A DNA stretch of 64,000 nucleotides from Clostridiaceae bacterium (GTDB lineage: Bacteria; Bacillota; Clostridia; Peptostreptococcales; Natronincolaceae). A program made the translations under genes and the position numbers. Position 1 is the stretch's first letter. Every line of letters begins with the position of its first letter. The notes under the pieces were generated by a model that was not told the DNA's origin, made no database searches, and was given only the letters and a program-made list of their open reading frames with translations. Shown piece by piece: positions 1 to 64,000 of the stretch. The stretch lies in the NCBI GenBank assembly GCA_020832135.1, contig JAFIFG010000123.1, positions 1-64,000 on the forward strand, in the 5' to 3' direction.

Positions 1-102
1 CATCATTTTGAATTAAGTGGATGGGCAGAGACAAAAGTAGTAACAACATTTTGGATTGTAACTGTCCTACTGTGTCTAGTGGGGATTTTAGCTTTACATT
101 AA
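1..102 (+). CDS. mraY: MraY, C-terminal end (partial)
   Basis: This is the last 33 codons of phospho-MurNAc-pentapeptide translocase, the membrane enzyme that makes lipid I from UDP-MurNAc-pentapeptide and undecaprenyl phosphate. Frame 1 is open from the window edge to TAA at 100-102. The visible residues [10 protein letters not shown] followed by a final hydrophobic helix are the conserved C-terminus of the family. It ends 15 bases before murD, the usual order in the division and cell-wall cluster, so the identification rests on both sequence and context. Confidence 0.9.
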
Positions 103-117
103 AAAGGAAGGTGCAAA

Positions 118-1485
118 ATGAATTTAAAAAATAAAACAGTATTAGTAATAGGATTAGCTGTAACAGGAATACCATTAGTAAAAACCCTGCTGAAGCTGGG
201 TGCTGATGTCATTGTAAACGATTTAAGATCTGAGAAAGATTTAAAGGATAGCTTGAAACAATTGGAGGCTCATGAGTTTCAACATATTTTAGGGAAGCAT
301 CCTGAAGATATAGATCAATTAGGAGAAATAGACCTAGTAGTGGTGTCCCCCGGTGTACCTTTAGAAATTCCTTTCATTAAGGCATTAAGGGAAAGAGACT
401 TAGAAATTATTGGAGAGATAGAATTGGCCTATAGATTTAACAAAGCACCCATTGTAGCCATCACTGGAACCAATGGTAAGACCACTACAACAGCTCTAAC
501 CGGTGAAATATTTAAAAACGCCTCAAAGAATACCTTTGTAGTGGGTAACATAGGAGTTGCAGCTATTTCGAAGGCATTGGAAACCACAAGTGAAGATGTG
601 GTGGTAATGGAAATCAGTAGCTTTCAATTAGAAAGCACGGTGGATTTCCACCCTAAGGCGGCTGCTATACTAAATCTAACACCTGACCATTTAAATAGGC
701 ATAAAACGATGGAAAATTATATAAAAGCTAAGTTCAATATATTTGAAAATCAAAATGCCAATGACTATGCTGTTATAAATCATGATGATGAATTATGTAG
801 AAGTCATAGTGAAAACCTGAAGGCCCAAAAAATTTACTTTAGTAGAAAGCACTTATTAAATCAAGGTGTATTTGTAGAGGACAACAATATTGTTATTCTT
901 CATAATAAAAAAAGACATAGGGTCATGGCTATTAAAGATATAAAAATGCTAGGAAATCATAATTTGGAGAACGCACTGGCAGCTACTGCCATGGCCTTCG
1001 TCATGGGAATCTCTCCAGAAAATATAGCTGAAACTCTAAAAACCTTCCAAGGTGTGGAACATAGGATGGAGCATGTAATCACTATTAAGGAAATTGATTT
1101 TGTAAATGATTCTAAGGGAACTAATGTAGATGCCGCCATAAAGGCTATTGAGGCTATTGATACACCTATTATACTATTGGCAGGAGGACAAGATAAAGGT
1201 AGTGAGTTCCATGACTTTATCCAGGCCTTTCATGGTAAGGTAAAGCATGTTTTTGCCTATGGGGAAACAGCAGGTACTATTTATGAAACTGCAAAAAAAA
1301 TGAGCTATGACAACGTAAATATTGTAGAAGATTTAGAAAAAGCTGTTATAGAAGCATATACTATAGCAAAAGCAAAAGACACGATTTTGTTATCCCCTGC
1401 ATGTGCCAGTTGGGATATGTACAAAAACTTTGAAGAAAGAGGTAATCATTTTAAAAATATTGTGTTAAGTTTAAGGGGGGTGTAA
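118..1485 (+). CDS. murD: UDP-N-acetylmuramoylalanine--D-glutamate ligase MurD
   Basis: Cytoplasmic Mur ligase that adds D-Glu to UDP-MurNAc-L-Ala with ATP. The 455 aa length is standard. The N-terminal Rossmann-like UDP-binding domain is followed by the ATP loop GTNGKTTTT near residue 116, the central LTPDHLNRH segment and the C-terminal ligase-domain motif AGGQDKG. The ATG at 118 has an AAGGAAGGTG ribosome site. It sits between mraY and spoVE/ftsW with one base between its stop and the next start, so it is one operon with tight coupling. Confidence 0.97.
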   Translation: MNLKNKTVLVIGLAVTGIPLVKTLLKLGADVIVNDLRSEKDLKDSLKQLEAHEFQHILGKHPEDIDQLGEIDLVVVSPGVPLEIPFIKALRERDLEIIGEIELAYRFNKAPIVAITGTNGKTTTTALTGEIFKNASKNTFVVGNIGVAAISKALETTSEDVVVMEISSFQLESTVDFHPKAAAILNLTPDHLNRHKTMENYIKAKFNIFENQNANDYAVINHDDELCRSHSENLKAQKIYFSRKHLLNQGVFVEDNNIVILHNKKRHRVMAIKDIKMLGNHNLENALAATAMAFVMGISPENIAETLKTFQGVEHRMEHVITIKEIDFVNDSKGTNVDAAIKAIEAIDTPIILLAGGQDKGSEFHDFIQAFHGKVKHVFAYGETAGTIYETAKKMSYDNVNIVEDLEKAVIEAYTIAKAKDTILLSPACASWDMYKNFEERGNHFKNIVLSLRGV

Positions 1486-1486
1486 A

Positions 1487-2605
1487 ATGACAAAAAAAAA
1501 TCCCTATGATTTTACCATCATAATTACTGTAGCTTTATTAGTGATGTCAGGTATTATTATGGTTTTCAGCTCCAGTTACTCCTATTCTTTAGTTGTATTA
1601 GGAGATGGGTATTTTTATTTAAAGAGAATTTTAATGTGGGCTATCATAGGCACCTTCGCCATGTACTTTTGTGCAAAATTTAAGTATTATAAATGGCCTA
1701 GATATGCTAATGCTATTTTATTAGGGAGTATTGTTCTGTTGCTTTTGGTTCTAACCCCTTTAGGTAGAGAGGTGAAGGGTGCACAGAGATGGATTGGTGT
1801 TGGTCCAATAACCATTATGCCTTCAGAGATTGCAAAATTTGCAGCCATCATATTTGTGTCCAATAGTATTAGTAAAAGAAAAGAAACATTACAATATTTT
1901 ATTAAGGGAGTAGTACCCTACCTACTTATAGCAGGGATGTTTTTTGGCTTGATTTATGCACAGCCGGACTTTAGTACTGCCTTCGTAGTAGTAATGATTG
2001 TTGTTTCTATGATTTTTATTGGAGGTATGAAACTTTCTCATTTTATTGCATTGGGAAGTGTTGGAGTTGGTGCACTAACAAGTATGTTGGTCTATATTTT
2101 TGCATCTGGTGCAGGATATAAGGCACGAAGAATAACCGCATTTATAGATCCATGGGCAGATCCTACAGACAGTGGCTTTCAAGCAGTACAATCTCTACTG
2201 GCATTGGGGTCGGGAGGTCTTTTCGGCAGAGGCCTAGGTCGAAGTGTACAAAAACACTTTTACTTACCAGAACCTCAAAATGATTTTATTTTTTCTATTA
2301 TAGGGGAGGAACTCGGCTTTATAGGTGGAGTAACCATTATTATACTATTTACTATTTTGATTTGGAGAGGAATTCGAATAGCTCTTAGTGCTCCTGATCT
2401 TCACAGTTGTTTGATGGCTACAGGAATTACCACCATGATTATTGTTCAAGTTATTATTAATATAGCGGTTGCAACTTCTTCCATGCCTGTTACCGGTATG
2501 CCTCTACCCTTTATTAGTTTTGGAGGTAATGCCTTAGTAGTATTTATGGCATGTATGGGAATTTTATTGAATATCTCACGGTACATACATATTGATAGGA
2601 GCTGA
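1487..2605 (+). CDS. SEDS peptidoglycan polymerase, SpoVE/FtsW family
   Basis: Integral membrane glycosyltransferase of the SEDS family (FtsW, RodA, SpoVE) that polymerises lipid II for the septum or, as SpoVE, for spore cortex. The 372 aa show about ten hydrophobic helices and the family motif PEPQNDFIFSIIGEELGF near residue 260. The ribosome site AAGGGGGGTG precedes ATG 1487. Placement between murD and murG is typical of spoVE in Bacillus and of ftsW in many bacteria. The sequence alone does not separate the two roles, so I leave the symbol blank. Confidence 0.93.
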   Translation: MTKKNPYDFTIIITVALLVMSGIIMVFSSSYSYSLVVLGDGYFYLKRILMWAIIGTFAMYFCAKFKYYKWPRYANAILLGSIVLLLLVLTPLGREVKGAQRWIGVGPITIMPSEIAKFAAIIFVSNSISKRKETLQYFIKGVVPYLLIAGMFFGLIYAQPDFSTAFVVVMIVVSMIFIGGMKLSHFIALGSVGVGALTSMLVYIFASGAGYKARRITAFIDPWADPTDSGFQAVQSLLALGSGGLFGRGLGRSVQKHFYLPEPQNDFIFSIIGEELGFIGGVTIIILFTILIWRGIRIALSAPDLHSCLMATGITTMIIVQVIINIAVATSSMPVTGMPLPFISFGGNALVVFMACMGILLNISRYIHIDRS

Positions 2606-2609
2606 AGAA

Positions 2610-3704
2610 ATGAGAGTAATCATAAGTGGCGGTGGTACAGGAGGACATATTTATCCCGCCATTGCTATAGCAAATAAAATAAAAGAAAGAGACCCTAATG
2701 CTAAAATACTATTTATTGGTACAGAACAAGGGTTAGAAAGTGATGTAGTACCTAAGGCTGGATACGTAATTGAAACCATTACTGTTAGTTATTTAAGAAG
2801 GAAAATATCCCTTCATAATATAAAGAGTGCTGCCATGCTTATAAAAGGATTACTACAATCTAGAAGGATTATAGGTAAATTTAAACCGGATATAGTCATA
2901 GGTACAGGCGGTTTTGTATGTGGTCCTGTTGTCTATATGGCATCTAGAATGGGTATAAAAACATTTATCCATGAACAAAATGTCTTCCCTGGTATCACAA
3001 ATAAGGTGTTGGGAAATTACGTAGATAAAATCGCTATTAGCTTCGAAGAAGCGGAAAAATATTTTAAACAAAAAAACAAGTTGGTAGTAACAGGGAATCC
3101 AATAAGACAAGAGTTCTTTCATATTTCAACCCAAGAGGCAGAGGATAAATATAAAATAGAAGGAAAACCTCTGGTGTTAGTAGTGGGAGGAAGTGGCGGT
3201 GCCCATAGCATCAACAACGCTGTAGTGGCTATGTTGAAGAAGCACCCTAAAAACTCCTTTGAAATATTGTTGGTGACGGGAAAAAGACATTATGAGAAGG
3301 TGATGCAACAGGTTTCTCAACATAAAGAGATCTTACAACATAATAGAATTATGCCCTATATAAATGATATGCCCTATGCCTTGAAGGCAAGTACTATGAT
3401 GATAGGAAGTGCGGGTGCCATTAGTATTACGGAAATTACAGCAGTGGGGAAACCCTCTATTTTAATCCCAAAGGCATACACCGCTGAAAATCATCAGGAA
3501 TACAATGCGAGGGCTTTAGAAAATAGAGGAGCAGCTATTGTAATAAAGGAAAATGAGTTAGATGAAGAAACACTTTATAAGGCTATTAAAGAAATTGTAG
3601 ACAATAAAAATAAAATGAGGAGGATGGAGAAGGAAAGTTTGGAGGCAGCCAAAACTGATGCTGTAGATCTCATGTATAAGGAAATACTTAGCTTGATACA
3701 ATAA
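2610..3704 (+). CDS. murG: UDP-GlcNAc:lipid I GlcNAc transferase MurG
   Basis: Peripheral membrane GT28 glycosyltransferase that converts lipid I to lipid II. The start at ATG 2610 is chosen because AGGAG lies eight bases upstream and the protein then begins MRVIISGGGTGGH, the usual N-terminus; an earlier TTG at 2592 lies inside spoVE/ftsW. Motifs: GGGTGGHIYPA at the start, HEQNVFPG near residue 124, GGSGGAHSIN near residue 192 and GSAGAISITEITA in the UDP-GlcNAc site. It starts four bases after the preceding stop, and 364 aa is normal for the family. Confidence 0.97.
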   Translation: MRVIISGGGTGGHIYPAIAIANKIKERDPNAKILFIGTEQGLESDVVPKAGYVIETITVSYLRRKISLHNIKSAAMLIKGLLQSRRIIGKFKPDIVIGTGGFVCGPVVYMASRMGIKTFIHEQNVFPGITNKVLGNYVDKIAISFEEAEKYFKQKNKLVVTGNPIRQEFFHISTQEAEDKYKIEGKPLVLVVGGSGGAHSINNAVVAMLKKHPKNSFEILLVTGKRHYEKVMQQVSQHKEILQHNRIMPYINDMPYALKASTMMIGSAGAISITEITAVGKPSILIPKAYTAENHQEYNARALENRGAAIVIKENELDEETLYKAIKEIVDNKNKMRRMEKESLEAAKTDAVDLMYKEILSLIQ

Positions 3705-3884
3705 ATGCACAAATCCACCCTATAAATTGAGTTAATCTCAATAAATTTCAGCACACCTTTAGGACTTTTGCATAGAATGGTTATATATTTGTTTTTATGG
3801 TACATATTTTGGTAATTAATTTCACTTAAAATATAAGATCATTTTTATAAATATTATTTCAATATGTTCTGGAGGTGGCATAAG

Positions 3885-5135
3885 GTGGGTAAGTTAGTGA
3901 TTAATGGTGGAAATAAAATACAAGGTGAGATGACAGTAAGTGGTGCCAAAAACTCGGTGCTGCCGATACTTGCAGCAACTGTACTAAATGGAAAAGTAAA
4001 TGTTATTCATGACATACCACAGTTATCAGATGTAAAGGTGATGACAAAAATTTTAAGAGCAGTTGGCTGTGAAGTCAAAAGAGAAGGTAACACCATGATT
4101 GTTGATTCAAGTCAACTAAATAACCATAAGATACCAGAAGAATTAATAAGGGAGATGAGATCTTCTATAGTTGTCCTAGGGGCTATGCTGGGCAGGTGTG
4201 GAGAGACGGTTGTTTCTTATCCAGGTGGATGTGAGATAGGTCCTAGACCGATAGACCTACATTTAAAGTCTTTAAGAGAAATGGGTGCTATTATTGAAGA
4301 AAAACATGGATTTTTAATTTGTAAATCTGAAAATCTAAAGGGCTGTGAAATTCAATTGGATTTTCCAAGTGTAGGGGCCACTGAAAATGTTATGCTGGCA
4401 GCTACTTTGGCAAAAGGAATAACCATTATTAGGAATGCAGCTAGGGAACCAGAAATAGCAGATCTTCAAAACTTTATTAATGCTATTGGAGGAAAAGTCT
4501 CTGGAGCAGGAAGTGCAACTATACGAATTGAGGGTGTAAAGGAACTTCAAGAAGTAGAACACACTATTATTCCTGATCGTATTGTTGCTGGAACCTATTT
4601 AGTAGCAGCTGCAATAACAAAGGGAGATATTACCTTGAAAAATGTTATTCCAGAGCACTTACAGTCTACACTATATAAATTAAGGGAAGCTGGCTGTAGA
4701 ATTCTCTACACCCATGACACCATCAAGTTAGAAGCTCCACAAAACCTACAGGCAATTGAAGCTTTGAAAACCCATCCATATCCTGGTTTTCCAACAGATA
4801 TGCAGTCACAAATGATGGCCTTAATGACTTTGAGTGATGGTATCAGCATTATTACAGAAAATATATTTGAAAATAGATATAAGCATGCTTATGAATTACT
4901 TAGAATGGGTGCAAACATTAAAATAGATGGAAGAGTAGCTATTATTAAAGGTGTAGAAAACCTCACAGGTGCTACCGTATCCGCTAATGATTTAAGAGGT
5001 GGAGCTGCATTAATACTAGCGGGATTAGCAGCCAAAGGCACTACAATTGTTGAAAATGCAAAACACATTGAAAGAGGTTACGATGATATTGCGGGGATGC
5101 TTAATAGTGTTGGTGCAGATATAATAAAGTTTTAA
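3885..5135 (+). CDS. murA: UDP-GlcNAc 1-carboxyvinyltransferase MurA
   Basis: First committed step of peptidoglycan synthesis: transfer of enolpyruvate from PEP to UDP-GlcNAc. The GTG at 3885 gives MGKLVINGGNKI, the standard N-terminus, with GGAGGTGG eight bases before it; an upstream ATG at 3864 has no such site. The active-site cysteine is in PGGCEIGPRPIDLHL (Cys116). It carries Cys rather than the Asp found in fosfomycin-resistant forms, which by family knowledge predicts fosfomycin sensitivity. Length 416 aa is normal. A 180-base gap after murG may hold its own promoter. Confidence 0.96.
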   Translation: MGKLVINGGNKIQGEMTVSGAKNSVLPILAATVLNGKVNVIHDIPQLSDVKVMTKILRAVGCEVKREGNTMIVDSSQLNNHKIPEELIREMRSSIVVLGAMLGRCGETVVSYPGGCEIGPRPIDLHLKSLREMGAIIEEKHGFLICKSENLKGCEIQLDFPSVGATENVMLAATLAKGITIIRNAAREPEIADLQNFINAIGGKVSGAGSATIRIEGVKELQEVEHTIIPDRIVAGTYLVAAAITKGDITLKNVIPEHLQSTLYKLREAGCRILYTHDTIKLEAPQNLQAIEALKTHPYPGFPTDMQSQMMALMTLSDGISIITENIFENRYKHAYELLRMGANIKIDGRVAIIKGVENLTGATVSANDLRGGAALILAGLAAKGTTIVENAKHIERGYDDIAGMLNSVGADIIKF

Positions 5136-5155
5136 TAACTGTAATAAAGACATAA

Positions 5156-5194
5156 ATATTTTAAGTAGCAGCTACAAGGCTGCCTTAAAATATA
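5156..5194 (+). other. Imperfect inverted repeat between murA and divIB
   Basis: ATATTTTAAG and GCAG on the left pair with CTGC and TTAAAATAT on the right, with small internal mismatches and a loop of about seven bases. It lies 20 bases after the murA stop and has no U tract, so it may be an RNA-processing or partial-termination site inside the operon. Function is not shown by sequence. Confidence 0.35.
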
Positions 5195-5232
5195 GGCGAA
5201 AAAGTACAAGCCATAAACCTATAAAGGTAGGA

Positions 5233-6030
5233 ATGAAAATGGAGACTAAGAGAGAACTACGTAATGAAAGAAAAGTCTTTATAAGAAAAGTAAGAAGAAC
5301 TATAACTCTTGTATTTTTTGTTGTGGTTTTTTTATTATGGAATACTTATTATTTATTACAATCTGATTTTTTAAATCTTGAAGAAATTAACGTAAAGCAA
5401 AATACAGAGTTAGCAGAAGAAGAAATCATTGAAGCATCGAGGCTGATTACCAACAGGAATATATTACAATATAATTTATCAGAGATAGAAGATAACTTAA
5501 AAACCCACCCCTATATAAAAGATGCACAAGTAACTAGAAAACTTCCTAGAACCATCACGATAACAGTGGCAGAAAGAGAAAAGTATGCTATAATACCATA
5601 TATGGGATCCTATATTTATATTGATCAAGATAAAGTGGTTTTGGAAGCCTATAGTGGCGGGTTGATAGAGGGATTGCCCTTAGTAACAGCCGTAGAATTC
5701 AACAGCTTTAAGGTAGGAGAAAAAATAGATATAGCCAACTACCATCTCCTAGACAAGGTTATGGAATTGATCCAGGTGGCAAAGGAAATGGAAATTATAG
5801 AAATGATTTCAGAAATAAATATGGGTGATGAGAACAATATAAAGTTAATGACCTTTGATGGTGTGGAGGTTTTATTGGGACAAACAGTAGATCCTATATA
5901 CTCTATGGTGGCATTGAAGGAAATATTAATTAACTTATATGCAAGGGATATGAAAAATGTTGTTGTAGATATGCGTTATGAAGGTCAGATATCTGTTGGT
6001 ACTAGAAATCAGTGGGAGGAAAATCAATGA
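5233..6030 (+). CDS. divIB: Cell division protein DivIB/FtsQ
   Basis: Bitopic septal protein with a short basic cytoplasmic tail, one membrane helix at about residues 20-40, then an extracytoplasmic POTRA domain (LEEINVKQNTELAEEEI region) and FtsQ/DivIB domain ending near residue 250. It stabilises the FtsL-DivIC complex at the division site. Two ATG codons compete: 5233 and 5239. The AAGGTAGG site at 5224-5230 is better spaced for 5239, so the true protein may be two residues shorter. The stop overlaps the next gene start as ATGA. Confidence 0.9.
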   Translation: MKMETKRELRNERKVFIRKVRRTITLVFFVVVFLLWNTYYLLQSDFLNLEEINVKQNTELAEEEIIEASRLITNRNILQYNLSEIEDNLKTHPYIKDAQVTRKLPRTITITVAEREKYAIIPYMGSYIYIDQDKVVLEAYSGGLIEGLPLVTAVEFNSFKVGEKIDIANYHLLDKVMELIQVAKEMEIIEMISEINMGDENNIKLMTFDGVEVLLGQTVDPIYSMVALKEILINLYARDMKNVVVDMRYEGQISVGTRNQWEENQ

Positions 6031-6755
6031 ATTTCAAGGGAAAATTAGCTATTGGATTGCTTTGTGGTATATTAGGATTAACTATTTCTATGCAACTTAA
6101 TACAGTAAGAGATACCACAGGTGGTGGTTTCCTGTCTACCCAAAGAGCTCAACAGCTTTCTGTAGAATTAAAGAACTTAAGAAATGATAGAGAGCGACTA
6201 AATGAAGAACTTACAACGTTAGAAAAACGTCTAAGGGAATATGAAATTTCTGAAGCAGACGAAAACCTTATCATAAAAAACCTAAAAAGAGACCTTGAAA
6301 GATATCAATTACTAGCGGGACATGTTGAGGGGGAAGGACCTGGAGTAATTATAAGTATAGATGATTCCAAGGAACATGAATTTTTAGGGGGAGAAGGAAG
6401 CTTCCTTATGTATAATTATGATGTAATACTGGAAATTATTAACCAATTGAATGCAGCAGGTGCTGAAGCGATAGCTATTAATGATCAAAGATATACATCT
6501 GTTACGGAAGTTTACTACAGCTCCAACACTGTGCTTATTAATGGTGTGCCTACTAGACCCCCATTTGTTATTAAAGCCATAGGCAACCCTGAAACCTTGG
6601 AGGCGGCTTTGAATCTACGTTATGGTGTTGTTTGGGGTATGAGAAATTATTATAATCTACAGGTGAGTATAAGGAAAGAAGATAGGATAGAAATCCCTAG
6701 ACATAATAGACCTATTAACTATCAGTATGCTAGACCCATTGAATCTCCACAATAG
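6027..6755 (+). CDS. DUF881 family protein, first copy
   Basis: A 242 aa protein of the DUF881 (YlxW/YlxX-like) family found in division clusters of Gram-positive bacteria. It has an N-terminal membrane helix (about residues 5-23), a coiled-coil stretch (about 40-95) and a conserved C-terminal domain with GPGVIISIDDS and AGAEAIAINDQR. ATG 6027 is preceded by GGGAGG and overlaps the divIB stop. The molecular function is unknown; location suggests an extracytoplasmic envelope role at division. The next gene is a paralogue with the same layout. Confidence 0.88.
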   Translation: MNFKGKLAIGLLCGILGLTISMQLNTVRDTTGGGFLSTQRAQQLSVELKNLRNDRERLNEELTTLEKRLREYEISEADENLIIKNLKRDLERYQLLAGHVEGEGPGVIISIDDSKEHEFLGGEGSFLMYNYDVILEIINQLNAAGAEAIAINDQRYTSVTEVYYSSNTVLINGVPTRPPFVIKAIGNPETLEAALNLRYGVVWGMRNYYNLQVSIRKEDRIEIPRHNRPINYQYARPIESPQ

Positions 6756-6778
6756 GAGTTAATGAGAGGGGGAGAGGT

Positions 6779-7504
6779 ATGAAATATTTACATCAAAAAG
6801 TAATCGTTACTTTAATGTTTCTTATATTGGGTTTCACTATGGTGCTTCAATTTAAAAATGAAGTAGAAGACTATAGTTTTGTAAGTATTAGAACAATGGC
6901 TGACCTGCAAAGTGCAGTAGATAGAGAAAAGGAAGAGATTACAAATCTAAAGGAACGAATAAACACTAATGAAAATAAATTGCAAGAATATCAGCAGGCT
7001 TTACAGGATGAGGGAAGTATTAAGGAGGTTTTAAGAAACGAACTTGAAGCCATGAAACTGGTTAGTGGTTTTGTAGATGTAGAGGGATCTGGTATTATTT
7101 TAAGATTAAGCGATAGTGACAGAGAATTGTACGAAGGTGAAAATCCCAACAACTTAATAATACATGATGGAGATGTACTAACGATATTAAATGATTTGAG
7201 GATTGCTGGTGCAGAAGTACTTTCCATAAATGGGCAAAGGTTATTAAGTACATCAGAAATAAAATGTGCAGGGCCAACCATCACCATTAATAATCATACC
7301 TACGGACAACCATTTGTCATAAAAGCCATAGGAGATCCTGAAACCTTAAGTGCTGCTGTTAGGGCTCCTGGAACCTATGCCTCTAGTCTGAAGGAAATTT
7401 ATGGACTTAATATTGAATCTTATGTCAGTGAGCGGGTAAGAGTTGCAAGATTTCAAGATCATATGACATTACAATATGTTACAACATTAAGGAAAGGGGA
7501 GTAA
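6779..7504 (+). CDS. DUF881 family protein, second copy
   Basis: Second tandem DUF881 protein (241 aa), with the same order of parts as the preceding gene: membrane helix at about residues 8-24, coiled coil at about 38-80, then the conserved domain with GSGIILRLSDS and AGAEVLSINGQR. Shared endings of both domains include PFVIKAIGDPETL, almost identical in the two copies. This supports duplication followed by divergence of the N-terminal half. Ribosome site GGGGGAGAGG before ATG 6779. Function unknown. Confidence 0.88.
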   Translation: MKYLHQKVIVTLMFLILGFTMVLQFKNEVEDYSFVSIRTMADLQSAVDREKEEITNLKERINTNENKLQEYQQALQDEGSIKEVLRNELEAMKLVSGFVDVEGSGIILRLSDSDRELYEGENPNNLIIHDGDVLTILNDLRIAGAEVLSINGQRLLSTSEIKCAGPTITINNHTYGQPFVIKAIGDPETLSAAVRAPGTYASSLKEIYGLNIESYVSERVRVARFQDHMTLQYVTTLRKGE

Positions 7505-7508
7505 AAGA

Positions 7509-7856
7509 ATGCTATTTGCGATAATTGGACTAATACTAGGAATAGTTTTGGGATTATATTTACCTATCACTTACCCCGCAACCTATTCATTGTATATATC
7601 AGTTGCGATATTGGCGGCAATGGACTCGGTATTTGGAGCATTAAGAGCTAGCATTGAAGATAAATTTAATACAGAAATTTTTGTTTCAGGTTTTTTTGGT
7701 AATGCAATTTTAGCTGGAATTTTAGCCTATATAGGAGATCGTTTAGGAGTGCCATTATATTATGCTGCTATTTTTGCCTTTGGTGCCAGACTGTTTCAAA
7801 ATTTTGCCATCCTAAGAAGACACTTGTTAACAAAAATTAGGTCTCAACACAAATAA
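7509..7856 (+). CDS. sbp: Small basic protein Sbp (DUF1290)
   Basis: A 115 aa membrane protein with three or four hydrophobic helices, matching the DUF1290 small basic protein family that lies between divIB/DUF881 genes and ftsA-ftsZ in Bacillus and Clostridia. Characteristic parts are the GIVLGLYLP segment at the N-terminus and AAMDSVFGALRASIEDKF in the middle. It starts four bases after the DUF881 gene and is the last gene before a 222-base gap to ftsZ. Its biochemical role is not known. Confidence 0.87.
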   Translation: MLFAIIGLILGIVLGLYLPITYPATYSLYISVAILAAMDSVFGALRASIEDKFNTEIFVSGFFGNAILAGILAYIGDRLGVPLYYAAIFAFGARLFQNFAILRRHLLTKIRSQHK

Positions 7857-8078
7857 TACATTTTTTCCAAAAATTTATAGTATAAATTCAAAATGAAAAA
7901 AAGGAAAATGAGAGTTTTTGTTGAATTATTAACTATAATAAGAAGACTGTATTAAAGCTAAATCTTAACCCACAGACCTATAGCTAATAAGCAGCAACTA
8001 TGCTAAGGTTAAAAAATAATACTAGAATATAAAACTGAAATGAAAGCAGATCATTTACATAATTAAGGGGGTAATACT

Positions 8079-9167
8079 GTGTTAGAATTCGATGTTGATA
8101 TGGATCAATTTGCTCAGATTAAAGTTATAGGTGTTGGAGGTGGAGGAAATAATGCCGTCAACCGTATGATAGAGTCACAATTAAAGGGTGTTGAATTTAT
8201 AGCTGTTAACACGGACAAACAGGCTTTATTTACTTCTAAAGCTGAGCATAAAATACAAGTAGGTGAAAAACTTACTAAAGGGTTAGGTGCAGGGGCAAAC
8301 CCTGAAATCGGGAAAAAGGCTGCAGAAGAAAGTAGGGAAGACATTCATCACTTACTTCAAGGTGCAGATATGGTTTTTATTACTGCTGGTATGGGTGGCG
8401 GTACTGGTACAGGAGCTGCCCCTGTTGTGGCAGAAGTAGCTAAGGAATTGGGAATTTTAACTGTAGGGGTTGTAACAAAGCCCTTCACTTTTGAAGGTAA
8501 GCGAAGAATGAAGCATGCTGAGCAGGGAATTGAGGATCTAAAAGGCAAGGTTGATACGCTAGTAACTATTCCAAATGATAGATTACTACAGGTTATTGAA
8601 AAGAAAACTACTATGCTAGAGGCTTTTAGAATAGCAGATGATATTTTAAAGCAAGGTGTACAAGGTATTTCAGATTTAATTGCTGTGCCTGGTCTAGTAA
8701 ACCTTGACTTTGCAGATGTAAAAACCATTATGTTAGAACAAGGCTTAGCTCATATGGGTATAGGACGAGCTAGTGGAGAAAATCGTGCAGCAGAAGCTGC
8801 TAAACAAGCTATCCAAAGTCCATTATTAGAAACCTCTATAGAAGGAGCTAAGGGTGTCCTGTTAAATATTACTGGTGGCTCTAGCTTAGGATTGTTTGAG
8901 GTTAATGAAGCGGCTGAGTTGGTAACACAGGCTGCAGATCCAGATGCTAATATTATCTTTGGTGCTGTAATTAATGAAGATCTGAAGGATGAGCTTAGAA
9001 TTACTGTTATCGCCACCGGCTTTGAACAAGGAAAGTTTAAACAGGAAGATACAAAGGAAATGAAAACAGTGAACTTAGGTAGAAATCAAGCTGCAGCTGC
9101 TGCAGGTAATGAGACTAAAAATAGTGATGATTTAGATATACCTGTTTTCCTTAGAAGAAATAAATAA
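8079..9167 (+). CDS. ftsZ: Cell division GTPase FtsZ
   Basis: Tubulin-like GTPase that assembles the Z ring and recruits the divisome. The 362 aa protein has [13 protein letters not shown] at the N-terminus, the tubulin signature [10 protein letters not shown] at about residue 107, the T7 loop region around NLDFADVK, and a C-terminal membrane-tether peptide [13 protein letters not shown]. The start is GTG 8079 behind AAGGGGG. No ftsA precedes it here. A rho-independent terminator follows, so ftsZ closes this transcription unit. Confidence 0.98.
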
Positions 9168-9184
9168 TCTTATGTTAATTCTTT

Positions 9185-9220
9185 AAAAGTGGAGAAATTT
9201 TTCTCCGCTTTTTATTTTTT
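9185..9220 (+). terminator. Rho-independent terminator after ftsZ
   Basis: Stem AAAAGTGGAGAA / TTCTCCGCTTTT with a short A/T loop, followed directly by a T-rich run. It separates ftsZ from spoIIGA. Confidence 0.85.
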
Positions 9221-9280
9221 TGAAAAATAATTTATCTATTGCAACTAACTATCCCCAGTTTTTTTCAAAGAAATTAGCCT

Positions 9281-9327
9281 TTCGACTTCATAAAGTGACA
9301 AAAAAATTGAAGTATATTTTATATAAT
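9281..9327 (+). promoter_or_regulatory. Candidate Spo0A-dependent spoIIGA promoter with long spacer
   Basis: GTGACA at 9295-9300 and a perfect TATAAT at 9322-9327 are separated by 21 bases, too long for an ordinary sigma-A promoter. TTCGACT at 9281-9287 differs by one base from the reverse of the Spo0A box TGTCGAA. In B. subtilis the spoIIG promoter is a sigma-A promoter with an unusually long spacer activated by Spo0A, so the layout is reminiscent. This is inferred from motif and position only. Confidence 0.45.
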
Positions 9328-9395
9328 ATACATAAACAACCCTTTCCCTGAATACTTGTATAATAATAGGAATATGTCTCTTAGGAGGACGTTAG

Positions 9396-10292
9396 ATGGT
9401 AATCTATGCTGAGTATGTTTTTTTAGAGAATTTTATTATGAATTTTATTATATTGTCTTTAACAGGAAGGTTTGCAAAGTATAGCACTAGCAAGGTAAAA
9501 CTTACTATTGCTGCTGCAATCAGTGCACTTTATGCCTTTATTATTTTCTTTCCATCACTACGGTTTTTATTCTCTATTGTAATGAAACTAGCATGCTCCA
9601 TGATTATTATTATTTTAGCCTTTACTCCCGATAAGTTTAAGGATTTTTTTAGACTTTTAGGAGTATTTTATTTAATCACTTTGGTTTTTGGAGGAGCTGG
9701 ATTTGCAATATTTTATTTCAGCAATTTTAACGGTATTATAAGCAATGGTGTCTTTTATATAACAGATATTTCCATGAAAAATATATTTATTGCTTGTGGT
9801 GTAGCTTATATACTTATTAATTTCTGTTGGGGCTATATACAAAAACAAATAACAAAGGAAAAGATATTTATGAAGGTGAAAATAGAAATCAATGGCACAG
9901 TTACTGAGGTTACTGGAATGGTGGACACTGGCAACTCTTTGGTTGATCCCATAAGTCAATACCCTGTTATTATAGTAGAATATGATGCTATTGTAGAAAT
10001 ATTACCTGAAGAAATACAAAGTTTATTTAGTGATAAGGGAATACCTAATTTAGCAGATATGACTTTAATTCTAAGCAACAGTAAATGGATGACCCGCATG
10101 AGAATGATACCCTATAATGCCCTAGGCACAGATCATGGTATGTTGGTTGGGTTCAAACCTGATGGGGTTTACTTAGAAAAGGAGGAAGCAAGTGATATAA
10201 AGAATGTCAAAAATATTGTTGTAGCTATTTATAATAGAAAACTATCAAAAGCAGGGGAGTATAGAGCATTACTTCATCCTGATTTAGTATAG
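9396..10292 (+). CDS. spoIIGA: Sigma-E processing peptidase SpoIIGA
   Basis: Membrane-bound aspartic protease that removes the pro-sequence of sigma-E in the mother cell. The 298 aa have five N-terminal membrane helices (about residues 1-150) and a C-terminal protease domain with the catalytic motif GMVDTGNSLVDP, Asp at about residue 177. B. subtilis SpoIIGA also needs contact with forespore SpoIIR. AGGAGG precedes the start codon ATG 9396. It is directly upstream of sigE, its substrate, as in the spoIIG operon of other spore formers. Confidence 0.96.
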   Translation: MVIYAEYVFLENFIMNFIILSLTGRFAKYSTSKVKLTIAAAISALYAFIIFFPSLRFLFSIVMKLACSMIIIILAFTPDKFKDFFRLLGVFYLITLVFGGAGFAIFYFSNFNGIISNGVFYITDISMKNIFIACGVAYILINFCWGYIQKQITKEKIFMKVKIEINGTVTEVTGMVDTGNSLVDPISQYPVIIVEYDAIVEILPEEIQSLFSDKGIPNLADMTLILSNSKWMTRMRMIPYNALGTDHGMLVGFKPDGVYLEKEEASDIKNVKNIVVAIYNRKLSKAGEYRALLHPDLV

Positions 10293-10337
10293 ATATATTG
10301 TAAGGATAGCATCAAAAAAACATAGGAGGGTTTCATC

Positions 10338-11072
10338 ATGAAACAGTTATTGGCAAAATTAAGACTTTTGTATAGATATTATTCCATTAAAATATTAAAG
10401 CACTTTAATCTATTTTCTGAAGAAAGTGTGTACTATATCGGGGGAAGTGAAACCTTACCACCTCCCTTAAGTAATGATGAAGAAAATGTATTAATAGAAA
10501 AACTAAAGGATGATCAGAGCACAGTAAGAACGATATTAATAGAGAGAAATTTAAGGCTAGTGGTATATATAGCCCGTAAGTTTGAAAATACAGGAATCGG
10601 TGTAGAGGATTTAATATCTATAGGAACCATAGGACTTATTAAAGCGGTTAATACCTTTAATCCAGAAAAAAATATTAAGCTAGCAACCTATGCATCCAGG
10701 TGTATAGAAAATGAAATCTTAATGTATCTTAGAAGAAATAATAAGGTAAGGATGGAGGTTTCTTTTGATGAACCTTTAAATATAGATTGGGATGGAAATG
10801 AGCTGCTATTGTCAGATATTCTAGGGACAGAAAACGATGTTATACATAAGTTTTTAGAAGAAGAGGTGGATCGAGAACTCCTAACTCTAGCACTGGATAA
10901 ATTAAACAATAGAGAGAAAAAAATAATGGAACTTAGATTTGGTCTAACTAATGGTAAAGAGAAAACACAAAAAGAAGTAGCCGATATTTTAGGTATTTCT
11001 CAATCCTATATATCCAGGCTAGAAAAACGTATTGTATCGAGGTTACAAAAAGAAATTAATAGAATGGTATGA
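10338..11072 (+). CDS. sigE: RNA polymerase sigma-E precursor (mother cell)
   Basis: Sporulation sigma factor for early mother-cell transcription, 244 aa. It begins with the pro-sequence (about residues 1-28), then [13 protein letters not shown], the conserved region after the SpoIIGA cleavage site. Region 2 ([16 protein letters not shown] and [19 protein letters not shown]) and region 4 ([19 protein letters not shown] helix-turn-helix) are intact. TAGGAGGG precedes ATG 10338. It lies 45 bases after spoIIGA, so the two are probably one transcript. Confidence 0.97.
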
Positions 11073-11169
11073 TTTATTATAGGAGCCTTCTTTAAGAATT
11101 TTAAAGGGGTTCCTTATGTTTTTGATAGATGTATAGAACAATAAGAAGGATTTTATCTTAATGGAACCT

Positions 11170-11197
11170 GCATAAAATTAAGGATAGCGTCAATAAT
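11170..11197 (+). promoter_or_regulatory. Possible sigma-F/G promoter of sigG
   Basis: GCATA at 11170-11174 followed after 14 bases by GTCAATAAT resembles the forespore sigma -35 element GCATA and, with one mismatch, a -10 of the GGNNAANNT type. In B. subtilis this gene is transcribed by sigma-F and then by sigma-G itself. The -10 match is imperfect, so this is a suggestion. Confidence 0.35.
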
Positions 11198-11244
11198 TTA
11201 AATATTAAAGGGGTAATTCATAGTGAAAGGAATGAGACGTCAGC

Positions 11245-12018
11245 ATGCACATCAACAAAGTAGAAATTTGTGGAGTAAACACAGCAGAATTACCGGTACT
11301 TACCAATAAAGAAATGCAGGGTTTATTTGTAAAAATTAAAAAAGGTGATCTTCAGGCAAGAGAACAGTTCATAAGAGGTAATCTAAGACTGGTATTAAGT
11401 GTGATACAAAGATTTAATAATAGAGGAGAACATGTGGATGATCTTTTTCAAGTAGGATGTATTGGCTTAATTAAGGCGATTGATAACTTTGATTTAAGTC
11501 ATAATGTAAGGTTTTCTACCTATGCAGTACCAATGATTATTGGGGAAATTAGAAGATACCTAAGAGATAATAATTCCATAAGAGTAAGTAGGTCCTTAAG
11601 GGATACAGCATATAAAGCATTACAGGTGAGAGATCAACTCATTAATAAGAATTCTAAAGAGCCGGTTATTTCAGAAATTGCCCAACAGTTGAATTTGCCT
11701 AGAGAAGATGTTGTATTTGCTTTAGATGCTATACAGGATCCCGTATCCTTATTTGAGCCTATCTATCATGATAGTGGAGATGCTATATTTGTTATGGATC
11801 AAGTAAGTGACGAAAAAAGTGAAGATGAAACCTGGATCGACGGTATAGCCATTAGGGAGGCCATGAGGAGATTAAATGATCGAGAGAAATTAATTCTAAC
11901 CTTAAGATTCTTTGAAGGAAGAACACAAATGGAGGTGGCGGATGAAATAGGAATATCACAAGCACAGGTATCAAGATTGGAAAAAACAGCTGTAAAACAT
12001 ATGAAAAAATATATTTAA
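11245..12018 (+). CDS. sigG: RNA polymerase sigma-G (forespore)
   Basis: Late forespore sigma factor, 257 aa. The N-terminus NKVEICGVNTAELPVL is the sigma-G signature; region 2 shows VDDLFQVGCIGLIKAIDNF and region 4 has EVADEIGISQAQVSRLEK. ATG 11245 is the first possible start in frame because TGA lies at 11233-11235. Its nearest purine-rich site, AAAGGA at 11226-11231, is rather far, while a better site serves an overlapping short reading frame that starts at GTG 11223. Order spoIIGA-sigE-sigG matches other spore formers. Confidence 0.96.
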   Translation: MHINKVEICGVNTAELPVLTNKEMQGLFVKIKKGDLQAREQFIRGNLRLVLSVIQRFNNRGEHVDDLFQVGCIGLIKAIDNFDLSHNVRFSTYAVPMIIGEIRRYLRDNNSIRVSRSLRDTAYKALQVRDQLINKNSKEPVISEIAQQLNLPREDVVFALDAIQDPVSLFEPIYHDSGDAIFVMDQVSDEKSEDETWIDGIAIREAMRRLNDREKLILTLRFFEGRTQMEVADEIGISQAQVSRLEKTAVKHMKKYI

Positions 12019-12030
12019 AAATATATTTAA

Positions 12031-12059
12031 AAATCACCTTTTATAGGTGGTTTTTTTTC
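12031..12059 (+). terminator. Terminator after sigG
   Basis: AATCACC pairs with GGTGGTT around a TTTTATA loop, followed by seven T. Short but convincing; it ends the spoIIGA-sigE-sigG stretch. Confidence 0.75.
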
Positions 12060-12142
12060 TGTATAGGCATAAAAAAGGTAGCAAGTCCATAAATATGTTG
12101 TATAGCATTTATGTGTGGAAAATATATCTGGAGGTGAAGTGG

Positions 12143-12475
12143 ATGATTAAAGCATCGGACTTAACGGAAAAAGAAGTGATCAATATAACTGATGGTAGAA
12201 GATTGGGTCATATAGCTGATATTGATGTAGATTTAAAAAAGGGAAAAATAAATGCTATTATCGTGCCTAATAATGAGAAATTTTTCGGATTTTTAGGAAA
12301 AGAAATGGAAAGTGAAATTAGTTGGGGAGAGATCAAAAAAATAGGCATAGATGTGATTTTAGTAGAAGTCAAGGGGAATATAGAGCCGCAAAAAATAAAG
12401 TATGATGCAGAGGAAACCTTTATCAACTATGATGCTATAAAAGACATAAGAGACGAGGATGACGAGAGAAAATAA
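12143..12475 (+). CDS. YlmC/YmxH family PRC-barrel sporulation-associated protein
   Basis: A 110 aa PRC-barrel protein. The start ATG 12143 follows TGGAGGTGAAGTGG and gives MIKASDLTEKEVINI; longer in-frame readings upstream lack a ribosome site and run through the sigG terminator. Conserved pieces are DGRRLGHIADIDVDL and INAIIVPNNEKFFGF. YlmC/YmxH proteins sit next to sigG in many Clostridia and Bacilli and are annotated as sporulation proteins, but no biochemical activity is established. Confidence 0.88.
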   Translation: MIKASDLTEKEVINITDGRRLGHIADIDVDLKKGKINAIIVPNNEKFFGFLGKEMESEISWGEIKKIGIDVILVEVKGNIEPQKIKYDAEETFINYDAIKDIRDEDDERK

Positions 12476-12567
12476 AATAATACTATAAATTTAGTTAGAC
12501 ATATTGGAAACAGTGTATTATAATATAGTTAAATTAAGTATGGTAAAAATATGGGGGTGAACAAAAG

Positions 12568-13029
12568 ATGAATTGTCCCTTTTGTGGTCATTACGAATCT
12601 AAAGTAGTGGATTCTAGACCCACCGATGAAGGTCAATCTATAAGAAGAAGAAGAGAGTGTATTACCTGTACCAAAAGATTTACTACATACGAGAAGGTAG
12701 AAGAAATACCTTTAATGATTATCAAAAAGAGTGGGGCTAGAGAACAATTTAATAGAAACAAGATTCTGAAAGGGATCATCAAATCCTGTGAAAAACGCCC
12801 TGTAGCCTTAAGCGACATAGAAAAAACAGCACATGAAATCGAAAAACAATTATATAATTCTATGGAAAAGGAAATAACAACTGAATTCATAGGTCAATTA
12901 GTGATGGAGCATATGAAAAAACTAGACGAGGTTGCCTATGTACGGTTTGCCTCCGTATACAGAGAATTTAAAGATATCAATACTTTTATGGGGGAATTAA
13001 GAAAGCTTTTAAATGAAAAAACAGAATGA
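12568..13029 (+). CDS. nrdR: Transcriptional repressor NrdR
   Basis: Nucleotide-sensing repressor of ribonucleotide reductase genes. The 153 aa have an N-terminal zinc ribbon with CPFC (Cys3, Cys6) and CITC (about residues 31-34), then an ATP-cone domain from about residue 48. Start [18 protein letters not shown] is the family standard, with GGGGGTG upstream of ATG 12568. No nrd gene lies in this window, so its targets are elsewhere. Confidence 0.97.
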
Positions 13030-13038
13030 AATTTTTAG

Positions 13039-13070
13039 AGAGGAAGTTATTTATAGCTTCCTCTTAAATT
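13039..13070 (+). terminator. Weak terminator-like hairpin after nrdR
   Basis: AGAGGAAG pairs with CTTCCTCT around a ten-base loop; the following tract is TAAATT rather than a clean T run, so termination may be partial. Confidence 0.5.
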
Positions 13071-13192
13071 ATACATAAAATGATACTAAATTAATCCTCT
13101 GTGTATATAAAAGAGATTAGTCTTAGCAATAAACAGAAAATAAAAGGGAATAACTAATGTATAAATATGAAAATTGAAATAGGGGTGAAAGT

Positions 13193-14005
13193 ATGGCTTT
13201 TAAAATAGTAGAAAATGATGGTGTGAAAATCCTAAAAATAGAGGAACTAGAAAAATTGAATATAGTAAAGCATGGATTTAGTACTAGGATAGGTGGAGTT
13301 AGTAAAGGATCTTATGACTCTATGAACTTAGGGTTTGGTACAGAGGACAATAGGGAGAATGTTAGAGAAAATCTAAAGAGGCTTTGCAAAGCTATTGAAG
13401 TAAATGATGAGGATTTAGTCTTTGCTGACCAAGTCCATGATAATAAAGTGAAGATTGTAACAGAGGAGGATAAAGGCAAAGGTATACTCTATAAAAAAGA
13501 TTATAGAGGCATGGATGGGCTTATTACGAATAGACGTAATGTGCCTCTTTTGACTTTTCATGCTGATTGTGTGCCACTGTTTTTTGTAGATCCTGTAAAA
13601 AAGGTAATAGCAGCAGTGCATGCCGGTTGGCGAGGAACGGCATTGAAGATCGGAGAAGAGACGGTAACAAAGATGCTACAACACTTTAATTGTAAAGTAG
13701 AAGATATTATAGTGGCTATAGGACCTTCCATCGGAACCTGTTGTTATGAAGTTGCACAAGATGTAATAGATCAATTTAACACAAATTTTACAAACACTTC
13801 AAGATTTGTTGTTTCAATGGGTCAAGACAAGTATATGCTGGACTTATGGGAGGCCAACAGGTTAATCTTGAAGGAAATAGGAATCTTAGATAGAAATATA
13901 ATAAAAAGTGAACTATGCACCTGTTGTAATGAAGATTTATTTTACTCCCATCGTAGAGATAAAGGTCTTACAGGACGAATGGTATCTATTATTGAGCTAG
14001 TTTAA
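13193..14005 (+). CDS. pgeF: Multicopper-like PgeF/YlmD (LACC1-family) protein
   Basis: Member of the YfiH/PgeF/LACC1 family (270 aa), once called polyphenol oxidase; characterised members act as purine nucleoside phosphorylase/adenosine deaminase or edit peptidoglycan precursors. Conserved metal-site motifs are HADCVPLFFVD, AAVHAGWRGT, IGPSIGTCCYEV and CTCCNEDLFYSHRRD. GGGGTGAAAGT precedes ATG 13193. Position next to sigG, ylmC and nrdR resembles ylmD placement in Bacillus. The exact substrate here cannot be told from sequence. Confidence 0.92.
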   Translation: MAFKIVENDGVKILKIEELEKLNIVKHGFSTRIGGVSKGSYDSMNLGFGTEDNRENVRENLKRLCKAIEVNDEDLVFADQVHDNKVKIVTEEDKGKGILYKKDYRGMDGLITNRRNVPLLTFHADCVPLFFVDPVKKVIAAVHAGWRGTALKIGEETVTKMLQHFNCKVEDIIVAIGPSIGTCCYEVAQDVIDQFNTNFTNTSRFVVSMGQDKYMLDLWEANRLILKEIGILDRNIIKSELCTCCNEDLFYSHRRDKGLTGRMVSIIELV

Positions 14006-14022
14006 ATTAGGAGGTAAAATAC

Positions 14023-14712
14023 ATGGGTAAAAGAACCGTATTGGTTGTAGATGATGAAGAACATATTTTAGAGCTAATAAAATTTAATTTAGAGAAGAAT
14101 GGTTTTCATGTCATTACGGGGGATGATGGTGAGACAACTCTAGATTTATTGAAGAAAAATACAATAGATTTAGTAATACTTGATTTAATGCTGCCAGGTA
14201 TGGATGGACTAGAAGTGTGTAAACAAATAAGGAAAGTGCAGGATTTTAATAAACTTCCTATTATTATGCTGACAGCAAAGGGGGAGGAGACGGATCGAGT
14301 TCTAGGTCTAGAGTTAGGAGCAGATGATTATGTAACAAAGCCCTTTAGTGTCAGGGAACTAGTGGCTAGAGTAAAGGCAGTATTAAGAAGAAGTGAGGAT
14401 CAACAAAAGCAAGGAGAGAATATTTTACAGTTAAAAGATATCACTATTGACCTAGAAAAGCATGAAGTGACGGTAGCAGGAAAACAAACAGAATTAACCC
14501 TAAAGGAATTTGAACTACTAAAGATGTTGATGGAAAACAGAGGGAAAGTAATGTCAAGAAATGTATTATTAGATGAGGTGTGGGGTTATGATTACTATGG
14601 AGAAACAAGAACAGTAGATGTTCATATAAGACATCTACGAAAAAAGATAGAAGAGGATGAATCAGGAAAATATATAGAAACTATTCGGGGTGTAGGCTAT
14701 AAAATGAAGTAG
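14023..14712 (+). CDS. OmpR/PhoP-family response regulator
   Basis: DNA-binding response regulator, 229 aa. The receiver domain (1-120) has the acidic pair DDEE near residue 11, the phosphorylation site Asp54 in VILDLMLPG, and Lys in DYVTKPF. The C-terminal winged helix (about 130-229) ends with TVDVHIRHLRKKIE and IETIRGVGYKM. AGGAGG precedes ATG 14023. It pairs with the histidine kinase that follows nine bases later; the pair resembles PhoP/PhoR of phosphate response, but no pst or phoU gene is near. Confidence 0.95.
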   Translation: MGKRTVLVVDDEEHILELIKFNLEKNGFHVITGDDGETTLDLLKKNTIDLVILDLMLPGMDGLEVCKQIRKVQDFNKLPIIMLTAKGEETDRVLGLELGADDYVTKPFSVRELVARVKAVLRRSEDQQKQGENILQLKDITIDLEKHEVTVAGKQTELTLKEFELLKMLMENRGKVMSRNVLLDEVWGYDYYGETRTVDVHIRHLRKKIEEDESGKYIETIRGVGYKMK

Positions 14713-14720
14713 GTGAAGCT

Positions 14721-16481
14721 ATGCAAAAAAAGATATTTGCTATTTTTGTAGTAATTTTACTAGTAGGAGTATTTTCTACTGGGGTACTATCTTTGGGCCT
14801 TGTTCGCTCCAGTTATATTGAACAGGTGGAAGACAATTTGATTTCCAATGGAAAACTGGTTGAGGAGTTTATACAGACCAACAAAGATATGAATATTAAA
14901 GAACTGAAAATAGCTATAAATGATTTAGGACAAAAAATAGATAAAAGAATAACTATTGTAGACAAAGAAGGGAATGTCTTAGCGGATTCCTTTGTAACGG
15001 AGGGCTTTATTGAAAACCATAGGGATAGACCAGAAATCCAGGCGGCCTACCGGGGGGAAATAGGTAAAGATATTAGAAAAAGTGAAACTGTAGATTTAGA
15101 TATGATGTACATAGCATTGCCGGCAGAAGGATTAGAAATGGAAACAGTAGTGGTAAGGCTGGCGGTTAACCTATTAGAAATAAAGAGGTTAAACAGAGAA
15201 TTATTTTCCTATATAGCTATGTCCACCATTTTTGGACTTATTATTTCCCTATTAATAGGTTATAGGTTTATTGAAAAAATTATGGAGCCTATTAAAGAGA
15301 TTACAGAGACATCAAAAAAAATGGCAATGGGCCGTTACAAAGAAAGGGCTTATGTTTATTCAAAGGATGAAATAGGAGAACTGGCAGATCGGTTTAACCA
15401 TATGGCAGATACCCTAGAGGACACCATACAAAAACTTTCCGATAGCAATACAAAATTCAAGGCATTGCTAGGTAGTATTATAAATCCTATTATAGCAGTA
15501 GATAATAATAAGAATATTCTCCTATTGAACACAGCAGCAGAAAAACTATTTAATATTAAAGCTGAAGAAGCTATAGGTAAACACATATTAGAAGTCATTA
15601 GAAACAATCATTTAGACGAAGGAATTGAAAGGGTCTTTCATAATAATATTGAAACCCAGCTAGAGATTACACTGAGACATCCAAAGAAAAGTATATTAAA
15701 GGTTTATACTAACTTAATAAAATTAGAGCAGGATCCAACTAGAACCATAGGTTTGGTAACTTTAATGGAGGATATTACAGAGATTAGAAAATTAGAAAAA
15801 ATGCGTTCTGATTTTGTAGCCAATGTATCCCATGAGTTAAAAACACCATTAACCTCCATCAGTGGGTTTGTTGAAACTTTAAAGACCGGAGATATAGAAG
15901 ATGAAGCTACAAAGAATAGATTCCTGGATATTATAGATATAGAAGCTGAGAGATTAGCTAGATTGATTGATGATATCCTAACATTATCAGAAATAGAAAG
16001 CTCTCAGCATAAGGTATCAAAACAAGAGATACATCCTACCACATTTCTGCAGGAGGTAGGAGAGATTATGAAGCCAATCGCCAATAACAAAAGAATAAAC
16101 CTAATTACAGAGGTAGAGGCAAAGCTACCTACAATCTATGGTAATAGAGATTGGTTCAAGCAAATGATGATTAATCTAATAGATAATGCTATGAAATATA
16201 CACCAAGTGATGGCATAGTACAAATCAATGCCTACCAAAAATACAATAATATTATTATATCTGTTAAGGATACAGGGATAGGTATTCCCAAGAAGGATAT
16301 ACCTAGATTGTTCGAAAGGTTCTACAGAGTGGATAAAGCAAGGAGTAGAAAGGTTGGAGGAACTGGGTTAGGTTTAGCGATTGTAAAGCATATTGTCTTA
16401 TCCCTAAATGGCCAGATAAAAGTAAATAGTGAAGTAGAAAAGGGCTCGGAGTTTATCATCATCATTCCCTTTAAAGAATAA
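14721..16481 (+). CDS. PhoR-type sensor histidine kinase
   Basis: Membrane histidine kinase, 586 aa, partner of the upstream regulator. Order of parts: membrane helix (about 5-27), extracytoplasmic sensor (about 30-155), second helix (about 157-180), HAMP (about 180-235), PAS (about 240-345), HisKA with phospho-acceptor His371 in NVSHELKTPLTS, and HATPase with the N box MINLIDNAMKYTP and G boxes DTGIGIP and GGTGLGLAI. PhoR is the closest well-known type because of the HAMP-PAS order. A terminator follows, closing the pair as one operon. Confidence 0.94.
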   Translation: MQKKIFAIFVVILLVGVFSTGVLSLGLVRSSYIEQVEDNLISNGKLVEEFIQTNKDMNIKELKIAINDLGQKIDKRITIVDKEGNVLADSFVTEGFIENHRDRPEIQAAYRGEIGKDIRKSETVDLDMMYIALPAEGLEMETVVVRLAVNLLEIKRLNRELFSYIAMSTIFGLIISLLIGYRFIEKIMEPIKEITETSKKMAMGRYKERAYVYSKDEIGELADRFNHMADTLEDTIQKLSDSNTKFKALLGSIINPIIAVDNNKNILLLNTAAEKLFNIKAEEAIGKHILEVIRNNHLDEGIERVFHNNIETQLEITLRHPKKSILKVYTNLIKLEQDPTRTIGLVTLMEDITEIRKLEKMRSDFVANVSHELKTPLTSISGFVETLKTGDIEDEATKNRFLDIIDIEAERLARLIDDILTLSEIESSQHKVSKQEIHPTTFLQEVGEIMKPIANNKRINLITEVEAKLPTIYGNRDWFKQMMINLIDNAMKYTPSDGIVQINAYQKYNNIIISVKDTGIGIPKKDIPRLFERFYRVDKARSRKVGGTGLGLAIVKHIVLSLNGQIKVNSEVEKGSEFIIIIPFKE

Positions 16482-16491
16482 CTAAAATGTG

Positions 16492-16526
16492 AAGGAGATA
16501 CTTTTAAATAAGTATCTCCTTTTTTT
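16492..16526 (+). terminator. Terminator after the two-component operon
   Basis: AGGAGATACTT pairs perfectly with AGTATCTCCT around TTAAATA and is followed by seven T. Confidence 0.9.
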
Positions 16527-16579
16527 ACAGAAGAAAATATTTTTTTAAAATAGCTAAAGATTAAATTTAAACAAAAGCA

Positions 16580-16615
16580 GCTAACTTAAATAGGTATTCT
16601 TAAGTTAGCTTTTTG
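16580..16615 (+). terminator. Second hairpin with T run
   Basis: GCTAACTTAA and TTAAGTTAGC form a ten-base perfect stem with a ten-base loop and TTTTT after it. It lies between the kinase terminator and the next gene and may be a backup terminator or the end of a small untranslated RNA. Confidence 0.6.
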
Positions 16616-16684
16616 TATAGTTTCATAAAGCAGAGGGAAATATAAAAACAACATCATGTAATTATTATTTAAGGAGGAAAAAAT

Positions 16685-17422
16685 ATGTCCCTAGGAATGA
16701 TTTTATTAGTTTTAGTAGCTATTTTGATTTTTGCAGGAGTTGCAGAAAGAGTCTTGGACCGACTACGACTAAGTGATAAGGCGGCTATTGGTATCATTAT
16801 AGCCATCGTAGTTTCCACCATATTTATACCAAATATAAATATTACAGAGAATGTTGGCTTTAATGTTGGAGGATTTATTATCCCTATGGCTTTAGTCATT
16901 TATTTATTTGTTAAGGCAGAAACTGGGAAGGAAAAATTCAGAGCCATAGCAGCAGCTATCATAGGTGGTATTATTATTTATGGCACCCAAAGATACATAT
17001 TGCCTGCAGAGCCTGAAGCTCAAAACATAGACCCTAACTATGTATATGCTATTTTAGCTGGATTAGTTGCCTATATCTTAGGTCGTTCTAGAAGAGCTGC
17101 ATTTATAGCTGGAGTAGGTGGAGTTGTAGTAGCTGATTTAATTCAAATGATCATTAATGCAGTAAATAATGTTCCTGGCACCACAATATTTGGTGGAGCC
17201 GGTGGTGTAGATACTACAGTTATAGCTGGGATTTTAGCGGTGCTTTTGGCAGAAATCATAGGAGAGACAAGGGAAAGATTGCAGGGAGGAACATCAAAAA
17301 AGAATATGCATTTTGAAAAAGGGCATTTCGTCAGTACCCTAGGTGAAAGTGATGAAAAGAAAAACAAATCTAATGATGAAGGACACTCCCAAGAAAAAAG
17401 AGGTGAAGATGATGAAAAATAA
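16685..17422 (+). CDS. Unknown membrane protein in the spoIIP-YIEGIA cluster
   Basis: I do not recognise the family. The 245 aa protein has about seven hydrophobic helices (residues 1-205), then a charged, lysine-rich cytoplasmic-type tail ending in ...GEDDEK. AAGGAGG stands before ATG 16685. Its last 14 bases overlap the start of the SpoIIP-like gene, so translation of the two is coupled. Conserved-looking parts are GGVVVADLIQMIINA and VDTTVIAGILAVLLAEIIGE. Context suggests a role in spore formation; this is inference from neighbours only. Confidence 0.75.
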   Translation: MSLGMILLVLVAILIFAGVAERVLDRLRLSDKAAIGIIIAIVVSTIFIPNINITENVGFNVGGFIIPMALVIYLFVKAETGKEKFRAIAAAIIGGIIIYGTQRYILPAEPEAQNIDPNYVYAILAGLVAYILGRSRRAAFIAGVGGVVVADLIQMIINAVNNVPGTTIFGGAGGVDTTVIAGILAVLLAEIIGETRERLQGGTSKKNMHFEKGHFVSTLGESDEKKNKSNDEGHSQEKRGEDDEK

Positions 17423-18584
17423 AATAATAAGTTTAAGCTTAGTATGTATACTTATTATATTAACAACCCCCTTTGTTTATGGAGATGACTGGTATTCTCA
17501 GCATGGAACCTATTTTACAGTATATGATATAGAAACCAATGAAGTTCTATTTAAAACCGGTAGAGAAGTAACTGAAGGAGACCAATATCTAAGTGGAGAC
17601 AACAGAAGATACGAAGTGACTAGGGTTGATCAAGGTCGCAGTGAAGCCTTTGCAGAATTTAAAGAAGAAGTGACCTTGCCGAAGGTAAATAAAGTAGCCT
17701 TAGAGCAAGTCCGTTTAGCTCTAAGAGAAGAAGGTGGTCTTACGGCCTTTCTTCTAGCACAGGAGGAAGGTAATGGTGATGAAGGTGAAGAAGAAGCTAG
17801 AAGAGTAGGTATATATGCTACCCATACTGCTGAATCCTATGTGCCCACCGATGGTCAAGAGAGTATAGAAGAAGGTGGAGGTATATTAAAGGTAGCGGAA
17901 CGCTTAAGTAATGGCTTTGGAAACTTTGGTGTGGAAAGTATCTTTGATGATACTAACCATATTCCTCAAGATGCAGGGGCCTATAAACGGTCCAGAAGAA
18001 CAGCATTACAGCTACTTACAGAGCAGGGAGCATCATCTTTAATAGATGTCCATAGAGATGCTATACCAGCAGAGGAATATAATACAGAAATAGAAGGACA
18101 AGATGCTTCCAAGGTTAGGTTGGTTGTAGGTAGAAGAAATCAAAACTTTCAAGCTAATGAAGAGCTTGCAACCCACGTAAAGGCAGTGGCAGATGAGATG
18201 TATCCTGGACTAATAAAGGACATCTTCTATGCAAAGGGTGACTATAATCAGGATTTAACACCTAGAGCAATGCTTCTAGAAATGGGTACCTATGAAAACG
18301 AAAGAGAGAGAGCAGAAATCTCTGCTGATTATTTTGCAGAAGTAGCAACGACTGCACTATTTGGTGGTGTAGTAGAGGATGCAGAAACCGGAGTGCAAGA
18401 AGAAACAGCTGGAGTAGAAGAAAGTGATGAAGGCTCTGGCAGCGGTATTATGTGGATTGTTGGAATCGTAGTTCTAGGTGGCTTAGCATTCTTATTCTTA
18501 TCTACTGGTGGTAAGGAATGGAAATCTAAGGTATCTAACTTTAAACAGGAGTTTGCTAACTTACTAGGCAGAAGGAAAAAATAA
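17409..18584 (+). CDS. spoIIP: SpoIIP-like stage II sporulation protein (cell-wall amidase/endopeptidase)
   Basis: A 391 aa exported protein with a signal or anchor helix at about residues 5-25, a central domain with GIYATHTAESYVPTDG, LIDVHRDAIP and LEMGTYEN, the motifs of SpoIIP/AmiC-type wall hydrolases, and a C-terminal membrane helix (about 350-370) after an acidic linker. SpoIIP cuts peptidoglycan during engulfment together with SpoIID and SpoIIM. ATG 17409 is favoured: AGGTGAAG precedes it and an earlier in-frame ATG would add a lysine-rich leader before the signal. The C-terminal helix is unusual compared with Bacillus SpoIIP, so it may be a paralogue with a different role. Confidence 0.85.
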   Translation: MMKNKIISLSLVCILIILTTPFVYGDDWYSQHGTYFTVYDIETNEVLFKTGREVTEGDQYLSGDNRRYEVTRVDQGRSEAFAEFKEEVTLPKVNKVALEQVRLALREEGGLTAFLLAQEEGNGDEGEEEARRVGIYATHTAESYVPTDGQESIEEGGGILKVAERLSNGFGNFGVESIFDDTNHIPQDAGAYKRSRRTALQLLTEQGASSLIDVHRDAIPAEEYNTEIEGQDASKVRLVVGRRNQNFQANEELATHVKAVADEMYPGLIKDIFYAKGDYNQDLTPRAMLLEMGTYENERERAEISADYFAEVATTALFGGVVEDAETGVQEETAGVEESDEGSGSGIMWIVGIVVLGGLAFLFLSTGGKEWKSKVSNFKQEFANLLGRRKK

Positions 18585-18605
18585 GTGATGGGTAGGTGAT
18601 ATATA

Positions 18606-19523
18606 ATGGATACACATTTTGTAGCAATTGTCATTGCATTAGTTATGGGTGTTATAGCTAGAACCTATATGATGAAAATAGATTATAGACAGTATCCTAC
18701 TTATCCTCAGGCTTACTTATCACATTTCACTTTAGGAGTAATAGCGGCAGGACTAGGAGCAGTAGCTATTCCTGCCTTTAGTGAAAAAGAATATGTGGCG
18801 ATCACATTTTTAGCCATAGCAGCACAGCACTTTAGAGATGTACGAGGTATGGAAAGACAAAGCTTAGATAATATAGAGCCTACAGAACTAGTACCTAAAG
18901 GAACAGCTTATATTGAGGATATAGCCAAAACCTTTGAAGCTAGAAATTATATGGCGATTATAACTGCTGTCTTTACCAGTGCTACTGTATATATAGGTGA
19001 ATATTTTGATCTACCCATACTAGTGAGCAGTATACTGGCCATTATTGTAGGAAGTATTATTATTGTAATGCTAAATAGAATGCTGAAACCTGGATCTATC
19101 GAGGAGATTGCAGAGGTAAAATCAGCAGAAATAAGTTTTGAGGGTCCGATCTTAACCATAGCTGGAGTAGGTGTCATGAACATAGGTTTAAAGGAATCTC
19201 AAAAAGTATTTATGGAAAATGGTGTAGCGGTTGAAATTATACCGAAGGATCCTAATGCAGTTGCTATACTATCAAATATAGGGCAGAGACAGGCCATACA
19301 ACATAACGCAGCTATACAACTGGGTATAAGAAAGGATGTAGATGAGCCGGACTTTACCCCCATAGCTAGACGAAACCCTGACAATGGCAATATTGTTATG
19401 GCTATAGTCACCCGACAGCCTGATGTGAACTGTCTTATAGAAGCAGTTAAAAAGACCCCAGTATTAGAGTCCTCAAAAAGAGAACCGTTGGACTCAGAAG
19501 TAGGAAAAAAGCTTAGCTCATAA
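18606..19523 (+). CDS. YIEGIA family membrane protein
   Basis: A 305 aa protein of the YIEGIA family found in spore-forming Clostridia. The namesake motif is present as AYIEDIAKTF near residue 100. Four or five membrane helices occupy roughly residues 1-160, followed by a soluble domain with GPILTIAGVGVMNIGL and a region near IVMAIVTRQPDVN. It is followed by the small gene described in NCBI families as its capping-complex subunit. The function is not established; the cluster points to sporulation. AGGTGATATA precedes ATG 18606. Confidence 0.85.
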   Translation: MDTHFVAIVIALVMGVIARTYMMKIDYRQYPTYPQAYLSHFTLGVIAAGLGAVAIPAFSEKEYVAITFLAIAAQHFRDVRGMERQSLDNIEPTELVPKGTAYIEDIAKTFEARNYMAIITAVFTSATVYIGEYFDLPILVSSILAIIVGSIIIVMLNRMLKPGSIEEIAEVKSAEISFEGPILTIAGVGVMNIGLKESQKVFMENGVAVEIIPKDPNAVAILSNIGQRQAIQHNAAIQLGIRKDVDEPDFTPIARRNPDNGNIVMAIVTRQPDVNCLIEAVKKTPVLESSKREPLDSEVGKKLSS

Positions 19524-19602
19524 TAACAGTTATTTGTTCATAGATTGATGATGGAGTATTATTTTTCTTAATAAATGTTATAGGCTATGGGAGGAAGAAT
19601 AA

Positions 19603-19800
19603 ATGGAATTTGGTTTAAAGGAATTTATTATAGCTATTGTGACGACAAACAAAGACATGGTGGGGGGATCTTCAAATGCTCCTGTATTTTATGCCAGTGA
19701 TGAAGAACATTTAGAGCGGTTAGCACTCTTGATTTCTAAAACTACAACCGGTATGGTGCATGATTTAGAGGGAGGCACCTATATTATTGTAAAGCATTAG
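19603..19800 (+). CDS. Small capping-complex subunit for YIEGIA
   Basis: A 65 aa acidic protein with no membrane helix: IIAIVTTNKDMVGG at the N-terminus and GMVHDLEGGTYIIVKH at the end. I recall the family name from protein-family resources as capping complex subunit for YIEGIA; placement 79 bases after the YIEGIA gene agrees. GGGAGGAAGA precedes ATG 19603 well. Its stop overlaps the GTG of the next frame. Confidence 0.8.
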   Translation: MEFGLKEFIIAIVTTNKDMVGGSSNAPVFYASDEEHLERLALLISKTTTGMVHDLEGGTYIIVKH

Positions 19801-19809
19801 GTGATAAAA

Positions 19810-20109
19810 ATGAAAATAATATATGCATATAAAAAAAACATCTATGCAGCTCTGAAGGCTGCATATCTTCATTTAAAGTTACAGGAGGATGGAATATCCA
19901 GATCTAAAGAAGCATTAGAAAAAATGCATCATCAAATAAAGCCCCACTATATAGGATTAGATGAAAACTTAAATGAAGTTTATGTAGCTAATTATGGAAG
20001 AAAAAAAGAAATATTCAATAATGTCATAAAGGGTTTAGGAAATATGTATGAAGAAGAAGTGGAAATTATTAATCTAACAAAAGAAGAGGAACAAGATTTG
20101 TTTCAATAA
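19810..20109 (+). CDS. DUF3189-like protein, short divergent copy
   Basis: A 99 aa protein starting MKIIYAYKKN at ATG 19810, after AGGTGATAAAA. It aligns by eye with the N-terminus of the next gene (MKIIYSCFGG) and with the idea of a DUF3189 pair, but lacks the glycine-rich GGAHSS segment that the following copy keeps, so it may be a degenerate paralogue with a changed role. A GTG nine bases upstream would add three residues and has a poorer ribosome site. Confidence 0.7.
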   Translation: MKIIYAYKKNIYAALKAAYLHLKLQEDGISRSKEALEKMHHQIKPHYIGLDENLNEVYVANYGRKKEIFNNVIKGLGNMYEEEVEIINLTKEEEQDLFQ

Positions 20110-20139
20110 ATAAATAAAAATAATTAAGGATGGTTAGCT

Positions 20140-20598
20140 ATGAAAATTATATATTCTTGCTTTGGAGGTGCACATTCCTCTATAGTTACCGCTTCCATCC
20201 ATATGGGTTATTTGCCGGTAGATAGAGTAGCCACAAAGGAGGAAATCCTATCTGTTCCCTTTTATGATAAGGCAGCAAACAGTGAAATAGGCATACCCTT
20301 TCATATGGGAGTGGATCAGCAATGTCGTGCTATCTATATCATGGGTATGGGGCATTCTCGTGATTTTTACACGGAAATGCTTTATGCATTTTATAACGAT
20401 ATGATGTATAGTAATAAAAAGGATGTAATCTTTATTAATGTAACATCCTTATTAAACAATTACACAAGATTAGGAGGGTTTATGTCAAGAAGATTAAATA
20501 TAGTTGGCCTAGGTCGTCCTCTAACGGTGTACGGTATACAAAGAAATTATAGATTTTTTACTGAATTGGTTAAAAATGTAGAACAAACAATAAACTAG
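20140..20598 (+). CDS. DUF3189 family protein
   Basis: A 152 aa soluble protein with the family N-terminus MKIIYSCFGGAHSSIVTASIHMGYLPVDR, here seen in two parts: MKIIYSCFGGAHSS and a following helix. Other conserved stretches are GVDQQCRAIYIMGMGHS and LNIVGLGRPLTVYGIQ. It is found with spoIIP and YIEGIA genes in Clostridia. The glycine-rich start and alternating strands suggest a Rossmann-like or nucleotide-binding fold, but that is inference. GGATGG is the only weak ribosome site before ATG 20140. Confidence 0.82.
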   Translation: MKIIYSCFGGAHSSIVTASIHMGYLPVDRVATKEEILSVPFYDKAANSEIGIPFHMGVDQQCRAIYIMGMGHSRDFYTEMLYAFYNDMMYSNKKDVIFINVTSLLNNYTRLGGFMSRRLNIVGLGRPLTVYGIQRNYRFFTELVKNVEQTIN

Positions 20599-20718
20599 CA
20601 AATAAGCTTGACCTTTGTCAAATCAAAATGATAATATAATTAGATGGTAAAATTTAAAATTTATGATATAATATTAGTATCAGGTACTAAAAATTAGTAA
20701 AAAAAAGTAGGTGTTGTT

Positions 20719-22041
20719 TTGAAGGAAACAGGTGTCAAGAATGTTATCAGCAAAGTCTATGCTGATAGTATAGCAGAGGAAGTAGGTATAGAAGTAGGCG
20801 ATATACTATTAAGTATAAACGAAGAAGCAATAGAAGATATTATTGAGTACAAGTTTTACTTATCTGATGAATATCTAGAGGTGGAAATTCAAAAGCCTGA
20901 TGGAGAAGTATGGGTAATAGAAATAGACAAGGATTATGATGAAGACCTTGGTTTAGAGTTTGAAAACCCAATTATAGATCAAGCCAAAAGCTGTAAAAAT
21001 AAATGTATGTTTTGCTTCATTGATCAGTTACCGGAGAATATGAGAGAAAGCCTATACTTTAAAGACGATGATTCCAGACTTTCCTTTCTACATGGAAATT
21101 ATATTACTTTAACCAATATGAAGGAAGAAGATATCAATAAAATTATTCAGTATAGAATAAGCCCCATTAATATCTCTGTCCATACCACCAATGGAGAGCT
21201 GCGGAAAAAGATGCTAAACAACAAGCATGCAGGAAATATCTTGGATATTTTAAACAGATTAGCCGACAATGGTATTGATATGAACTGTCAAATTGTACTG
21301 TGTCGTGACATTAATGATCAAGAAGAACTAGATGGTACCATAGAGGATTTACAGAAACTTAACCATGCCATAGGCAGTGTTGCTGTAGTTCCTGTAGGAC
21401 TTAGTAGATACAGAGAAGGACTCTATCCCCTAAAGCCTTTTGACAAGGAGACCGCCTTAGCTACAGTAAAACAGGTTAAAGATTGGCAAAATAAGCTAGA
21501 CAAATCCTTAGGTAGAAATTTTGTCTATCTATCGGATGAATTTTATTTATTGGCAAATGAAGCTCTCCCTTCCTATGAGTCCTACAATGGTTTCCCACAA
21601 TTAGAGAATGGTGTAGGCATGGTGGTAAAGTTTAAACAGGAATTTTACGATGGATTAGAGAAGGTACAAGCCATAAGTTTAGAAAATCCTAAAAAGGTAA
21701 TAGTTATAACTGGAGAATTGATATATGCAACTATTCATCAGCTTTGTAATGACTTGATGAGCAAAATAGAAAATCTAGTTATAGAGGTAGTACCTATTAA
21801 AAATGACTTCTTTGGAGGACAAGTTTCTGTAACAGGGCTTGTTACTGCCACTGATATACTTAAAAATTTAAGGGGTAAGGATTTGGGTGAAAAAATTCTG
21901 ATACCTCAGTCTATGATGAGGGCAGAGGAAGAAGTATTTTTAGATGATATAACCATAGATGAAATGGAACAACAACTAAATGTAAAGGTACAGGTATGCG
22001 AAGTAGAAGGTAGTACCTTTATAGATAGAATTTTAGAGTAA
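20719..22041 (+). CDS. DUF512/TIGR03279 PDZ-radical SAM protein
   Basis: A 440 aa protein with an N-terminal PDZ-like domain (about 1-65), a radical-SAM-type cysteine cluster CKNKCMFC near residue 94, and the C-terminal DUF512 domain (about 215-435). Proteins of this type are conserved directly upstream of der in Clostridia. The reaction is unknown. The start is TTG 20719 behind GTAGGTG, chosen because the PDZ domain begins at once and no ATG precedes it. It is followed by der after 12 bases. Confidence 0.9.
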   Translation: MKETGVKNVISKVYADSIAEEVGIEVGDILLSINEEAIEDIIEYKFYLSDEYLEVEIQKPDGEVWVIEIDKDYDEDLGLEFENPIIDQAKSCKNKCMFCFIDQLPENMRESLYFKDDDSRLSFLHGNYITLTNMKEEDINKIIQYRISPINISVHTTNGELRKKMLNNKHAGNILDILNRLADNGIDMNCQIVLCRDINDQEELDGTIEDLQKLNHAIGSVAVVPVGLSRYREGLYPLKPFDKETALATVKQVKDWQNKLDKSLGRNFVYLSDEFYLLANEALPSYESYNGFPQLENGVGMVVKFKQEFYDGLEKVQAISLENPKKVIVITGELIYATIHQLCNDLMSKIENLVIEVVPIKNDFFGGQVSVTGLVTATDILKNLRGKDLGEKILIPQSMMRAEEEVFLDDITIDEMEQQLNVKVQVCEVEGSTFIDRILE

Positions 22042-22053
22042 GAGGTGAAAAAA

Positions 22054-23379
22054 ATGGCAAAACCTATCGTAGCAGTGGTCGGAAGACCAAATGTAGGAAA
22101 ATCAACACTTTTTAATAAAGTAGCCGGAAAAAGAATCGCCATTGTAGAGGATGAACCCGGTGTAACTAGAGATAGAATTTACACAGAAGTAGAATGGTTA
22201 AATAACAAATTCACTTTAATAGATACAGGTGGTATTGAACCAGAATCAGAAGAAATTATTCCAGCTCAAATGAGAAGACAGGCACAGTTAGCTATTGAAA
22301 CCGCCCAAGTAATCATATTTATGGTGGACGGTAGAGAAGGGCTTATCTCTTCTGATCGTGAGATTGCAGATATGCTTAGAAAGTCTAAAAAGCCTATAAT
22401 ATTGGTGTTAAATAAAGTAGATACAAAAAACCAATCACCCCATTATTATGACTTTTATGAACTAGGTCTAGGGGATCCAATGGAGATTTCAGGTGCATTA
22501 GGACTTGGTATCGGAGATTTGTTGGATGAAGTAGTAAAGAACTTCCCAGAGGGAGCTGGAGAAGATTATGATGAAAATATTATTAGAGTGGCAGTTATAG
22601 GTAAACCTAATGCCGGAAAATCTTCTATTATTAATAAAATCTTAGGTGAGGAAAGGGTTATTGTAAGTGATATAGCCGGTACCACCAGAGATGCCATCGA
22701 CACACCCTTTACCGATGGGGAAGATGAATATGTCTTCATTGATACAGCAGGACTGAGGAGAAGAAGTAAGATTACAGAGAATGTAGAAAGATATAGTGTG
22801 GTTAGATCTTTAGCTGCCATTGAAAGAGCTGATGTATGCCTACTGATTTTGGATGCTGAGGAAGGTGTAACAGAGCAGGACAAAAAGATTGCTGGGTTTA
22901 GTCATGACAATGGTAAAGCTATGATTATTGTAGTAAACAAATGGGATCTAATAGAAAAAGACAACCATACTATGAATAAATTTATAAAAGACATTCGTAC
23001 AGAATTAGGCTTCTGTCCCTATGCTCCTATTATGTTTGTTTCTGCATTAACAGGACAAAGATTAATGACTGTTTTAGATAAAATTAAATTTGTAGCCAAT
23101 CAGCATGCTATGAGGGTACAGACCGGAACACTAAACGAAGTTGTAGGGGAAGCAATGCTTTTAAATCAACCGCCTTCTGATAAAGGTAAGCGATTGAAGA
23201 TATTCTATGCAACCCAAGCTTCTGTTAAGCCTCCAACCTTCATATTATTTATTAATGATAAAGAATTAATGCATTTTTCTTACTTAAGATATATAGAAAA
23301 TAGAGTAAGAGAGAACTTTGGTTTTGAAGGAACACCTATAAGATTTATCAATCGTCAAAAGACAGGAGGTGAAAAATAG
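22054..23379 (+). CDS. der: Ribosome-assembly GTPase Der (EngA)
   Basis: Essential double-GTPase acting in 50S subunit maturation, 441 aa. Two G domains are present: GRPNVGKST (about residue 9) with DTGG and NKVD, and GKPNAGKSS (about 184) with DTAG and NKWD, followed by the KH-like C-terminal domain. ATG 22054 gives [13 protein letters not shown] with AGAGGTG upstream; the earlier in-frame GTG at 22045 is part of that ribosome site. Its stop is adjacent to the plsY start. Confidence 0.98.
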
Positions 23380-23970
23380 GTGCATCCTATTTTGATTGTA
23401 TTCATTGCCTATTTAATAGGAAACTTCTCGCCTTCCTTTGTCATGGGAAAACTTACGGCAAACATTGATATACGTCAACATGGAAGTGGTAATGCTGGGA
23501 CTACAAATGTTATGAGAACTTTGGGAATGAAGGCAGCTGTAGTAACCTTGTTGTTAGATTGTCTTAAAGGTGTATTTGCCGTGTATTTAGCCAGAAGATA
23601 TGGAACAGAAACCATTGCCCTAGTAGCTGGGATTGCTGTTGTCATAGGCCATAATTGGCCGGCTTTACTAAAGTTTAAAGGAGGTAAAGGGGTTGCCACT
23701 ACTATAGGGGTAGGATTAATTATTCATACTACAGTTGCATTAGCATGTATTATTATCGGACTTATTATACTTTATAAATATAAATATATGTCCTTAACCT
23801 CTATAACAGGAATGGTGCTTTTACCAATATTCATGACATTCGTAGGAGTAGAATATTTTATATTTGGTTTAATTTTATGCCTGCTGGCATTATATAGACA
23901 CAAAGAAAATATTAAACGATTACGTAATGGAACAGAGAGAAAAATTACAGATAAGTCAAAAGTCAAATAG
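23380..23970 (+). CDS. plsY: Glycerol-3-phosphate acyltransferase PlsY
   Basis: Membrane acyltransferase that makes lysophosphatidic acid from acyl-phosphate and glycerol-3-phosphate, first step of phospholipid synthesis. The 196 aa have five or six helices and the family loops GSGNAGTTNVMRTLG and FKGGKGVAT. The start is GTG 23380, which directly follows the der stop; GGAGGTG lies in the end of der. It lies next to gpsA, which supplies its glycerol-3-phosphate. Confidence 0.97.
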   Translation: MHPILIVFIAYLIGNFSPSFVMGKLTANIDIRQHGSGNAGTTNVMRTLGMKAAVVTLLLDCLKGVFAVYLARRYGTETIALVAGIAVVIGHNWPALLKFKGGKGVATTIGVGLIIHTTVALACIIIGLIILYKYKYMSLTSITGMVLLPIFMTFVGVEYFIFGLILCLLALYRHKENIKRLRNGTERKITDKSKVK

Positions 23971-23984
23971 AGGAGGTTTTTCAC

Positions 23985-25016
23985 GTGAGAAATTATTCAG
24001 TAACTGTTCTAGGAGCAGGAAGCTGGGGAAGTGCTTTAAGTATTGTGTTAAATAGCAACGGTCAGCATGTAAAGCTTTGGATGAGAAGTCAAGAACAATA
24101 CAATACTATAAAGGAAACTGGAAAAAATCCTAAATATCTATCTGATGTCACTATACCTTCTAGCATAGAGCTGTTTACGGAAATTACAGAGGCGATTCGA
24201 GACACTGATATTATTTTAATCACTGTACCTACTCAAAAGGTCAGAGAAGTCCTACAGCAAATAAAGCCTCATATAAAAGAAAATCAAATCATTGTGAATG
24301 CTGCTAAGGGAATTGAACAAAAAAGTCAATTGAGGGTGTCTGAGATTGTGGCAGAAGAATTAGGCAATCAACCCTATGCTATGCTTTCTGGACCTTCACA
24401 TGCTGAGGAAGCCGCTAATAATATGCCAACTACAGTGGTGGCGGCCTCTAGCAGTAGAGAAACAGCACAATTAGTTCAAGAGGTTTTTATGACCAATAGC
24501 TTTAGAGTCTATACCAACCCTGATGTAGCTGGTGTTGAACTAGGCGGAGCATTGAAAAATGTCATTGCCTTTGGTGCGGGAATAGCTGATGGATTAGGAT
24601 TTGGAGACAATGCTAAAGCAGCACTAATGACTAGAGGTATTAGAGAAATAGCTAGACTAGGTAAAGCCATGGGGGCAGACATTGCTACTTTTGCAGGATT
24701 ATCCGGCATCGGAGATCTTATAGTTACCTGTACCAGTATGCATAGTAGAAACCGTAGAGCCGGTATATTGATGGGCAAGGGTAAGAGCCTAGAAGAAACT
24801 CTTAAGGAAATAGGTATGGTGGTGGAAGGTATTACTACAACCAATGTAGCCTATGAACTAGCCCAAAAATATGGCATTGAAATGCCTATTACAGAAGAGA
24901 TATATGGTGTGCTTTATCAAAACAGAAATCCAAAGGCTGCGGTTGAGAGTCTTATGTCTCGTAGTAAAAAAAATGAAATAGAAGAAATTGTGATTACCGA
25001 TAATTATGATTGGTAA
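23985..25016 (+). CDS. gpsA: NAD(P)-dependent glycerol-3-phosphate dehydrogenase GpsA
   Basis: Reduces dihydroxyacetone phosphate to glycerol-3-phosphate for lipid synthesis. The 343 aa begin with the dinucleotide site GAGSWGSAL, and carry the family signatures NAAKGIE, SGPSHAEEAA, ELGGALKNVIA and AGLSGIGDLIVTC. GTG 23985 is behind AGGAGG. A strong terminator follows, closing the der-plsY-gpsA run before spoIVA. Confidence 0.98.
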   Translation: MRNYSVTVLGAGSWGSALSIVLNSNGQHVKLWMRSQEQYNTIKETGKNPKYLSDVTIPSSIELFTEITEAIRDTDIILITVPTQKVREVLQQIKPHIKENQIIVNAAKGIEQKSQLRVSEIVAEELGNQPYAMLSGPSHAEEAANNMPTTVVAASSSRETAQLVQEVFMTNSFRVYTNPDVAGVELGGALKNVIAFGAGIADGLGFGDNAKAALMTRGIREIARLGKAMGADIATFAGLSGIGDLIVTCTSMHSRNRRAGILMGKGKSLEETLKEIGMVVEGITTTNVAYELAQKYGIEMPITEEIYGVLYQNRNPKAAVESLMSRSKKNEIEEIVITDNYDW

Positions 25017-25025
25017 AAAACATCC

Positions 25026-25062
25026 AAAAGGTTAACGTAATATATTTACGTTAACCTTTTTA
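25026..25062 (+). terminator. Terminator after gpsA
   Basis: AAAAGGTTAACGTAA and TTACGTTAACCTTTT form a 15-base perfect stem with a five-base loop and a trailing T. The symmetric A and T arms make it usable from either direction. Confidence 0.9.
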
Positions 25063-25127
25063 TATTTTTGAAAAAAAGTCATAAAAACTATTTATAAAAA
25101 ATATAAAGTAGTAAATAGCTTGAATTG

Positions 25128-25155
25128 TCATATTTATTGTGAACAAACATATATT
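25128..25155 (+). promoter_or_regulatory. Sigma-E promoter of spoIVA
   Basis: TCATATT at 25128-25134 fits the sigma-E -35 consensus KMATATT exactly; after 13 bases CATATATT at 25148-25155 fits the -10 consensus CATACANT with one mismatch. It lies 57 bases before the spoIVA start. In B. subtilis spoIVA is a sigma-E gene, so motif and gene agree. Confidence 0.7.
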
Positions 25156-25211
25156 TATAATGTTAATAACTATAGATACATAGTATTCATCTATATAAAA
25201 GGAGGGATAAG

Positions 25212-26690
25212 ATGGAAAAATATAGCATTTATAAGGATATAGCACAACGTACACAGGGAGATATATACATAGGTGTTGTTGGACCTGTTAGAACAGGAAA
25301 ATCTACATTGATCAAACGAATGATGGATTTATTGGTTCTACCTAATATAGAGAACACCTATAAAAAAGAAAGAGCCAAGGATGAATTACCCCAAAGTGGT
25401 TCAGGAAAAACCATTACCACTACAGAACCCAAGTTTGTGCCTAATGAAGCAATTGAATTAGTTTTAAAGGACAATGCATCCTTTAGGCTGCGGATGATAG
25501 ACTGTGTTGGATATTTAGTAGATGGTGCATTAGGACATCAAGAAGACGGCGTTTCTCGCATGGTAAATACACCTTGGTTTGAAAAGCAAATTCCATTTGA
25601 AGAGGCTGCAGAGATCGGTACAAGAAAAGTAATCCAAGAACACTCTACGATAGGTTTAGTGGTGACAACGGATGGCTCTATCACAGAAATTGATAGAGAA
25701 AGTTATATTGATGCAGAAGAAAGGGTTATTAATGAATTAATAGAGATTAATAAGCCATTTGCTATTGTCTTAAATAGTAAGACTCCTGATGCTGAAGAAA
25801 CTTTGGCATTGAGGGATAGTTTAGAAGAAAAGCATGGTGTTTCTGTAGTTATTAAAGACTGTGCCCAAATGGGTATCAACGATATCCATGAAATATTAGA
25901 AAATGTATTGTTTGAATTTCCTATTACAGAAATTAACTTTAATTTACCTGGATGGCTTGAAAGTATCGAGGGAAGTCACTGGTTAAAGTCATCTATTATG
26001 AAGGGCATCAAGGGTATAGCAGGAGAAACTAGAAGACTAAAAAATATTGCAGGTATGATAGAGGGCCTAAAGGGCATAGAAAATATTAAAAGAGTAAGTT
26101 TAGATAGTATAAAAATGGGAGAAGGCTCTGCGTTAATAGACCTTACTACTGCTGAAGGACTATTTTATAAGATATTAGAAGAAAAAACCGGCTATGAAAT
26201 CGAAGGTGACCACCAGTTAATGGGCTTGATCACAGAGTTAGCTAGAGGCAAGAGAGAATTTGACAGAGTTGAAAAGGCATTAGAGGATGTAAAACATATA
26301 GGCTATGGATTAGTAGCTCCATCCCTTGAGGAATTAAGCTTAGAGCAGCCAGAGATCTTTAGACATGGCAATCAATTTGGTGTTAAGCTAAGAGCTAATG
26401 CACCTTCTCTACACTTTATTAGGGCAGATATTGCTACGGAAGTATCTCCTATAGTAGGTACAGAAAAGCAAAGCGAAGAGTTAGTAAAATATTTATTGGA
26501 TGAATTTGAGCAAAATCCTGAAAAACTATGGGAAACAAACATGTTTGGTAAATCCCTCCATGATATGGTAAAAGAGCAATTACAAAGTAAGCTCATGACT
26601 ATCCCAGAGGATACAAGAATAAAACTACAACGCACACTTCAAAAGATCATCAATGATGGAAATGGAGGATTTATAGCTATCATCTTGTAA
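25212..26690 (+). CDS. spoIVA: Stage IV sporulation protein A (spore coat ATPase)
   Basis: Cytoskeletal ATPase that polymerises on the outer forespore membrane and forms the base of the spore coat. The 492 aa have the Walker A GPVRTGKST (about residue 24), IDCVGYLV as switch/Walker B region, and a C-terminus ending GGFIAIIL, typical of the membrane-anchoring tail. AGGAGG precedes ATG 25212. It is monocistronic between two terminators. Confidence 0.98.
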   Translation: MEKYSIYKDIAQRTQGDIYIGVVGPVRTGKSTLIKRMMDLLVLPNIENTYKKERAKDELPQSGSGKTITTTEPKFVPNEAIELVLKDNASFRLRMIDCVGYLVDGALGHQEDGVSRMVNTPWFEKQIPFEEAAEIGTRKVIQEHSTIGLVVTTDGSITEIDRESYIDAEERVINELIEINKPFAIVLNSKTPDAEETLALRDSLEEKHGVSVVIKDCAQMGINDIHEILENVLFEFPITEINFNLPGWLESIEGSHWLKSSIMKGIKGIAGETRRLKNIAGMIEGLKGIENIKRVSLDSIKMGEGSALIDLTTAEGLFYKILEEKTGYEIEGDHQLMGLITELARGKREFDRVEKALEDVKHIGYGLVAPSLEELSLEQPEIFRHGNQFGVKLRANAPSLHFIRADIATEVSPIVGTEKQSEELVKYLLDEFEQNPEKLWETNMFGKSLHDMVKEQLQSKLMTIPEDTRIKLQRTLQKIINDGNGGFIAIIL

Positions 26691-26702
26691 AAATGTAATG
26701 CT

Positions 26703-26756
26703 AAGGTTAAGGTTATGGATAATATCCAATTCAGCCTTAACCTTACTTATACTTTT
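26703..26756 (+). terminator. Terminator-like hairpin after spoIVA
   Basis: TAAGGTTAAGG pairs with CCTTAACCTTA across a loop of about 22 bases, followed a few bases later by CTTTTT. The wide loop makes it weaker than its neighbours. Confidence 0.55.
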
Positions 26757-26783
26757 TATATCAAGGATTTTCATACTAAACCC

Positions 26784-26812
26784 TTGACAACTAGCTAAAA
26801 TAATCATAAAAT
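26784..26812 (+). promoter_or_regulatory. Sigma-A promoter of tRNA-Pro
   Basis: TTGACA at 26784-26789 and TAAAAT at 26807-26812 are separated by exactly 17 bases, 24 bases before the mature tRNA. A near-consensus housekeeping promoter, as expected for a stable RNA. Confidence 0.75.
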
Positions 26813-26835
26813 ATGTATGTAACTTAACAAAGTAT

Positions 26836-26912
26836 CTGGCTGTGGCGCAGCTTGGTAGCGCGCTAGAATGGGGTTCTAGAGGTCGCAGGTTCAATTCCTG
26901 TCAGCCAGACCA
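26836..26912 (+). tRNA. tRNA-Pro(GGG), CCA encoded
   Basis: The 77-base sequence folds as a full cloverleaf: acceptor CTGGCTG/CAGCCAG, D stem GCGC/GCGC with loop AGCTTGGTA, anticodon stem CTAGA/TCTAG with loop ATGGGGT giving anticodon GGG, T stem GCAGG/CCTGT with loop TTCAATT, discriminator A and encoded CCA. It reads proline codons CCC and CCU. It has its own promoter and a terminator downstream. Confidence 0.95.
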
Positions 26913-26919
26913 GTTAACA

Positions 26920-26956
26920 CCTGTATTCGTAATGGATACGGGTTTTGTTGTTTTTG
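26920..26956 (+). terminator. Terminator after tRNA-Pro
   Basis: CCTGTATTC and GGATACGGG form a nine-base stem (two G-T pairs) around GTAAT, followed by TTTTGTTGTTTTT. A near-identical hairpin ends the ridA gene at 37656-37690. Confidence 0.8.
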
Positions 26957-27002
26957 AGGCTAGAATTGTTGACAATCATGATAGATAGAAGGGAGGGGCT
27001 GA

Positions 27003-27089
27003 ATGGAAGAATCAATAAAAGATCTTATACAAAGGATAGATGTAAGCGCCAAAGAGGTTCTTTCCAAAGTTATTGGAAATTCACATTGA
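27003..27089 (+). pseudogene. Short reading frame with strong ribosome site, probably a truncated gene
   Basis: ATG 27003 follows GAAGGGAGGGG and reads 28 codons (MEESIKDLIQRIDVSAKEV and nine more) to TGA at 27087. The amphipathic start and strong ribosome site suggest a real gene N-terminus, and the frame ends almost where the ISL3-type transposase fragment begins on the other strand. I read it as a host gene cut by insertion, but it could be a genuine small protein. Its family is not recognised. Confidence 0.4.
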
Positions 27090-27123
27090 AATAAAGCAAT
27101 AAAATAACTTTTTTATCACCTAA

Positions 27124-27680
27124 TTAACACTTATCTTTTTTCATTGCCTCTAGTTGCAGAGCTTTATTTCTTAACATATCAAAATGATTTCTGCCATACA
27201 TCACTCTTTTAATCGTCTTAATTTTATTGACGCTTCCTTCAGCTAAACCATTGTTATAAGAATAATCAATAGCATTCGTTACCGAATCATAATCTCCTTG
27301 AATTCTCGTTATAAAACTTGAGATTTCCTTTAGTTCTAAGGTGTTTGCCTTTTCTATCCAAAAGGAAAGACTAGAACTTTGACGGCTTGACAATAGTGTC
27401 TTAAAATCTGCTAACAGCTTAAGTAGGTCTGATAGAACAGGGTATTTTTTAAAGATTTCATCTAGTTGGTCCTTTGATATTGCCTTAATCTTTTCTATTG
27501 GCTTGTAAAGCAACTGATAGATTACTCGCTTGTCAATCAACTCTGAAGGTTCTTGATGTTTAAGTAAATCTTTAGCAATTCTCTTTTCTTTGGAGACAAA
27601 CACTCTAAGGGCTGCAATGCTTCCTTTGTATCCCTTAGAACGAAGTCCTTCTGTAATCTCCTTATAGGTAATACCTAGAG
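27124..27680 (-). pseudogene. ISL3-family transposase, C-terminal fragment
   Basis: The - strand reads about 185 codons of the C-terminal part of an ISL3-type DDE transposase. The last conserved block NGLAEGSVNKIKTIKRVMYG with the DDE glutamate, and the ending NKALQLEAMKKDK, are typical. A start-like ATG at 27603 is not a real start because homologous-looking sequence (GITYKEITEGLRSKGYKGS) continues upstream in frame to about 27680. The N-terminal half and the first catalytic residues are absent, so this copy is dead. Confidence 0.75.
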
Positions 27681-27683
27681 TGT

Positions 27684-27764
27684 ATTAGATTTGCTGGACA
27701 CGTAGAAAGGTTGCTATAATAAACCTAGAAAGGACGTGTTTCAGCTATGAGTAGTTTTTTTTAA
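27684..27764 (+). mobile_element. Probable end of another insertion sequence
   Basis: Between the ISL3 fragment and the IS200 element lies TTGCTGGACACGTAGAAAG, which resembles the terminal repeat of IS3-type elements, then AGAAAGGACGTG and a start-like ATG at 27747 that reads only five codons before a stop. It looks like the first bases of a third element interrupted by the IS200-type insertion. The assignment is from visual resemblance only. Confidence 0.3.
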
Positions 27765-27822
27765 CCTCCTTTTGATAAAACTAATTTGGTTCGCCAACCA
27801 AAACTAATTAATCAAAAGGAGG
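27765..27822 (+). promoter_or_regulatory. Hairpin burying the tnpA ribosome site
   Basis: The right arm ATCAAAAGGAGG of a 12-base perfect stem contains the AAGGAGG ribosome site of tnpA. In IS200 a similar 5' untranslated stem-loop blocks translation of the transposase and stops read-through transcription; the same role is likely here. Confidence 0.7.
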
Positions 27823-27829
27823 ATCCGAA

Positions 27830-28303
27830 ATGGATAGAAATAGTTTATCACATACAACATGGAATTGTAAATATCACATAGTTTTTGCACCCAAATACAG
27901 ACGACAAGTGATATATGGAAAAATAAAAAAAGATGTAGGAAAAATATTGAGGAAGTTGTGTGACCAAAAAGGAATAGAAATTCTTGAAGCAACAGCATGT
28001 AAAGATCATGTTCACTTGGTGTTAGCTATACCACCTAAATATAGTATATCAAGTATAATGGGCTAATTAAAAGGAAAAAGTTCATTAATGATATTTGATC
28101 GGCATGCAAATTTAAAATATAAATATGGAAATAGACATTTCTGGTGCAGGGGTTACTATGTAGACACCGTTGGTCGTAATGAAAAGAAAATACGGGAGTA
28201 TGTTAAAAATCAATTACAAGAAGACATAGCAAATGATCAGCTGAGCTTAATGGAATATGTTGATCCATTCACGGGAGAGAAGAGCCAAAAGAAGAAAAAA
28301 TAA
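27830..28303 (+). pseudogene. tnpA: IS200-type Y1 transposase TnpA with internal stop
   Basis: HUH-family tyrosine transposase for single-strand transposition. The frame reads TTWNCKYHIVFAPKYRR at the start and the HUH motif in CKDHVHLVLAIPP, then stops at TAA 28064-28066 after SSIMG, and continues in the same frame as LKGKSSLMIFD through the catalytic tyrosine in REYVKNQLQED to 28303. The TAA replaces what is usually an aromatic codon, so a single substitution has split the gene. Unless the stop is suppressed, this copy is inactive in cis. Confidence 0.85.
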
Positions 28304-28562
28304 AAAAAAGCTGCTTCAGCAGCAGTGTGTGTGCACAAGCAAATGGCGGACCATTCAAGGAGCCTTAAGGCTCAAGTGTGTAACATGCCCTTATAGGGCT
28401 GAACAAACTACCCGCTAAGCGGGTAGTTTTGATTTTGTCTAATTTTCTATGTAGAACCTAAATATGTATTTGTTAAATTTATGCATGTTAACTAAACTAT
28501 AGAATATTTGAATACCTCAATATATTTCTTGCATGCAAAATTAAATTGTAATAATATTTAAC

Positions 28563-28581
28563 TTGTAATAATTATTTACAA
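28563..28581 (+). promoter_or_regulatory. Dyad TTGTAA-N7-TTACAA before metN
   Basis: A perfect six-base inverted repeat lies 32 bases before the metN start, and TTGTAATAAT is also repeated just upstream near 28546. The spacing and symmetry resemble a dimeric repressor operator. No S-box (SAM riboswitch) fold is visible upstream of metN, so regulation by a protein would be a reasonable alternative. The DNA-binding protein is unknown. Confidence 0.35.
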
Positions 28582-28613
28582 ATTAACAAATTATTGTTTT
28601 AAAGGAGAAAACT

Positions 28614-29603
28614 ATGATTTACATAAAAGGGCTGAAAAAGTCATTTGATAATTTGAATGTTTTAGAGGGGATCGACTTAAAAATACAAGAAGGAGCGATC
28701 TTTGGTTTAGCAGGGCGGAGTGGAACAGGAAAATCTACACTTCTAAGATGCATTAACAGCCTAGAATCCTTTGATGAAGGGATTCTTAAGGTAATGGATG
28801 TTAATGTAGATGAGTTGACAGATAAGGAGAAACGTCTATACCGAAAGAATATTGGTATGATATTTCAACAGTTCTCACTTTTAAACCGTTTAACTGTTTA
28901 TGAGAATGTAGCCTTACCGATGAAATGTTGGAATTACAAAAAGGAAGATATCGATAAAACAGTAAAAGATCTTTTGGAGGTTATCGGTATCCCAGAAAAA
29001 ATCCACTCTAAAACAAGAGAATTATCTGGTGGACAGAAACAGAGAGTTGCCATAGCAAGGGCCCTATCGATGGAGCCTAAAATACTTTTATGCGATGAAG
29101 CAACCTCAGCTTTGGATCCAAAAAGCACCCAGGAAGTACTTGCCTTATTAAAAAGAATTAATAAAGACTACGGTATAACTGTTGTCATGGTAACTCATGA
29201 AATGGCAGTGTTGCGTAGTATTTGTCAAGAGATTGCAATAATTGAAGAAGGCAAGGTTCAAACTACAGGGACAGTAGAGAGTATCTTTAAAGATAAGCCC
29301 CTAGCACTTAGAAATCTATTAGGTGATGATCAAAAGGACCTTCCTAGTTCTGGAAGAAACCTTGAGCTCTTATTCTCGAAGAAAAATATGAACGAGCCTG
29401 TTATATCTCAAATGGCTAGGGATATCTTGGTGGATTGCAGGATTGTTGGTGGGGAATTAGAAAGCTACAATAATGATATTCCAGGAACGATGATAATTAA
29501 TATTGAAGAGGAACATGTTTACAAAGTGAAAGAATACCTTGATAAAAGAAATTTCTTATGGCGAGAGCTTGTGTTTAAAGGAGGAGAGGCAATTGGATGC
29601 TGA
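28614..29603 (+). CDS. metN: Methionine ABC transporter ATPase MetN
   Basis: ATPase of the MetNIQ methionine importer, 329 aa. It has Walker A GRSGTGKST near residue 35, signature LSGGQKQRVAIARAL near residue 140, Walker B ILLCDEATSALDP, and the C-terminal NIL domain (about 255-329) that senses methionine and inhibits transport. AAGGAG precedes ATG 28614. The next gene overlaps its end. It stands just after the IS debris, with a fresh upstream region. Confidence 0.96.
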   Translation: MIYIKGLKKSFDNLNVLEGIDLKIQEGAIFGLAGRSGTGKSTLLRCINSLESFDEGILKVMDVNVDELTDKEKRLYRKNIGMIFQQFSLLNRLTVYENVALPMKCWNYKKEDIDKTVKDLLEVIGIPEKIHSKTRELSGGQKQRVAIARALSMEPKILLCDEATSALDPKSTQEVLALLKRINKDYGITVVMVTHEMAVLRSICQEIAIIEEGKVQTTGTVESIFKDKPLALRNLLGDDQKDLPSSGRNLELLFSKKNMNEPVISQMARDILVDCRIVGGELESYNNDIPGTMIINIEEEHVYKVKEYLDKRNFLWRELVFKGGEAIGC

Positions 29604-30264
29604 ATTTTGGTCTGTGTTTTTTCGATACTTTGATAGAGTGATTGGACCCTCCATATTTGCCACCCTTCGGATGATCTCAGCAATAATGATTATAGGTACT
29701 CTATTTGGTTTTATAGTTGCAGTCCTGTTAATTCTATATGGACCTTACGGGTTAGATCATAGACCAAGACTATATAAGATACTAGATTTTTTGGTGAATT
29801 CTATAAGATCCTTCCCAGTTTTAATTCTAATTGTAGCAATGTCTCCTGTTACAAAACAAGTAATGGGAACAACTATTGGGGAAAGAGCAGCGATACTACC
29901 TTTAGCCATCGCTGCGACAGCTTTTATTGCTCGACTACTAGAGAACAGCTTTATTGAAGTAGATAAACAGCTAATTGAAGCTGCTCAATCATTTGGTGCC
30001 ACAAGTATACAAATTGTTTTTCGTGTGATTGTAAAGGAATCTATACCATCTATGATTTCAACCTTGACTTTAACGGCAATCACTTTTCTTTCTGCCACAA
30101 CCATTGCAGGAGCTGTGGGCGGCGGCGGTTTAGGAGCTGTAGCACTTAACTATGGTTATCAAAGCTTTAACAATGTGATTCTTTATACCTGTGTGTTAAT
30201 TCTGTTTATTATGGTCTGGTTTATTCAATTTATAGGCAACTTGCTATATAAAAGAAGCCAATAA
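29593..30264 (+). CDS. metI: Methionine ABC transporter permease MetI
   Basis: Membrane permease of the MetNIQ system, 223 aa with five helices and the EAA loop LIEAAQSFGATSIQIVFRVIV, which docks on MetN. The best start is TTG 29593, eleven bases before the metN stop and behind AAAGGAGGAG; the longer in-frame reading starts inside metN without a ribosome site. Conserved end GGGGLGAVALNYGYQ is typical of the family. Confidence 0.94.
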   Translation: MDAEFWSVFFRYFDRVIGPSIFATLRMISAIMIIGTLFGFIVAVLLILYGPYGLDHRPRLYKILDFLVNSIRSFPVLILIVAMSPVTKQVMGTTIGERAAILPLAIAATAFIARLLENSFIEVDKQLIEAAQSFGATSIQIVFRVIVKESIPSMISTLTLTAITFLSATTIAGAVGGGGLGAVALNYGYQSFNNVILYTCVLILFIMVWFIQFIGNLLYKRSQ

Positions 30265-30359
30265 TCAATTTTAAAGTATGATAAAGCATAGAGATATAAT
30301 TCCAAATTGAAATATCATCTAGGCTTTTCAGATAAAATTAACTTAAGGAGGAATTATTC

Positions 30360-31187
30360 ATGAACAGATTTTTCAAAACATTATTATTAGCATTGTGTAT
30401 TACCTCTTTACTATTTACCATTGGTTGTAGCCAACAGAGTAGCCAAGAGGTAGCTAGTGCTGAACAAGAAAGAGTGGCCCTGAAAATTGGCACATTATCA
30501 ACTTTTGAGCCTGTTATACCATGGATTGAAGAAGAAATGAAAGAGCTAGGCTATGATATTGAGCATATAGTGTTTGATGGACATACTCTTCCAGCTACAG
30601 CACTAGGAAATAAAGAAATCGACGGCTTGTTTCATAATCATAAGCCTTGGATCGAAACCTTTAACTCCCTTAACAGTACAAACCTTGTTGTACCCGAGCC
30701 ATATATTACCTATGGGCCGTTAGCAATTTACTCACTAAAGCATGATAGTGTAGAGGATATCCCACAAAATGCTCAGTTTGCTTTAATGGGTGACCCAACA
30801 AATATGGAAAGAAGTTTAATCATTTTGCAAGATGTGGGTTTAATCACACTAGGAGACAAAACAGGAGAGTTTTATTCTATTATTGACATTGAGGAGAATC
30901 CTAAGAACATTCGAATCCTTGAAACTGAAAGTGCCACTACAGTTAGAAGTATTGAAGATGTTGATGCGGTAATAGTATATGCCCATAGAATGATGCAAGC
31001 TAGTCTAGATCCAACTTCTTATATATATGCAGATCCAGAAAGTGCTAATTACCCACAAAGCCTTGTTGTGAATGAAGGTAATGAAAATGAGCAATGGGTG
31101 ATAGATTTTCTTGCTATTACTCAAACAGAGTCATTTAGAGATAAGTTCAATGAATACTATCAAGGTTCTTATATTTTATACGAGTAA
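30360..31187 (+). CDS. metQ: Methionine-binding lipoprotein MetQ
   Basis: Solute-binding lipoprotein (NLPA family), 275 aa. The signal peptide (about 1-23) ends in the lipobox LFTIGC, with the acylated Cys at residue 23. The mature part has the paired-lobe fold start VALKIGTLSTFEP and motifs such as LFHNHKPWIE. AAGGAGGAATT precedes ATG 30360. It is the substrate-capture component for the MetN-MetI pair; L- or D-methionine specificity is assumed from family and neighbours. Confidence 0.92.
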   Translation: MNRFFKTLLLALCITSLLFTIGCSQQSSQEVASAEQERVALKIGTLSTFEPVIPWIEEEMKELGYDIEHIVFDGHTLPATALGNKEIDGLFHNHKPWIETFNSLNSTNLVVPEPYITYGPLAIYSLKHDSVEDIPQNAQFALMGDPTNMERSLIILQDVGLITLGDKTGEFYSIIDIEENPKNIRILETESATTVRSIEDVDAVIVYAHRMMQASLDPTSYIYADPESANYPQSLVVNEGNENEQWVIDFLAITQTESFRDKFNEYYQGSYILYE

Positions 31188-31196
31188 GAAAGAGGG

Positions 31197-31991
31197 ATGA
31201 AATTGGAGTTTATAAATTTAAGGGAGTCCGTAAAAAAACTAAATGCCATACTAAATCTTAAAAGGAACATCGTTGGAGTGAAATTTCTTTTTACTGAAGA
31301 AGAGTTTCAAGAATCGGATGCACCAGTACATAATAACTCCATGTTTTATTGCCTAATGATAAAAAAAGCTATGGGTGGAGAGTCGATGAAAGTAAGGGGG
31401 AGTTCCTTTAGTTGCATGGGCTCTGTACGTTCTTTAGGTCTTAAGGTCCCAGATGAATTTTTCACATCGGGAAGGCACTATGCCCGTTCGGGTATTTACC
31501 AGGACTTAACAATAGCTAAATCCGTAGCAAAAAATATGACTGTCTGTAATCATATGGCATATGGTTTGATGATAAAACCTCTTGAAGAGTTTCAGGAAAA
31601 ACCAGATATTGTTTTAATTGTTGCAAAACCAATGGAGGCTATGAGGATCATACAGGGATATACATATAAGTTTGGCACCAATAGCCAGCTGAAAATGTCG
31701 GGGAATCAGGCCGTTTGCTCTGAATGTACAGCTTATCCCTTCGAAAGCAATGACATCAATGTGTCTGTTTTGTGTGGAGGAACTCGTGCTGTTGCTAAAT
31801 GGGATGAAAGTGAGTTAGGTATAGGATTTCCATTTAACAGGTTCCATGGAATTGTGGAAGGAGTCTGGGAAACAATGAACCCTCAAGAAAGCAATCAAAG
31901 AAAGAAAATTATTGAAAAAAAACTTGCTAATAACAATATAACAGACTTAAAGGTGGAATATAATCAAAATTACTATCGCAAAAGAAAATAA
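31197..31991 (+). CDS. DUF169 family protein
   Basis: A 264 aa soluble protein of the DUF169 family, common in anaerobes and of unknown function. Cysteines are conserved in FYCLMIK, SFSCMGSVRSLGL, AVCSECTAYPF and VLCGGTRA, which could bind a metal or iron-sulfur cluster. It starts nine bases after metQ, so it is probably part of the metNIQ operon. AAGAGGG abuts ATG 31197 and is better spaced for TTG 31203, so the true start may be two codons later. Confidence 0.85.
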   Translation: MKLEFINLRESVKKLNAILNLKRNIVGVKFLFTEEEFQESDAPVHNNSMFYCLMIKKAMGGESMKVRGSSFSCMGSVRSLGLKVPDEFFTSGRHYARSGIYQDLTIAKSVAKNMTVCNHMAYGLMIKPLEEFQEKPDIVLIVAKPMEAMRIIQGYTYKFGTNSQLKMSGNQAVCSECTAYPFESNDINVSVLCGGTRAVAKWDESELGIGFPFNRFHGIVEGVWETMNPQESNQRKKIIEKKLANNNITDLKVEYNQNYYRKRK

Positions 31992-32491
31992 TGTAATACG
32001 AGGGATATACTCTTAGGACTCTGGCTATTGCAAAAAAGGCAGGGTAATTATTGAGTCTTATGACATGATTTATATGTAAAATGAAAGTATAATAAACATG
32101 GCAAAGGATAGAGGGGGTTGCTTTTAAAGTAACTCCCTCTATCCTTTGGTGCATATTTCAATCATTGCACTTTAAAGGTTGAAATAGAATACGAAAGTAG
32201 ATTTTTATATGATACGAGAAATAAAAATATACATAAATAATTTAAATTCGACAACATTTTACACAAATTTAAATAGAGCTATAGTACTATTTAAGATAAC
32301 TTAATGAAATAGAAGAATTATTGCAAAATGTTATTGACGGTTTTGTAGATATAGCAGTGGCAAACTAATTGAATATCGTAGATGGGAAAATAATCAATAT
32401 CATGAATTACAAACTTTCAGTAGCATTCACGATAATCATTATCGCAGATTTCTAAATTTCGTTCTAATAAACTTTTAAGGGGGATTAATCA
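31992..32491. other. 500-base gap with a long palindrome and broken reading frames
   Basis: At 32102-32148 an 18-base stem CAAAGGATAGAGGG... pairs with ...CCCTCTATCCTTTG, a likely two-way terminator. Between about 32305 and 32478 two overlapping frames look protein-like, one ending TAA after DGFVDIAVAN and one reading KLIEYRRWENNQYHEL onward to TAA 32476, which suggests a small decayed gene. No complete gene is visible. Confidence 0.5.
32102..32148 (+). terminator. Long palindromic terminator after the met operon
   Basis: An 18-base stem with one G-T pair and an 11-base loop that is itself palindromic (CTTTTAAAG). There is no clean T run after it, so termination strength is uncertain. Confidence 0.5.
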
Positions 32492-33400
32492 ATGTTCACT
32501 AGAAAATTCAGCAAGGATAAAAGAGAAAAATTAATAGCAACAGATATTTTCAAAGACAAAATATTAAATGACATAAAAAATGAAGGAATGAACATAAAGG
32601 AAAGTAAGCAATATATAGATGTTTTTCCAGCAATACGGAATGAATATATCGACTTTTATCATGGTGGAGGAAGATTGTTTCATTTCAATGGGAAATTTAA
32701 AACCCATTTTAAATATGCCTCAGTTTATGATTATGACAATAAGGATTCTAATATTACAGAGGATCAATTGAACAAGATGAAACCAATAACTAATTTTATG
32801 GAAAGTTATGATCAAATTAAAAAAATGTGTTGTTTATATGCAGATGTTGAAGCGAAAGGGGTATCAAGAGTATATAAAAAATACTCTTATTTATATGACA
32901 AGTCAGACATTGTGATACTTGATATAGAAATAGCTTTTTCCAGTAAAGATGAAGCTAAGATGAGTGACAAAAGTAAAGGAGTAAATATAATAGATTTATT
33001 ACTTTATAATAAAAGAACAAAAACCTTAAGGTTCTATGAAGCAAAACATTATTCGAATCCAGAACTTTGGTCTTCTGAAGGCAATTCACCACGGGTCATA
33101 AGTCAAATAAAACGATATAAAGAGAGGATTTTCCAAGCAAAAGAGGAAATATTGAATGCATACAGAGAATACATAGATATGGTGAATCAAATTTTTGGCT
33201 TAACCTTAGAGAAACCAGAAAAACTAGATCCAGAAGTAGGACTGCTAGTATTTGGGTTTGATAATGAACAAAAAAATCGATTAAAGAAATTATTAGAAGC
33301 AGACTCTAGTTTAAAGGATATTAAATATTATTATGCAAAAGGAGATGAAAGGACATTGAATATAGAGACATTATGGCAAGGGGAATTGAAAATGAAATAG
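32492..33400 (+). CDS. Predicted PD-(D/E)XK superfamily nuclease, orphan
   Basis: Not a named family to me. The 302 aa protein has a core pattern of the PD-(D/E)XK nucleases: VNIIDLLLYN (Asp at about residue 168) followed after a strand by FYEAKHY (Glu and Lys at about 182-184), then a helix SQIKRYKERI of the type that often follows in restriction-like enzymes. No methylase or partner gene lies next to it. AAGGGGGATTAATC precedes ATG 32492. The nuclease call rests on the motif pattern; it could be inactive or a DNA-binding relative. Confidence 0.6.
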   Translation: MFTRKFSKDKREKLIATDIFKDKILNDIKNEGMNIKESKQYIDVFPAIRNEYIDFYHGGGRLFHFNGKFKTHFKYASVYDYDNKDSNITEDQLNKMKPITNFMESYDQIKKMCCLYADVEAKGVSRVYKKYSYLYDKSDIVILDIEIAFSSKDEAKMSDKSKGVNIIDLLLYNKRTKTLRFYEAKHYSNPELWSSEGNSPRVISQIKRYKERIFQAKEEILNAYREYIDMVNQIFGLTLEKPEKLDPEVGLLVFGFDNEQKNRLKKLLEADSSLKDIKYYYAKGDERTLNIETLWQGELKMK

Positions 33401-33427
33401 CAGGGGTAACGTTCCCTGTTTTTTTAT
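33401..33427 (+). terminator. Terminator after the nuclease-like gene
   Basis: CAGGG and CCCTG form the stem around GTAACGTT, with seven T after it. Confidence 0.75.
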
Positions 33428-33507
33428 TTCATAACTACGACAAACTCTTGTCATTATGTCACTAACACTCATAGTATAATACAACTACAAGAAAGGATGA
33501 AGATATA

Positions 33508-34026
33508 ATGCTTAGTAAAACATCCCGTCAACTTATACTATTCCATATGTTTTTACATAGTGAGGTAGTGGAAACTACAGAGGTTACTAATTTAGTAAAA
33601 GTGAGTCATAGAACAATTGCTCGGGATATTAAAGATTTAGAAAGTGCAGGTCTAATCCGTGTAGTGTTTTCTAAAAAGGAAAAGGGATATGTACATATGG
33701 ATCACCAGTGTCGCTGTCCTATGGTAGCACCAATTTTTTCTGATAATAAAGCTAGTAACCGGCACCTTGAAAAGTTAATAAGATTAGCAAATATAATGAT
33801 AGGTCTACAGGGGCATGAGGAGGAGCCCTATTGGGAAGAGGAGGTTTATGGAAACCAGCAGAGTTGTAGTGATTGGTACAGGGCAACTTTTCCTAATGTA
33901 AGTCAAAGAACGATGCAAAGGGATTTTGCTGAGCTTAATAAAATAGGTTATTGCATCAGATACAACTTTAATGATAAATGTTATATGGTTGACTTTCCTA
34001 CAGATTTCGAAGGAATTCTTAGATAA
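33508..34026 (+). CDS. Winged-helix regulator of HTH_11/DeoR-like type
   Basis: A 172 aa protein with an N-terminal winged helix (about residues 5-55: TTEVTNLVKVSHRTIARDIKDL) as in DeoR- and WYL-type regulators, and a second helix-turn-helix-like stretch near the C-terminus (VSQRTMQRDFAELNKIGY). No ligand domain is recognised between them. Cysteines near residue 69-71 (HQCRCP) could bind metal. AGAAAGGATGAAG precedes ATG 33508. It may control the genes that follow; there is no direct evidence. Confidence 0.7.
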   Translation: MLSKTSRQLILFHMFLHSEVVETTEVTNLVKVSHRTIARDIKDLESAGLIRVVFSKKEKGYVHMDHQCRCPMVAPIFSDNKASNRHLEKLIRLANIMIGLQGHEEEPYWEEEVYGNQQSCSDWYRATFPNVSQRTMQRDFAELNKIGYCIRYNFNDKCYMVDFPTDFEGILR

Positions 34027-34060
34027 TTTTTTAAAATAATTATATTACAGGGGGTAAAAG

Positions 34061-34459
34061 ATGATAGCTAAAATTATAAAAACAAATGGATTTAAATTTA
34101 TTGAGTGGACGGAAGCTTCTAAAGTTATACCTATTTCCTACAAGGATTTCATAAGACTTTCCTGTGTAAATCCAAGTGGTGGGCATGACAGTCTATCTCC
34201 CTATTATGATATGACTCTAAGGGAGATGGTGAAGGCATGGGCTAAGGATAATCCTGACTACGAGTTAAATGTAGAGGTTTTTAATTTTACTAAAGACAAT
34301 TTTAGAAGTGCATTAATTGAATTCGTAGAGTCAGACTATGAGGAGTTTCCAGTATTTATGGTGGACTTAGATGATTATGTGACTCATAAGGAAATCTGTA
34401 ATACTAGGTATGATATTTTTATAGGGTTTTTAAAGGAATTTTCAAGGATTATCAAATAG
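34061..34459 (+). CDS. Hypothetical protein, 132 aa
   Basis: Family not recognised. It is a soluble, acidic, mixed alpha/beta protein with no membrane helix, signal or metal motif. The frame is open with a good GGGGG ribosome site before ATG 34061, starts 34 bases after the regulator gene, and uses codons like its neighbours, which supports a real gene. Confidence 0.6.
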   Translation: MIAKIIKTNGFKFIEWTEASKVIPISYKDFIRLSCVNPSGGHDSLSPYYDMTLREMVKAWAKDNPDYELNVEVFNFTKDNFRSALIEFVESDYEEFPVFMVDLDDYVTHKEICNTRYDIFIGFLKEFSRIIK

Positions 34460-34550
34460 TGTTGACTGGATATAAGCTTTATTTAACTTTCTATAAAAAT
34501 TTATACTATACGAGATAAATCAGATAAATAATTAGTTGAGGGGGGAGGAC

Positions 34551-34829
34551 ATGGAGGAGATTAGACAGAAAAGAGAATCAAGAGATTTTGAAGACAGTAT
34601 AATGAATATAGTCGATATAGAGGATATGGAGAAGTTGCTAAGGAGAGTAGGTTATTTTTATATGGCACTAGCCTTAAAAATCAGTAGCAAAGAAGTAAAC
34701 CTGCACCTTCGAAATAAATTAAGCTTAAAATATTTAGTAGATGAGCTAGATCAGGAAGTAAAAAGGATAGGGCCAATGAGACTTGAAGATGGAGTGAAGG
34801 CTCAAAAGTTTGTCTTAAGGTTAATTTAA
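34551..34829 (+). CDS. Hypothetical helical protein, 92 aa
   Basis: Family not recognised. The protein is highly charged and mostly helical. ATG 34551 is chosen because GGGGGGAGG lies just upstream; a TTG 15 bases earlier in frame overlaps this site. It lies 30 bases before the WG-repeat gene and is probably co-transcribed with it. Confidence 0.55.
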   Translation: MEEIRQKRESRDFEDSIMNIVDIEDMEKLLRRVGYFYMALALKISSKEVNLHLRNKLSLKYLVDELDQEVKRIGPMRLEDGVKAQKFVLRLI

Positions 34830-34859
34830 CTTATTGTTGTAATTAGAAGGAGGAGTATA

Positions 34860-35831
34860 ATGAGTGCTACATTATGTACCATATATGACTGTGAATTCGA
34901 CTTATACCATAAGGGAGTAATAAAGGACAATACAGTTTATGTAGTAGACGAGAAGGGGAACTCTAGGTCAGCAAAGGAATGTGTATGTGAACATATAAAT
35001 TGGGATATGGTTCAGTTTTATACCGGTTATTATGATGAAACCAATACAGAGCCTCAAAAGGATACATCAAAATGGGGATATTTTCTGTTGACTACAGGCG
35101 AAATAATGGTGCCTCCTACCTATGACTATGCTTATCCCTTCTATGGTGATCGTGCAAAGGTTAAGAAAGATAACAGATACGGCTTTATAGTTCCTGAAGG
35201 TAGAGAAGTTGTGGAGTCAGTTTGGGATGATACAGCTAGGGCTTTTCATAAAGCTCTAAGCTGGGTAAAGAAAGATGGTAAGTTTGGCTACATTGATAAA
35301 AACGGAGAAGTGATACTATCTCCCCAATTTGAAATGGCAAAGGAATTCCAATATCTTGATGTTTTTACTATAGATAGTAAGGAGGAACGTCAATATGCAG
35401 CCCTTGTTAAGAAAGATGGGAAGCACGGCTACATAGACGAAAGGGGTACATATATCTTCGAACCTATCTTTGATGATGGAAAGGAATTTTGGGATAGGGG
35501 CTATGCTCCAGTAATGATCCGTGGAAAGTGGGGGTTCATTGATAGAAGAGGAGAGTTTGTAGTAGCCTTTCAATTTGATAATATTGGCAGTAGTGATGGC
35601 TTTATAACAAGGGAGAACGTTAATAAAGAAAAGACCTTCTTTGGTTACAATGCAGAGGTTGTTAGTTTTTATACGGTTAAGAAGTATAAGCAATGGGGAT
35701 TATTAACGGATGATTTTGATATTATTATGCCAGAGGATGGGAATCGATATGTACTTCATAGAGAGATGAAAATATATATAAAGGATGGGACAGTGACAAG
35801 CAAGCGGAAACTAAAGGCTGACAAGGGTTAG
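34860..35831 (+). CDS. WG-repeat protein
   Basis: A 323 aa protein with about six WG/KWG repeats: units such as KWGYFLLTTGEIMVPP, KFGYIDKNGEVILSP, KHGYIDERGTYIFEP and KWGFIDRRGEFVVAF, each about 40-50 residues. WG repeats form beta-propeller-like or solenoid surfaces used for protein contacts. There is no signal peptide; an N-terminal cysteine-containing region (about 1-60) may be a separate domain. AGAAGGAGGAG precedes ATG 34860. The role is unknown. Confidence 0.85.
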   Translation: MSATLCTIYDCEFDLYHKGVIKDNTVYVVDEKGNSRSAKECVCEHINWDMVQFYTGYYDETNTEPQKDTSKWGYFLLTTGEIMVPPTYDYAYPFYGDRAKVKKDNRYGFIVPEGREVVESVWDDTARAFHKALSWVKKDGKFGYIDKNGEVILSPQFEMAKEFQYLDVFTIDSKEERQYAALVKKDGKHGYIDERGTYIFEPIFDDGKEFWDRGYAPVMIRGKWGFIDRRGEFVVAFQFDNIGSSDGFITRENVNKEKTFFGYNAEVVSFYTVKKYKQWGLLTDDFDIIMPEDGNRYVLHREMKIYIKDGTVTSKRKLKADKG

Positions 35832-35839
35832 GGGGAGAT

Positions 35840-37093
35840 ATGATGCATGTTATTATTCACAGAGGAAGTCATCAAATAGGAGGTAGTTGCATAGAGGTTT
35901 TCTCTGATAAAACAAGAATTATACTGGATATAGGCGAGGAATTGCCAGATTTGGAAGGAAGTAAACCAAAGGTGGCAGTTCCTCCAAATGTAGGAGGACT
36001 TTTTAAGGATGAAGAAAAAAAGATTGATGCTGTTTTCATTTCTCATGGGCATGAGGATCACATAGGATTAATACAAAATATACATTTGACTATTCCTGTA
36101 TTCATTGGAGAAAAAGCATTCAGGATCTATAATATAACGTCAAGATTTACTGGTGGCAAGATAATAAGTAATCCTACCTATCAGTTTCAAAGTGGAAGAG
36201 AAATTATTATTGGAGATCTTAGCATCACCCCTTATTTAGTGGACCATTCGGGCTTTGATGCATATGCCTTCTTAATAAAACATGATAATAAGTACATAGT
36301 TTATACCGGGGACTTTAGATGTCATGGAAGAAAGAAAAAGGCTACAGAATATTTTATAGCTAATTTACCAAATAATATTGATTTATTGATGGTAGAAGGA
36401 ACTATGATGAATAGAATGAAAGAACAGGTAGAAACTGAGGAAGAGATAGAGGGTAAGGCCTATGACTTTATAAAATCCAAAGCCAACCCAGTATTTGTAC
36501 TGCAATCCTCCACCAATATTGATAGACTAGTTAGTATGTATCGAGCCGCTAAAAAAAGCAGACGTATGTTTGTAATAGACATATTTACAGCCCACATTGT
36601 ATCACAGCTAGATAATAGCATTCCCAAACCAGGTCAATTTAAGGATATAAGGGTTTTTTATCCCTACCACCTTACCCAAAGGATGTTTCAAGAGCCGGGT
36701 GGCGATATTCTAATGAAGGAATTTAACCGTTACTGGATTTCCAGAAAAGAGCTTAGCCAGAGAAAAAATTATTGTATGTTAATCAGAGATTCTATGTTAT
36801 CTGATTTACAGCATATAGAAAATTTAAAGGAATCAGGTTTTATTTACTCTATTTGGAGTGGCTATAAAAGGCAAGAAAGAATGGCAAAAATATTAAACTA
36901 TGCAAAATCAATTAATATGGAAATTATGGACATTCATACCAGTGGACATGCTTGTATAGATTCACTACAGAGGATTATTCATGGTAATAGGCCTAAAAAA
37001 ATAATACCGATTCATACGGAAGCATCACAGTTATTTGTCGAGAAATTTGAGGGAGTATATATTCCACAAGATGGAGAAGTAATATCAATTTAA
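35840..37093 (+). CDS. Metallo-beta-lactamase-fold hydrolase, RNase J/beta-CASP-like
   Basis: A 417 aa zinc hydrolase. The first metal motif is SHGHEDHIGL (about residues 70-79), then VDHSGFDAYAF and YTGDFRCHGR, and the end PIHTEASQLFVEKF resembles the C-terminal motif of RNase J/beta-CASP nucleases. It is shorter than RNase J and lacks the clear full set, so substrate (RNA or a small molecule) is uncertain. It starts nine bases after the WG-repeat gene. Confidence 0.8.
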   Translation: MMHVIIHRGSHQIGGSCIEVFSDKTRIILDIGEELPDLEGSKPKVAVPPNVGGLFKDEEKKIDAVFISHGHEDHIGLIQNIHLTIPVFIGEKAFRIYNITSRFTGGKIISNPTYQFQSGREIIIGDLSITPYLVDHSGFDAYAFLIKHDNKYIVYTGDFRCHGRKKKATEYFIANLPNNIDLLMVEGTMMNRMKEQVETEEEIEGKAYDFIKSKANPVFVLQSSTNIDRLVSMYRAAKKSRRMFVIDIFTAHIVSQLDNSIPKPGQFKDIRVFYPYHLTQRMFQEPGGDILMKEFNRYWISRKELSQRKNYCMLIRDSMLSDLQHIENLKESGFIYSIWSGYKRQERMAKILNYAKSINMEIMDIHTSGHACIDSLQRIIHGNRPKKIIPIHTEASQLFVEKFEGVYIPQDGEVISI

Positions 37094-37226
37094 GCCATAG
37101 GAAAAAGGAATAAGCATCTCAACAAACGTATTTAAAGGTTTTCTTACCAATATGTAGAAGATTACACTAACATATTAAATGGGAAATTCAAAAGGTTAAA
37201 GAATAAAATTAGAGAGGAAGATTATT

Positions 37227-37610
37227 ATGACAAGAAAGGCATTTGCTGCTGAAGGTGCTGTTGCCATTGGTCCATATTCTCATGCTATTGAAACTGGTGA
37301 TTTAATTTATCTTTCTGGACAGACACCTATAGACTCAAATACTGGGAAACTAGTTGAGGGTGATATAGCTACACAAACTGAACAATGTTTTAAGAATTTA
37401 TTTGAGGTGCTTAAGACGGCGGGAGTAACACCAGATGCTGTAGTAAAGGTTAATGTTTTTCTAACGGATATGAAGGACTTTGAGAGTATGAATTCTGTTT
37501 ACTTAAAGCAGTTTACGGAGCCTTATCCAGCACGGACTACTATTGGTGTTGCAGCACTACCCCTTGGTGCAAAAGTTGAAATAGAGATGATTGCAGAAGG
37601 TCCAAAGTAG
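37227..37610 (+). CDS. ridA: RidA/YjgF-family imine deaminase
   Basis: Small soluble deaminase (127 aa) that hydrolyses reactive enamine/imine intermediates from PLP enzymes. The start reads AAEGAVAIGPYSHAIE; the conserved C-terminal block YPARTTIGVAALPLGAKVEIEMIA contains the arginine that binds the substrate carboxylate (Arg105 in E. coli numbering). AGAGGAAG precedes ATG 37227. It stands alone. Confidence 0.95.
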   Translation: MTRKAFAAEGAVAIGPYSHAIETGDLIYLSGQTPIDSNTGKLVEGDIATQTEQCFKNLFEVLKTAGVTPDAVVKVNVFLTDMKDFESMNSVYLKQFTEPYPARTTIGVAALPLGAKVEIEMIAEGPK

Positions 37611-37655
37611 AAATAATAAATACCTTCCCTTAGACCCATCAGCTGTTTTGGTTAA

Positions 37656-37690
37656 AAGTCTGTATTCCCAATGGATACGGGCTTCTTTTG
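37656..37690 (+). terminator. Terminator after ridA, twin of the tRNA-Pro terminator
   Basis: GTCTGTATTC and GGATACGGGC form a ten-base stem around CCAAT, followed by TTCTTTT. The core is nearly the same as the hairpin at 26920-26942. Confidence 0.75.
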
Positions 37691-37872
37691 CAGTTCGGGT
37701 AATACATGGCAGCAAGTATCTAAAATAATAGGAACCTTGGTGCAGGGATTTATTCCTTTATATAGAAGTAAACAATAGAATTAAAAAGGAATTCATATGC
37801 TTTTATATTATAGGGTGTTTTAGTATTGTATTTCATTAAAAATACGATGCCACAAATTCGGAGGAGATTATT

Positions 37873-38865
37873 ATGAAAAAAGATCATACTCAAAAGAAGA
37901 TTACTAATAATACCTATCATAGGAATGAATCAGAGCTTAATAGAATTCTGATTATTAATACGATCATGAACAACTCACAGGATACAATTTATTTCAAAGA
38001 TAGAAAATCTACCTTTCTTTTAAGCAGTAAGGCACATGCAGCATTATTTAGTATTGATAACCCTTCAGAGGTTATAGGGAAAAGTGATTTTGATTATTTC
38101 CCTGAATATTTTGCGAAGGATGCTTATAGGGATGAACAAAAAATAATGGCGACGGGTGAGCCGATTATAGGTAGAGTTGAAAAATTAATTAAACCAGATG
38201 GTGGTGTCATGTGGCTTTCAGCTTCTAAATATCCACTGTATGATGCTGAAGGAAAGATTATTGGTACTTGGGGTACCTCTAGAGATATCACATCTTTGAA
38301 AAACACTGAAAAAGAGTTGGTTCAGCTTAATAAGCAGCTAGAAGAAGCAAATAGACAACTCAGAATTTTATCAGCCGTAGATAATCTTTCTGGTCTATAT
38401 AATCATAGACATTTCTTTGAAGAATTAAATAAAACATTTGATCTTTATATAAGACAAAAAGAGAAAGGAAATAATAATATCTTCTCTGTTATTTTATTTG
38501 ACATAGATAATTTCAAAATTATAAATGATACATATGGTCATCTAACAGGTGATTTGGCAATTAGACATATAGGAGAAATTATGAAAAAAAATACTCCCTC
38601 CACTGATAATTGTTTTAGATACGGTGGGGATGAATTTGCAATATTACTACTAGACACGGATGTTGAAGATGCAAGAAAAATTGCAGAAAAGATACGTATG
38701 ACCATAGAAAGGACATCTATTTCACCCCAGTATAGTGAATTAAAGATTACTGTCAGTGTAGGTGTGACCTCTAGCTGCGAAGCTAAAAGTGTTAACGATT
38801 TATTTCAAAAGTCTGATGAGAAACTTTATTATTCCAAAAATACAGGTAAAAATATGGTGACTTAA
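37873..38865 (+). CDS. PAS-GGDEF diguanylate cyclase
   Basis: A 330 aa cytoplasmic protein with an N-terminal PAS domain (about 30-145, ending with the PAC-type WGTSRDIT), a coiled-coil linker (about 150-175) and a GGDEF domain with the active-site motif RYGGDEFAILL (GGDEF at residues 251-255), so catalytic synthesis of cyclic di-GMP is likely. The RxxD inhibitory site expected five residues before GGDEF is absent. No membrane helix is seen. AGGAG precedes ATG 37873. Confidence 0.93.
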   Translation: MKKDHTQKKITNNTYHRNESELNRILIINTIMNNSQDTIYFKDRKSTFLLSSKAHAALFSIDNPSEVIGKSDFDYFPEYFAKDAYRDEQKIMATGEPIIGRVEKLIKPDGGVMWLSASKYPLYDAEGKIIGTWGTSRDITSLKNTEKELVQLNKQLEEANRQLRILSAVDNLSGLYNHRHFFEELNKTFDLYIRQKEKGNNNIFSVILFDIDNFKIINDTYGHLTGDLAIRHIGEIMKKNTPSTDNCFRYGGDEFAILLLDTDVEDARKIAEKIRMTIERTSISPQYSELKITVSVGVTSSCEAKSVNDLFQKSDEKLYYSKNTGKNMVT

Positions 38866-38879
38866 AGGACTATTTATCC

Positions 38880-38922
38880 ACCACCTCTTCCTTACTCATG
38901 TTGGGAAAGGGGTTTTTTCTTT
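38880..38922 (+). terminator. Terminator after the GGDEF gene
   Basis: CCACCTCTTCC and GGGAAAGGGG pair imperfectly with a loop of about 11 bases, followed by TTTTTTC. Confidence 0.5.
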
Positions 38923-38927
38923 CTACA

Positions 38928-39064
38928 AGAAATATAGATAAAACGAGACTTAATTCAGAGGGAGTTTTTACCCCTCTGAATTGTAGCCGAGTTTACTTCG
39001 AGGATGTAGTGCTTGATCTCCCACTTACGGAAGTGGGAGTCTTAGCAATACACCGAAGGATAAA
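38928..39064 (+). repeat. Structured interspersed repeat, copy 1 (137 bp)
   Basis: It is nearly identical to a second copy at 43106-43240. Parts: lead AAAACGAGACTTAATT; hairpin 1 TTCAGAGGG/CCCTCTGAA; a conserved unpaired stretch TGTAGCCGAGTTTACTTCGA; then a long hairpin, outer stem TGTAGTGCT/AGCAATACA (one mismatch) and inner stem CTCCCACTT/AAGTGGGAG with loop ACGG. Hairpin-rich non-coding repeats of this type are often IS200/IS605-derived non-autonomous elements, or mobile structured RNAs. Confidence 0.8.
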
Positions 39065-39128
39065 ATAAAAAAAATGAACTTTTTTCTTACATAAATACTC
39101 TTATAGGTAGCAAAGGAGGTTTAAAGAG

Positions 39129-39647
39129 GTGAAGACCATAGAACTAGTAAAGAAAGCTAAAGCAGGGGACAAGGATGCATTAGTAAAGTTAATCATGAAT
39201 AAAAAACAAGAGTATTATAAGCTAGCATATACTTATACTCAAGATCGAGAAGATGCTCTGGATGCTTTAGAAGATACAATTGTTATCCTTTATGAAAAAA
39301 TAAAAACACTGAAAAACGAAGAGGTATTTGACAGCTGGAGCAAAACCATATTGGTGAATAGATGCAAATATTTACTAAGAAAAAGAAAAAAATTAATATA
39401 TCTAGAGGAGCAGGAAGTACCCGATGAAAAAGATATGATTAAAAATCGTGAGGAAGCTATTGATTTAGAAAAAGAATTAAAGAAATTAAATCTAAATCAA
39501 CAGGAGACCATTAGGCTCAGGTATTATATGGATTATGATTATGAAACTATTGCTAAGTTGACTAACACTCCCTTAGGAACGGTGAAGTCAAGAATTAACA
39601 CAGGTATTGAAAAGTTAAAAACAGCATTAGGAGGTGCTAAAAAATGA
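39129..39647 (+). CDS. ECF-type RNA polymerase sigma factor
   Basis: A 172 aa sigma-70 family factor with only regions 2 and 4. Region 2 includes AYTYTQDREDALDALEDT and FDSWSKTILVNRCKYLLR; region 4 has LNQQETIRLRYYMDYDYETIAKLTNTPLGTVKSRI. GTG 39129 lies behind AAAGGAGG. The gene overlaps its anti-sigma partner by four bases. It is immediately downstream of repeat copy 1, so that element lies in its upstream region. Confidence 0.95.
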   Translation: MKTIELVKKAKAGDKDALVKLIMNKKQEYYKLAYTYTQDREDALDALEDTIVILYEKIKTLKNEEVFDSWSKTILVNRCKYLLRKRKKLIYLEEQEVPDEKDMIKNREEAIDLEKELKKLNLNQQETIRLRYYMDYDYETIAKLTNTPLGTVKSRINTGIEKLKTALGGAKK

Positions 39648-40951
39648 TAAACATAGAAAAAATGCTACAGGAAAAGAAAAAAGACTATGATAACATAGAG
39701 GCACCAGAAGAGATGGAGGAAAGATTAAGAGGTGCATTAAGAGATCAGAAGCCTAAGGTCAGATTGAGATGGAATAGTAGGGTTTTAGCAGCAGTACTGA
39801 TCATGTTTATCTTTGTGGGCTACCATTTTGATACCTTTGCCTATTATAGTAAAAGGATTGTTGGGTATGATGGAGTTATGTCTGACAGCTTAAAGGATTT
39901 AAATCAATTAGGTTCAGGACAAGAGATTAACAAATCCTATACCTTTAAAAATGGTGTAGAGATGAAGTTAGATGCCATCATAGTGGATGACAATCAAATG
40001 ATAGCATTTTATAGGATAAAGGATCCAAATAAAATCATGGGGCAGCATAGTCCTTCGGTGGAATTCAAAGGGTTTTTAAGGAGCTATAGAATGAGAAGCG
40101 GTATGGGAGAGTATGTAGAGGATGATTATCAAGATGAAATGATCTATATGGCAAATTTTGAAACTCCTGGAATATGGGAAAGAAGACTTGATTTTAGCTT
40201 CAGTCTTAGGGGTGACAGCTTCTATGAAGAAGGAACAATCCCCTTTACTCTAAATAGAAATAAGGCTATGGGCCATAGTATAAAGCAGAAATTAAATCAT
40301 AAGGTGGTAGTAGAAAATATAGAAGTTTACTTTAATAGAATTGTAGCTACACCCACCCAGACCTTGATAGAAGGAAGTATGGGAAATCGTGTGGAGCTAT
40401 TAAGACAAGAAATGGAAGGGAGTCAAAAACGAATATCTAATATTGATGTAAGGCTTTTAGCAGATGGCAAAGAGATAGCAAGCCAAGGATGGGGCATAAG
40501 TACCAGCATGAAAGGGATTACCTTTGATGCCATATTTGAACCCCTACCACTGGATGTAGAGAAGTTAGAAATTCAGTTACTGGGATTATCCATAATGCAA
40601 CGACCTAACCTGATAATAGATATAACTAACAATACATTACCCCAGAGCATTAAATTTGACAATCAAGAAATAAAAATAGAAAATGTGGAAGTTATAAATG
40701 GTAATACCCATATAACAGTTGAAACAGAAGAAAGCATGCTTTTATTAGATGTAGCTTTATCTGGGAAAGATGAAAAATTGAGATTTAGAGAAACCAGTCC
40801 CCTAGACTATGATAAAAAACTAGATGGAACTATCACCTATTCAAGAGTCATTATCTTTGAAGGAGAAGGGGAAGATCTGCAATTAACAATAGGAACGATT
40901 GTTTATACAGCGGAGTTAGAAGATGTAATCCTTCCTATAGATATAAAATAA
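39644..40951 (+). CDS. Anti-sigma factor, DUF4179 type
   Basis: A 435 aa membrane protein: cytoplasmic N-terminus (about 1-45) to bind the sigma factor, one membrane helix (about 46-64, VLAAVLIMFIFVGYHF), and a large extracytoplasmic part with DUF4179 (about 65-170: SKRIVGYDGVMSDSL, then GVEMKLDAIIVDDNQMIAFY). This pair is common in Clostridia. The signal that releases the sigma factor is unknown. It overlaps the sigma gene, so translation is coupled. Confidence 0.9.
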   Translation: MINIEKMLQEKKKDYDNIEAPEEMEERLRGALRDQKPKVRLRWNSRVLAAVLIMFIFVGYHFDTFAYYSKRIVGYDGVMSDSLKDLNQLGSGQEINKSYTFKNGVEMKLDAIIVDDNQMIAFYRIKDPNKIMGQHSPSVEFKGFLRSYRMRSGMGEYVEDDYQDEMIYMANFETPGIWERRLDFSFSLRGDSFYEEGTIPFTLNRNKAMGHSIKQKLNHKVVVENIEVYFNRIVATPTQTLIEGSMGNRVELLRQEMEGSQKRISNIDVRLLADGKEIASQGWGISTSMKGITFDAIFEPLPLDVEKLEIQLLGLSIMQRPNLIIDITNNTLPQSIKFDNQEIKIENVEVINGNTHITVETEESMLLLDVALSGKDEKLRFRETSPLDYDKKLDGTITYSRVIIFEGEGEDLQLTIGTIVYTAELEDVILPIDIK

Positions 40952-41068
40952 AGACTGTTCATTCCTTTCTTTATCAGTATTAGATGATATCCAAGAGAAT
41001 AGAATGGGTATAGTGAAAATATGTAGCTATAGAACTGATTTAGAGATTACGAATAGGAGGCGGTTATA

Positions 41069-43045
41069 GTGTTAAAGGATATAGCAAATATAGTGAGGGG
41101 ATTATCAGCAGATGCAGTAGAGGAAGCTAAATCGGGACACCCTGGCTTGCCACTGGGTTGTGCTGAAATTGGGGCAGTATTATATGGGGATGTGATGAAG
41201 TATAATCCTGAAGATCCCCACTGGATCAATAGAGATCGGTTTGTTTTATCAGCAGGCCACGGTTCCATGCTATTATATTCCTACCTTCATCTAGCTAGTT
41301 ATGACTTATCAATGGAGGAATTAAAGAACTTTAGACAATTAAATGCTAAAACACCAGGACATCCAGAATACGAAGAAACAGCAGGTATTGATGCCACCAC
41401 AGGTCCATTAGGGCAGGGCTTCTCTAATGCAGTAGGTATGGCCTTAGCGGAAAGAATGTTGGCGGAAAAATATAATACAACAGAAAGTGAAGTCATCCAT
41501 CATTATACCTATACCCTACTGGGGGATGGTTGTATGATGGAGGGTATTACTTCTGAAGCTGCATCTTTAGCAGGACATTTGGGGCTAGGTAAATTAATAG
41601 CTATCTACGATGACAATAAAATTTCAATAGAGGGTAGTACGGAGCTTGCTTTTACAGAGTCGGTGGGGGACAGATTCAAAGCCTATGGATGGCATGTAAT
41701 AGATAGTATAGATGGGCATAGCGTAGACGAAATACGAGAAGCCATTAAAGAAGCACAACAAGAAGAAGACTTACCAACGTTAATTATAGCCAAAACACAT
41801 ATTGGCTATGGAGCACCAAACAAGCAAGATACAAATGCAGCCCATGGAGCACCCCTAGGGGAGGAAGAGATTGAAGAAATGAAAAAAGGACTGGGACTTC
41901 CTGTTCATGAGAAATTTTATGTATCAGAGGATGTTAAAGATTTTTTTGCTAAACGAAGGAAGGTTCTTATAGCAGAGTATGAGGCATGGCAGAAGGAGTT
42001 TAAAGGCTGGAGTGAAGCACATCCTGAACTAAAGGAAGCATGGGATGCCGCCTTTGGCTTAGAATTACCTAAGGACTTAAGAGAAAAAATTACAGGACTT
42101 GAGATTAGTACAAAAGCTGCCACAAGAAAGTCCTCTGGAGAAGTTCTTGCGACATTAGCTGATCATGTGCATTACTTAGTAGGTGGGTCAGCAGACTTGG
42201 CACCTTCAACCAATACCTACCTCGAGAAATATGGAGAAATAGGAAAACATAAATATGACGGACGAAACTTCCGTTTTGGTGTTAGGGAGCATGCCATGGG
42301 GGCAATTGCTAATGGTATTTCACTCCATAAGGGACTAAGACCTTTTTGTGCCACCTTCCTAGTTTTTACAGACTATATGCGGGCCTCCATAAGAATGGCT
42401 GCTTTAATGAAACAACCAGTTATTTATGTATTTACACATGATTCTATTTATGTTGGAGAAGATGGTCCAACACACCAACCTGTTGAGCATATAGAAGCTT
42501 TACGTTTAATACCTAATTTAAAGGTAATCAGACCAGCGGATGATGAAGAAACCAAGGAGGCTTGGTTACAAGCCATGGAGAATACAAGTGGACCCACTGC
42601 TTTAATTCTAACAAGACAAGGGTTACCCCATATTAAAAAAGAAACTAGTGTAACTCATATGAATAAAGGGGCCTATATAGTATCGAAAGAAAATGACAAA
42701 CTTGATGTAACCTTTATGGCAAGTGGTAGTGAAGTATCATTGGCTGTCGAGGTGGCGGAATTGTTAAGGGATAAGGGAAAGGGTGTCAGAGTAGTTTCTG
42801 TACCGGATAAAGATAAATTTCTAGAACAGGGGAAAGAGTATATTGATGAAGTATTAGGAGATGGAGATGCTTTACGGGTAGCCGTTGAAGCAGGTGTTGG
42901 TAGAGGCTGGTATCAGCTACTAGGTAATAAATCTCACTTGGTTAGTATAGAAACCTTTGGAGCCAGTGGCCCCGGTGAGAAAGTAGCAGAAAAATTTGGA
43001 TTTGTAGCCAAAGAAATTGAGGAAAAACTTTTGAAACAACTCTAA
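41069..43045 (+). CDS. tkt: Transketolase
   Basis: TPP enzyme of the pentose phosphate pathway, 658 aa in one chain. It has GHGSMLLYSYLHL, GPLGQGFSNAVGMA, the TPP motif GDGCMMEGITSEAASLAGH, and the central domain VREHAMGAIANGI and HDSIYVGEDGPTHQPVEH, all intact. GTG 41069 follows GGAGGCGG. It stands as a single gene, between the anti-sigma gene and repeat copy 2. Confidence 0.97.
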   Translation: MLKDIANIVRGLSADAVEEAKSGHPGLPLGCAEIGAVLYGDVMKYNPEDPHWINRDRFVLSAGHGSMLLYSYLHLASYDLSMEELKNFRQLNAKTPGHPEYEETAGIDATTGPLGQGFSNAVGMALAERMLAEKYNTTESEVIHHYTYTLLGDGCMMEGITSEAASLAGHLGLGKLIAIYDDNKISIEGSTELAFTESVGDRFKAYGWHVIDSIDGHSVDEIREAIKEAQQEEDLPTLIIAKTHIGYGAPNKQDTNAAHGAPLGEEEIEEMKKGLGLPVHEKFYVSEDVKDFFAKRRKVLIAEYEAWQKEFKGWSEAHPELKEAWDAAFGLELPKDLREKITGLEISTKAATRKSSGEVLATLADHVHYLVGGSADLAPSTNTYLEKYGEIGKHKYDGRNFRFGVREHAMGAIANGISLHKGLRPFCATFLVFTDYMRASIRMAALMKQPVIYVFTHDSIYVGEDGPTHQPVEHIEALRLIPNLKVIRPADDEETKEAWLQAMENTSGPTALILTRQGLPHIKKETSVTHMNKGAYIVSKENDKLDVTFMASGSEVSLAVEVAELLRDKGKGVRVVSVPDKDKFLEQGKEYIDEVLGDGDALRVAVEAGVGRGWYQLLGNKSHLVSIETFGASGPGEKVAEKFGFVAKEIEEKLLKQL

Positions 43046-43105
43046 GGGATAAAATAGGATAGCTTACAAATTGACACATAAGCAACATCCATATATAGTA
43101 GTTAT

Positions 43106-43240
43106 AGAAATATATAAAACGAGACTTAATTTAGAGGGAGTTTTTACCCCCTCTGAATTGTAGCCGAGTTTACTTCGAGGATGTAGTGCTTGATCTCCCA
43201 CTACGGAAGTGGGAGTCTTAGCAATACACCGAAGGATAAA
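43106..43240 (+). repeat. Structured interspersed repeat, copy 2 (135 bp)
   Basis: Second copy of the element at 38928-39064, same orientation. Differences concentrate in hairpin loops and spacing: hairpin 1 reads TTTAGAGGG with a longer C run, and the inner hairpin loses one T next to the loop (CTCCCACT). The conserved stretch TGTAGCCGAGTTTACTTCGA and the outer stem are identical. The element fills most of the 326-base gap between tkt and the oxidase gene; no gene is visible in the rest. Confidence 0.8.
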
Positions 43241-43371
43241 TATTTGTGAGATATTTTATTTTTTAGAGTATGTTTAAATTGGTTCTACTGTTATGAAGGA
43301 TGAAAACTCTATTTGATGGATAATAGTTGACTAATTAATTTAGACATCAAATTAATAGGAGGGTAAATGCA

Positions 43372-44391
43372 ATGAATTATGGAGAACTATTAGATAATGC
43401 CAGAAAGAAAATAGACAAACGATGCAAAGTCTGTAGAGAATGTAATGGGAAAGCATGTAGAGGAGAAGTACCAGGAGTTGGTGGAAAAGGATCAGGAAAA
43501 GGGTTTATTAGAAACTGGGAAAAACTAAATGAAGTTACAATTAATTTAGATACAATTGTATCTGAAAAAGAGATTCAAACAGAAATCCAGCTGTTTGGAA
43601 AATCCTTTAAATATCCTGTGTTTGCTGCGCCTATTGGTGCTGTAGCTCTTAATTATAGTGATGATTTAGATGATTTCACCTATTCCCAAGCTATAATAGA
43701 AGGATGTAAAAAAGCTGGTGTACTTGGTTTTACAGGTGATGGTGTAAAGGATGAATTTTATGATTTGCCATTACAGGTGATAGAAGAAAATGATGGATGC
43801 GGAATTCCCACCATTAAACCTTGGAAAAAAGAAGAAATAATAGCTAAGATTAAAAAAGCTGAAGCAAAGGGTGCTAGTGCTATAGCCATGGACGTAGATG
43901 CTGCGGGACTTGTAACTTTAGCTCTTTTAGGAAAACCAGTTGGAACAAAATCAGTAGAGGAACTAAAAGAAATTATCTCATCAACTGACCTTCCAGTTAT
44001 ATTAAAGGGTATCATGACAGTGGAAGGCGCTAAAAAAGCTTTAGAAACAGGAGCCTATGGCATTGTTGTATCGAATCATGGAGGTCGTGTGCTAGACCAT
44101 ACACCAGCAACCATAGAAGTTCTTCCTGGAATAGCTGAAGTCGTTAAAGGGAAAATGAAAATTTTTATTGATGGTGGTATTAGAAATGGTGTAGATATTT
44201 TTAAGGCTATTGCTCTTGGTGCAGATGCAGTTTTAATTGGAAGACCCTATGCAGTGATGGCCTACGGTGGTGGTGCTGAAGCTGTTCAACTATATACTGA
44301 AAAATTAGGAAATGAACTTAAGGAAACAATGATTATGACTGGATGTCATAAATTAGAGGATATTAATAAAGGATGTGTTTTTGTAGATTAA
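43372..44391 (+). CDS. FMN-dependent alpha-hydroxy-acid oxidase/dehydrogenase family protein
   Basis: A 339 aa TIM-barrel flavoprotein related to lactate oxidase and glycolate oxidase. The signature VSNHGGRVLDHTPATIEVLPGI contains the substrate/FMN His and Arg; the FMN phosphate loop is DGGIRNGVDIFKAIALGADAVLIGRP. The N-terminal 35 residues carry four cysteines (CKVCRECNGKAC) that may bind metal and are unusual for classic members. AGGAGGG precedes ATG 43372. The natural substrate is not clear from sequence. Confidence 0.88.
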   Translation: MNYGELLDNARKKIDKRCKVCRECNGKACRGEVPGVGGKGSGKGFIRNWEKLNEVTINLDTIVSEKEIQTEIQLFGKSFKYPVFAAPIGAVALNYSDDLDDFTYSQAIIEGCKKAGVLGFTGDGVKDEFYDLPLQVIEENDGCGIPTIKPWKKEEIIAKIKKAEAKGASAIAMDVDAAGLVTLALLGKPVGTKSVEELKEIISSTDLPVILKGIMTVEGAKKALETGAYGIVVSNHGGRVLDHTPATIEVLPGIAEVVKGKMKIFIDGGIRNGVDIFKAIALGADAVLIGRPYAVMAYGGGAEAVQLYTEKLGNELKETMIMTGCHKLEDINKGCVFVD

Positions 44392-44490
44392 GAAATTTTT
44401 CTTAACCTAGTAACAGCACCATTTTTTAGTTAGTTGCATACCTTATATTAAGGCTAGAGATAGTAAAATATTTAAAGGTAGGTGGAATTA

Positions 44491-44688
44491 ATGAGTGATG
44501 TTGCAGCGAAAGGCACAGGCATAGCTGGTTTATTTGGAGGCCAAAGTAGTTTGCTATTCTTCTTCTTGCTACTAGTTATTATCTTCTGTAACTGTGGTAT
44601 ATTTAGAGGATCTGGAGACAGCTTACTATTCTTCTTATTGTTATTAGTTGTATTATTTGGTGGAAGAGGATTATTTGGAGCCTTTTAA
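44491..44688 (+). CDS. Small hydrophobic protein with internal duplication
   Basis: A 65 aa protein with two tandem similar segments: SLLFFFLLLVIIFCNCGIF and SLLFFLLLLVVLFGGRGLF, each a membrane-type helix. The start ATG 44491 gives MSDVAAKGTGIAGLF behind AGGTAGGTGG; a GTG nine bases earlier overlaps that site. Similar tiny hydrophobic proteins are frequent in spore formers, often in spore layers, but I cannot assign a family. Confidence 0.7.
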   Translation: MSDVAAKGTGIAGLFGGQSSLLFFFLLLVIIFCNCGIFRGSGDSLLFFLLLLVVLFGGRGLFGAF

Positions 44689-44733
44689 AGGAGATAAAAG
44701 ATAAAAAAATTCTCTTTCTACATGGAGAACAAC

Positions 44734-44769
44734 AAAAAACCTTATAGTTTTTAAGCTATAGGGTTTTTT
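44734..44769. terminator. Bidirectional terminator between convergent genes
   Basis: AAAAAACCTTATAG pairs with CTATAGGGTTTTTT (one G-T) around a short loop; A and T arms serve both directions. Confidence 0.85.
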
Positions 44770-44785
44770 ACTGGTTATTTTTTTC

Positions 44786-46267
44786 TTAGTTATTTAAAGC
44801 TGGAGTAGTTGGTGGCAATGTTCTATGTTGAGAGGCTTGTTCAAAGCTATAAGCAATTTCAATTAGGACATCTTCACTGAACGGTCGTCCTAGAATTTCC
44901 ATGCCTATTGGAACTCCTATAGGAGCAGTGTCTGTTGCAGTAGAGAATCCAGCTGGCACACAGATGGATGGGAATCCTGACACAGAACCAAGCACACCAT
45001 TTCTTTCATTTTGACTTTCTCCTGTTAAGCATACAAGTTGTTTTTGATGAGGATATACCATTGCATCCAATTCAAAATCCGCCATTAATTTCATAAGAGT
45101 AGTTCTAAGCTCTTCTCTTTTTATTAATCTTTGATTGTATTCAGGAGTTCCAGTACTAAGGGTCATTGCTGTTTGTAAATTAGCTTCAATTCCTGGGTGA
45201 TATTTACCAGATTCCAGTATTTCCTCTACTGAATGAACCGGTGCATTTTCAGGAAGTGCATTTAAATATACATTTAGATGGTCCTTTAAATCATGAAGAT
45301 GAACACTTACATTTTTAACAAGATATTCTGAATCAATTGTTTCCTCTACAGGAATAATTACTGCACCCTGTTGTTCCATAGTCTTGATACTAGCTCTTAC
45401 TGCTTTATTAGTATCTTCGTGGATGAACTTATCTCCAAAGAAGCTTTCAAGCACACCGATTCTTTTACCCTTAAGTCCATCAACCTTTAAATGATCTAAA
45501 TAAGATTTTGGCATTCTGCCGACACTCCATGCAGTTTTGGCATCTGCTACATCATAACCTGCAATGATATCCAAAACCTTAACTGCATCTTCAACAGTTC
45601 TAGTAATAGGTCCAGCAGCATCTTGGGTAAAGGAGTAGGGAACTACACCGTCATCACTTACAAGTCCTATGGTAGGTCGGATACCCACTAGGTTATTGGC
45701 AGAAGCGGGTGAACGAACAGAGTTAATGGTATCAGTTCCGATTCCTACCATACCAAAGTTTGCTGCTACAGAAGCACCAGTACCGCCGCTTGAGCCTCCA
45801 GGAGTTCTAGTTAAATCATAAGGATTCAAAGTCTGTCCTAGGATAGAACTAATGGTTTCCCCCCATATGGCAAATTCATGTAAATTCACCTTTGCAACGA
45901 TTAATGCTCCAGCTTCTCTAAATTTTCGAGTAATAAAAGCATCATCTTCAGGAACAAACCCCTCCAAGCTAGATGATCCAGCAGTAGTTGGCATATCAAA
46001 GGTATCAACATTATCCTTTAAAAGAACTGGAATACCATGTAATGCTCCTGTAAATCCTTCTACTTTAAATTTTTTATCTAGTACATCCGCCTCATCTAAG
46101 GCTTTTGGATTAATATAAATTACAGCATTTAAAGCCGGTCCCTTTTGATCATAAGCTTCTATTCTTGCTAGGTAAGCTTCAACAAGCTGTCTACAAGTTA
46201 AAATACCATCCTTCATAGCTTGATGTACCTGTGCTATAGTAGTTTCTTTTAATGTAAATCCCTTCAT
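44786..46267 (-). CDS. Amidase-signature family enzyme (GatA-like)
   Basis: A 493 aa amidase-signature hydrolase. The catalytic triad is visible: Lys in IPVLLKDNVD (about residue 81), and the serine cluster GGSSGGTGASVA (about 155-166) with cis-Ser and nucleophile Ser. It lacks a gatB or gatC neighbour, so a free amidase (peptide, aryl or indole amides) is more likely than a tRNA amidotransferase subunit. AGAAGGGAAG precedes its start at 46267 on the - strand. Confidence 0.92.
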   Translation of the reverse strand: MKGFTLKETTIAQVHQAMKDGILTCRQLVEAYLARIEAYDQKGPALNAVIYINPKALDEADVLDKKFKVEGFTGALHGIPVLLKDNVDTFDMPTTAGSSSLEGFVPEDDAFITRKFREAGALIVAKVNLHEFAIWGETISSILGQTLNPYDLTRTPGGSSGGTGASVAANFGMVGIGTDTINSVRSPASANNLVGIRPTIGLVSDDGVVPYSFTQDAAGPITRTVEDAVKVLDIIAGYDVADAKTAWSVGRMPKSYLDHLKVDGLKGKRIGVLESFFGDKFIHEDTNKAVRASIKTMEQQGAVIIPVEETIDSEYLVKNVSVHLHDLKDHLNVYLNALPENAPVHSVEEILESGKYHPGIEANLQTAMTLSTGTPEYNQRLIKREELRTTLMKLMADFELDAMVYPHQKQLVCLTGESQNERNGVLGSVSGFPSICVPAGFSTATDTAPIGVPIGMEILGRPFSEDVLIEIAYSFEQASQHRTLPPTTPALNN

Positions 46268-46570
46268 GTACTTCCCTTCTTTCTTTTATAATATGTTCAT
46301 AAAATATACCCTTAAGTTAGAGTTGATAACTTAATAGTTTACATATAGTATTTATTTACAATAGTACTTATTATATATACTACTTTAGAAAAACTTATAT
46401 ATCTTTATAATTCCATAACAAATATTCTCCCACGCTTTGGTAACAGTTAACAACAAGGATTTTTTTGATGATTTTAAGCACAAGAAGTTAACAGTTTTCT
46501 ATAATGTAGTAGAAGATAAAGAAATAATTTAATGATATCTAGATGAAATAGGTAGGGAAGGGGAGGGACC
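46268..46570. other. AT-rich upstream region of two divergent genes
   Basis: This 303-base stretch between the amidase (leftward) and the selenoprotein gene (rightward) is AT-rich with several TTAACAGTT-like repeats near 46440-46500 (AACAGTTAACAACAAGG and GTTAACAGTTTTCTATAATG). A TATAAT at about 46500 may be a -10 element, but no good -35 lies 17 bases upstream. No gene is visible. Confidence 0.4.
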
Positions 46571-46816
46571 ATGAAAAAAGTTTCTGCAACAAACTATAGT
46601 ATCAATAACACCAAGGATAATCTTACTATTGATACGAACAACATAAAAAGTTGCTGACACGCCTATATGACCCCCTCGGTTGAGGTGGGTATACCGAAGG
46701 AGCTAGCAGACTTTCAAGTCTACCAGATAGAAGGTGTTACTGTCTATTTGCATAAAAACATTGCCTATAATAAAGGGTGGCTTACTATGTATGTGGAGGA
46801 TTATTTAAATAGATAA
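46571..46816 (+). CDS. Small selenoprotein with Cys-Sec pair (CC/Se-motif type), UGA read as Sec
   Basis: The frame from ATG 46571, behind a strong GGGGAGGGACC ribosome site, reads 28 codons to ...NNIKSC, then TGA at 46655-46657, and continues open in the same frame for 52 codons to TAA at 46814. The second part is clearly protein-like: HAYMTPSVEVGIPKEL, then FQVYQIEGVTVYLHKNI and a final LTMYVEDYLNR. A Cys directly before the TGA and a glycine-rich C-terminal beta pattern match my memory of a small redox-type family in which the pair is either CC or C-Sec. A GGUU-loop hairpin starts 12 bases after the TGA, in the position of a bacterial SECIS. The full protein would be 81 aa with Sec at residue 29. 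Its role is unknown; selD, selA and selB are not in this window. A stop-codon mutation of a Cys-Cys ancestor is the main alternative. Confidence 0.75.
46670..46690 (+). promoter_or_regulatory. SECIS-like stem-loop after the in-frame UGA
   Basis: ACCC and CCTC pair with GAGG and GGGT, eight base pairs in all, with T46686 bulged on the 3' side and apical loop GGTT. The loop begins 20 bases after the UGA; in E. coli fdhF the GGUCU loop begins 18 bases after. The apical GGU resembles the SelB-binding loop, although the bulged U of fdhF lies on the other arm. Confidence 0.6.
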
Positions 46817-46889
46817 CATACGCTGATTTAGGAAGTCATAGAGAAATCTGTAGTCCAAAGAATAGATTACAGATTTCTCTATGGAAATA

Positions 46890-48017
46890 TTAATAATTTA
46901 CACGAACCAAATGAAATTTTATTCCTTTATTACTCCAACCTAAGTCCCAAGGTGTTCTATGGCGATCTGCATTATTAGAATTTACAAGGGCATACCCCTT
47001 TGAATCTATGCCAGTTACAAGGGAAATATGGGTAACCTTTCCCTTCTTTTCATAGGCTATATAGTCTCCTGGTAAAAGGTTAAAGGAATCTTGTAGTACC
47101 TGCTCATAGCTACCATAAGCAATTCGAGATCCTCTTCCGCTATTAAGCATGTATTGATTAAAGGCAGATGCATTTAACCAAGATTTACTTCCTGCACCAC
47201 GTTCATAATTCCAAGTGGTATTTTTTTTGAAATTACCTCCTTCATACAATGCTTGAGAAGTAAAGTTAGCGCAATTACCACCTTCATTATTATAATCTCT
47301 ATAATTGGGATTATATTGCAAGCCATATTCAGGTAGATTTGCAGCACCAGAATATTGATCTGCATAGGCTACAACATTTTTTCTTCTTTCATCGAGATTT
47401 GATAAATCCTTAGCTTCACTATAGAGAATGATCTGCTGTAATTCTTCACTTTTTATCTCATCTAATTCAAGTGAATCAGCAAAGGGATCTGTATACCATT
47501 CTCTAGCAATCACCCATCCTTTTTCATGAGGTATTATATTAAGAGAGTGATAGGTACCTAAGCGAAAGGAGTTATAGTCATCAGGTGCATCTACATATAC
47601 ATATTGATATTCTGTAGAAACCAATAAATTTAATGCATATCCATTATTTTCTTCTTTTGCACTCCGTATAACAACTTCGGAAGCAACATGTGCAAAGGTT
47701 ATTCCTTGCTTTTTTGACCATTGATGCAAATGCTTCATTTTTTTTAGTTCATGTTCAAAAGCCCATTGAGAATATTTCATTTCTAGATCGTAAACTTCTT
47801 CTAACATCTTTTCATTTTTTAGGAGTAAAGATGCATTTCTAAAATCAAAAATTTCTTTCACTTTAATAATTAATTTCCTCTCTAAATCTTCATCTATTAA
47901 TACTATGGAATCTTGGTGTGATAGATGCCTTAAATATATCCCTAAACTGGAACCTATAAGGACGGCTAGTATCAGCACAACGATCAGTACTATTTTAAAT
48001 CTAACGATTATAACCAT
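46890..48017 (-). CDS. Membrane-anchored amidase-domain protein (Amidase_6 type)
   Basis: A 375 aa protein with an N-terminal membrane helix (about residues 6-27) and a C-terminal cysteine-peptidase-like amidase domain (about 215-375): NCANFTSQALYEGG holds the likely catalytic Cys, THISLVTGID the His. Middle region (about 30-205) is unknown. Such proteins are placed in the putative amidase family found in spore formers; substrate is probably peptidoglycan or a peptide but is not shown. GGAGGGAAC precedes its start at 48017. Confidence 0.85.
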   Translation of the reverse strand: MVIIVRFKIVLIVVLILAVLIGSSLGIYLRHLSHQDSIVLIDEDLERKLIIKVKEIFDFRNASLLLKNEKMLEEVYDLEMKYSQWAFEHELKKMKHLHQWSKKQGITFAHVASEVVIRSAKEENNGYALNLLVSTEYQYVYVDAPDDYNSFRLGTYHSLNIIPHEKGWVIAREWYTDPFADSLELDEIKSEELQQIILYSEAKDLSNLDERRKNVVAYADQYSGAANLPEYGLQYNPNYRDYNNEGGNCANFTSQALYEGGNFKKNTTWNYERGAGSKSWLNASAFNQYMLNSGRGSRIAYGSYEQVLQDSFNLLPGDYIAYEKKGKVTHISLVTGIDSKGYALVNSNNADRHRTPWDLGWSNKGIKFHLVRVNY

Positions 48018-48124
48018 TTAGTTCCCTCCATAATTTATTCATAGAAGTATATGTGTGATTTTTAGTCAATATTCTCTATAAATTTGAACCCCTTATATCC
48101 ATTTATTAACTATATAAAAATCAT

Positions 48125-48153
48125 TTTACAAAAGGAAATAGAAGATGTATAAA
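48125..48153 (+). promoter_or_regulatory. Sigma-A promoter of the Wadjet operon
   Basis: TTTACA at 48125-48130, a 17-base spacer and TATAAA at 48148-48153, 42 bases before the jetD start. The operon has no internal terminator, so this may drive all four genes. Confidence 0.6.
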
Positions 48154-48194
48154 GAATATATTTGTATACATTATTTTAATAAGAAGGTGAAGAT

Positions 48195-49229
48195 ATGATT
48201 AATACACTTAAGGATTTTCTTAGAGGTTACAGAAAATCTATGATTTCCCTAGATGAGATAGCTAGTATATTTCCAGGAAATGTAGAATATATAGAGTTCG
48301 CAAAAATTATTCAACAGTTGACAGAGGAGGGGGTATTAAAACCAGTTAAAAAGCATGGGGTTAACAGTGGTGTTTTACCGCTACACTATACCTATAGGAT
48401 TTTGAAGGGGAATCTAAGAAAAGAGGTAAATGAGGAGATTAAAAAATATAACCTTCAAATACATTCAGAAATTAACTTGGAGCCTTATTTTCATCTAGGT
48501 GAAGAGCAGTGGGACAAGGATCTGCCTTATATATTAAAAATAGATAGTGCTATTAAGGAAAGAGGCATCACTTACTTTCAAAACAAATCTACACCGGAGG
48601 TATCCTTTCTTTTACTGGGGGATGAAAAGTGGATTGAAGAAAAACAGGGAAGGAAAGTATTAGAGAGGATTTCATTATTAGAGAAACTTCAATTAGCCGG
48701 GAAAGCAGACCCTCTTATGTTTGCAGTAGATCCTAATAAATTAGCAGAAAAAGAGCATAAGCATCTTATTGTAGAAAACAAAACGCCTTTCTATAGTCTT
48801 ATGGAGGACCTACAACAAAGTCCATTTACAACAGTGGTTTATGGATGTGGATGGAAGATTGCCTCTAATGTAAATATGTTACCAGTACAGTTGGGCTTGA
48901 AAGATTGTGAAAATACATATCTCTATTTTGGAGACCTAGATTTAGAGGGTATCAGTATATGGTATTTTCTGTATGAGAAATATAACATAAAATTAGCCTT
49001 GCCCTTTTATAAAGCAATGCTATCAAAAGAGTATGCTATAGGGAAGGAAACCCAGAGAAAAAATGATAAAGCAATTGCTGCCTTTAAAACCCACTTTTCC
49101 TTGAAGGAACAAGGGAAAGTGCAGGTGCTTTTAGATGTGAAAGGATATTATCCCCAGGAATCCTTAAGTCAGCAGGAATTGATAACAATTTGGAGGGAAT
49201 ACCGATGGAAGAAAGAATACATCAAATAA
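48195..49229 (+). CDS. jetD: Wadjet nuclease subunit JetD (DUF2220, TOPRIM)
   Basis: The 344 aa protein has an N-terminal winged-helix-like part (about 1-110) and a C-terminal TOPRIM fold: catalytic Glu194 in VENKTPFYSL and Asp247/Asp249 in FGDLDLEGISIW. JetD is the topoisomerase VI-like nuclease that cuts plasmid DNA after the JetABC SMC complex has extruded it. AAGAAGGTGAAG precedes ATG 48195. It is first in the operon and overlaps jetA by 25 bases. Confidence 0.9.
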   Translation: MINTLKDFLRGYRKSMISLDEIASIFPGNVEYIEFAKIIQQLTEEGVLKPVKKHGVNSGVLPLHYTYRILKGNLRKEVNEEIKKYNLQIHSEINLEPYFHLGEEQWDKDLPYILKIDSAIKERGITYFQNKSTPEVSFLLLGDEKWIEEKQGRKVLERISLLEKLQLAGKADPLMFAVDPNKLAEKEHKHLIVENKTPFYSLMEDLQQSPFTTVVYGCGWKIASNVNMLPVQLGLKDCENTYLYFGDLDLEGISIWYFLYEKYNIKLALPFYKAMLSKEYAIGKETQRKNDKAIAAFKTHFSLKEQGKVQVLLDVKGYYPQESLSQQELITIWREYRWKKEYIK

Positions 49230-50710
49230 CAGCCTTTTATAAAGATCGTATAAAGAGGATAGCTCTACTGGATCCCTTGTATGACCTTAAAAGAAAAAGT
49301 GGCAAGGATAGAAAAGACAATCCTATTGATTATTTTGGCTTAGGGTTATTATCATTACTATTTTTCTTTGAAAATATGTTGATGAGGAATAAAAAGACAG
49401 GGGTAAGAGAACTGGCAAATTTCTTGTATGAGCTTAATCAAGGAGAAATGGAGCTGGAGGAGGAAGGTTACGACAAGGTTGCTAGAGAGATTTTACAAGT
49501 TTTTCGTCCCACCAGTGGAAAAAGAAATTATAGGGCCTTTTATAATTGGGAAACACGTCAAGATGAGACGGTTTTTTACTCCATTATTAAAGCCCACCAA
49601 TTCGATTCCAAAACCAACACACAGTATTATATACTTGATGAAGATGGTTTAGAGCTTATTTTTTCTACGAAGGAGTATTTTTCAGAATTACACCTTTCTA
49701 TTAATCAGTTGGTATTAAGAAAGCAATTGGAAAAAGGTGAGTTTGTGGGGGCTTTACGCCAAATAGATGAAATGAGGATGGATGTAGAGAATCTATATCA
49801 CCAAATAAATAGAATTAAGCATGAGATACAAAGAAATATTATTTCTGATGAAGCCTATGAAAGATATAAGAACATTGTGGAGGATATTCATTTTCGTCTA
49901 ACGAGAGAAAATGAAGAATTTGATGAATTAAGAAATTTTATTGTAAAAACCAAAGATATACTAAGTAAAGAAGCACATCAAGAGAAGGAGCGAAGGGCCT
50001 ATTATCTTATCCTTCAAATAGATCAAGAATTGGGAGCAGTCCATTATGAACATAGGAAACTATTGGAGGAGAGTATTCTTTTAAAGACTACAGCCCTTAT
50101 AGCTGCTCAGGAATCGCTATATTATGTAGGAATCGACTCCTTTAATTACCATGATGAAATTACCAATCGTTTATTTTCTTCGCCTCTACCAGTGGAGGCC
50201 TCAAGACAACTGATTGAACCTATACTACACCTTCAGCACAGTACTTCGTGGTCCCCCATGACGGTTTTTGCAAAGCAGAGGATAGAAAAGAATCAAGAGG
50301 AAAAAACCAATACATTCTTACAACCTTTAAGTGAAGAAGAACTATCAAAAATGAATTACATAAGACAGCAAAACTATAAAGCTACTATGGAAGTAATCCT
50401 AAAGGCATTGGGAGAGAAGGGCAGTATCACTGTAGAAGAGGTAGTAGACTTTGTAAAGAAGGAGAACTATGATGCTATTTTGCACCAGAGATTCTTCTAT
50501 GATTTTTGGATATTACTGCATCAGAAGGCTCCTATTGTATTGAGTAAGGAAGAGGAACAACAGGGCTCATTAATGGAGGCAATGGGGCTCATAGCCAAAG
50601 ATATAACTACCATCACCGTAGTAGAGAAAGAAGAAATTGTAGAAGCCACAGATAGATATACCATTAAAAACATGGAATTACGATTGGAGGCAGAAGATCA
50701 TGTTATATGA
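49205..50710 (+). CDS. jetA: Wadjet kleisin-like subunit JetA
   Basis: A 501 aa protein of the JetA/DUF5716 type; in Wadjet this is the kleisin that bridges the two SMC heads and holds JetB. The middle (about 170-330) is heptad-rich and the ends form winged-helix-type folds. ATG 49205 is chosen because GGAGGG lies just before it, giving MEERIHQITAFYKDRI; a TTG 15 bases earlier is part of that site. It overlaps both flanking genes, so the four are translated as a unit. Confidence 0.85.
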   Translation: MEERIHQITAFYKDRIKRIALLDPLYDLKRKSGKDRKDNPIDYFGLGLLSLLFFFENMLMRNKKTGVRELANFLYELNQGEMELEEEGYDKVAREILQVFRPTSGKRNYRAFYNWETRQDETVFYSIIKAHQFDSKTNTQYYILDEDGLELIFSTKEYFSELHLSINQLVLRKQLEKGEFVGALRQIDEMRMDVENLYHQINRIKHEIQRNIISDEAYERYKNIVEDIHFRLTRENEEFDELRNFIVKTKDILSKEAHQEKERRAYYLILQIDQELGAVHYEHRKLLEESILLKTTALIAAQESLYYVGIDSFNYHDEITNRLFSSPLPVEASRQLIEPILHLQHSTSWSPMTVFAKQRIEKNQEEKTNTFLQPLSEEELSKMNYIRQQNYKATMEVILKALGEKGSITVEEVVDFVKKENYDAILHQRFFYDFWILLHQKAPIVLSKEEEQQGSLMEAMGLIAKDITTITVVEKEEIVEATDRYTIKNMELRLEAEDHVI

Positions 50711-51443
50711 AGAGGAAAATATAATACAGGCCTTTAAAATATATACAAAATTGGCCTTAAATGGTGAGTCGGATAAGGATAGTCTACGGATGTATATGGC
50801 GGATGATACCGTAAGGGGGTTGGTGGATCAGTTTGTAAAAGAAGTGGATTGTACTACCTTTTTAGCAGGGGAAAAAATCTATATGGTGCCACTTTCAATG
50901 ACTTCTCCTTTCCATGTAGCTAATGAAGAGCTAAAACAAAAATATCTGCCTACTAGGGCTGTAAATATGGATTTATATATGATGTATATAACGATTATTA
51001 TTTTATTTGGGGAATTTTACGATAGCTATCAGACAATGGAACCCACAAGGGATTTTATTCAAATGGAACATTGGCTTAATTGTGTAAATGAAAAAATGAA
51101 TAGTATAAAGGACCATGATCAGGAACAATTAAAGCTTTTAGAGGAGGAGTACGAATATAACTGGATAGCTATTGTGGAAAAATGGGATGCTATGGATGAT
51201 ATAAAGGAGAAGGTGCAGCAGACTGCTAGAACTGTCAGTCGTATGAGCTTTTTAAATAGTGTGAAAAATTTTTTGGTTCAGCAACAATTAATCTATGAAA
51301 TGGGTAATGATGAAGTGAATTTAACGGAAAAGGCGAAAATTATTATCCAAAGGTACTATATGGAGCAGGAGTTTAATAGAGGAATCTTGGAGTTTATTTA
51401 TAATATGGAAAGAAGGAAGAAGGAGGAAATAGAAAATGCCTAG
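50700..51443 (+). CDS. jetB: Wadjet accessory subunit JetB (DUF6063-like)
   Basis: A 247 aa protein that overlaps jetA by 11 bases and jetC by 8. It matches the expected size and position of JetB, the KITE-like dimer (two winged helices) that stabilises the kleisin. Visible parts: an N-terminal winged-helix-like stretch (about 1-90) and a C-terminal one (about 170-230) separated by a helical linker. GGAGGCAGAAGATC precedes ATG 50700. The family name is from memory and less certain than the role given by context. Confidence 0.82.
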   Translation: MLYEEENIIQAFKIYTKLALNGESDKDSLRMYMADDTVRGLVDQFVKEVDCTTFLAGEKIYMVPLSMTSPFHVANEELKQKYLPTRAVNMDLYMMYITIIILFGEFYDSYQTMEPTRDFIQMEHWLNCVNEKMNSIKDHDQEQLKLLEEEYEYNWIAIVEKWDAMDDIKEKVQQTARTVSRMSFLNSVKNFLVQQQLIYEMGNDEVNLTEKAKIIIQRYYMEQEFNRGILEFIYNMERRKKEEIENA

Positions 51444-54400
51444 TATCTCTAAAATTCGATTTACTAATGTAATTTATGAAAATGGAGAAAAAAGATATAA
51501 TGATGATTTGTTTGAATTTCAGGGATACAATGGAGCCATTCTTCTAGAAAATGGAGGAGGAAAGACGGTTTTTATACAGACGGCCCTTCAAGCTATTTTG
51601 CCCCATGCAGATTTAGGGGAAAGAAAGATTAAAGAAACCCTATCTCTAGAGGGGACTACTAGTCATATTGCTATTGAATGGATTCTAAATGACAGACCTA
51701 GAAAATATGCTCTAACTGCAGTAACCTTATTTATGACGCCAAAGGGCATAGGTTCTTATCGCTATGCCTATGATTATAGCACTGGAGATAAACATGCTAT
51801 TGAAAATATCCCCTTTGTTAAAAAAGGAGAAGGTGGAAGCATAAGACCCAGTAGCAAAGGGGAAATCCAAGAGTATTATCAAGTGATGCAACAACAAAAG
51901 ATGAGTGCCCATACATTTGAAACGATTAAGGGTTATCACGAATATATAGAAAAAAATTTCCAGATTATTGCTTCAGAGTGGAATAGTATTGCTAGAATTA
52001 ATGGAGCAGAAGGAGATGTAGAAAAATTCTTTGAAGGTTGTAAAAATACTACACAGCTAGTGGATCATTTATTGATTCCTGTAGTAGAAGAAGCTCTAGA
52101 AGGTGGAGGTACTGACGATTTTGCACAGATTTTTCAAAAACAAAGAGAGCACTTTAAAAAGCACAAGCAGTTAAGGACACGAATAGAAGAAAGTAAAAGG
52201 GTAGAGGCTGAAATCAATAGCTATGTGGCCATGCTAACGGACCTTCATCAATTAGAGACGGAAATGCTAAAAAGAAAAGGAGAAATAAAGGGTATCTATA
52301 GCTTACTGCAAATAAGCAGAGAAGAAAATAGGGGAGCAATGGAGGAAAACAATCAATTATTACAACGGTTAATAGCATCAGAAACGGAGTACGAAAAAAA
52401 GAAGGCATCCTATGATTTGGCACTTTTAAAAAGAGCCCTAAAGGAGGCTAAAGAAGCTTTTGAAGAAATAAATAATGAATATGTAGAGATAAAAGAAGAG
52501 CATCAAGAAAAAGAAATTTACATACAAAATCTAGAAGTTGCAGAATTAAAAAAAATTATCAAGGAAAAGAAGGAAGCTATAGACCTGCTGAATGAGAAAA
52601 TAGCGATGCTGGAAGCGGATGAAGAGGTAGAGATTTTACAGGAAAAACTACGGGAAAATAGTAATAATCTAAAGGGGTATTTTGTAGATCGGTTAGAGAA
52701 AATTGAAAAGGATTTAATGAATTTAGAAGGACAAAAAAAGCGATATACTCTAGAGCTTGAGGAGATGAAGGAGAGAAGAAAAGAGCTGGAAAAATCCAGA
52801 AGAATTATAGAGGCGGAGGATACCGGCTTAACTACGGAAATAAATGTTTTCACAAGACAATTAGGGGATATTGAAAAAGAAATATTAGATCATCCACTGC
52901 AGGAAAAGGTGGAGGAAGAATACGAAAAGTGGCAAAAACGTGCTATTGCTATTCAAGAATTAAATACAGTATATCAGAGACAATTAAGAGAAAGGGTGGA
53001 GGAGGAAGGGAAACTACAGGAAAGAATAATAGCCTTCGAAGAGACCCTTCAACAATTTAAAAAAGAAGAAATAGAAAAGGATAAAGATCTAACAGTACTA
53101 CAGCAAAAGCATGATACATTGTTATTGAAGCTAAAGGAAGTACAGGGTAATTGGAATTTTGTAGAATCCCTTTATATAAAGGAAGCAACTATAGTACCTT
53201 TCCTAGAAGAAAAACAGGAAAAATTACGCCTAGAAAAAGAGGATTTAATTTGTCAGGAAGGCCGTAGTAATAGGCTACTAGATGCTTATGAAGGACACCA
53301 TTACTTTACGGCAGAACCATTGATAGAAGAATGGGTAAAAAACTGGCAAGGACAATTTAAACTATTGGAGGTAGGGAATGAATATTTAGCCCATGCTGCT
53401 AAAGTATCAGGCGGAACACTAGATGAGCTTTTTGAAAAATTTCCCCTTTGGGCCTCAGCAATAGTTACTTCAGAGGGTGAAGTGCAGAAACTAAAGGAAA
53501 AAATCCAGCATCAATCAGAAAAATTAACTTCTCCAGTATTAATTTTATCAGAAAAGGAAGCCAGTATTATTATTAAAGAAGGAGAGGAAGTACAAGAAAG
53601 ATATGTATTCCCTATAGCCTGGAAAAATAATGTGGATGGAACTCGGTTTAAGAAATGGCAGGAAAAGCTTAAGGAAATGGCAGAAGCATCAAATGCACAT
53701 AGAATGAATAAAGAAAAAGAATTGTATTATTGGAGCCAATTATTAAAGGAAGTTCAGGATTTCTATGAAACTTATCCTAATGAATACTATACCAGTACTA
53801 CCAATGATTTTCGAAACCTAAGGGATAAAATTTATGAAACAGAAAAAAGTTTAAAGGAAATAAAGCATAGCTCTAAAGATTTACTAAAGCAAATAGAGGA
53901 CTTGAAAAATAAGCTTCATGAAATTGAACTTGAAGAAAATCACTTGGGTGGTAGAATTGGGAGAGGACAGGTGTATTTCAATATCATAGATAAAAGGAAG
54001 CAACTAAGTTCTCATAGGCTGAAGGTACAGCAGCAATTAGAGGAAAAGAAAAATGAGATTATAGATATAGAAAAGAGCATCGAGAATCATAGAAGCATTA
54101 TTTATGAGGAAGAGGGTCTAGAAAATAAAATTTGGAAAATAAAGGAACAAAAGCAAACTTGCTTAAGGGACCCAATATATTTAGAGGTGCAAGAAGCTAG
54201 TGTTTCCTATAGTAACATATCTCTTATTGGATTAAAAGAGGAAAGAGAAATGTTAAAGGATCAGTTGGAGAAAAAACAAGAGGGAAGAGCTAATTTAGAG
54301 GATCGTTTACAGCATAGAACAAATGAGAAACAGGAGAAGGAAAAAGAACTTATAAGAAAAAAGAAACAAGCAAAGTATCCTATTGATGAGGAAGTAGTAT

Positions 54401-55902
54401 TTCCCATAGATGGAGAAGACCTGCTGGAGCAACTGACCCAAAGAGAGGTTTTACTAAGAGATACACTACAGGAATTAGAACCCCGGTGTAAAAGTAAGGA
54501 GAAGCAATATGAAAAGCAAAAAAATAAATTAGAGTTAAGAGAAGGTGACTTTTACAATAAATTTGATACTGTTTTAGAATTTACCATGATGCTGGAGGAA
54601 GTCAAAGAGGAATTGCAACAGGAAAAAGAGGAAATACAAAAACATAGAATCCACTTGGAAAAAACAAAAGGGAGACTGGAAAAAGAAGAAGAAGAGCTTC
54701 AAGGGATTTTACGGCAGTTAGAGATGAAGAATGAAAAATATGAATACTTAGTAGAGGGTATAGAAGTCTTAGTACTGACAGAAGAAATAAAGCAGGACTT
54801 ACCTTATAAAAGAAAAAGTATTGTTGAAAATCTAATAAGTGAATTAGAAAAATTATTTGAATTAGTGGAAAAAGAAAAAATCAAAAAAGAAAAATTAAAA
54901 AATAAATTTATACAATTTTGTAACAATAGCATTAAAGACGTAAGGCTTAGGGAGATGGCTGTTGTAGGGATTGAAAATAAGGCTGTCTATGGAGATATTT
55001 TAGACTGGCAAAAGAATATGAATAAGAGGATTTTAAGAACCATTGAAATTATTGAAAATGACATGAAGGAGCATGATAGACAGCTTAATCAGTTTATTCA
55101 TTTCCTCCATACTTACTTAGCTACTATTGCACAGGAACTAAAGCTGATTCCTAAAAACACAAGGGTAAAGATAGAGGATCAATGGAAGGAAATATTTCAA
55201 TTTACTATTCCCGTATGGCAAGAGTTGGAGGGAAAAGAGGAGCTAAGAAAATATATAGATTGGATGTTAGGAAAATTAGAGGATGATGAGTACAAGGACG
55301 ATGAAGGAAATGAAAATGAAGGTGCAGTAAAAAAATCTATCGAGAGATGGCTACAAATTAAACAGTTGTTAAAGGTGGTCATGAAGGATCAGATCATAAA
55401 GGTGAAATGTCGAAAGGTAACGAATGATAATAAAGTAAGTAATATGTTTTTTACTTGGGATCATTCTAATCAATGGTCTGGAGGAGAAAAGTGGAGTAAG
55501 AATATGGCACTTTTTCTTGGTATTTTAAATTATGTAGCGGAGAAGAAGCAAGGTCCTAGAGGAAATCAAATAAAAGGGAGAACTGTCATCCTAGACAATC
55601 CTTTTGGTAAAGCCTCTAGTGATCACGTATTAACTCCTGTATTTTTTATAGCAGAGCAATTAGGGTTTCAATTTATTGCACTAACAGCCCATGCGGACGG
55701 TAAATTCATAAGTGATTTTTTCCCAGTGGTCTATAGCTGTAAACTAAGGAAAACACAAAACGGTGATTCATCAATTTTCACAAAGGAAAAGAAGCTGCAA
55801 TATGCTTTTTTCAAAGACAAGGATCCTATTGTGTTAGAACGAATAGGGGAACAGGAACAGATTGATATCTTTGATTTAGAGGATCTGATTGCAGGAGTAT
55901 AG
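51436..55902 (+). CDS. jetC: Wadjet SMC-like ATPase JetC
   Basis: A 1488 aa SMC-like motor protein. Walker A is ENGGGKT at residues 38-44; two long coiled coils (about 230-560 and 770-1190) flank a hinge-like middle region; the ABC signature WSGGEKWS is at about residue 1347 and Walker B TVILDNPFG near 1387. JetC with JetA and JetB extrudes plasmid DNA loops. The Walker B Asp is followed by Asn instead of the usual catalytic Glu. It overlaps jetB and is followed by a terminator. The C-terminal end (about 1390-1488) contains the D-loop SSDHVLTPVFF. Confidence 0.92.
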   Translation: MPSISKIRFTNVIYENGEKRYNDDLFEFQGYNGAILLENGGGKTVFIQTALQAILPHADLGERKIKETLSLEGTTSHIAIEWILNDRPRKYALTAVTLFMTPKGIGSYRYAYDYSTGDKHAIENIPFVKKGEGGSIRPSSKGEIQEYYQVMQQQKMSAHTFETIKGYHEYIEKNFQIIASEWNSIARINGAEGDVEKFFEGCKNTTQLVDHLLIPVVEEALEGGGTDDFAQIFQKQREHFKKHKQLRTRIEESKRVEAEINSYVAMLTDLHQLETEMLKRKGEIKGIYSLLQISREENRGAMEENNQLLQRLIASETEYEKKKASYDLALLKRALKEAKEAFEEINNEYVEIKEEHQEKEIYIQNLEVAELKKIIKEKKEAIDLLNEKIAMLEADEEVEILQEKLRENSNNLKGYFVDRLEKIEKDLMNLEGQKKRYTLELEEMKERRKELEKSRRIIEAEDTGLTTEINVFTRQLGDIEKEILDHPLQEKVEEEYEKWQKRAIAIQELNTVYQRQLRERVEEEGKLQERIIAFEETLQQFKKEEIEKDKDLTVLQQKHDTLLLKLKEVQGNWNFVESLYIKEATIVPFLEEKQEKLRLEKEDLICQEGRSNRLLDAYEGHHYFTAEPLIEEWVKNWQGQFKLLEVGNEYLAHAAKVSGGTLDELFEKFPLWASAIVTSEGEVQKLKEKIQHQSEKLTSPVLILSEKEASIIIKEGEEVQERYVFPIAWKNNVDGTRFKKWQEKLKEMAEASNAHRMNKEKELYYWSQLLKEVQDFYETYPNEYYTSTTNDFRNLRDKIYETEKSLKEIKHSSKDLLKQIEDLKNKLHEIELEENHLGGRIGRGQVYFNIIDKRKQLSSHRLKVQQQLEEKKNEIIDIEKSIENHRSIIYEEEGLENKIWKIKEQKQTCLRDPIYLEVQEASVSYSNISLIGLKEEREMLKDQLEKKQEGRANLEDRLQHRTNEKQEKEKELIRKKKQAKYPIDEEVVFPIDGEDLLEQLTQREVLLRDTLQELEPRCKSKEKQYEKQKNKLELREGDFYNKFDTVLEFTMMLEEVKEELQQEKEEIQKHRIHLEKTKGRLEKEEEELQGILRQLEMKNEKYEYLVEGIEVLVLTEEIKQDLPYKRKSIVENLISELEKLFELVEKEKIKKEKLKNKFIQFCNNSIKDVRLREMAVVGIENKAVYGDILDWQKNMNKRILRTIEIIENDMKEHDRQLNQFIHFLHTYLATIAQELKLIPKNTRVKIEDQWKEIFQFTIPVWQELEGKEELRKYIDWMLGKLEDDEYKDDEGNENEGAVKKSIERWLQIKQLLKVVMKDQIIKVKCRKVTNDNKVSNMFFTWDHSNQWSGGEKWSKNMALFLGILNYVAEKKQGPRGNQIKGRTVILDNPFGKASSDHVLTPVFFIAEQLGFQFIALTAHADGKFISDFFPVVYSCKLRKTQNGDSSIFTKEKKLQYAFFKDKDPIVLERIGEQEQIDIFDLEDLIAGV

Positions 55903-55920
55903 AGCAAGGATATGAAATTA

Positions 55921-55959
55921 GGGTCTGTATTTCTTAATAAGAAATACAGACCCTTTTAA
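55921..55959. terminator. Bidirectional terminator after jetC
   Basis: GGGTCTGTATTTCTT pairs with AAATACAGACCC over a small loop, followed by TTTT. It also closes the convergent iron-sulfur protein gene, whose stop lies inside it. Confidence 0.9.
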
Positions 55960-56534
55960 GATGGTTTTTTTTTGCATATCTTCAAGCATTCAGCACAACC
56001 TTTAACAGCATAAGGAAGACAACGATAGGTGTGAAATCTATTATCTTCAAAAGCATTGGCGGGACATGAACTTATACACTGCTGGCAATTTGTACAGTGT
56101 TCTTGCATATACTGTTTCTCTCTAGATTTAGGTATACTTACCTCTAAGGGGATATTTGTAAAGATGGCTGCAAAAAGTAGACCTGACCCATGTTCCTTAT
56201 TCACTATAATACCATTTCTACCCCATTCCCCAAGTCCAGCGGAAACAGCCAAGGGACGGAAGTCACCATATAAAGACCAAATGGTTTTATATTCAGCCCT
56301 ATAACCCTCAGACTTTAAAATTTCAGCTACTACATCCTGAACATGTTTGCTTGCGGTAGAGGTTTTACCGAGTAATTTTGAAATTTTTAAGGGATGTTTA
56401 AAAAACCAAGTATCGGTAAAGGGGAAGCCAAGTATAATTACTGGCTCTACTCTTCTTATTTTTGTAAACCCAACGAGTAAGGCTCCTTCATTTAAGGCTT
56501 GATCCTTTATATAATGAGGTAGTCCATCATACAT
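55956..56534 (-). CDS. QueG-like double [4Fe-4S] protein, short form
   Basis: A 192 aa ferredoxin-domain protein related to the C-terminal part of epoxyqueuosine reductase QueG. Two clusters are visible: CTNCQQCISSCP (about residues 147-158) and CLPYAVKGCAECLKIC near the C-terminus. The central block GEWGRNGIIVNKEHGSGLLFAAIFTN is family-typical. It is half the length of QueG and lacks the C-terminal HEAT repeats, so it belongs to the short relatives of unknown role. AGGAGG precedes the start at 56534. Confidence 0.82.
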   Translation of the reverse strand: MYDGLPHYIKDQALNEGALLVGFTKIRRVEPVIILGFPFTDTWFFKHPLKISKLLGKTSTASKHVQDVVAEILKSEGYRAEYKTIWSLYGDFRPLAVSAGLGEWGRNGIIVNKEHGSGLLFAAIFTNIPLEVSIPKSREKQYMQEHCTNCQQCISSCPANAFEDNRFHTYRCLPYAVKGCAECLKICKKKPS

Positions 56535-56712
56535 TTATATAAAACCTCCTAAAAAATCAAATGTAAACTTCTTCATATTGTTTCTATTATTTGTTTTGAA
56601 AACAACCCTATACATTTCATAAAAATTAAACAAACATGGTTAGTAAATTTATCGGTCTTCATGTTATCATAGATTTAGGTAATAATAAATTTAACAAAGG
56701 AGTGTTGATGAG

Positions 56713-57252
56713 ATGAAGAGAGTAAAAATGAAACTAGATGCTATAGAAGCCATGCTTTATTTCTGGCAAGCAACTAATGACCGAGAAAAGGTAGGAGAAG
56801 CCTATCTTAACAACCTTGCTGGTTTGCCAGAAATGCAATATATGTATGATAATGAATTTAACCCAGAGTCCATAAGAAAGACACTAAGTGCTATATCCAA
56901 TAGAGAACCCTTTCAAAGCTCAGTAAAAAAAGAAAGAGTATTTTGGAATAACAACATGTGGATGATGGAGGACTTAGAATATACCAATATGATGGTGACT
57001 CCATTAAAGGTATTGAACCTAGATGCTATGATAGAAACTATTAACGAGAAAGCTAAAGCATCAAAATATGAGGAAATAGAAGTGTTGTTTGTTCCAGGTC
57101 ATCAATTTGAATATCTAATTATAGAAAATAAGCTTATCATTAATTTCTTTAGGGTCAAGCCAGACCTATACGAAGAAAATAAAGTCACCATTGGAGATAC
57201 ACTATTATTAGATTTTATTGAGGAAAAATTGATAGAACTAATAAATCAGTAA
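56713..57252 (+). CDS. Hypothetical protein, 179 aa
   Basis: Family not recognised. It is soluble, with helical N-terminal half and alternating strands later (EIEVLFVPGHQFEYLIIENKLIINFF). Tryptophans cluster at residues 11 and 75-81 (FWNNNMWMMEDLE). ATG 56713 has AAAGGAG about eleven bases upstream. Stands alone, with a terminator downstream, so it is likely its own transcript. Confidence 0.65.
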   Translation: MKRVKMKLDAIEAMLYFWQATNDREKVGEAYLNNLAGLPEMQYMYDNEFNPESIRKTLSAISNREPFQSSVKKERVFWNNNMWMMEDLEYTNMMVTPLKVLNLDAMIETINEKAKASKYEEIEVLFVPGHQFEYLIIENKLIINFFRVKPDLYEENKVTIGDTLLLDFIEEKLIELINQ

Positions 57253-57261
57253 GATGCCACT

Positions 57262-57292
57262 AAAGCCGCACTTGAAAATAGTGCGGCTTTTA
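57262..57292 (+). terminator. Terminator after the 179 aa protein gene
   Basis: AAAGCCGCAC pairs perfectly with GTGCGGCTTT around nine bases, then TATAG. Confidence 0.85.
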
Positions 57293-57479
57293 TAGTCATG
57301 ACTCATTTCTACAATTGCAGACATTTCTCCTTGTAGTTTTCATTTAATTTTGCTTGGTAATATAAATTTTAGACATAAATGCTACTATAAACTTAATTTA
57401 CTAAGTTATCTATGATAAAATAAAAACTATAAAAAATTTTATATTTATATAAAAAAACATAACTTGGAGGGATGGGTAT

Positions 57480-58337
57480 ATGACAGTTAAGATTTTAACT
57501 GATAGCACAAGCTACATTGATGAAACCACAAAAGCTGACTTAGATATAAGAACCGTCTCCTTAAATGTGGAGTTTCCAGATAATACCTTTAAAGAAACCA
57601 ATATAAACAATGAAATGTTTTACAAAATGATGAAGGAAAAGGGAATACCAAAATCCTCCCAGCCATCTATAGGGGATCTGTACGATGAGATGGAGGATGT
57701 GGTAAAGCAAGGACATAGCTTAGTGGGGATTTTTCTGTCCTCTGATATGAGTGGTACATATGCAACAGCCCACATGACAAAGGATATGATTCTAGAAAAA
57801 TATCCCGATGCAAAGATAGAAATCATGGATTCTCGGTCCAATTGTATGCAACTAGGCTTTGCTGCCATAGAAGCCGCTAGAGCTGCTAAGGAAAATAAAA
57901 CCTTAGAAGAGGTTAAAAAAGTTGTTGAGAACAATATTAGTAGAAGTAGATTTTTATTTATACCTGATAATTTAGAGTACCTAGAAAAGGGCGGGAGAAT
58001 CGGAAAAGCAAATGCTATTATAGGGAATCTATTTAAAATCATACCTATTTTAACAGTAGAGGATGGTGTAACGACAGTATTTAAAAAAGTAAGAAAAAAG
58101 AAAAAAGCTATATTAGCTATGGTGGAAAAAATGCTAAAAGATATTGAGACATATGGGGTAGGGGAAATAGTAGTACACCACATCAACTGCTATCATGAGG
58201 CAGAAGATGTAGTTAACAAAATAAAAGAAAGTGTAGAAGTGGATATCAAAATACAGGATATAGGACCAGTAATCGGATTACACGTTGGGCCTGGTGCTAT
58301 TGGTATTGCCTATTATACTAAAGAGGATATGAGATGA
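57480..58337 (+). CDS. DegV family fatty-acid-binding protein
   Basis: A 285 aa DegV protein that binds a fatty-acid carboxylate; members act as the FakB partner of fatty acid kinase FakA. Motifs: ILTDSTSYID at the N-terminus, LSSDMSGTYATA (about residue 86), YLEKGGRIGKANAIIG (about 168) and the end HVGPGAIGIAYY. No fakA is close. GGAGGGATGG precedes ATG 57480. Confidence 0.93.
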   Translation: MTVKILTDSTSYIDETTKADLDIRTVSLNVEFPDNTFKETNINNEMFYKMMKEKGIPKSSQPSIGDLYDEMEDVVKQGHSLVGIFLSSDMSGTYATAHMTKDMILEKYPDAKIEIMDSRSNCMQLGFAAIEAARAAKENKTLEEVKKVVENNISRSRFLFIPDNLEYLEKGGRIGKANAIIGNLFKIIPILTVEDGVTTVFKKVRKKKKAILAMVEKMLKDIETYGVGEIVVHHINCYHEAEDVVNKIKESVEVDIKIQDIGPVIGLHVGPGAIGIAYYTKEDMR

Positions 58338-58435
58338 TGTATTGTTGACAATCCCCCTAGAATTGGTTATTATTTTAAAGGACTGTTTTTACATATAAAA
58401 TAATTCATAGCAATCATATAGAAAGGGGATTAGTG

Positions 58436-58690
58436 ATGTATTCTTATAGAACAAGAGGCATATGTGCACAGCAAATTGATTTTTCCATCGAGGATGGGTT
58501 AGTAAAGGGTGTTTCCTTCTACGGAGGATGTTCTGGTAATCTACAAGCCATAAGCAAGCTAGTAGAAGGTATGGAGGTTGAAGAAGCAATCGAAAAATTA
58601 AGGGGCATTGACTGTGGGGGAAAAATGACATCCTGCTCAGATCAACTTTCCTTAGCCTTAGAAGATAGTATTACAAAACAAGTTGGATAA
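58436..58690 (+). CDS. TSCPD-domain protein (TIGR03905 type)
   Basis: An 84 aa protein with the TSCPD fold, related to the C-terminal domain of B12-dependent ribonucleotide reductase. Conserved pieces are GVSFYGGCSGNLQAISKL and RGIDCGGKMTSCSDQLSLAL, with three cysteines typical of the family. ATG 58436 follows AAAGGGG; the GTG three bases earlier is less well spaced. Function as a stand-alone protein is unknown. Confidence 0.85.
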   Translation: MYSYRTRGICAQQIDFSIEDGLVKGVSFYGGCSGNLQAISKLVEGMEVEEAIEKLRGIDCGGKMTSCSDQLSLALEDSITKQVG

Positions 58691-58698
58691 ATTTTTCA

Positions 58699-58735
58699 TA
58701 GTAGTCTCCTTTGGGAGGCTACTTTATTATTTTTT
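58699..58735 (+). terminator. Terminator after the TSCPD gene
   Basis: AGTAGTCTCC and GGAGGCTACT form the stem (one T-G pair) around TTTG, then TTATTATTTTTT. Confidence 0.85.
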
Positions 58736-58804
58736 GAGCTTTTCATAATTGTTGGACAGATGGGAAAAATGGGTATAAGGAAGGAGAAGAAGGAGGGCGA
58801 AATA

Positions 58805-60037
58805 ATGAGAATAGGTTATGCCTGTATTGCACTAGGAACAAAACATTCCACCAATAGACGCTTATTACTTAAGCATTTTTCTGAAGAAAAATTTATAGAT
58901 ACTTTAGCATTGAATTTAAAGGATTTAATAGAAATATTGAAATATAACGTAAAAAATAACGTTCGTCTTTTCCGAATTAGTTCTGATATTGTACCCTTTG
59001 GAAGTCATGATATCAATGATGTTCCTTGGGCTAAAATTTTTCAGCAAGAACTAAATGAGATTGGTCAATATATTAAAGCAAATGATTTAAGGGTTTCAAT
59101 GCACCCAGGACAATATACTGTTTTAAATTCCCCTAAAGAGGATGTAGTAATAAATGCTATTAGAGATGTAGAATATCATACAGCTTTTCTTGATGCTTTA
59201 GAAGTGGATTATACTTCTAAAATTGTATTGCATATTGGAGGTGTCTACGGCAATAAAAAAGAAGCTATGGAGAATTTCATTAGGAATTTTCATCGACTTT
59301 CAGCATCGGCAAAAAAGAGACTAATTATAGAGAATGATGAAAGATCCTTTAATATACAGGAAGTTTTATCTGTCAGTAATGCTATTCATATTCCTGTAGT
59401 ATTTGACATACTTCATCATCAGTGTAATCCATCCATGAGTGAGGAGGTTTTAGAAATTTTAAAGGAGGTTAATGCTACTTGGAGTAGCTTAGATGGAGCT
59501 ATGAAGCTTCATTATTCTGATGCTGCAGCTGGAAAGAAATTAGGAGCACATTCGGATTTTGTAATAACAAATAACTTTAAGGAATTTTATGAAGATGTAG
59601 CTGTATATAGGCCAGATATAATGCTAGAGGTAAAGGATAAGGATTTATCAGCCTTAAAGTGCATCCATGTGATGGAGGGAACAGATAAAAAAATATTGCA
59701 ACAACAGTGGGCAAAATACAAGTATGTTGTAATGGAAAAGAGTTATCGTCACTATAAGGAATGTAGTAGTATTATTAGAACTGAGAAGGGTCCATTAGCT
59801 TTCTACAGCAGAATTGATGAGGCTTTATCCCTTCCTGAGGATCAAGGTAGTTATGGGAATACACTGGAGCATGCATGGAGCTACTTTAAACATAAAGCTA
59901 CATTAAAGGAAAAAAGTAGTTTTTTTAATTTTAAGAAGAGTGGAGATTTAATTAAAGCAAAAAAGTTCTTGAGGAGACTAGCGAAAAAATACAAAGAGGA
60001 GTATCTTTTAAATAGTTATTATTTTTTAAATCTATAA
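58805..60037 (+). CDS. uvsE: UV-damage DNA endonuclease UvsE/UvdE
   Basis: A 410 aa TIM-barrel metal endonuclease that nicks 5' to UV photoproducts and other lesions. The start MRIGYACIALG is the family norm and ATG 58805 follows AAGGAGGGCGAAATA; an ATG 45 bases earlier has no such site. Metal-ligand motifs: SMHPGQYTVLNS (about 101-112), HIGGVYGNKKEAM, IENDE (about 177-181), and HSDF, HHQC near the C-terminal side. This is a spore former trait, useful for DNA repair after dormancy. Confidence 0.95.
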   Translation: MRIGYACIALGTKHSTNRRLLLKHFSEEKFIDTLALNLKDLIEILKYNVKNNVRLFRISSDIVPFGSHDINDVPWAKIFQQELNEIGQYIKANDLRVSMHPGQYTVLNSPKEDVVINAIRDVEYHTAFLDALEVDYTSKIVLHIGGVYGNKKEAMENFIRNFHRLSASAKKRLIIENDERSFNIQEVLSVSNAIHIPVVFDILHHQCNPSMSEEVLEILKEVNATWSSLDGAMKLHYSDAAAGKKLGAHSDFVITNNFKEFYEDVAVYRPDIMLEVKDKDLSALKCIHVMEGTDKKILQQQWAKYKYVVMEKSYRHYKECSSIIRTEKGPLAFYSRIDEALSLPEDQGSYGNTLEHAWSYFKHKATLKEKSSFFNFKKSGDLIKAKKFLRRLAKKYKEEYLLNSYYFLNL

Positions 60038-60278
60038 AAGCATATGTTTAAAAATGAAAATCAAGGGTATATTTATTAGTAAGATTTTTTAGGATATAAG
60101 ATAATATCAATAGATACTTCCTAAAATAATAAATTATTATGAATATTTAAAGGGTGCCAGTAGTATAATGTAAAACTAGTAATACACAGGGTTTGTCCTT
60201 TGACAACAAGCATCATCATAAGGACAGCCTCCAATAGTGTATTATATAAAAAATGAAAATGGAAGGGGGGGAATAATC

Positions 60279-60449
60279 GTGGACTGTAAAACCACTGGTA
60301 AACAAGAATGTCCTTATTGTAAATGTGATGATATTATTGACATAAAGGCAGAAGCACTGGAGGACAGTGAGGTAGTAACACTAAACATAGCTACAAAAGC
60401 AATGCACAAGTGTGGTGAGTGTGAGAGCGAATTTCTTATTTATAGATAA
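60279..60449 (+). CDS. Small zinc-ribbon-like protein
   Basis: A 56 aa protein with two cysteine pairs, CPYCKC near the N-terminus and CGEC near the C-terminus, the pattern of a small zinc ribbon. GTG 60279 is behind GGAAGGGGGGG; an in-frame ATG 42 bases earlier lacks a ribosome site. Upstream, TGTCCTT and AAGGACA (about 60195-60228) form a short dyad in an otherwise plain 200-base gap. No family is recognised. Confidence 0.6.
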   Translation: MDCKTTGKQECPYCKCDDIIDIKAEALEDSEVVTLNIATKAMHKCGECESEFLIYR

Positions 60450-60451
60450 AA

Positions 60452-60502
60452 CTTACCATTACAAAGCGCCAGTAAAAATTACTGGCGCTTTGTAATGGTA
60501 AG
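60452..60502. terminator. Perfect 24-base inverted repeat between convergent genes
   Basis: CTTACCATTACAAAGCGCC and five further bases pair with their exact reverse complement across a three-base AAA loop. It probably acts as a two-way terminator although a clean T run is missing. The perfection and length are unusual. Confidence 0.7.
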
Positions 60503-60514
60503 AAATATACTATT

Positions 60515-60847
60515 TTAAAACCCTTTCATCCCCAACCAATCAGGACCATGTACAAAGCCTAAAACTCCTATAATGACAAAGAATAAGCCAAGTAATAAAC
60601 CAAATACATTTGTAATGCCAAAGGTGCCAGTTAGGATAGAAATGACTATATCCGCAAGGTTTTCACCAATAGAATAACTTTTAAAATCTAAATAACTAAA
60701 AATAAAAATAATAGAGCCTAAAATCGTTAATAAAACTAATAAAATATATCGAGGATCTATAACTTGTTTTATAGATTGGGAAAAACCAAGTATAACAAAT
60801 ATCATAATTAAAACAAGAATACCACCAACAAGGAGAGACCGTTTCAT
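60515..60847 (-). CDS. Small membrane protein, four helices
   Basis: A 110 aa hydrophobic protein with about four helices, start MKRSLLVGGILVLIMIF and end GPDWLGMKGF. There is no metal or catalytic motif and I do not recognise the family. AGGTGTAAAA precedes ATG at 60847. It converges on the zinc-ribbon gene with the inverted repeat between them. Confidence 0.6.
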   Translation of the reverse strand: MKRSLLVGGILVLIMIFVILGFSQSIKQVIDPRYILLVLLTILGSIIFIFSYLDFKSYSIGENLADIVISILTGTFGITNVFGLLLGLFFVIIGVLGFVHGPDWLGMKGF

Positions 60848-60893
60848 TTTTACACCTACTTATTTATTTGTTTATTTCAACCTTTTTTTACAA

Positions 60894-61040
60894 CTATCGA
60901 GTATACCCACGAAAATTACTCTTTAGTGTAGTAGTAATCCTAATGTGATTTGCCAACAAAAGATAACCCAAGCGGTTGTCTTTTTTAGATTTTTGTTGGG
61001 TACTGGAATACTTAGATAAAAATTGTAAAATGTGTTTCAT
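60894..61040 (-). CDS. Possible 48 aa protein
   Basis: On the - strand, AGAGGTGTGTAT precedes ATG at 61040 and a frame of 48 codons runs to TAG at 60894: MKHILQFLSKYSSTQQKSK at the start and a basic C-terminus. It is short and unmatched, so I give it low weight, but the ribosome site is good and the codons look ordinary for this genome. Confidence 0.35.
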   Translation of the reverse strand: MKHILQFLSKYSSTQQKSKKDNRLGYLLLANHIRITTTLKSNFRGYTR

Positions 61041-61305
61041 ATACACACCTCTTATCTTTAGTGATAATTATATTTTATCATTATTTCTTCAGTTGTGTTG
61101 CTAGTAAATCCTGTATTTTAAGTAAGCTCAATACAATGATCAAGGGGTGATTGGTAGACACCACATCTATACAAAGAATAGTAGAAAAACAATCTATTTG
61201 TTAGAGGGGTATTATTACATATAACTATAAGGTGGAGGACACACTAAGGCTGAATATAATAAATAAGGATTTCGAAATCTATGTTGAAAGGATGGATGGA
61301 GAGAA

Positions 61306-63432
61306 ATGGAGAAAGATAATATGACTGGACAACAGGATAAACAAGCACAACTAGATACCTTTCGTGTAGAGCACAAAGGTAGTAAACTTACCACCAACCA
61401 AGGTGGAAAAGTATCCAACACTGATGACTCTTTGAAGGCTGGTACTAGGGGACCCACCTTGATGGAGGATTTTCACTTTAGAGAAAAACTTACTCATTTT
61501 GATCATGAACGAATTCCAGAGCGTGTTGTTCATGCCCGGGGATTTGGTGCCCACGGGTATTTTCAAGTCTATGAACCTATGACGGAGTTTACTAAGGCAA
61601 AGTTCCTGCAGGACCCTTCAAAGAAGACTCCTGTTTTTGTACGTTTTTCTACTGTAGTAGGGTCTAAAGGTTCAGCTGATACCGTACGGGATGTACGGGG
61701 TTTTGCCACTAAGTTTTATACAGAGGATGGCAACTACGATTTAGTAGGAAACAATATTCCTATCTTTTTTATTCAGGATGCCATCAAATTTCCTGATGTC
61801 GTTCATTCGATTAAACCAGAGCCCCACAATGAAATCCCTCAGGCTTCTGCTGCCCACGATACTTTCTGGGATTTTGTTGTCAATACTCCTGAGACGGCCC
61901 ATATGATCATGTGGTTATTATCTGACAGGGCAATACCTAGAAGCTTCCGCATGATGGAGGGTTTTGGAGTTAATACATTTAGATTTGTCAATGAAGAAGG
62001 AAAGGCTCGTTTTGTGAAGTTTCATTGGAAGCCTCTACTGGGGGTACATTCTCTAGTATGGGATGAAGCTCAAAAACTGGCGGGTAAGGACCCTGATTTC
62101 CATAGAAAAGATCTATGGGATGCCATCAATATGGGACAGTACCCTGAGTATGAATTAGGAGTACAGATGTTGGAGGAAGAGGAGGAATTTAATTTTGATT
62201 TCGATATCTTAGACCCTACTAAATTTTGGCCAGAGGAGCTTATTCCTGTAAAACCAATTGGAAAAATGATACTAAATCGTAACGTGGAAAACTTTTTTGC
62301 AGAAACGGAGCAGGCAGCTTTTCACCCTGGTCACATTGTACCAGGAATTGACTTTAGTAACGATCCATTATTACAGGGGCGACTTTTTTCTTATTTGGAT
62401 ACACAGCTTATTCGCTTAGGTGGACCTAATTTCCATGAGATTCCTATCAATCGACCAGTGGCTCCTATCCACAATAATCAGAGGGACGGATATCATCGTA
62501 TGACTATTGATCGTGGTGCTGTTAGTTATTCTCCTAACTCTCTTCAAAATAATGCACCAGAACCTGCTTCTGATCAAGAGGGTGGATATGTGCATTATGC
62601 TGAAAAGGTAGAGGGTAGAAAGGTTCGTCAACGCAGTGAAAGCTTCCAGGATCATTATCGTCAGGCAACCCTTTTCTGGAACAGTATGTCACCTCCAGAA
62701 AAACAGCATATCATTGATGCCTTCCATTTTGAGGTGGGGAACGTTGTTGATAAGGGGATTCAGCAGAGGGTAGTGGATATGTTTAATAATGTAGATGGAG
62801 ATTTAGCAATACAAATTGCTGCTGGTATTGGTGCAAATCCACCGGCGAGTCCTGGAGGCACTGGTGTTACTGATGCTTCGTCAGCTGTAAGTCAAGAGAA
62901 CACCAAGAAAATTGCCCAGAGTAGAAAAGTAGCAGTTTTAGCAGAGAATGGATTTAATTTTGATGAAGTAACACAGGTGAAGGTGGCTATGGAGGCGGCT
63001 GGAGTACATGTGAAAATCATCAGTAAAAATCTAGGTATGCTTACAAGTGTAGAGGGTCAACAGTTAGAGGTAAACAAAACCTATACAACATCTGCTTCCA
63101 TTATATATGATGCAGTCTATATCACTGGAGGACGAAAAAATGTAGATACTTTAGTACTACAAGGAGATTCTCTACATTTTGTTAATGAAGCCTTCAAGCA
63201 TGCAAAGGCTATCGGTGCCACCAATGAAGGTGTAGAGCTACTGACAGCATCTTCTATCCAAGGGGTAAAAACCGCTGGTGCAGAGACACAGGGACAATTG
63301 GTTACAGAACTTGGGGTAGTGACAATTCAAAATACCACCGATATGGGACAATTTAGTCAGGAATTCATTAATGCCGTCTCCCAACATCGTCACTGGGGAC
63401 GACAAAATATTAAAGGAATGGTACCGGCTTAG
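61306..63432 (+). CDS. katE: Large-subunit (HPII-type) catalase KatE
   Basis: A 708 aa clade 2 catalase that breaks down hydrogen peroxide. The catalase core (about 30-530) has the distal His in VVHARGFGAHG, Asn in GNNIPIFFIQDA, and the proximal Tyr in FSYLDTQLIRLGGPN. The extra C-terminal domain (about 560-708) has a class I glutamine amidotransferase/flavodoxin-like fold (VAVLAENGFNFDEV, then DAVYITGG) found only in the large catalases. It stands alone; a terminator follows. For a presumed anaerobe it is a notable defence gene. Confidence 0.96.
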   Translation: MEKDNMTGQQDKQAQLDTFRVEHKGSKLTTNQGGKVSNTDDSLKAGTRGPTLMEDFHFREKLTHFDHERIPERVVHARGFGAHGYFQVYEPMTEFTKAKFLQDPSKKTPVFVRFSTVVGSKGSADTVRDVRGFATKFYTEDGNYDLVGNNIPIFFIQDAIKFPDVVHSIKPEPHNEIPQASAAHDTFWDFVVNTPETAHMIMWLLSDRAIPRSFRMMEGFGVNTFRFVNEEGKARFVKFHWKPLLGVHSLVWDEAQKLAGKDPDFHRKDLWDAINMGQYPEYELGVQMLEEEEEFNFDFDILDPTKFWPEELIPVKPIGKMILNRNVENFFAETEQAAFHPGHIVPGIDFSNDPLLQGRLFSYLDTQLIRLGGPNFHEIPINRPVAPIHNNQRDGYHRMTIDRGAVSYSPNSLQNNAPEPASDQEGGYVHYAEKVEGRKVRQRSESFQDHYRQATLFWNSMSPPEKQHIIDAFHFEVGNVVDKGIQQRVVDMFNNVDGDLAIQIAAGIGANPPASPGGTGVTDASSAVSQENTKKIAQSRKVAVLAENGFNFDEVTQVKVAMEAAGVHVKIISKNLGMLTSVEGQQLEVNKTYTTSASIIYDAVYITGGRKNVDTLVLQGDSLHFVNEAFKHAKAIGATNEGVELLTASSIQGVKTAGAETQGQLVTELGVVTIQNTTDMGQFSQEFINAVSQHRHWGRQNIKGMVPA

Positions 63433-63454
63433 CTATGGATACTTGACTAATAGC

Positions 63455-63497
63455 AAAAACTCCTATTACGTACCATTTCGTTAATAGGAGTTTTTTA
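63455..63497. terminator. Terminator after katE
   Basis: AAAAACTCCTATTA and TAATAGGAGTTTTTT form a 14-base stem around a 13-base loop. It serves both the catalase and the convergent symporter gene. Confidence 0.9.
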
Positions 63498-63537
63498 TTG
63501 TATTACAACTATGATAATAGTAAATTTAATGTGTTAA

Positions 63538-64000
63538 CTAAGACGAGGAACTGGATTTAGTGTTGTCTTTAGCAAATGAGTCCACTAGTAGAGAAATAGC
63601 TCCATCACCAGTAACATTACAAGCAGTTCCAAAGCCATCTTGAGCCATATATAGTGCAATCATTAAAGTTGTTTGAGCTTCTGTAAACCCTAAAATGCTA
63701 GATAAAAGACCTAGCGCAGCCATAACAGCTCCACCTGGAACTCCTGGAGCGGCAACCATGGTTACTCCTAGTAGCATGATGAAAGGGAAAAACTCTACAA
63801 AGGATGGAGAACCACCGTTTAACACCAATACGGCAACAGAGCAAGCAACTAAAGTTATAGTACTTCCTGCTAAGTGAATTGTTGCAGAAAGAGGTATAAC
63901 AAAGTCAGCTATTCTTTCTGATACTCCATTAGACTTTGCACTTTTAAGGGTTACCGGTATAGTTGCTGCACTTGACATGGTACCTAATGCTGTAGTGTAG
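63538..64000 (-). CDS. Sodium:dicarboxylate symporter (DAACS family), C-terminal part
   Basis: The window cuts this gene. The visible 153 codons hold the end of a glutamate/dicarboxylate symporter: GTMSSAATIPVTL is the serine-rich hairpin HP1, PLSATIHLAGSTI the TM7-type motif, then AAPGVPGGAVMAAL (HP2) and QDGFGTACNVTGDGAISLLVD. The Asn-Asp motif in CNVTGDG is typical of TM8. An ATG at 63978 is inside the gene, not its start. The protein ends in a run of serines. Confidence 0.93.
   Translation of the reverse strand, partial: YTTALGTMSSAATIPVTLKSAKSNGVSERIADFVIPLSATIHLAGSTITLVACSVAVLVLNGGSPSFVEFFPFIMLLGVTMVAAPGVPGGAVMAALGLLSSILGFTEAQTTLMIALYMAQDGFGTACNVTGDGAISLLVDSFAKDNTKSSSSS

Follow-up and report, generated by a model that had tools for sequence, protein, structure and literature searches.

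Positions 46571 to 46816 of the window, by which we mean the whole 64,000-nucleotide stretch of contig JAFIFG010000123.1 from a Clostridiaceae bacterium, hold a small open frame interrupted by a single TGA, which raises the question of whether that codon ends a short peptide or specifies selenocysteine, and, in the latter case, what the resulting protein might do. A first-pass annotation made from the sequence alone had proposed a hidden selenoprotein gene here, and its description of the frame is exact to the nucleotide: ATG at 46571–46573, TGC at 46652–46654, TGA at 46655–46657, and a further 52 open codons to a TAA at 46814–46816. With TGA read as U, the product has 81 residues (MKKVSATNYSINNTKDNLTIDTNNIKSCUHAYMTPSVEVGIPKELADFQVYQIEGVTVYLHKNIAYNKGWLTMYVEDYLNR), among which Cys28 and Sec29 are the only Cys or Sec residues. 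The ribosome site claimed for it corresponds to a purine-rich tract, GGGGAGGG, immediately 5′ of the ATG. Downstream, the perfect inverted repeat listed in Table 1 lies between two convergent genes and is probably their shared terminator, although a scan for T-run terminators did not flag it. The frame is absent from the ordinary list of open reading frames (minimum 70 aa), and the chance that 52 codons stay open past a stop is about 8%, or (61/64)^52, which on its own is weak evidence. The frame rises above chance because of its homology, namely a match to a curated protein family and orthologues in eight other genomes that align at the TGA.

Table 1. Coordinates of the selenoprotein gene, its signals and a further operon in the window.
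Feature	Position	Strand	Basis
81-aa selenoprotein gene of the CC/Se motif family (NF041239), small 'CU' branch	46571–46816	+	Family match with TGA=U; eight orthologues; nine-member clade
Shine-Dalgarno-like purine tract before ATG	46556–46570	+	Direct reading
TGC-TGA, vicinal Cys28-Sec29 motif	46652–46657	+	Site is UGA or Cys family-wide; UGA forms track SelB
Predicted bacterial SECIS hairpin, ACCC-CCUC-GGUU-GAGG-[U]-GGGU	46670–46690	+	Fold; family covariation
Perfect 16-bp inverted repeat, arms 46837–46852 and 46868–46883	46837–46883	.	Direct reading
Complete JetD-JetA-JetB-JetC operon, Wadjet type III defence system	48195–55902	+	PADLOC

Searched with TGA read as U, the protein matches NCBIfam model NF041239 (Moor_selen_rel, 'CC/Se motif family (seleno)protein') with 47.6 bits, above its curated cutoff of 40, over positions 9–78 of the 91 in the profile. 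Cys28-Sec29 forms the CC/Se motif, whose two columns are nearly invariant across the family when U is written as C. The small family in which Cys-Cys alternates with Cys-Sec, mentioned in the first-pass annotation, therefore exists as NF041239, and a 2026 selenoproteome review lists it as a 'hypothetical protein predicted in Moorella thermoacetica' (PMC13188914). Besides the motif, the window protein shares with the family its length and the conserved P and GIxVYxxK blocks; it differs in being short, with approximately 10 C-terminal residues missing, and in belonging to a branch that is CU throughout and was seen in a single GTDB family. The family is thus catalogued yet uncharacterised, and the window gene adds one more member. 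To call the gene 'hidden' is right for ordinary ORF calling, which misses the frame, but an up-to-date annotation pipeline may well call it, the family being already curated.

Members of the family are present in 86 of 198 relatives. Within the GTDB family of the window, eight further genomes each carry an orthologue of the small form whose TGA aligns with that of the window gene, and together with the latter these orthologues form a nine-member clade (support 99/94) in which all members are CU and no Cys version occurs. This bears on the simplest alternative, that the TGA is a true stop terminating a 28-aa peptide and that the remainder is a decaying remnant. An ordinary gene finder does halt at the TGA, and the protein is divergent, no relative exceeding 38% identity, but a decaying frame would hardly keep the same TGA in eight orthologues, and a search for similarity found the downstream half conserved, both in the NF041239 match and among the orthologues. 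In two same-genus pairs of small CU genes, nonsynonymous differences are fewer than synonymous on both sides of the TGA (downstream of it, pN 0.31 against pS 0.74 and pN 0.23 against pS 0.69), a comparison that is supportive only, synonymous sites being near saturation. The TGA is the sole internal stop in all matches listed but one, the exception carrying an extra TAA near the C-terminus. With the hairpin covariation and complete selenocysteine machinery described below, this evidence leaves a true stop very improbable. A UC member elsewhere (L061, genome G003, about 6001–6276) contains another in-frame TGA close to its C-terminal end (IISIUKLFKW), at a position occupied by S or A in its relatives; this perhaps marks an error or a pseudogene.

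In the family at large, the motif site is occupied by CU, UC, CC or UU. Homologues ending at the TGA position would have spoken against selenocysteine; instead, they read through or carry Cys, and the Cys homologues looked for at the UGA position are found in CC forms such as L067 (KACCGTPSLPSV). Since L067 and L139 are CC forms inside CU clades, Sec and Cys have been swapped more than once, as judged from a tree built on few columns. One branch (L075, L086, L087, L088, L173 and L181–L188) carries two adjacent UGA codons, read as Sec-Sec, in all 13 genomes where it was found; a common hairpin follows both UGAs, SelB is present in 13/13 genomes, and a literature search for consecutive UGA-Sec codons surfaced no paper.

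Occurrence of the UGA form follows that of the decoding machinery. Among the matches listed, the TGA form occurs in 62 of 155 SelB-positive relatives against 2 of 43 SelB-negative ones (Fisher p 2e-6, uncorrected for kinship); the two SelB-negative genomes that have it are incomplete assemblies (79% and 63% complete), and the SelB-negative genomes G026 and G133 hold Cys forms only. The genome of the window itself has all four selenocysteine genes: selA (635 bits), selB (385 bits) and selD (392 bits) form one cluster on contig C50, and tRNA-Sec (selC) scores 72 bits. Two further copies of the family are present in this genome (L001 and L002), with one TGA each. Its selD also contains a UGA (SGGUAAK, L051 about 13764, minus strand).

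A hairpin is predicted shortly downstream of the UGA in the window gene, starting 12 nt past it, with the GGUU loop 20 nt past it and one bulged U at 46686. Its fold energy is ordinary (z −0.06) and its pairing register is shifted relative to the family consensus; because the energy alone is not unusual, the case for a SECIS element is made by covariation in the family. We examined 40 members with the same spacing at six pairs starting 15 nt past the UGA, and found pairing in 178 of 240 cells, where 2000 shuffles gave a mean of 147 and a maximum of 163. Covariation in 32 of the 40 members was 0.376 compared to 0.163, none of 500 shuffles scoring as high, and every slid register scored lower than the chosen one; pair 21–32, for example, occurs as AU, GC, UA, GU and UG. 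Nor is the hairpin due to protein conservation, since 22 Cys homologues at equal spacing pair in 38% of cells compared to 74% in the UGA members. In the two CC members nested in CU clades, L067 and L139, five of the six hairpin positions still pair, possibly as a relic SECIS. An Rfam search around the gene returned no selenium element, and a microRNA match on the other strand was taken as chance.

In many bacteria termination at UGA is leaky, and such leakiness would allow the codon to be read by near-cognate suppression as some other amino acid. The exchange of UGA for Cys among homologues, its co-occurrence with SelB and the SECIS-like hairpin all favour Sec instead, and suppression is, if anything, even less probable than a true stop. 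The Cys-UGA pair had been put forward as the mark of a selenoprotein, and the family match, the machinery, the UGA/Cys site and the family hairpin bear this out. We conclude that 46571–46816 is a real selenocysteine gene: Sec at the UGA is near certain, and selenocysteine insertion in this very gene is what we infer from the family and the genome.

For the protein itself, the evidence from profile comparison and from AlphaFold and Foldseek places the CC/Se family in the IscA/HesB (iron-sulphur carrier) fold. Pfam Fe-S_biosyn is matched by 18 of 82 family members (best E 1.6e-6, ranging up to 0.5), and the NCBIfam models IscA_HesB_Se and HesB_rel_seleno by 13 and 4 members respectively. When the family was aligned with HesB-like selenoproteins using hhalign (97.1%, E 6.8e-11), the Cys/Sec motif fell on the HesB Sec. 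The AlphaFold model of the paralogue from the same genome (pLDDT 88) returned structures of the IscA/YneR/SufA/AQ_1857/DsrR type as all of its top 11 PDB hits; the model of the window protein (pLDDT 73, the first 14 residues being unreliable) had YneR and SufA as its top two. By sequence, the window protein gave no significant match to PF01521, none to the TIGR01911 profile and nothing in the PDB, and a Pfam MMR_HSR1_Xtn match (E 0.045) was taken as chance.

These comparisons suggest that the window protein is a minimal, truncated IscA/HesB domain that lacks the C-terminal cysteines. It resembles the HesB-like selenoproteins of TIGR01911 in fold and motif position by profile alignment (97%) and in being UGA-encoded, but those proteins have UxGP and mostly a C-terminal Cys, where the window protein has Cys-Sec and UHAY. 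With IscA, SufA and ErpA (PF01521) it shares the predicted fold, and its Cys-Sec pair lies at the site of their first conserved Cys, yet a direct sequence match and the C-terminal CxC are both absent. In IscA, as its action is understood, three cysteines of a single chain hold the cluster, one internal and two in the C-terminal CxC; with only Cys28 and Sec29, the window protein cannot hold one in this manner. An iron-sulphur carrier role of the IscA/SufA kind would agree with the fold, but is unlikely given one Cys and one Sec only, and no iron-sulphur assembly genes were recognised beside the gene.

Genomic neighbourhoods provide a second indication of function. When neighbouring genes were clustered, ArsR-type regulators were found beside 7 of 9 UC and 3 of 4 UU loci, Acr3-like proteins beside 7 UC loci, ArsA-like proteins beside 5 UC and 3 UU, ArsD-like proteins beside 5 UC and 2 UU, and ArsC-like proteins beside 5 UC; these clusters include no CU or other examined locus. 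The UC paralogue from the same genome as the window is the second gene of an arsR-UC-arsC-acr3-arsD-arsA-arsA operon (L049 2081–6731, contig C118), in which the names arsR, acr3, arsD and arsA were checked by profile and the ArsC-like gene fell below cutoff. Profile checks of two UU loci recovered arsD, a SaoE/SO_0444-like permease below cutoff and an ArsE-type thioredoxin. Neighbour clustering of the small CU branch revealed neither conserved neighbours nor an ars operon, the common neighbours being confined to two closely similar locus pairs and to common receiver-domain, ABC-transporter and sensor-type proteins. The window gene would therefore be linked to arsenic by kinship only. Elsewhere, a CC-type member lies just ahead of a heavy-metal (copper-type) P-type ATPase gene (L060 6001–9311). 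Literature searches surfaced no paper on a selenoprotein in an ars operon, and none tying the CC/Se family to both the IscA/HesB fold and an arsenic or metal role; Haft and Gwadz 2023 and Haft and Tolstoy 2025 lay outside the search, and we do not claim priority.

The arsenite metallochaperone ArsD offers a functional analogy only: it too is small with vicinal thiols, and its gene lies next to those of the UC and UU relatives, but its sequence is unrelated to the window protein and the window gene does not adjoin arsD. That the selenoprotein instead acts purely in thiol-disulphide-type redox chemistry is a weaker possibility, though a more serious one than the iron-sulphur role. Cys-Sec pairs are typical of redox motifs, and the big-CU relatives L080 and L085 share a neighbouring frame of 534–550 aa with weak FAD/NAD-binding-type matches; on the other side, the Cys and Sec here are adjacent rather than in CxxU spacing, the fold is not that of thioredoxin, and related branches occupy arsenic and metal loci.

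Taken as a whole, the locus is with high probability explained by an 81-residue CC/Se selenoprotein with a SelB-read UGA, an IscA/HesB-like domain and a Cys28-Sec29 pair. SelB with Sec-tRNA would decode UGA 46655, aided by the hairpin downstream, giving a Cys-Sec pair at the position of the first conserved cysteine in IscA. The vicinal thiol and selenol might then bind a soft metal or metalloid, or cycle through a selenenylsulphide, with the protein acting on its own in buffering, as a chaperone or in redox chemistry, a role to which we would give somewhat less than an even chance. The earlier description, 'probably redox-active, of unknown role', is kept in so far as redox action stays among the options, and is sharpened to a Cys-Sec pair that binds metal(loid)s or acts in redox chemistry on an IscA/HesB-like scaffold. 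Such action is proposed for the family, and is extended to the window gene with reserve. More tentatively, the CC/Se family may comprise IscA-derived, selenium-based metal(loid) binders that carry CU, UC or UU pairs on a common scaffold, the UC and UU forms serving in arsenic or metal-efflux operons, the latter with two adjacent Sec residues, and the CU form of the window standing alone.

A recoded gene is confirmed where ordinary ORF calling splits the frame. The gene itself is ordinary in kind; it is the fold and the arsenic context of the family that are worth reporting. Since the paralogue from the same genome lies within an ars operon, an uncharacterised selenoprotein family gains, besides a likely IscA/HesB fold, a testable role in the handling of arsenic or metals.
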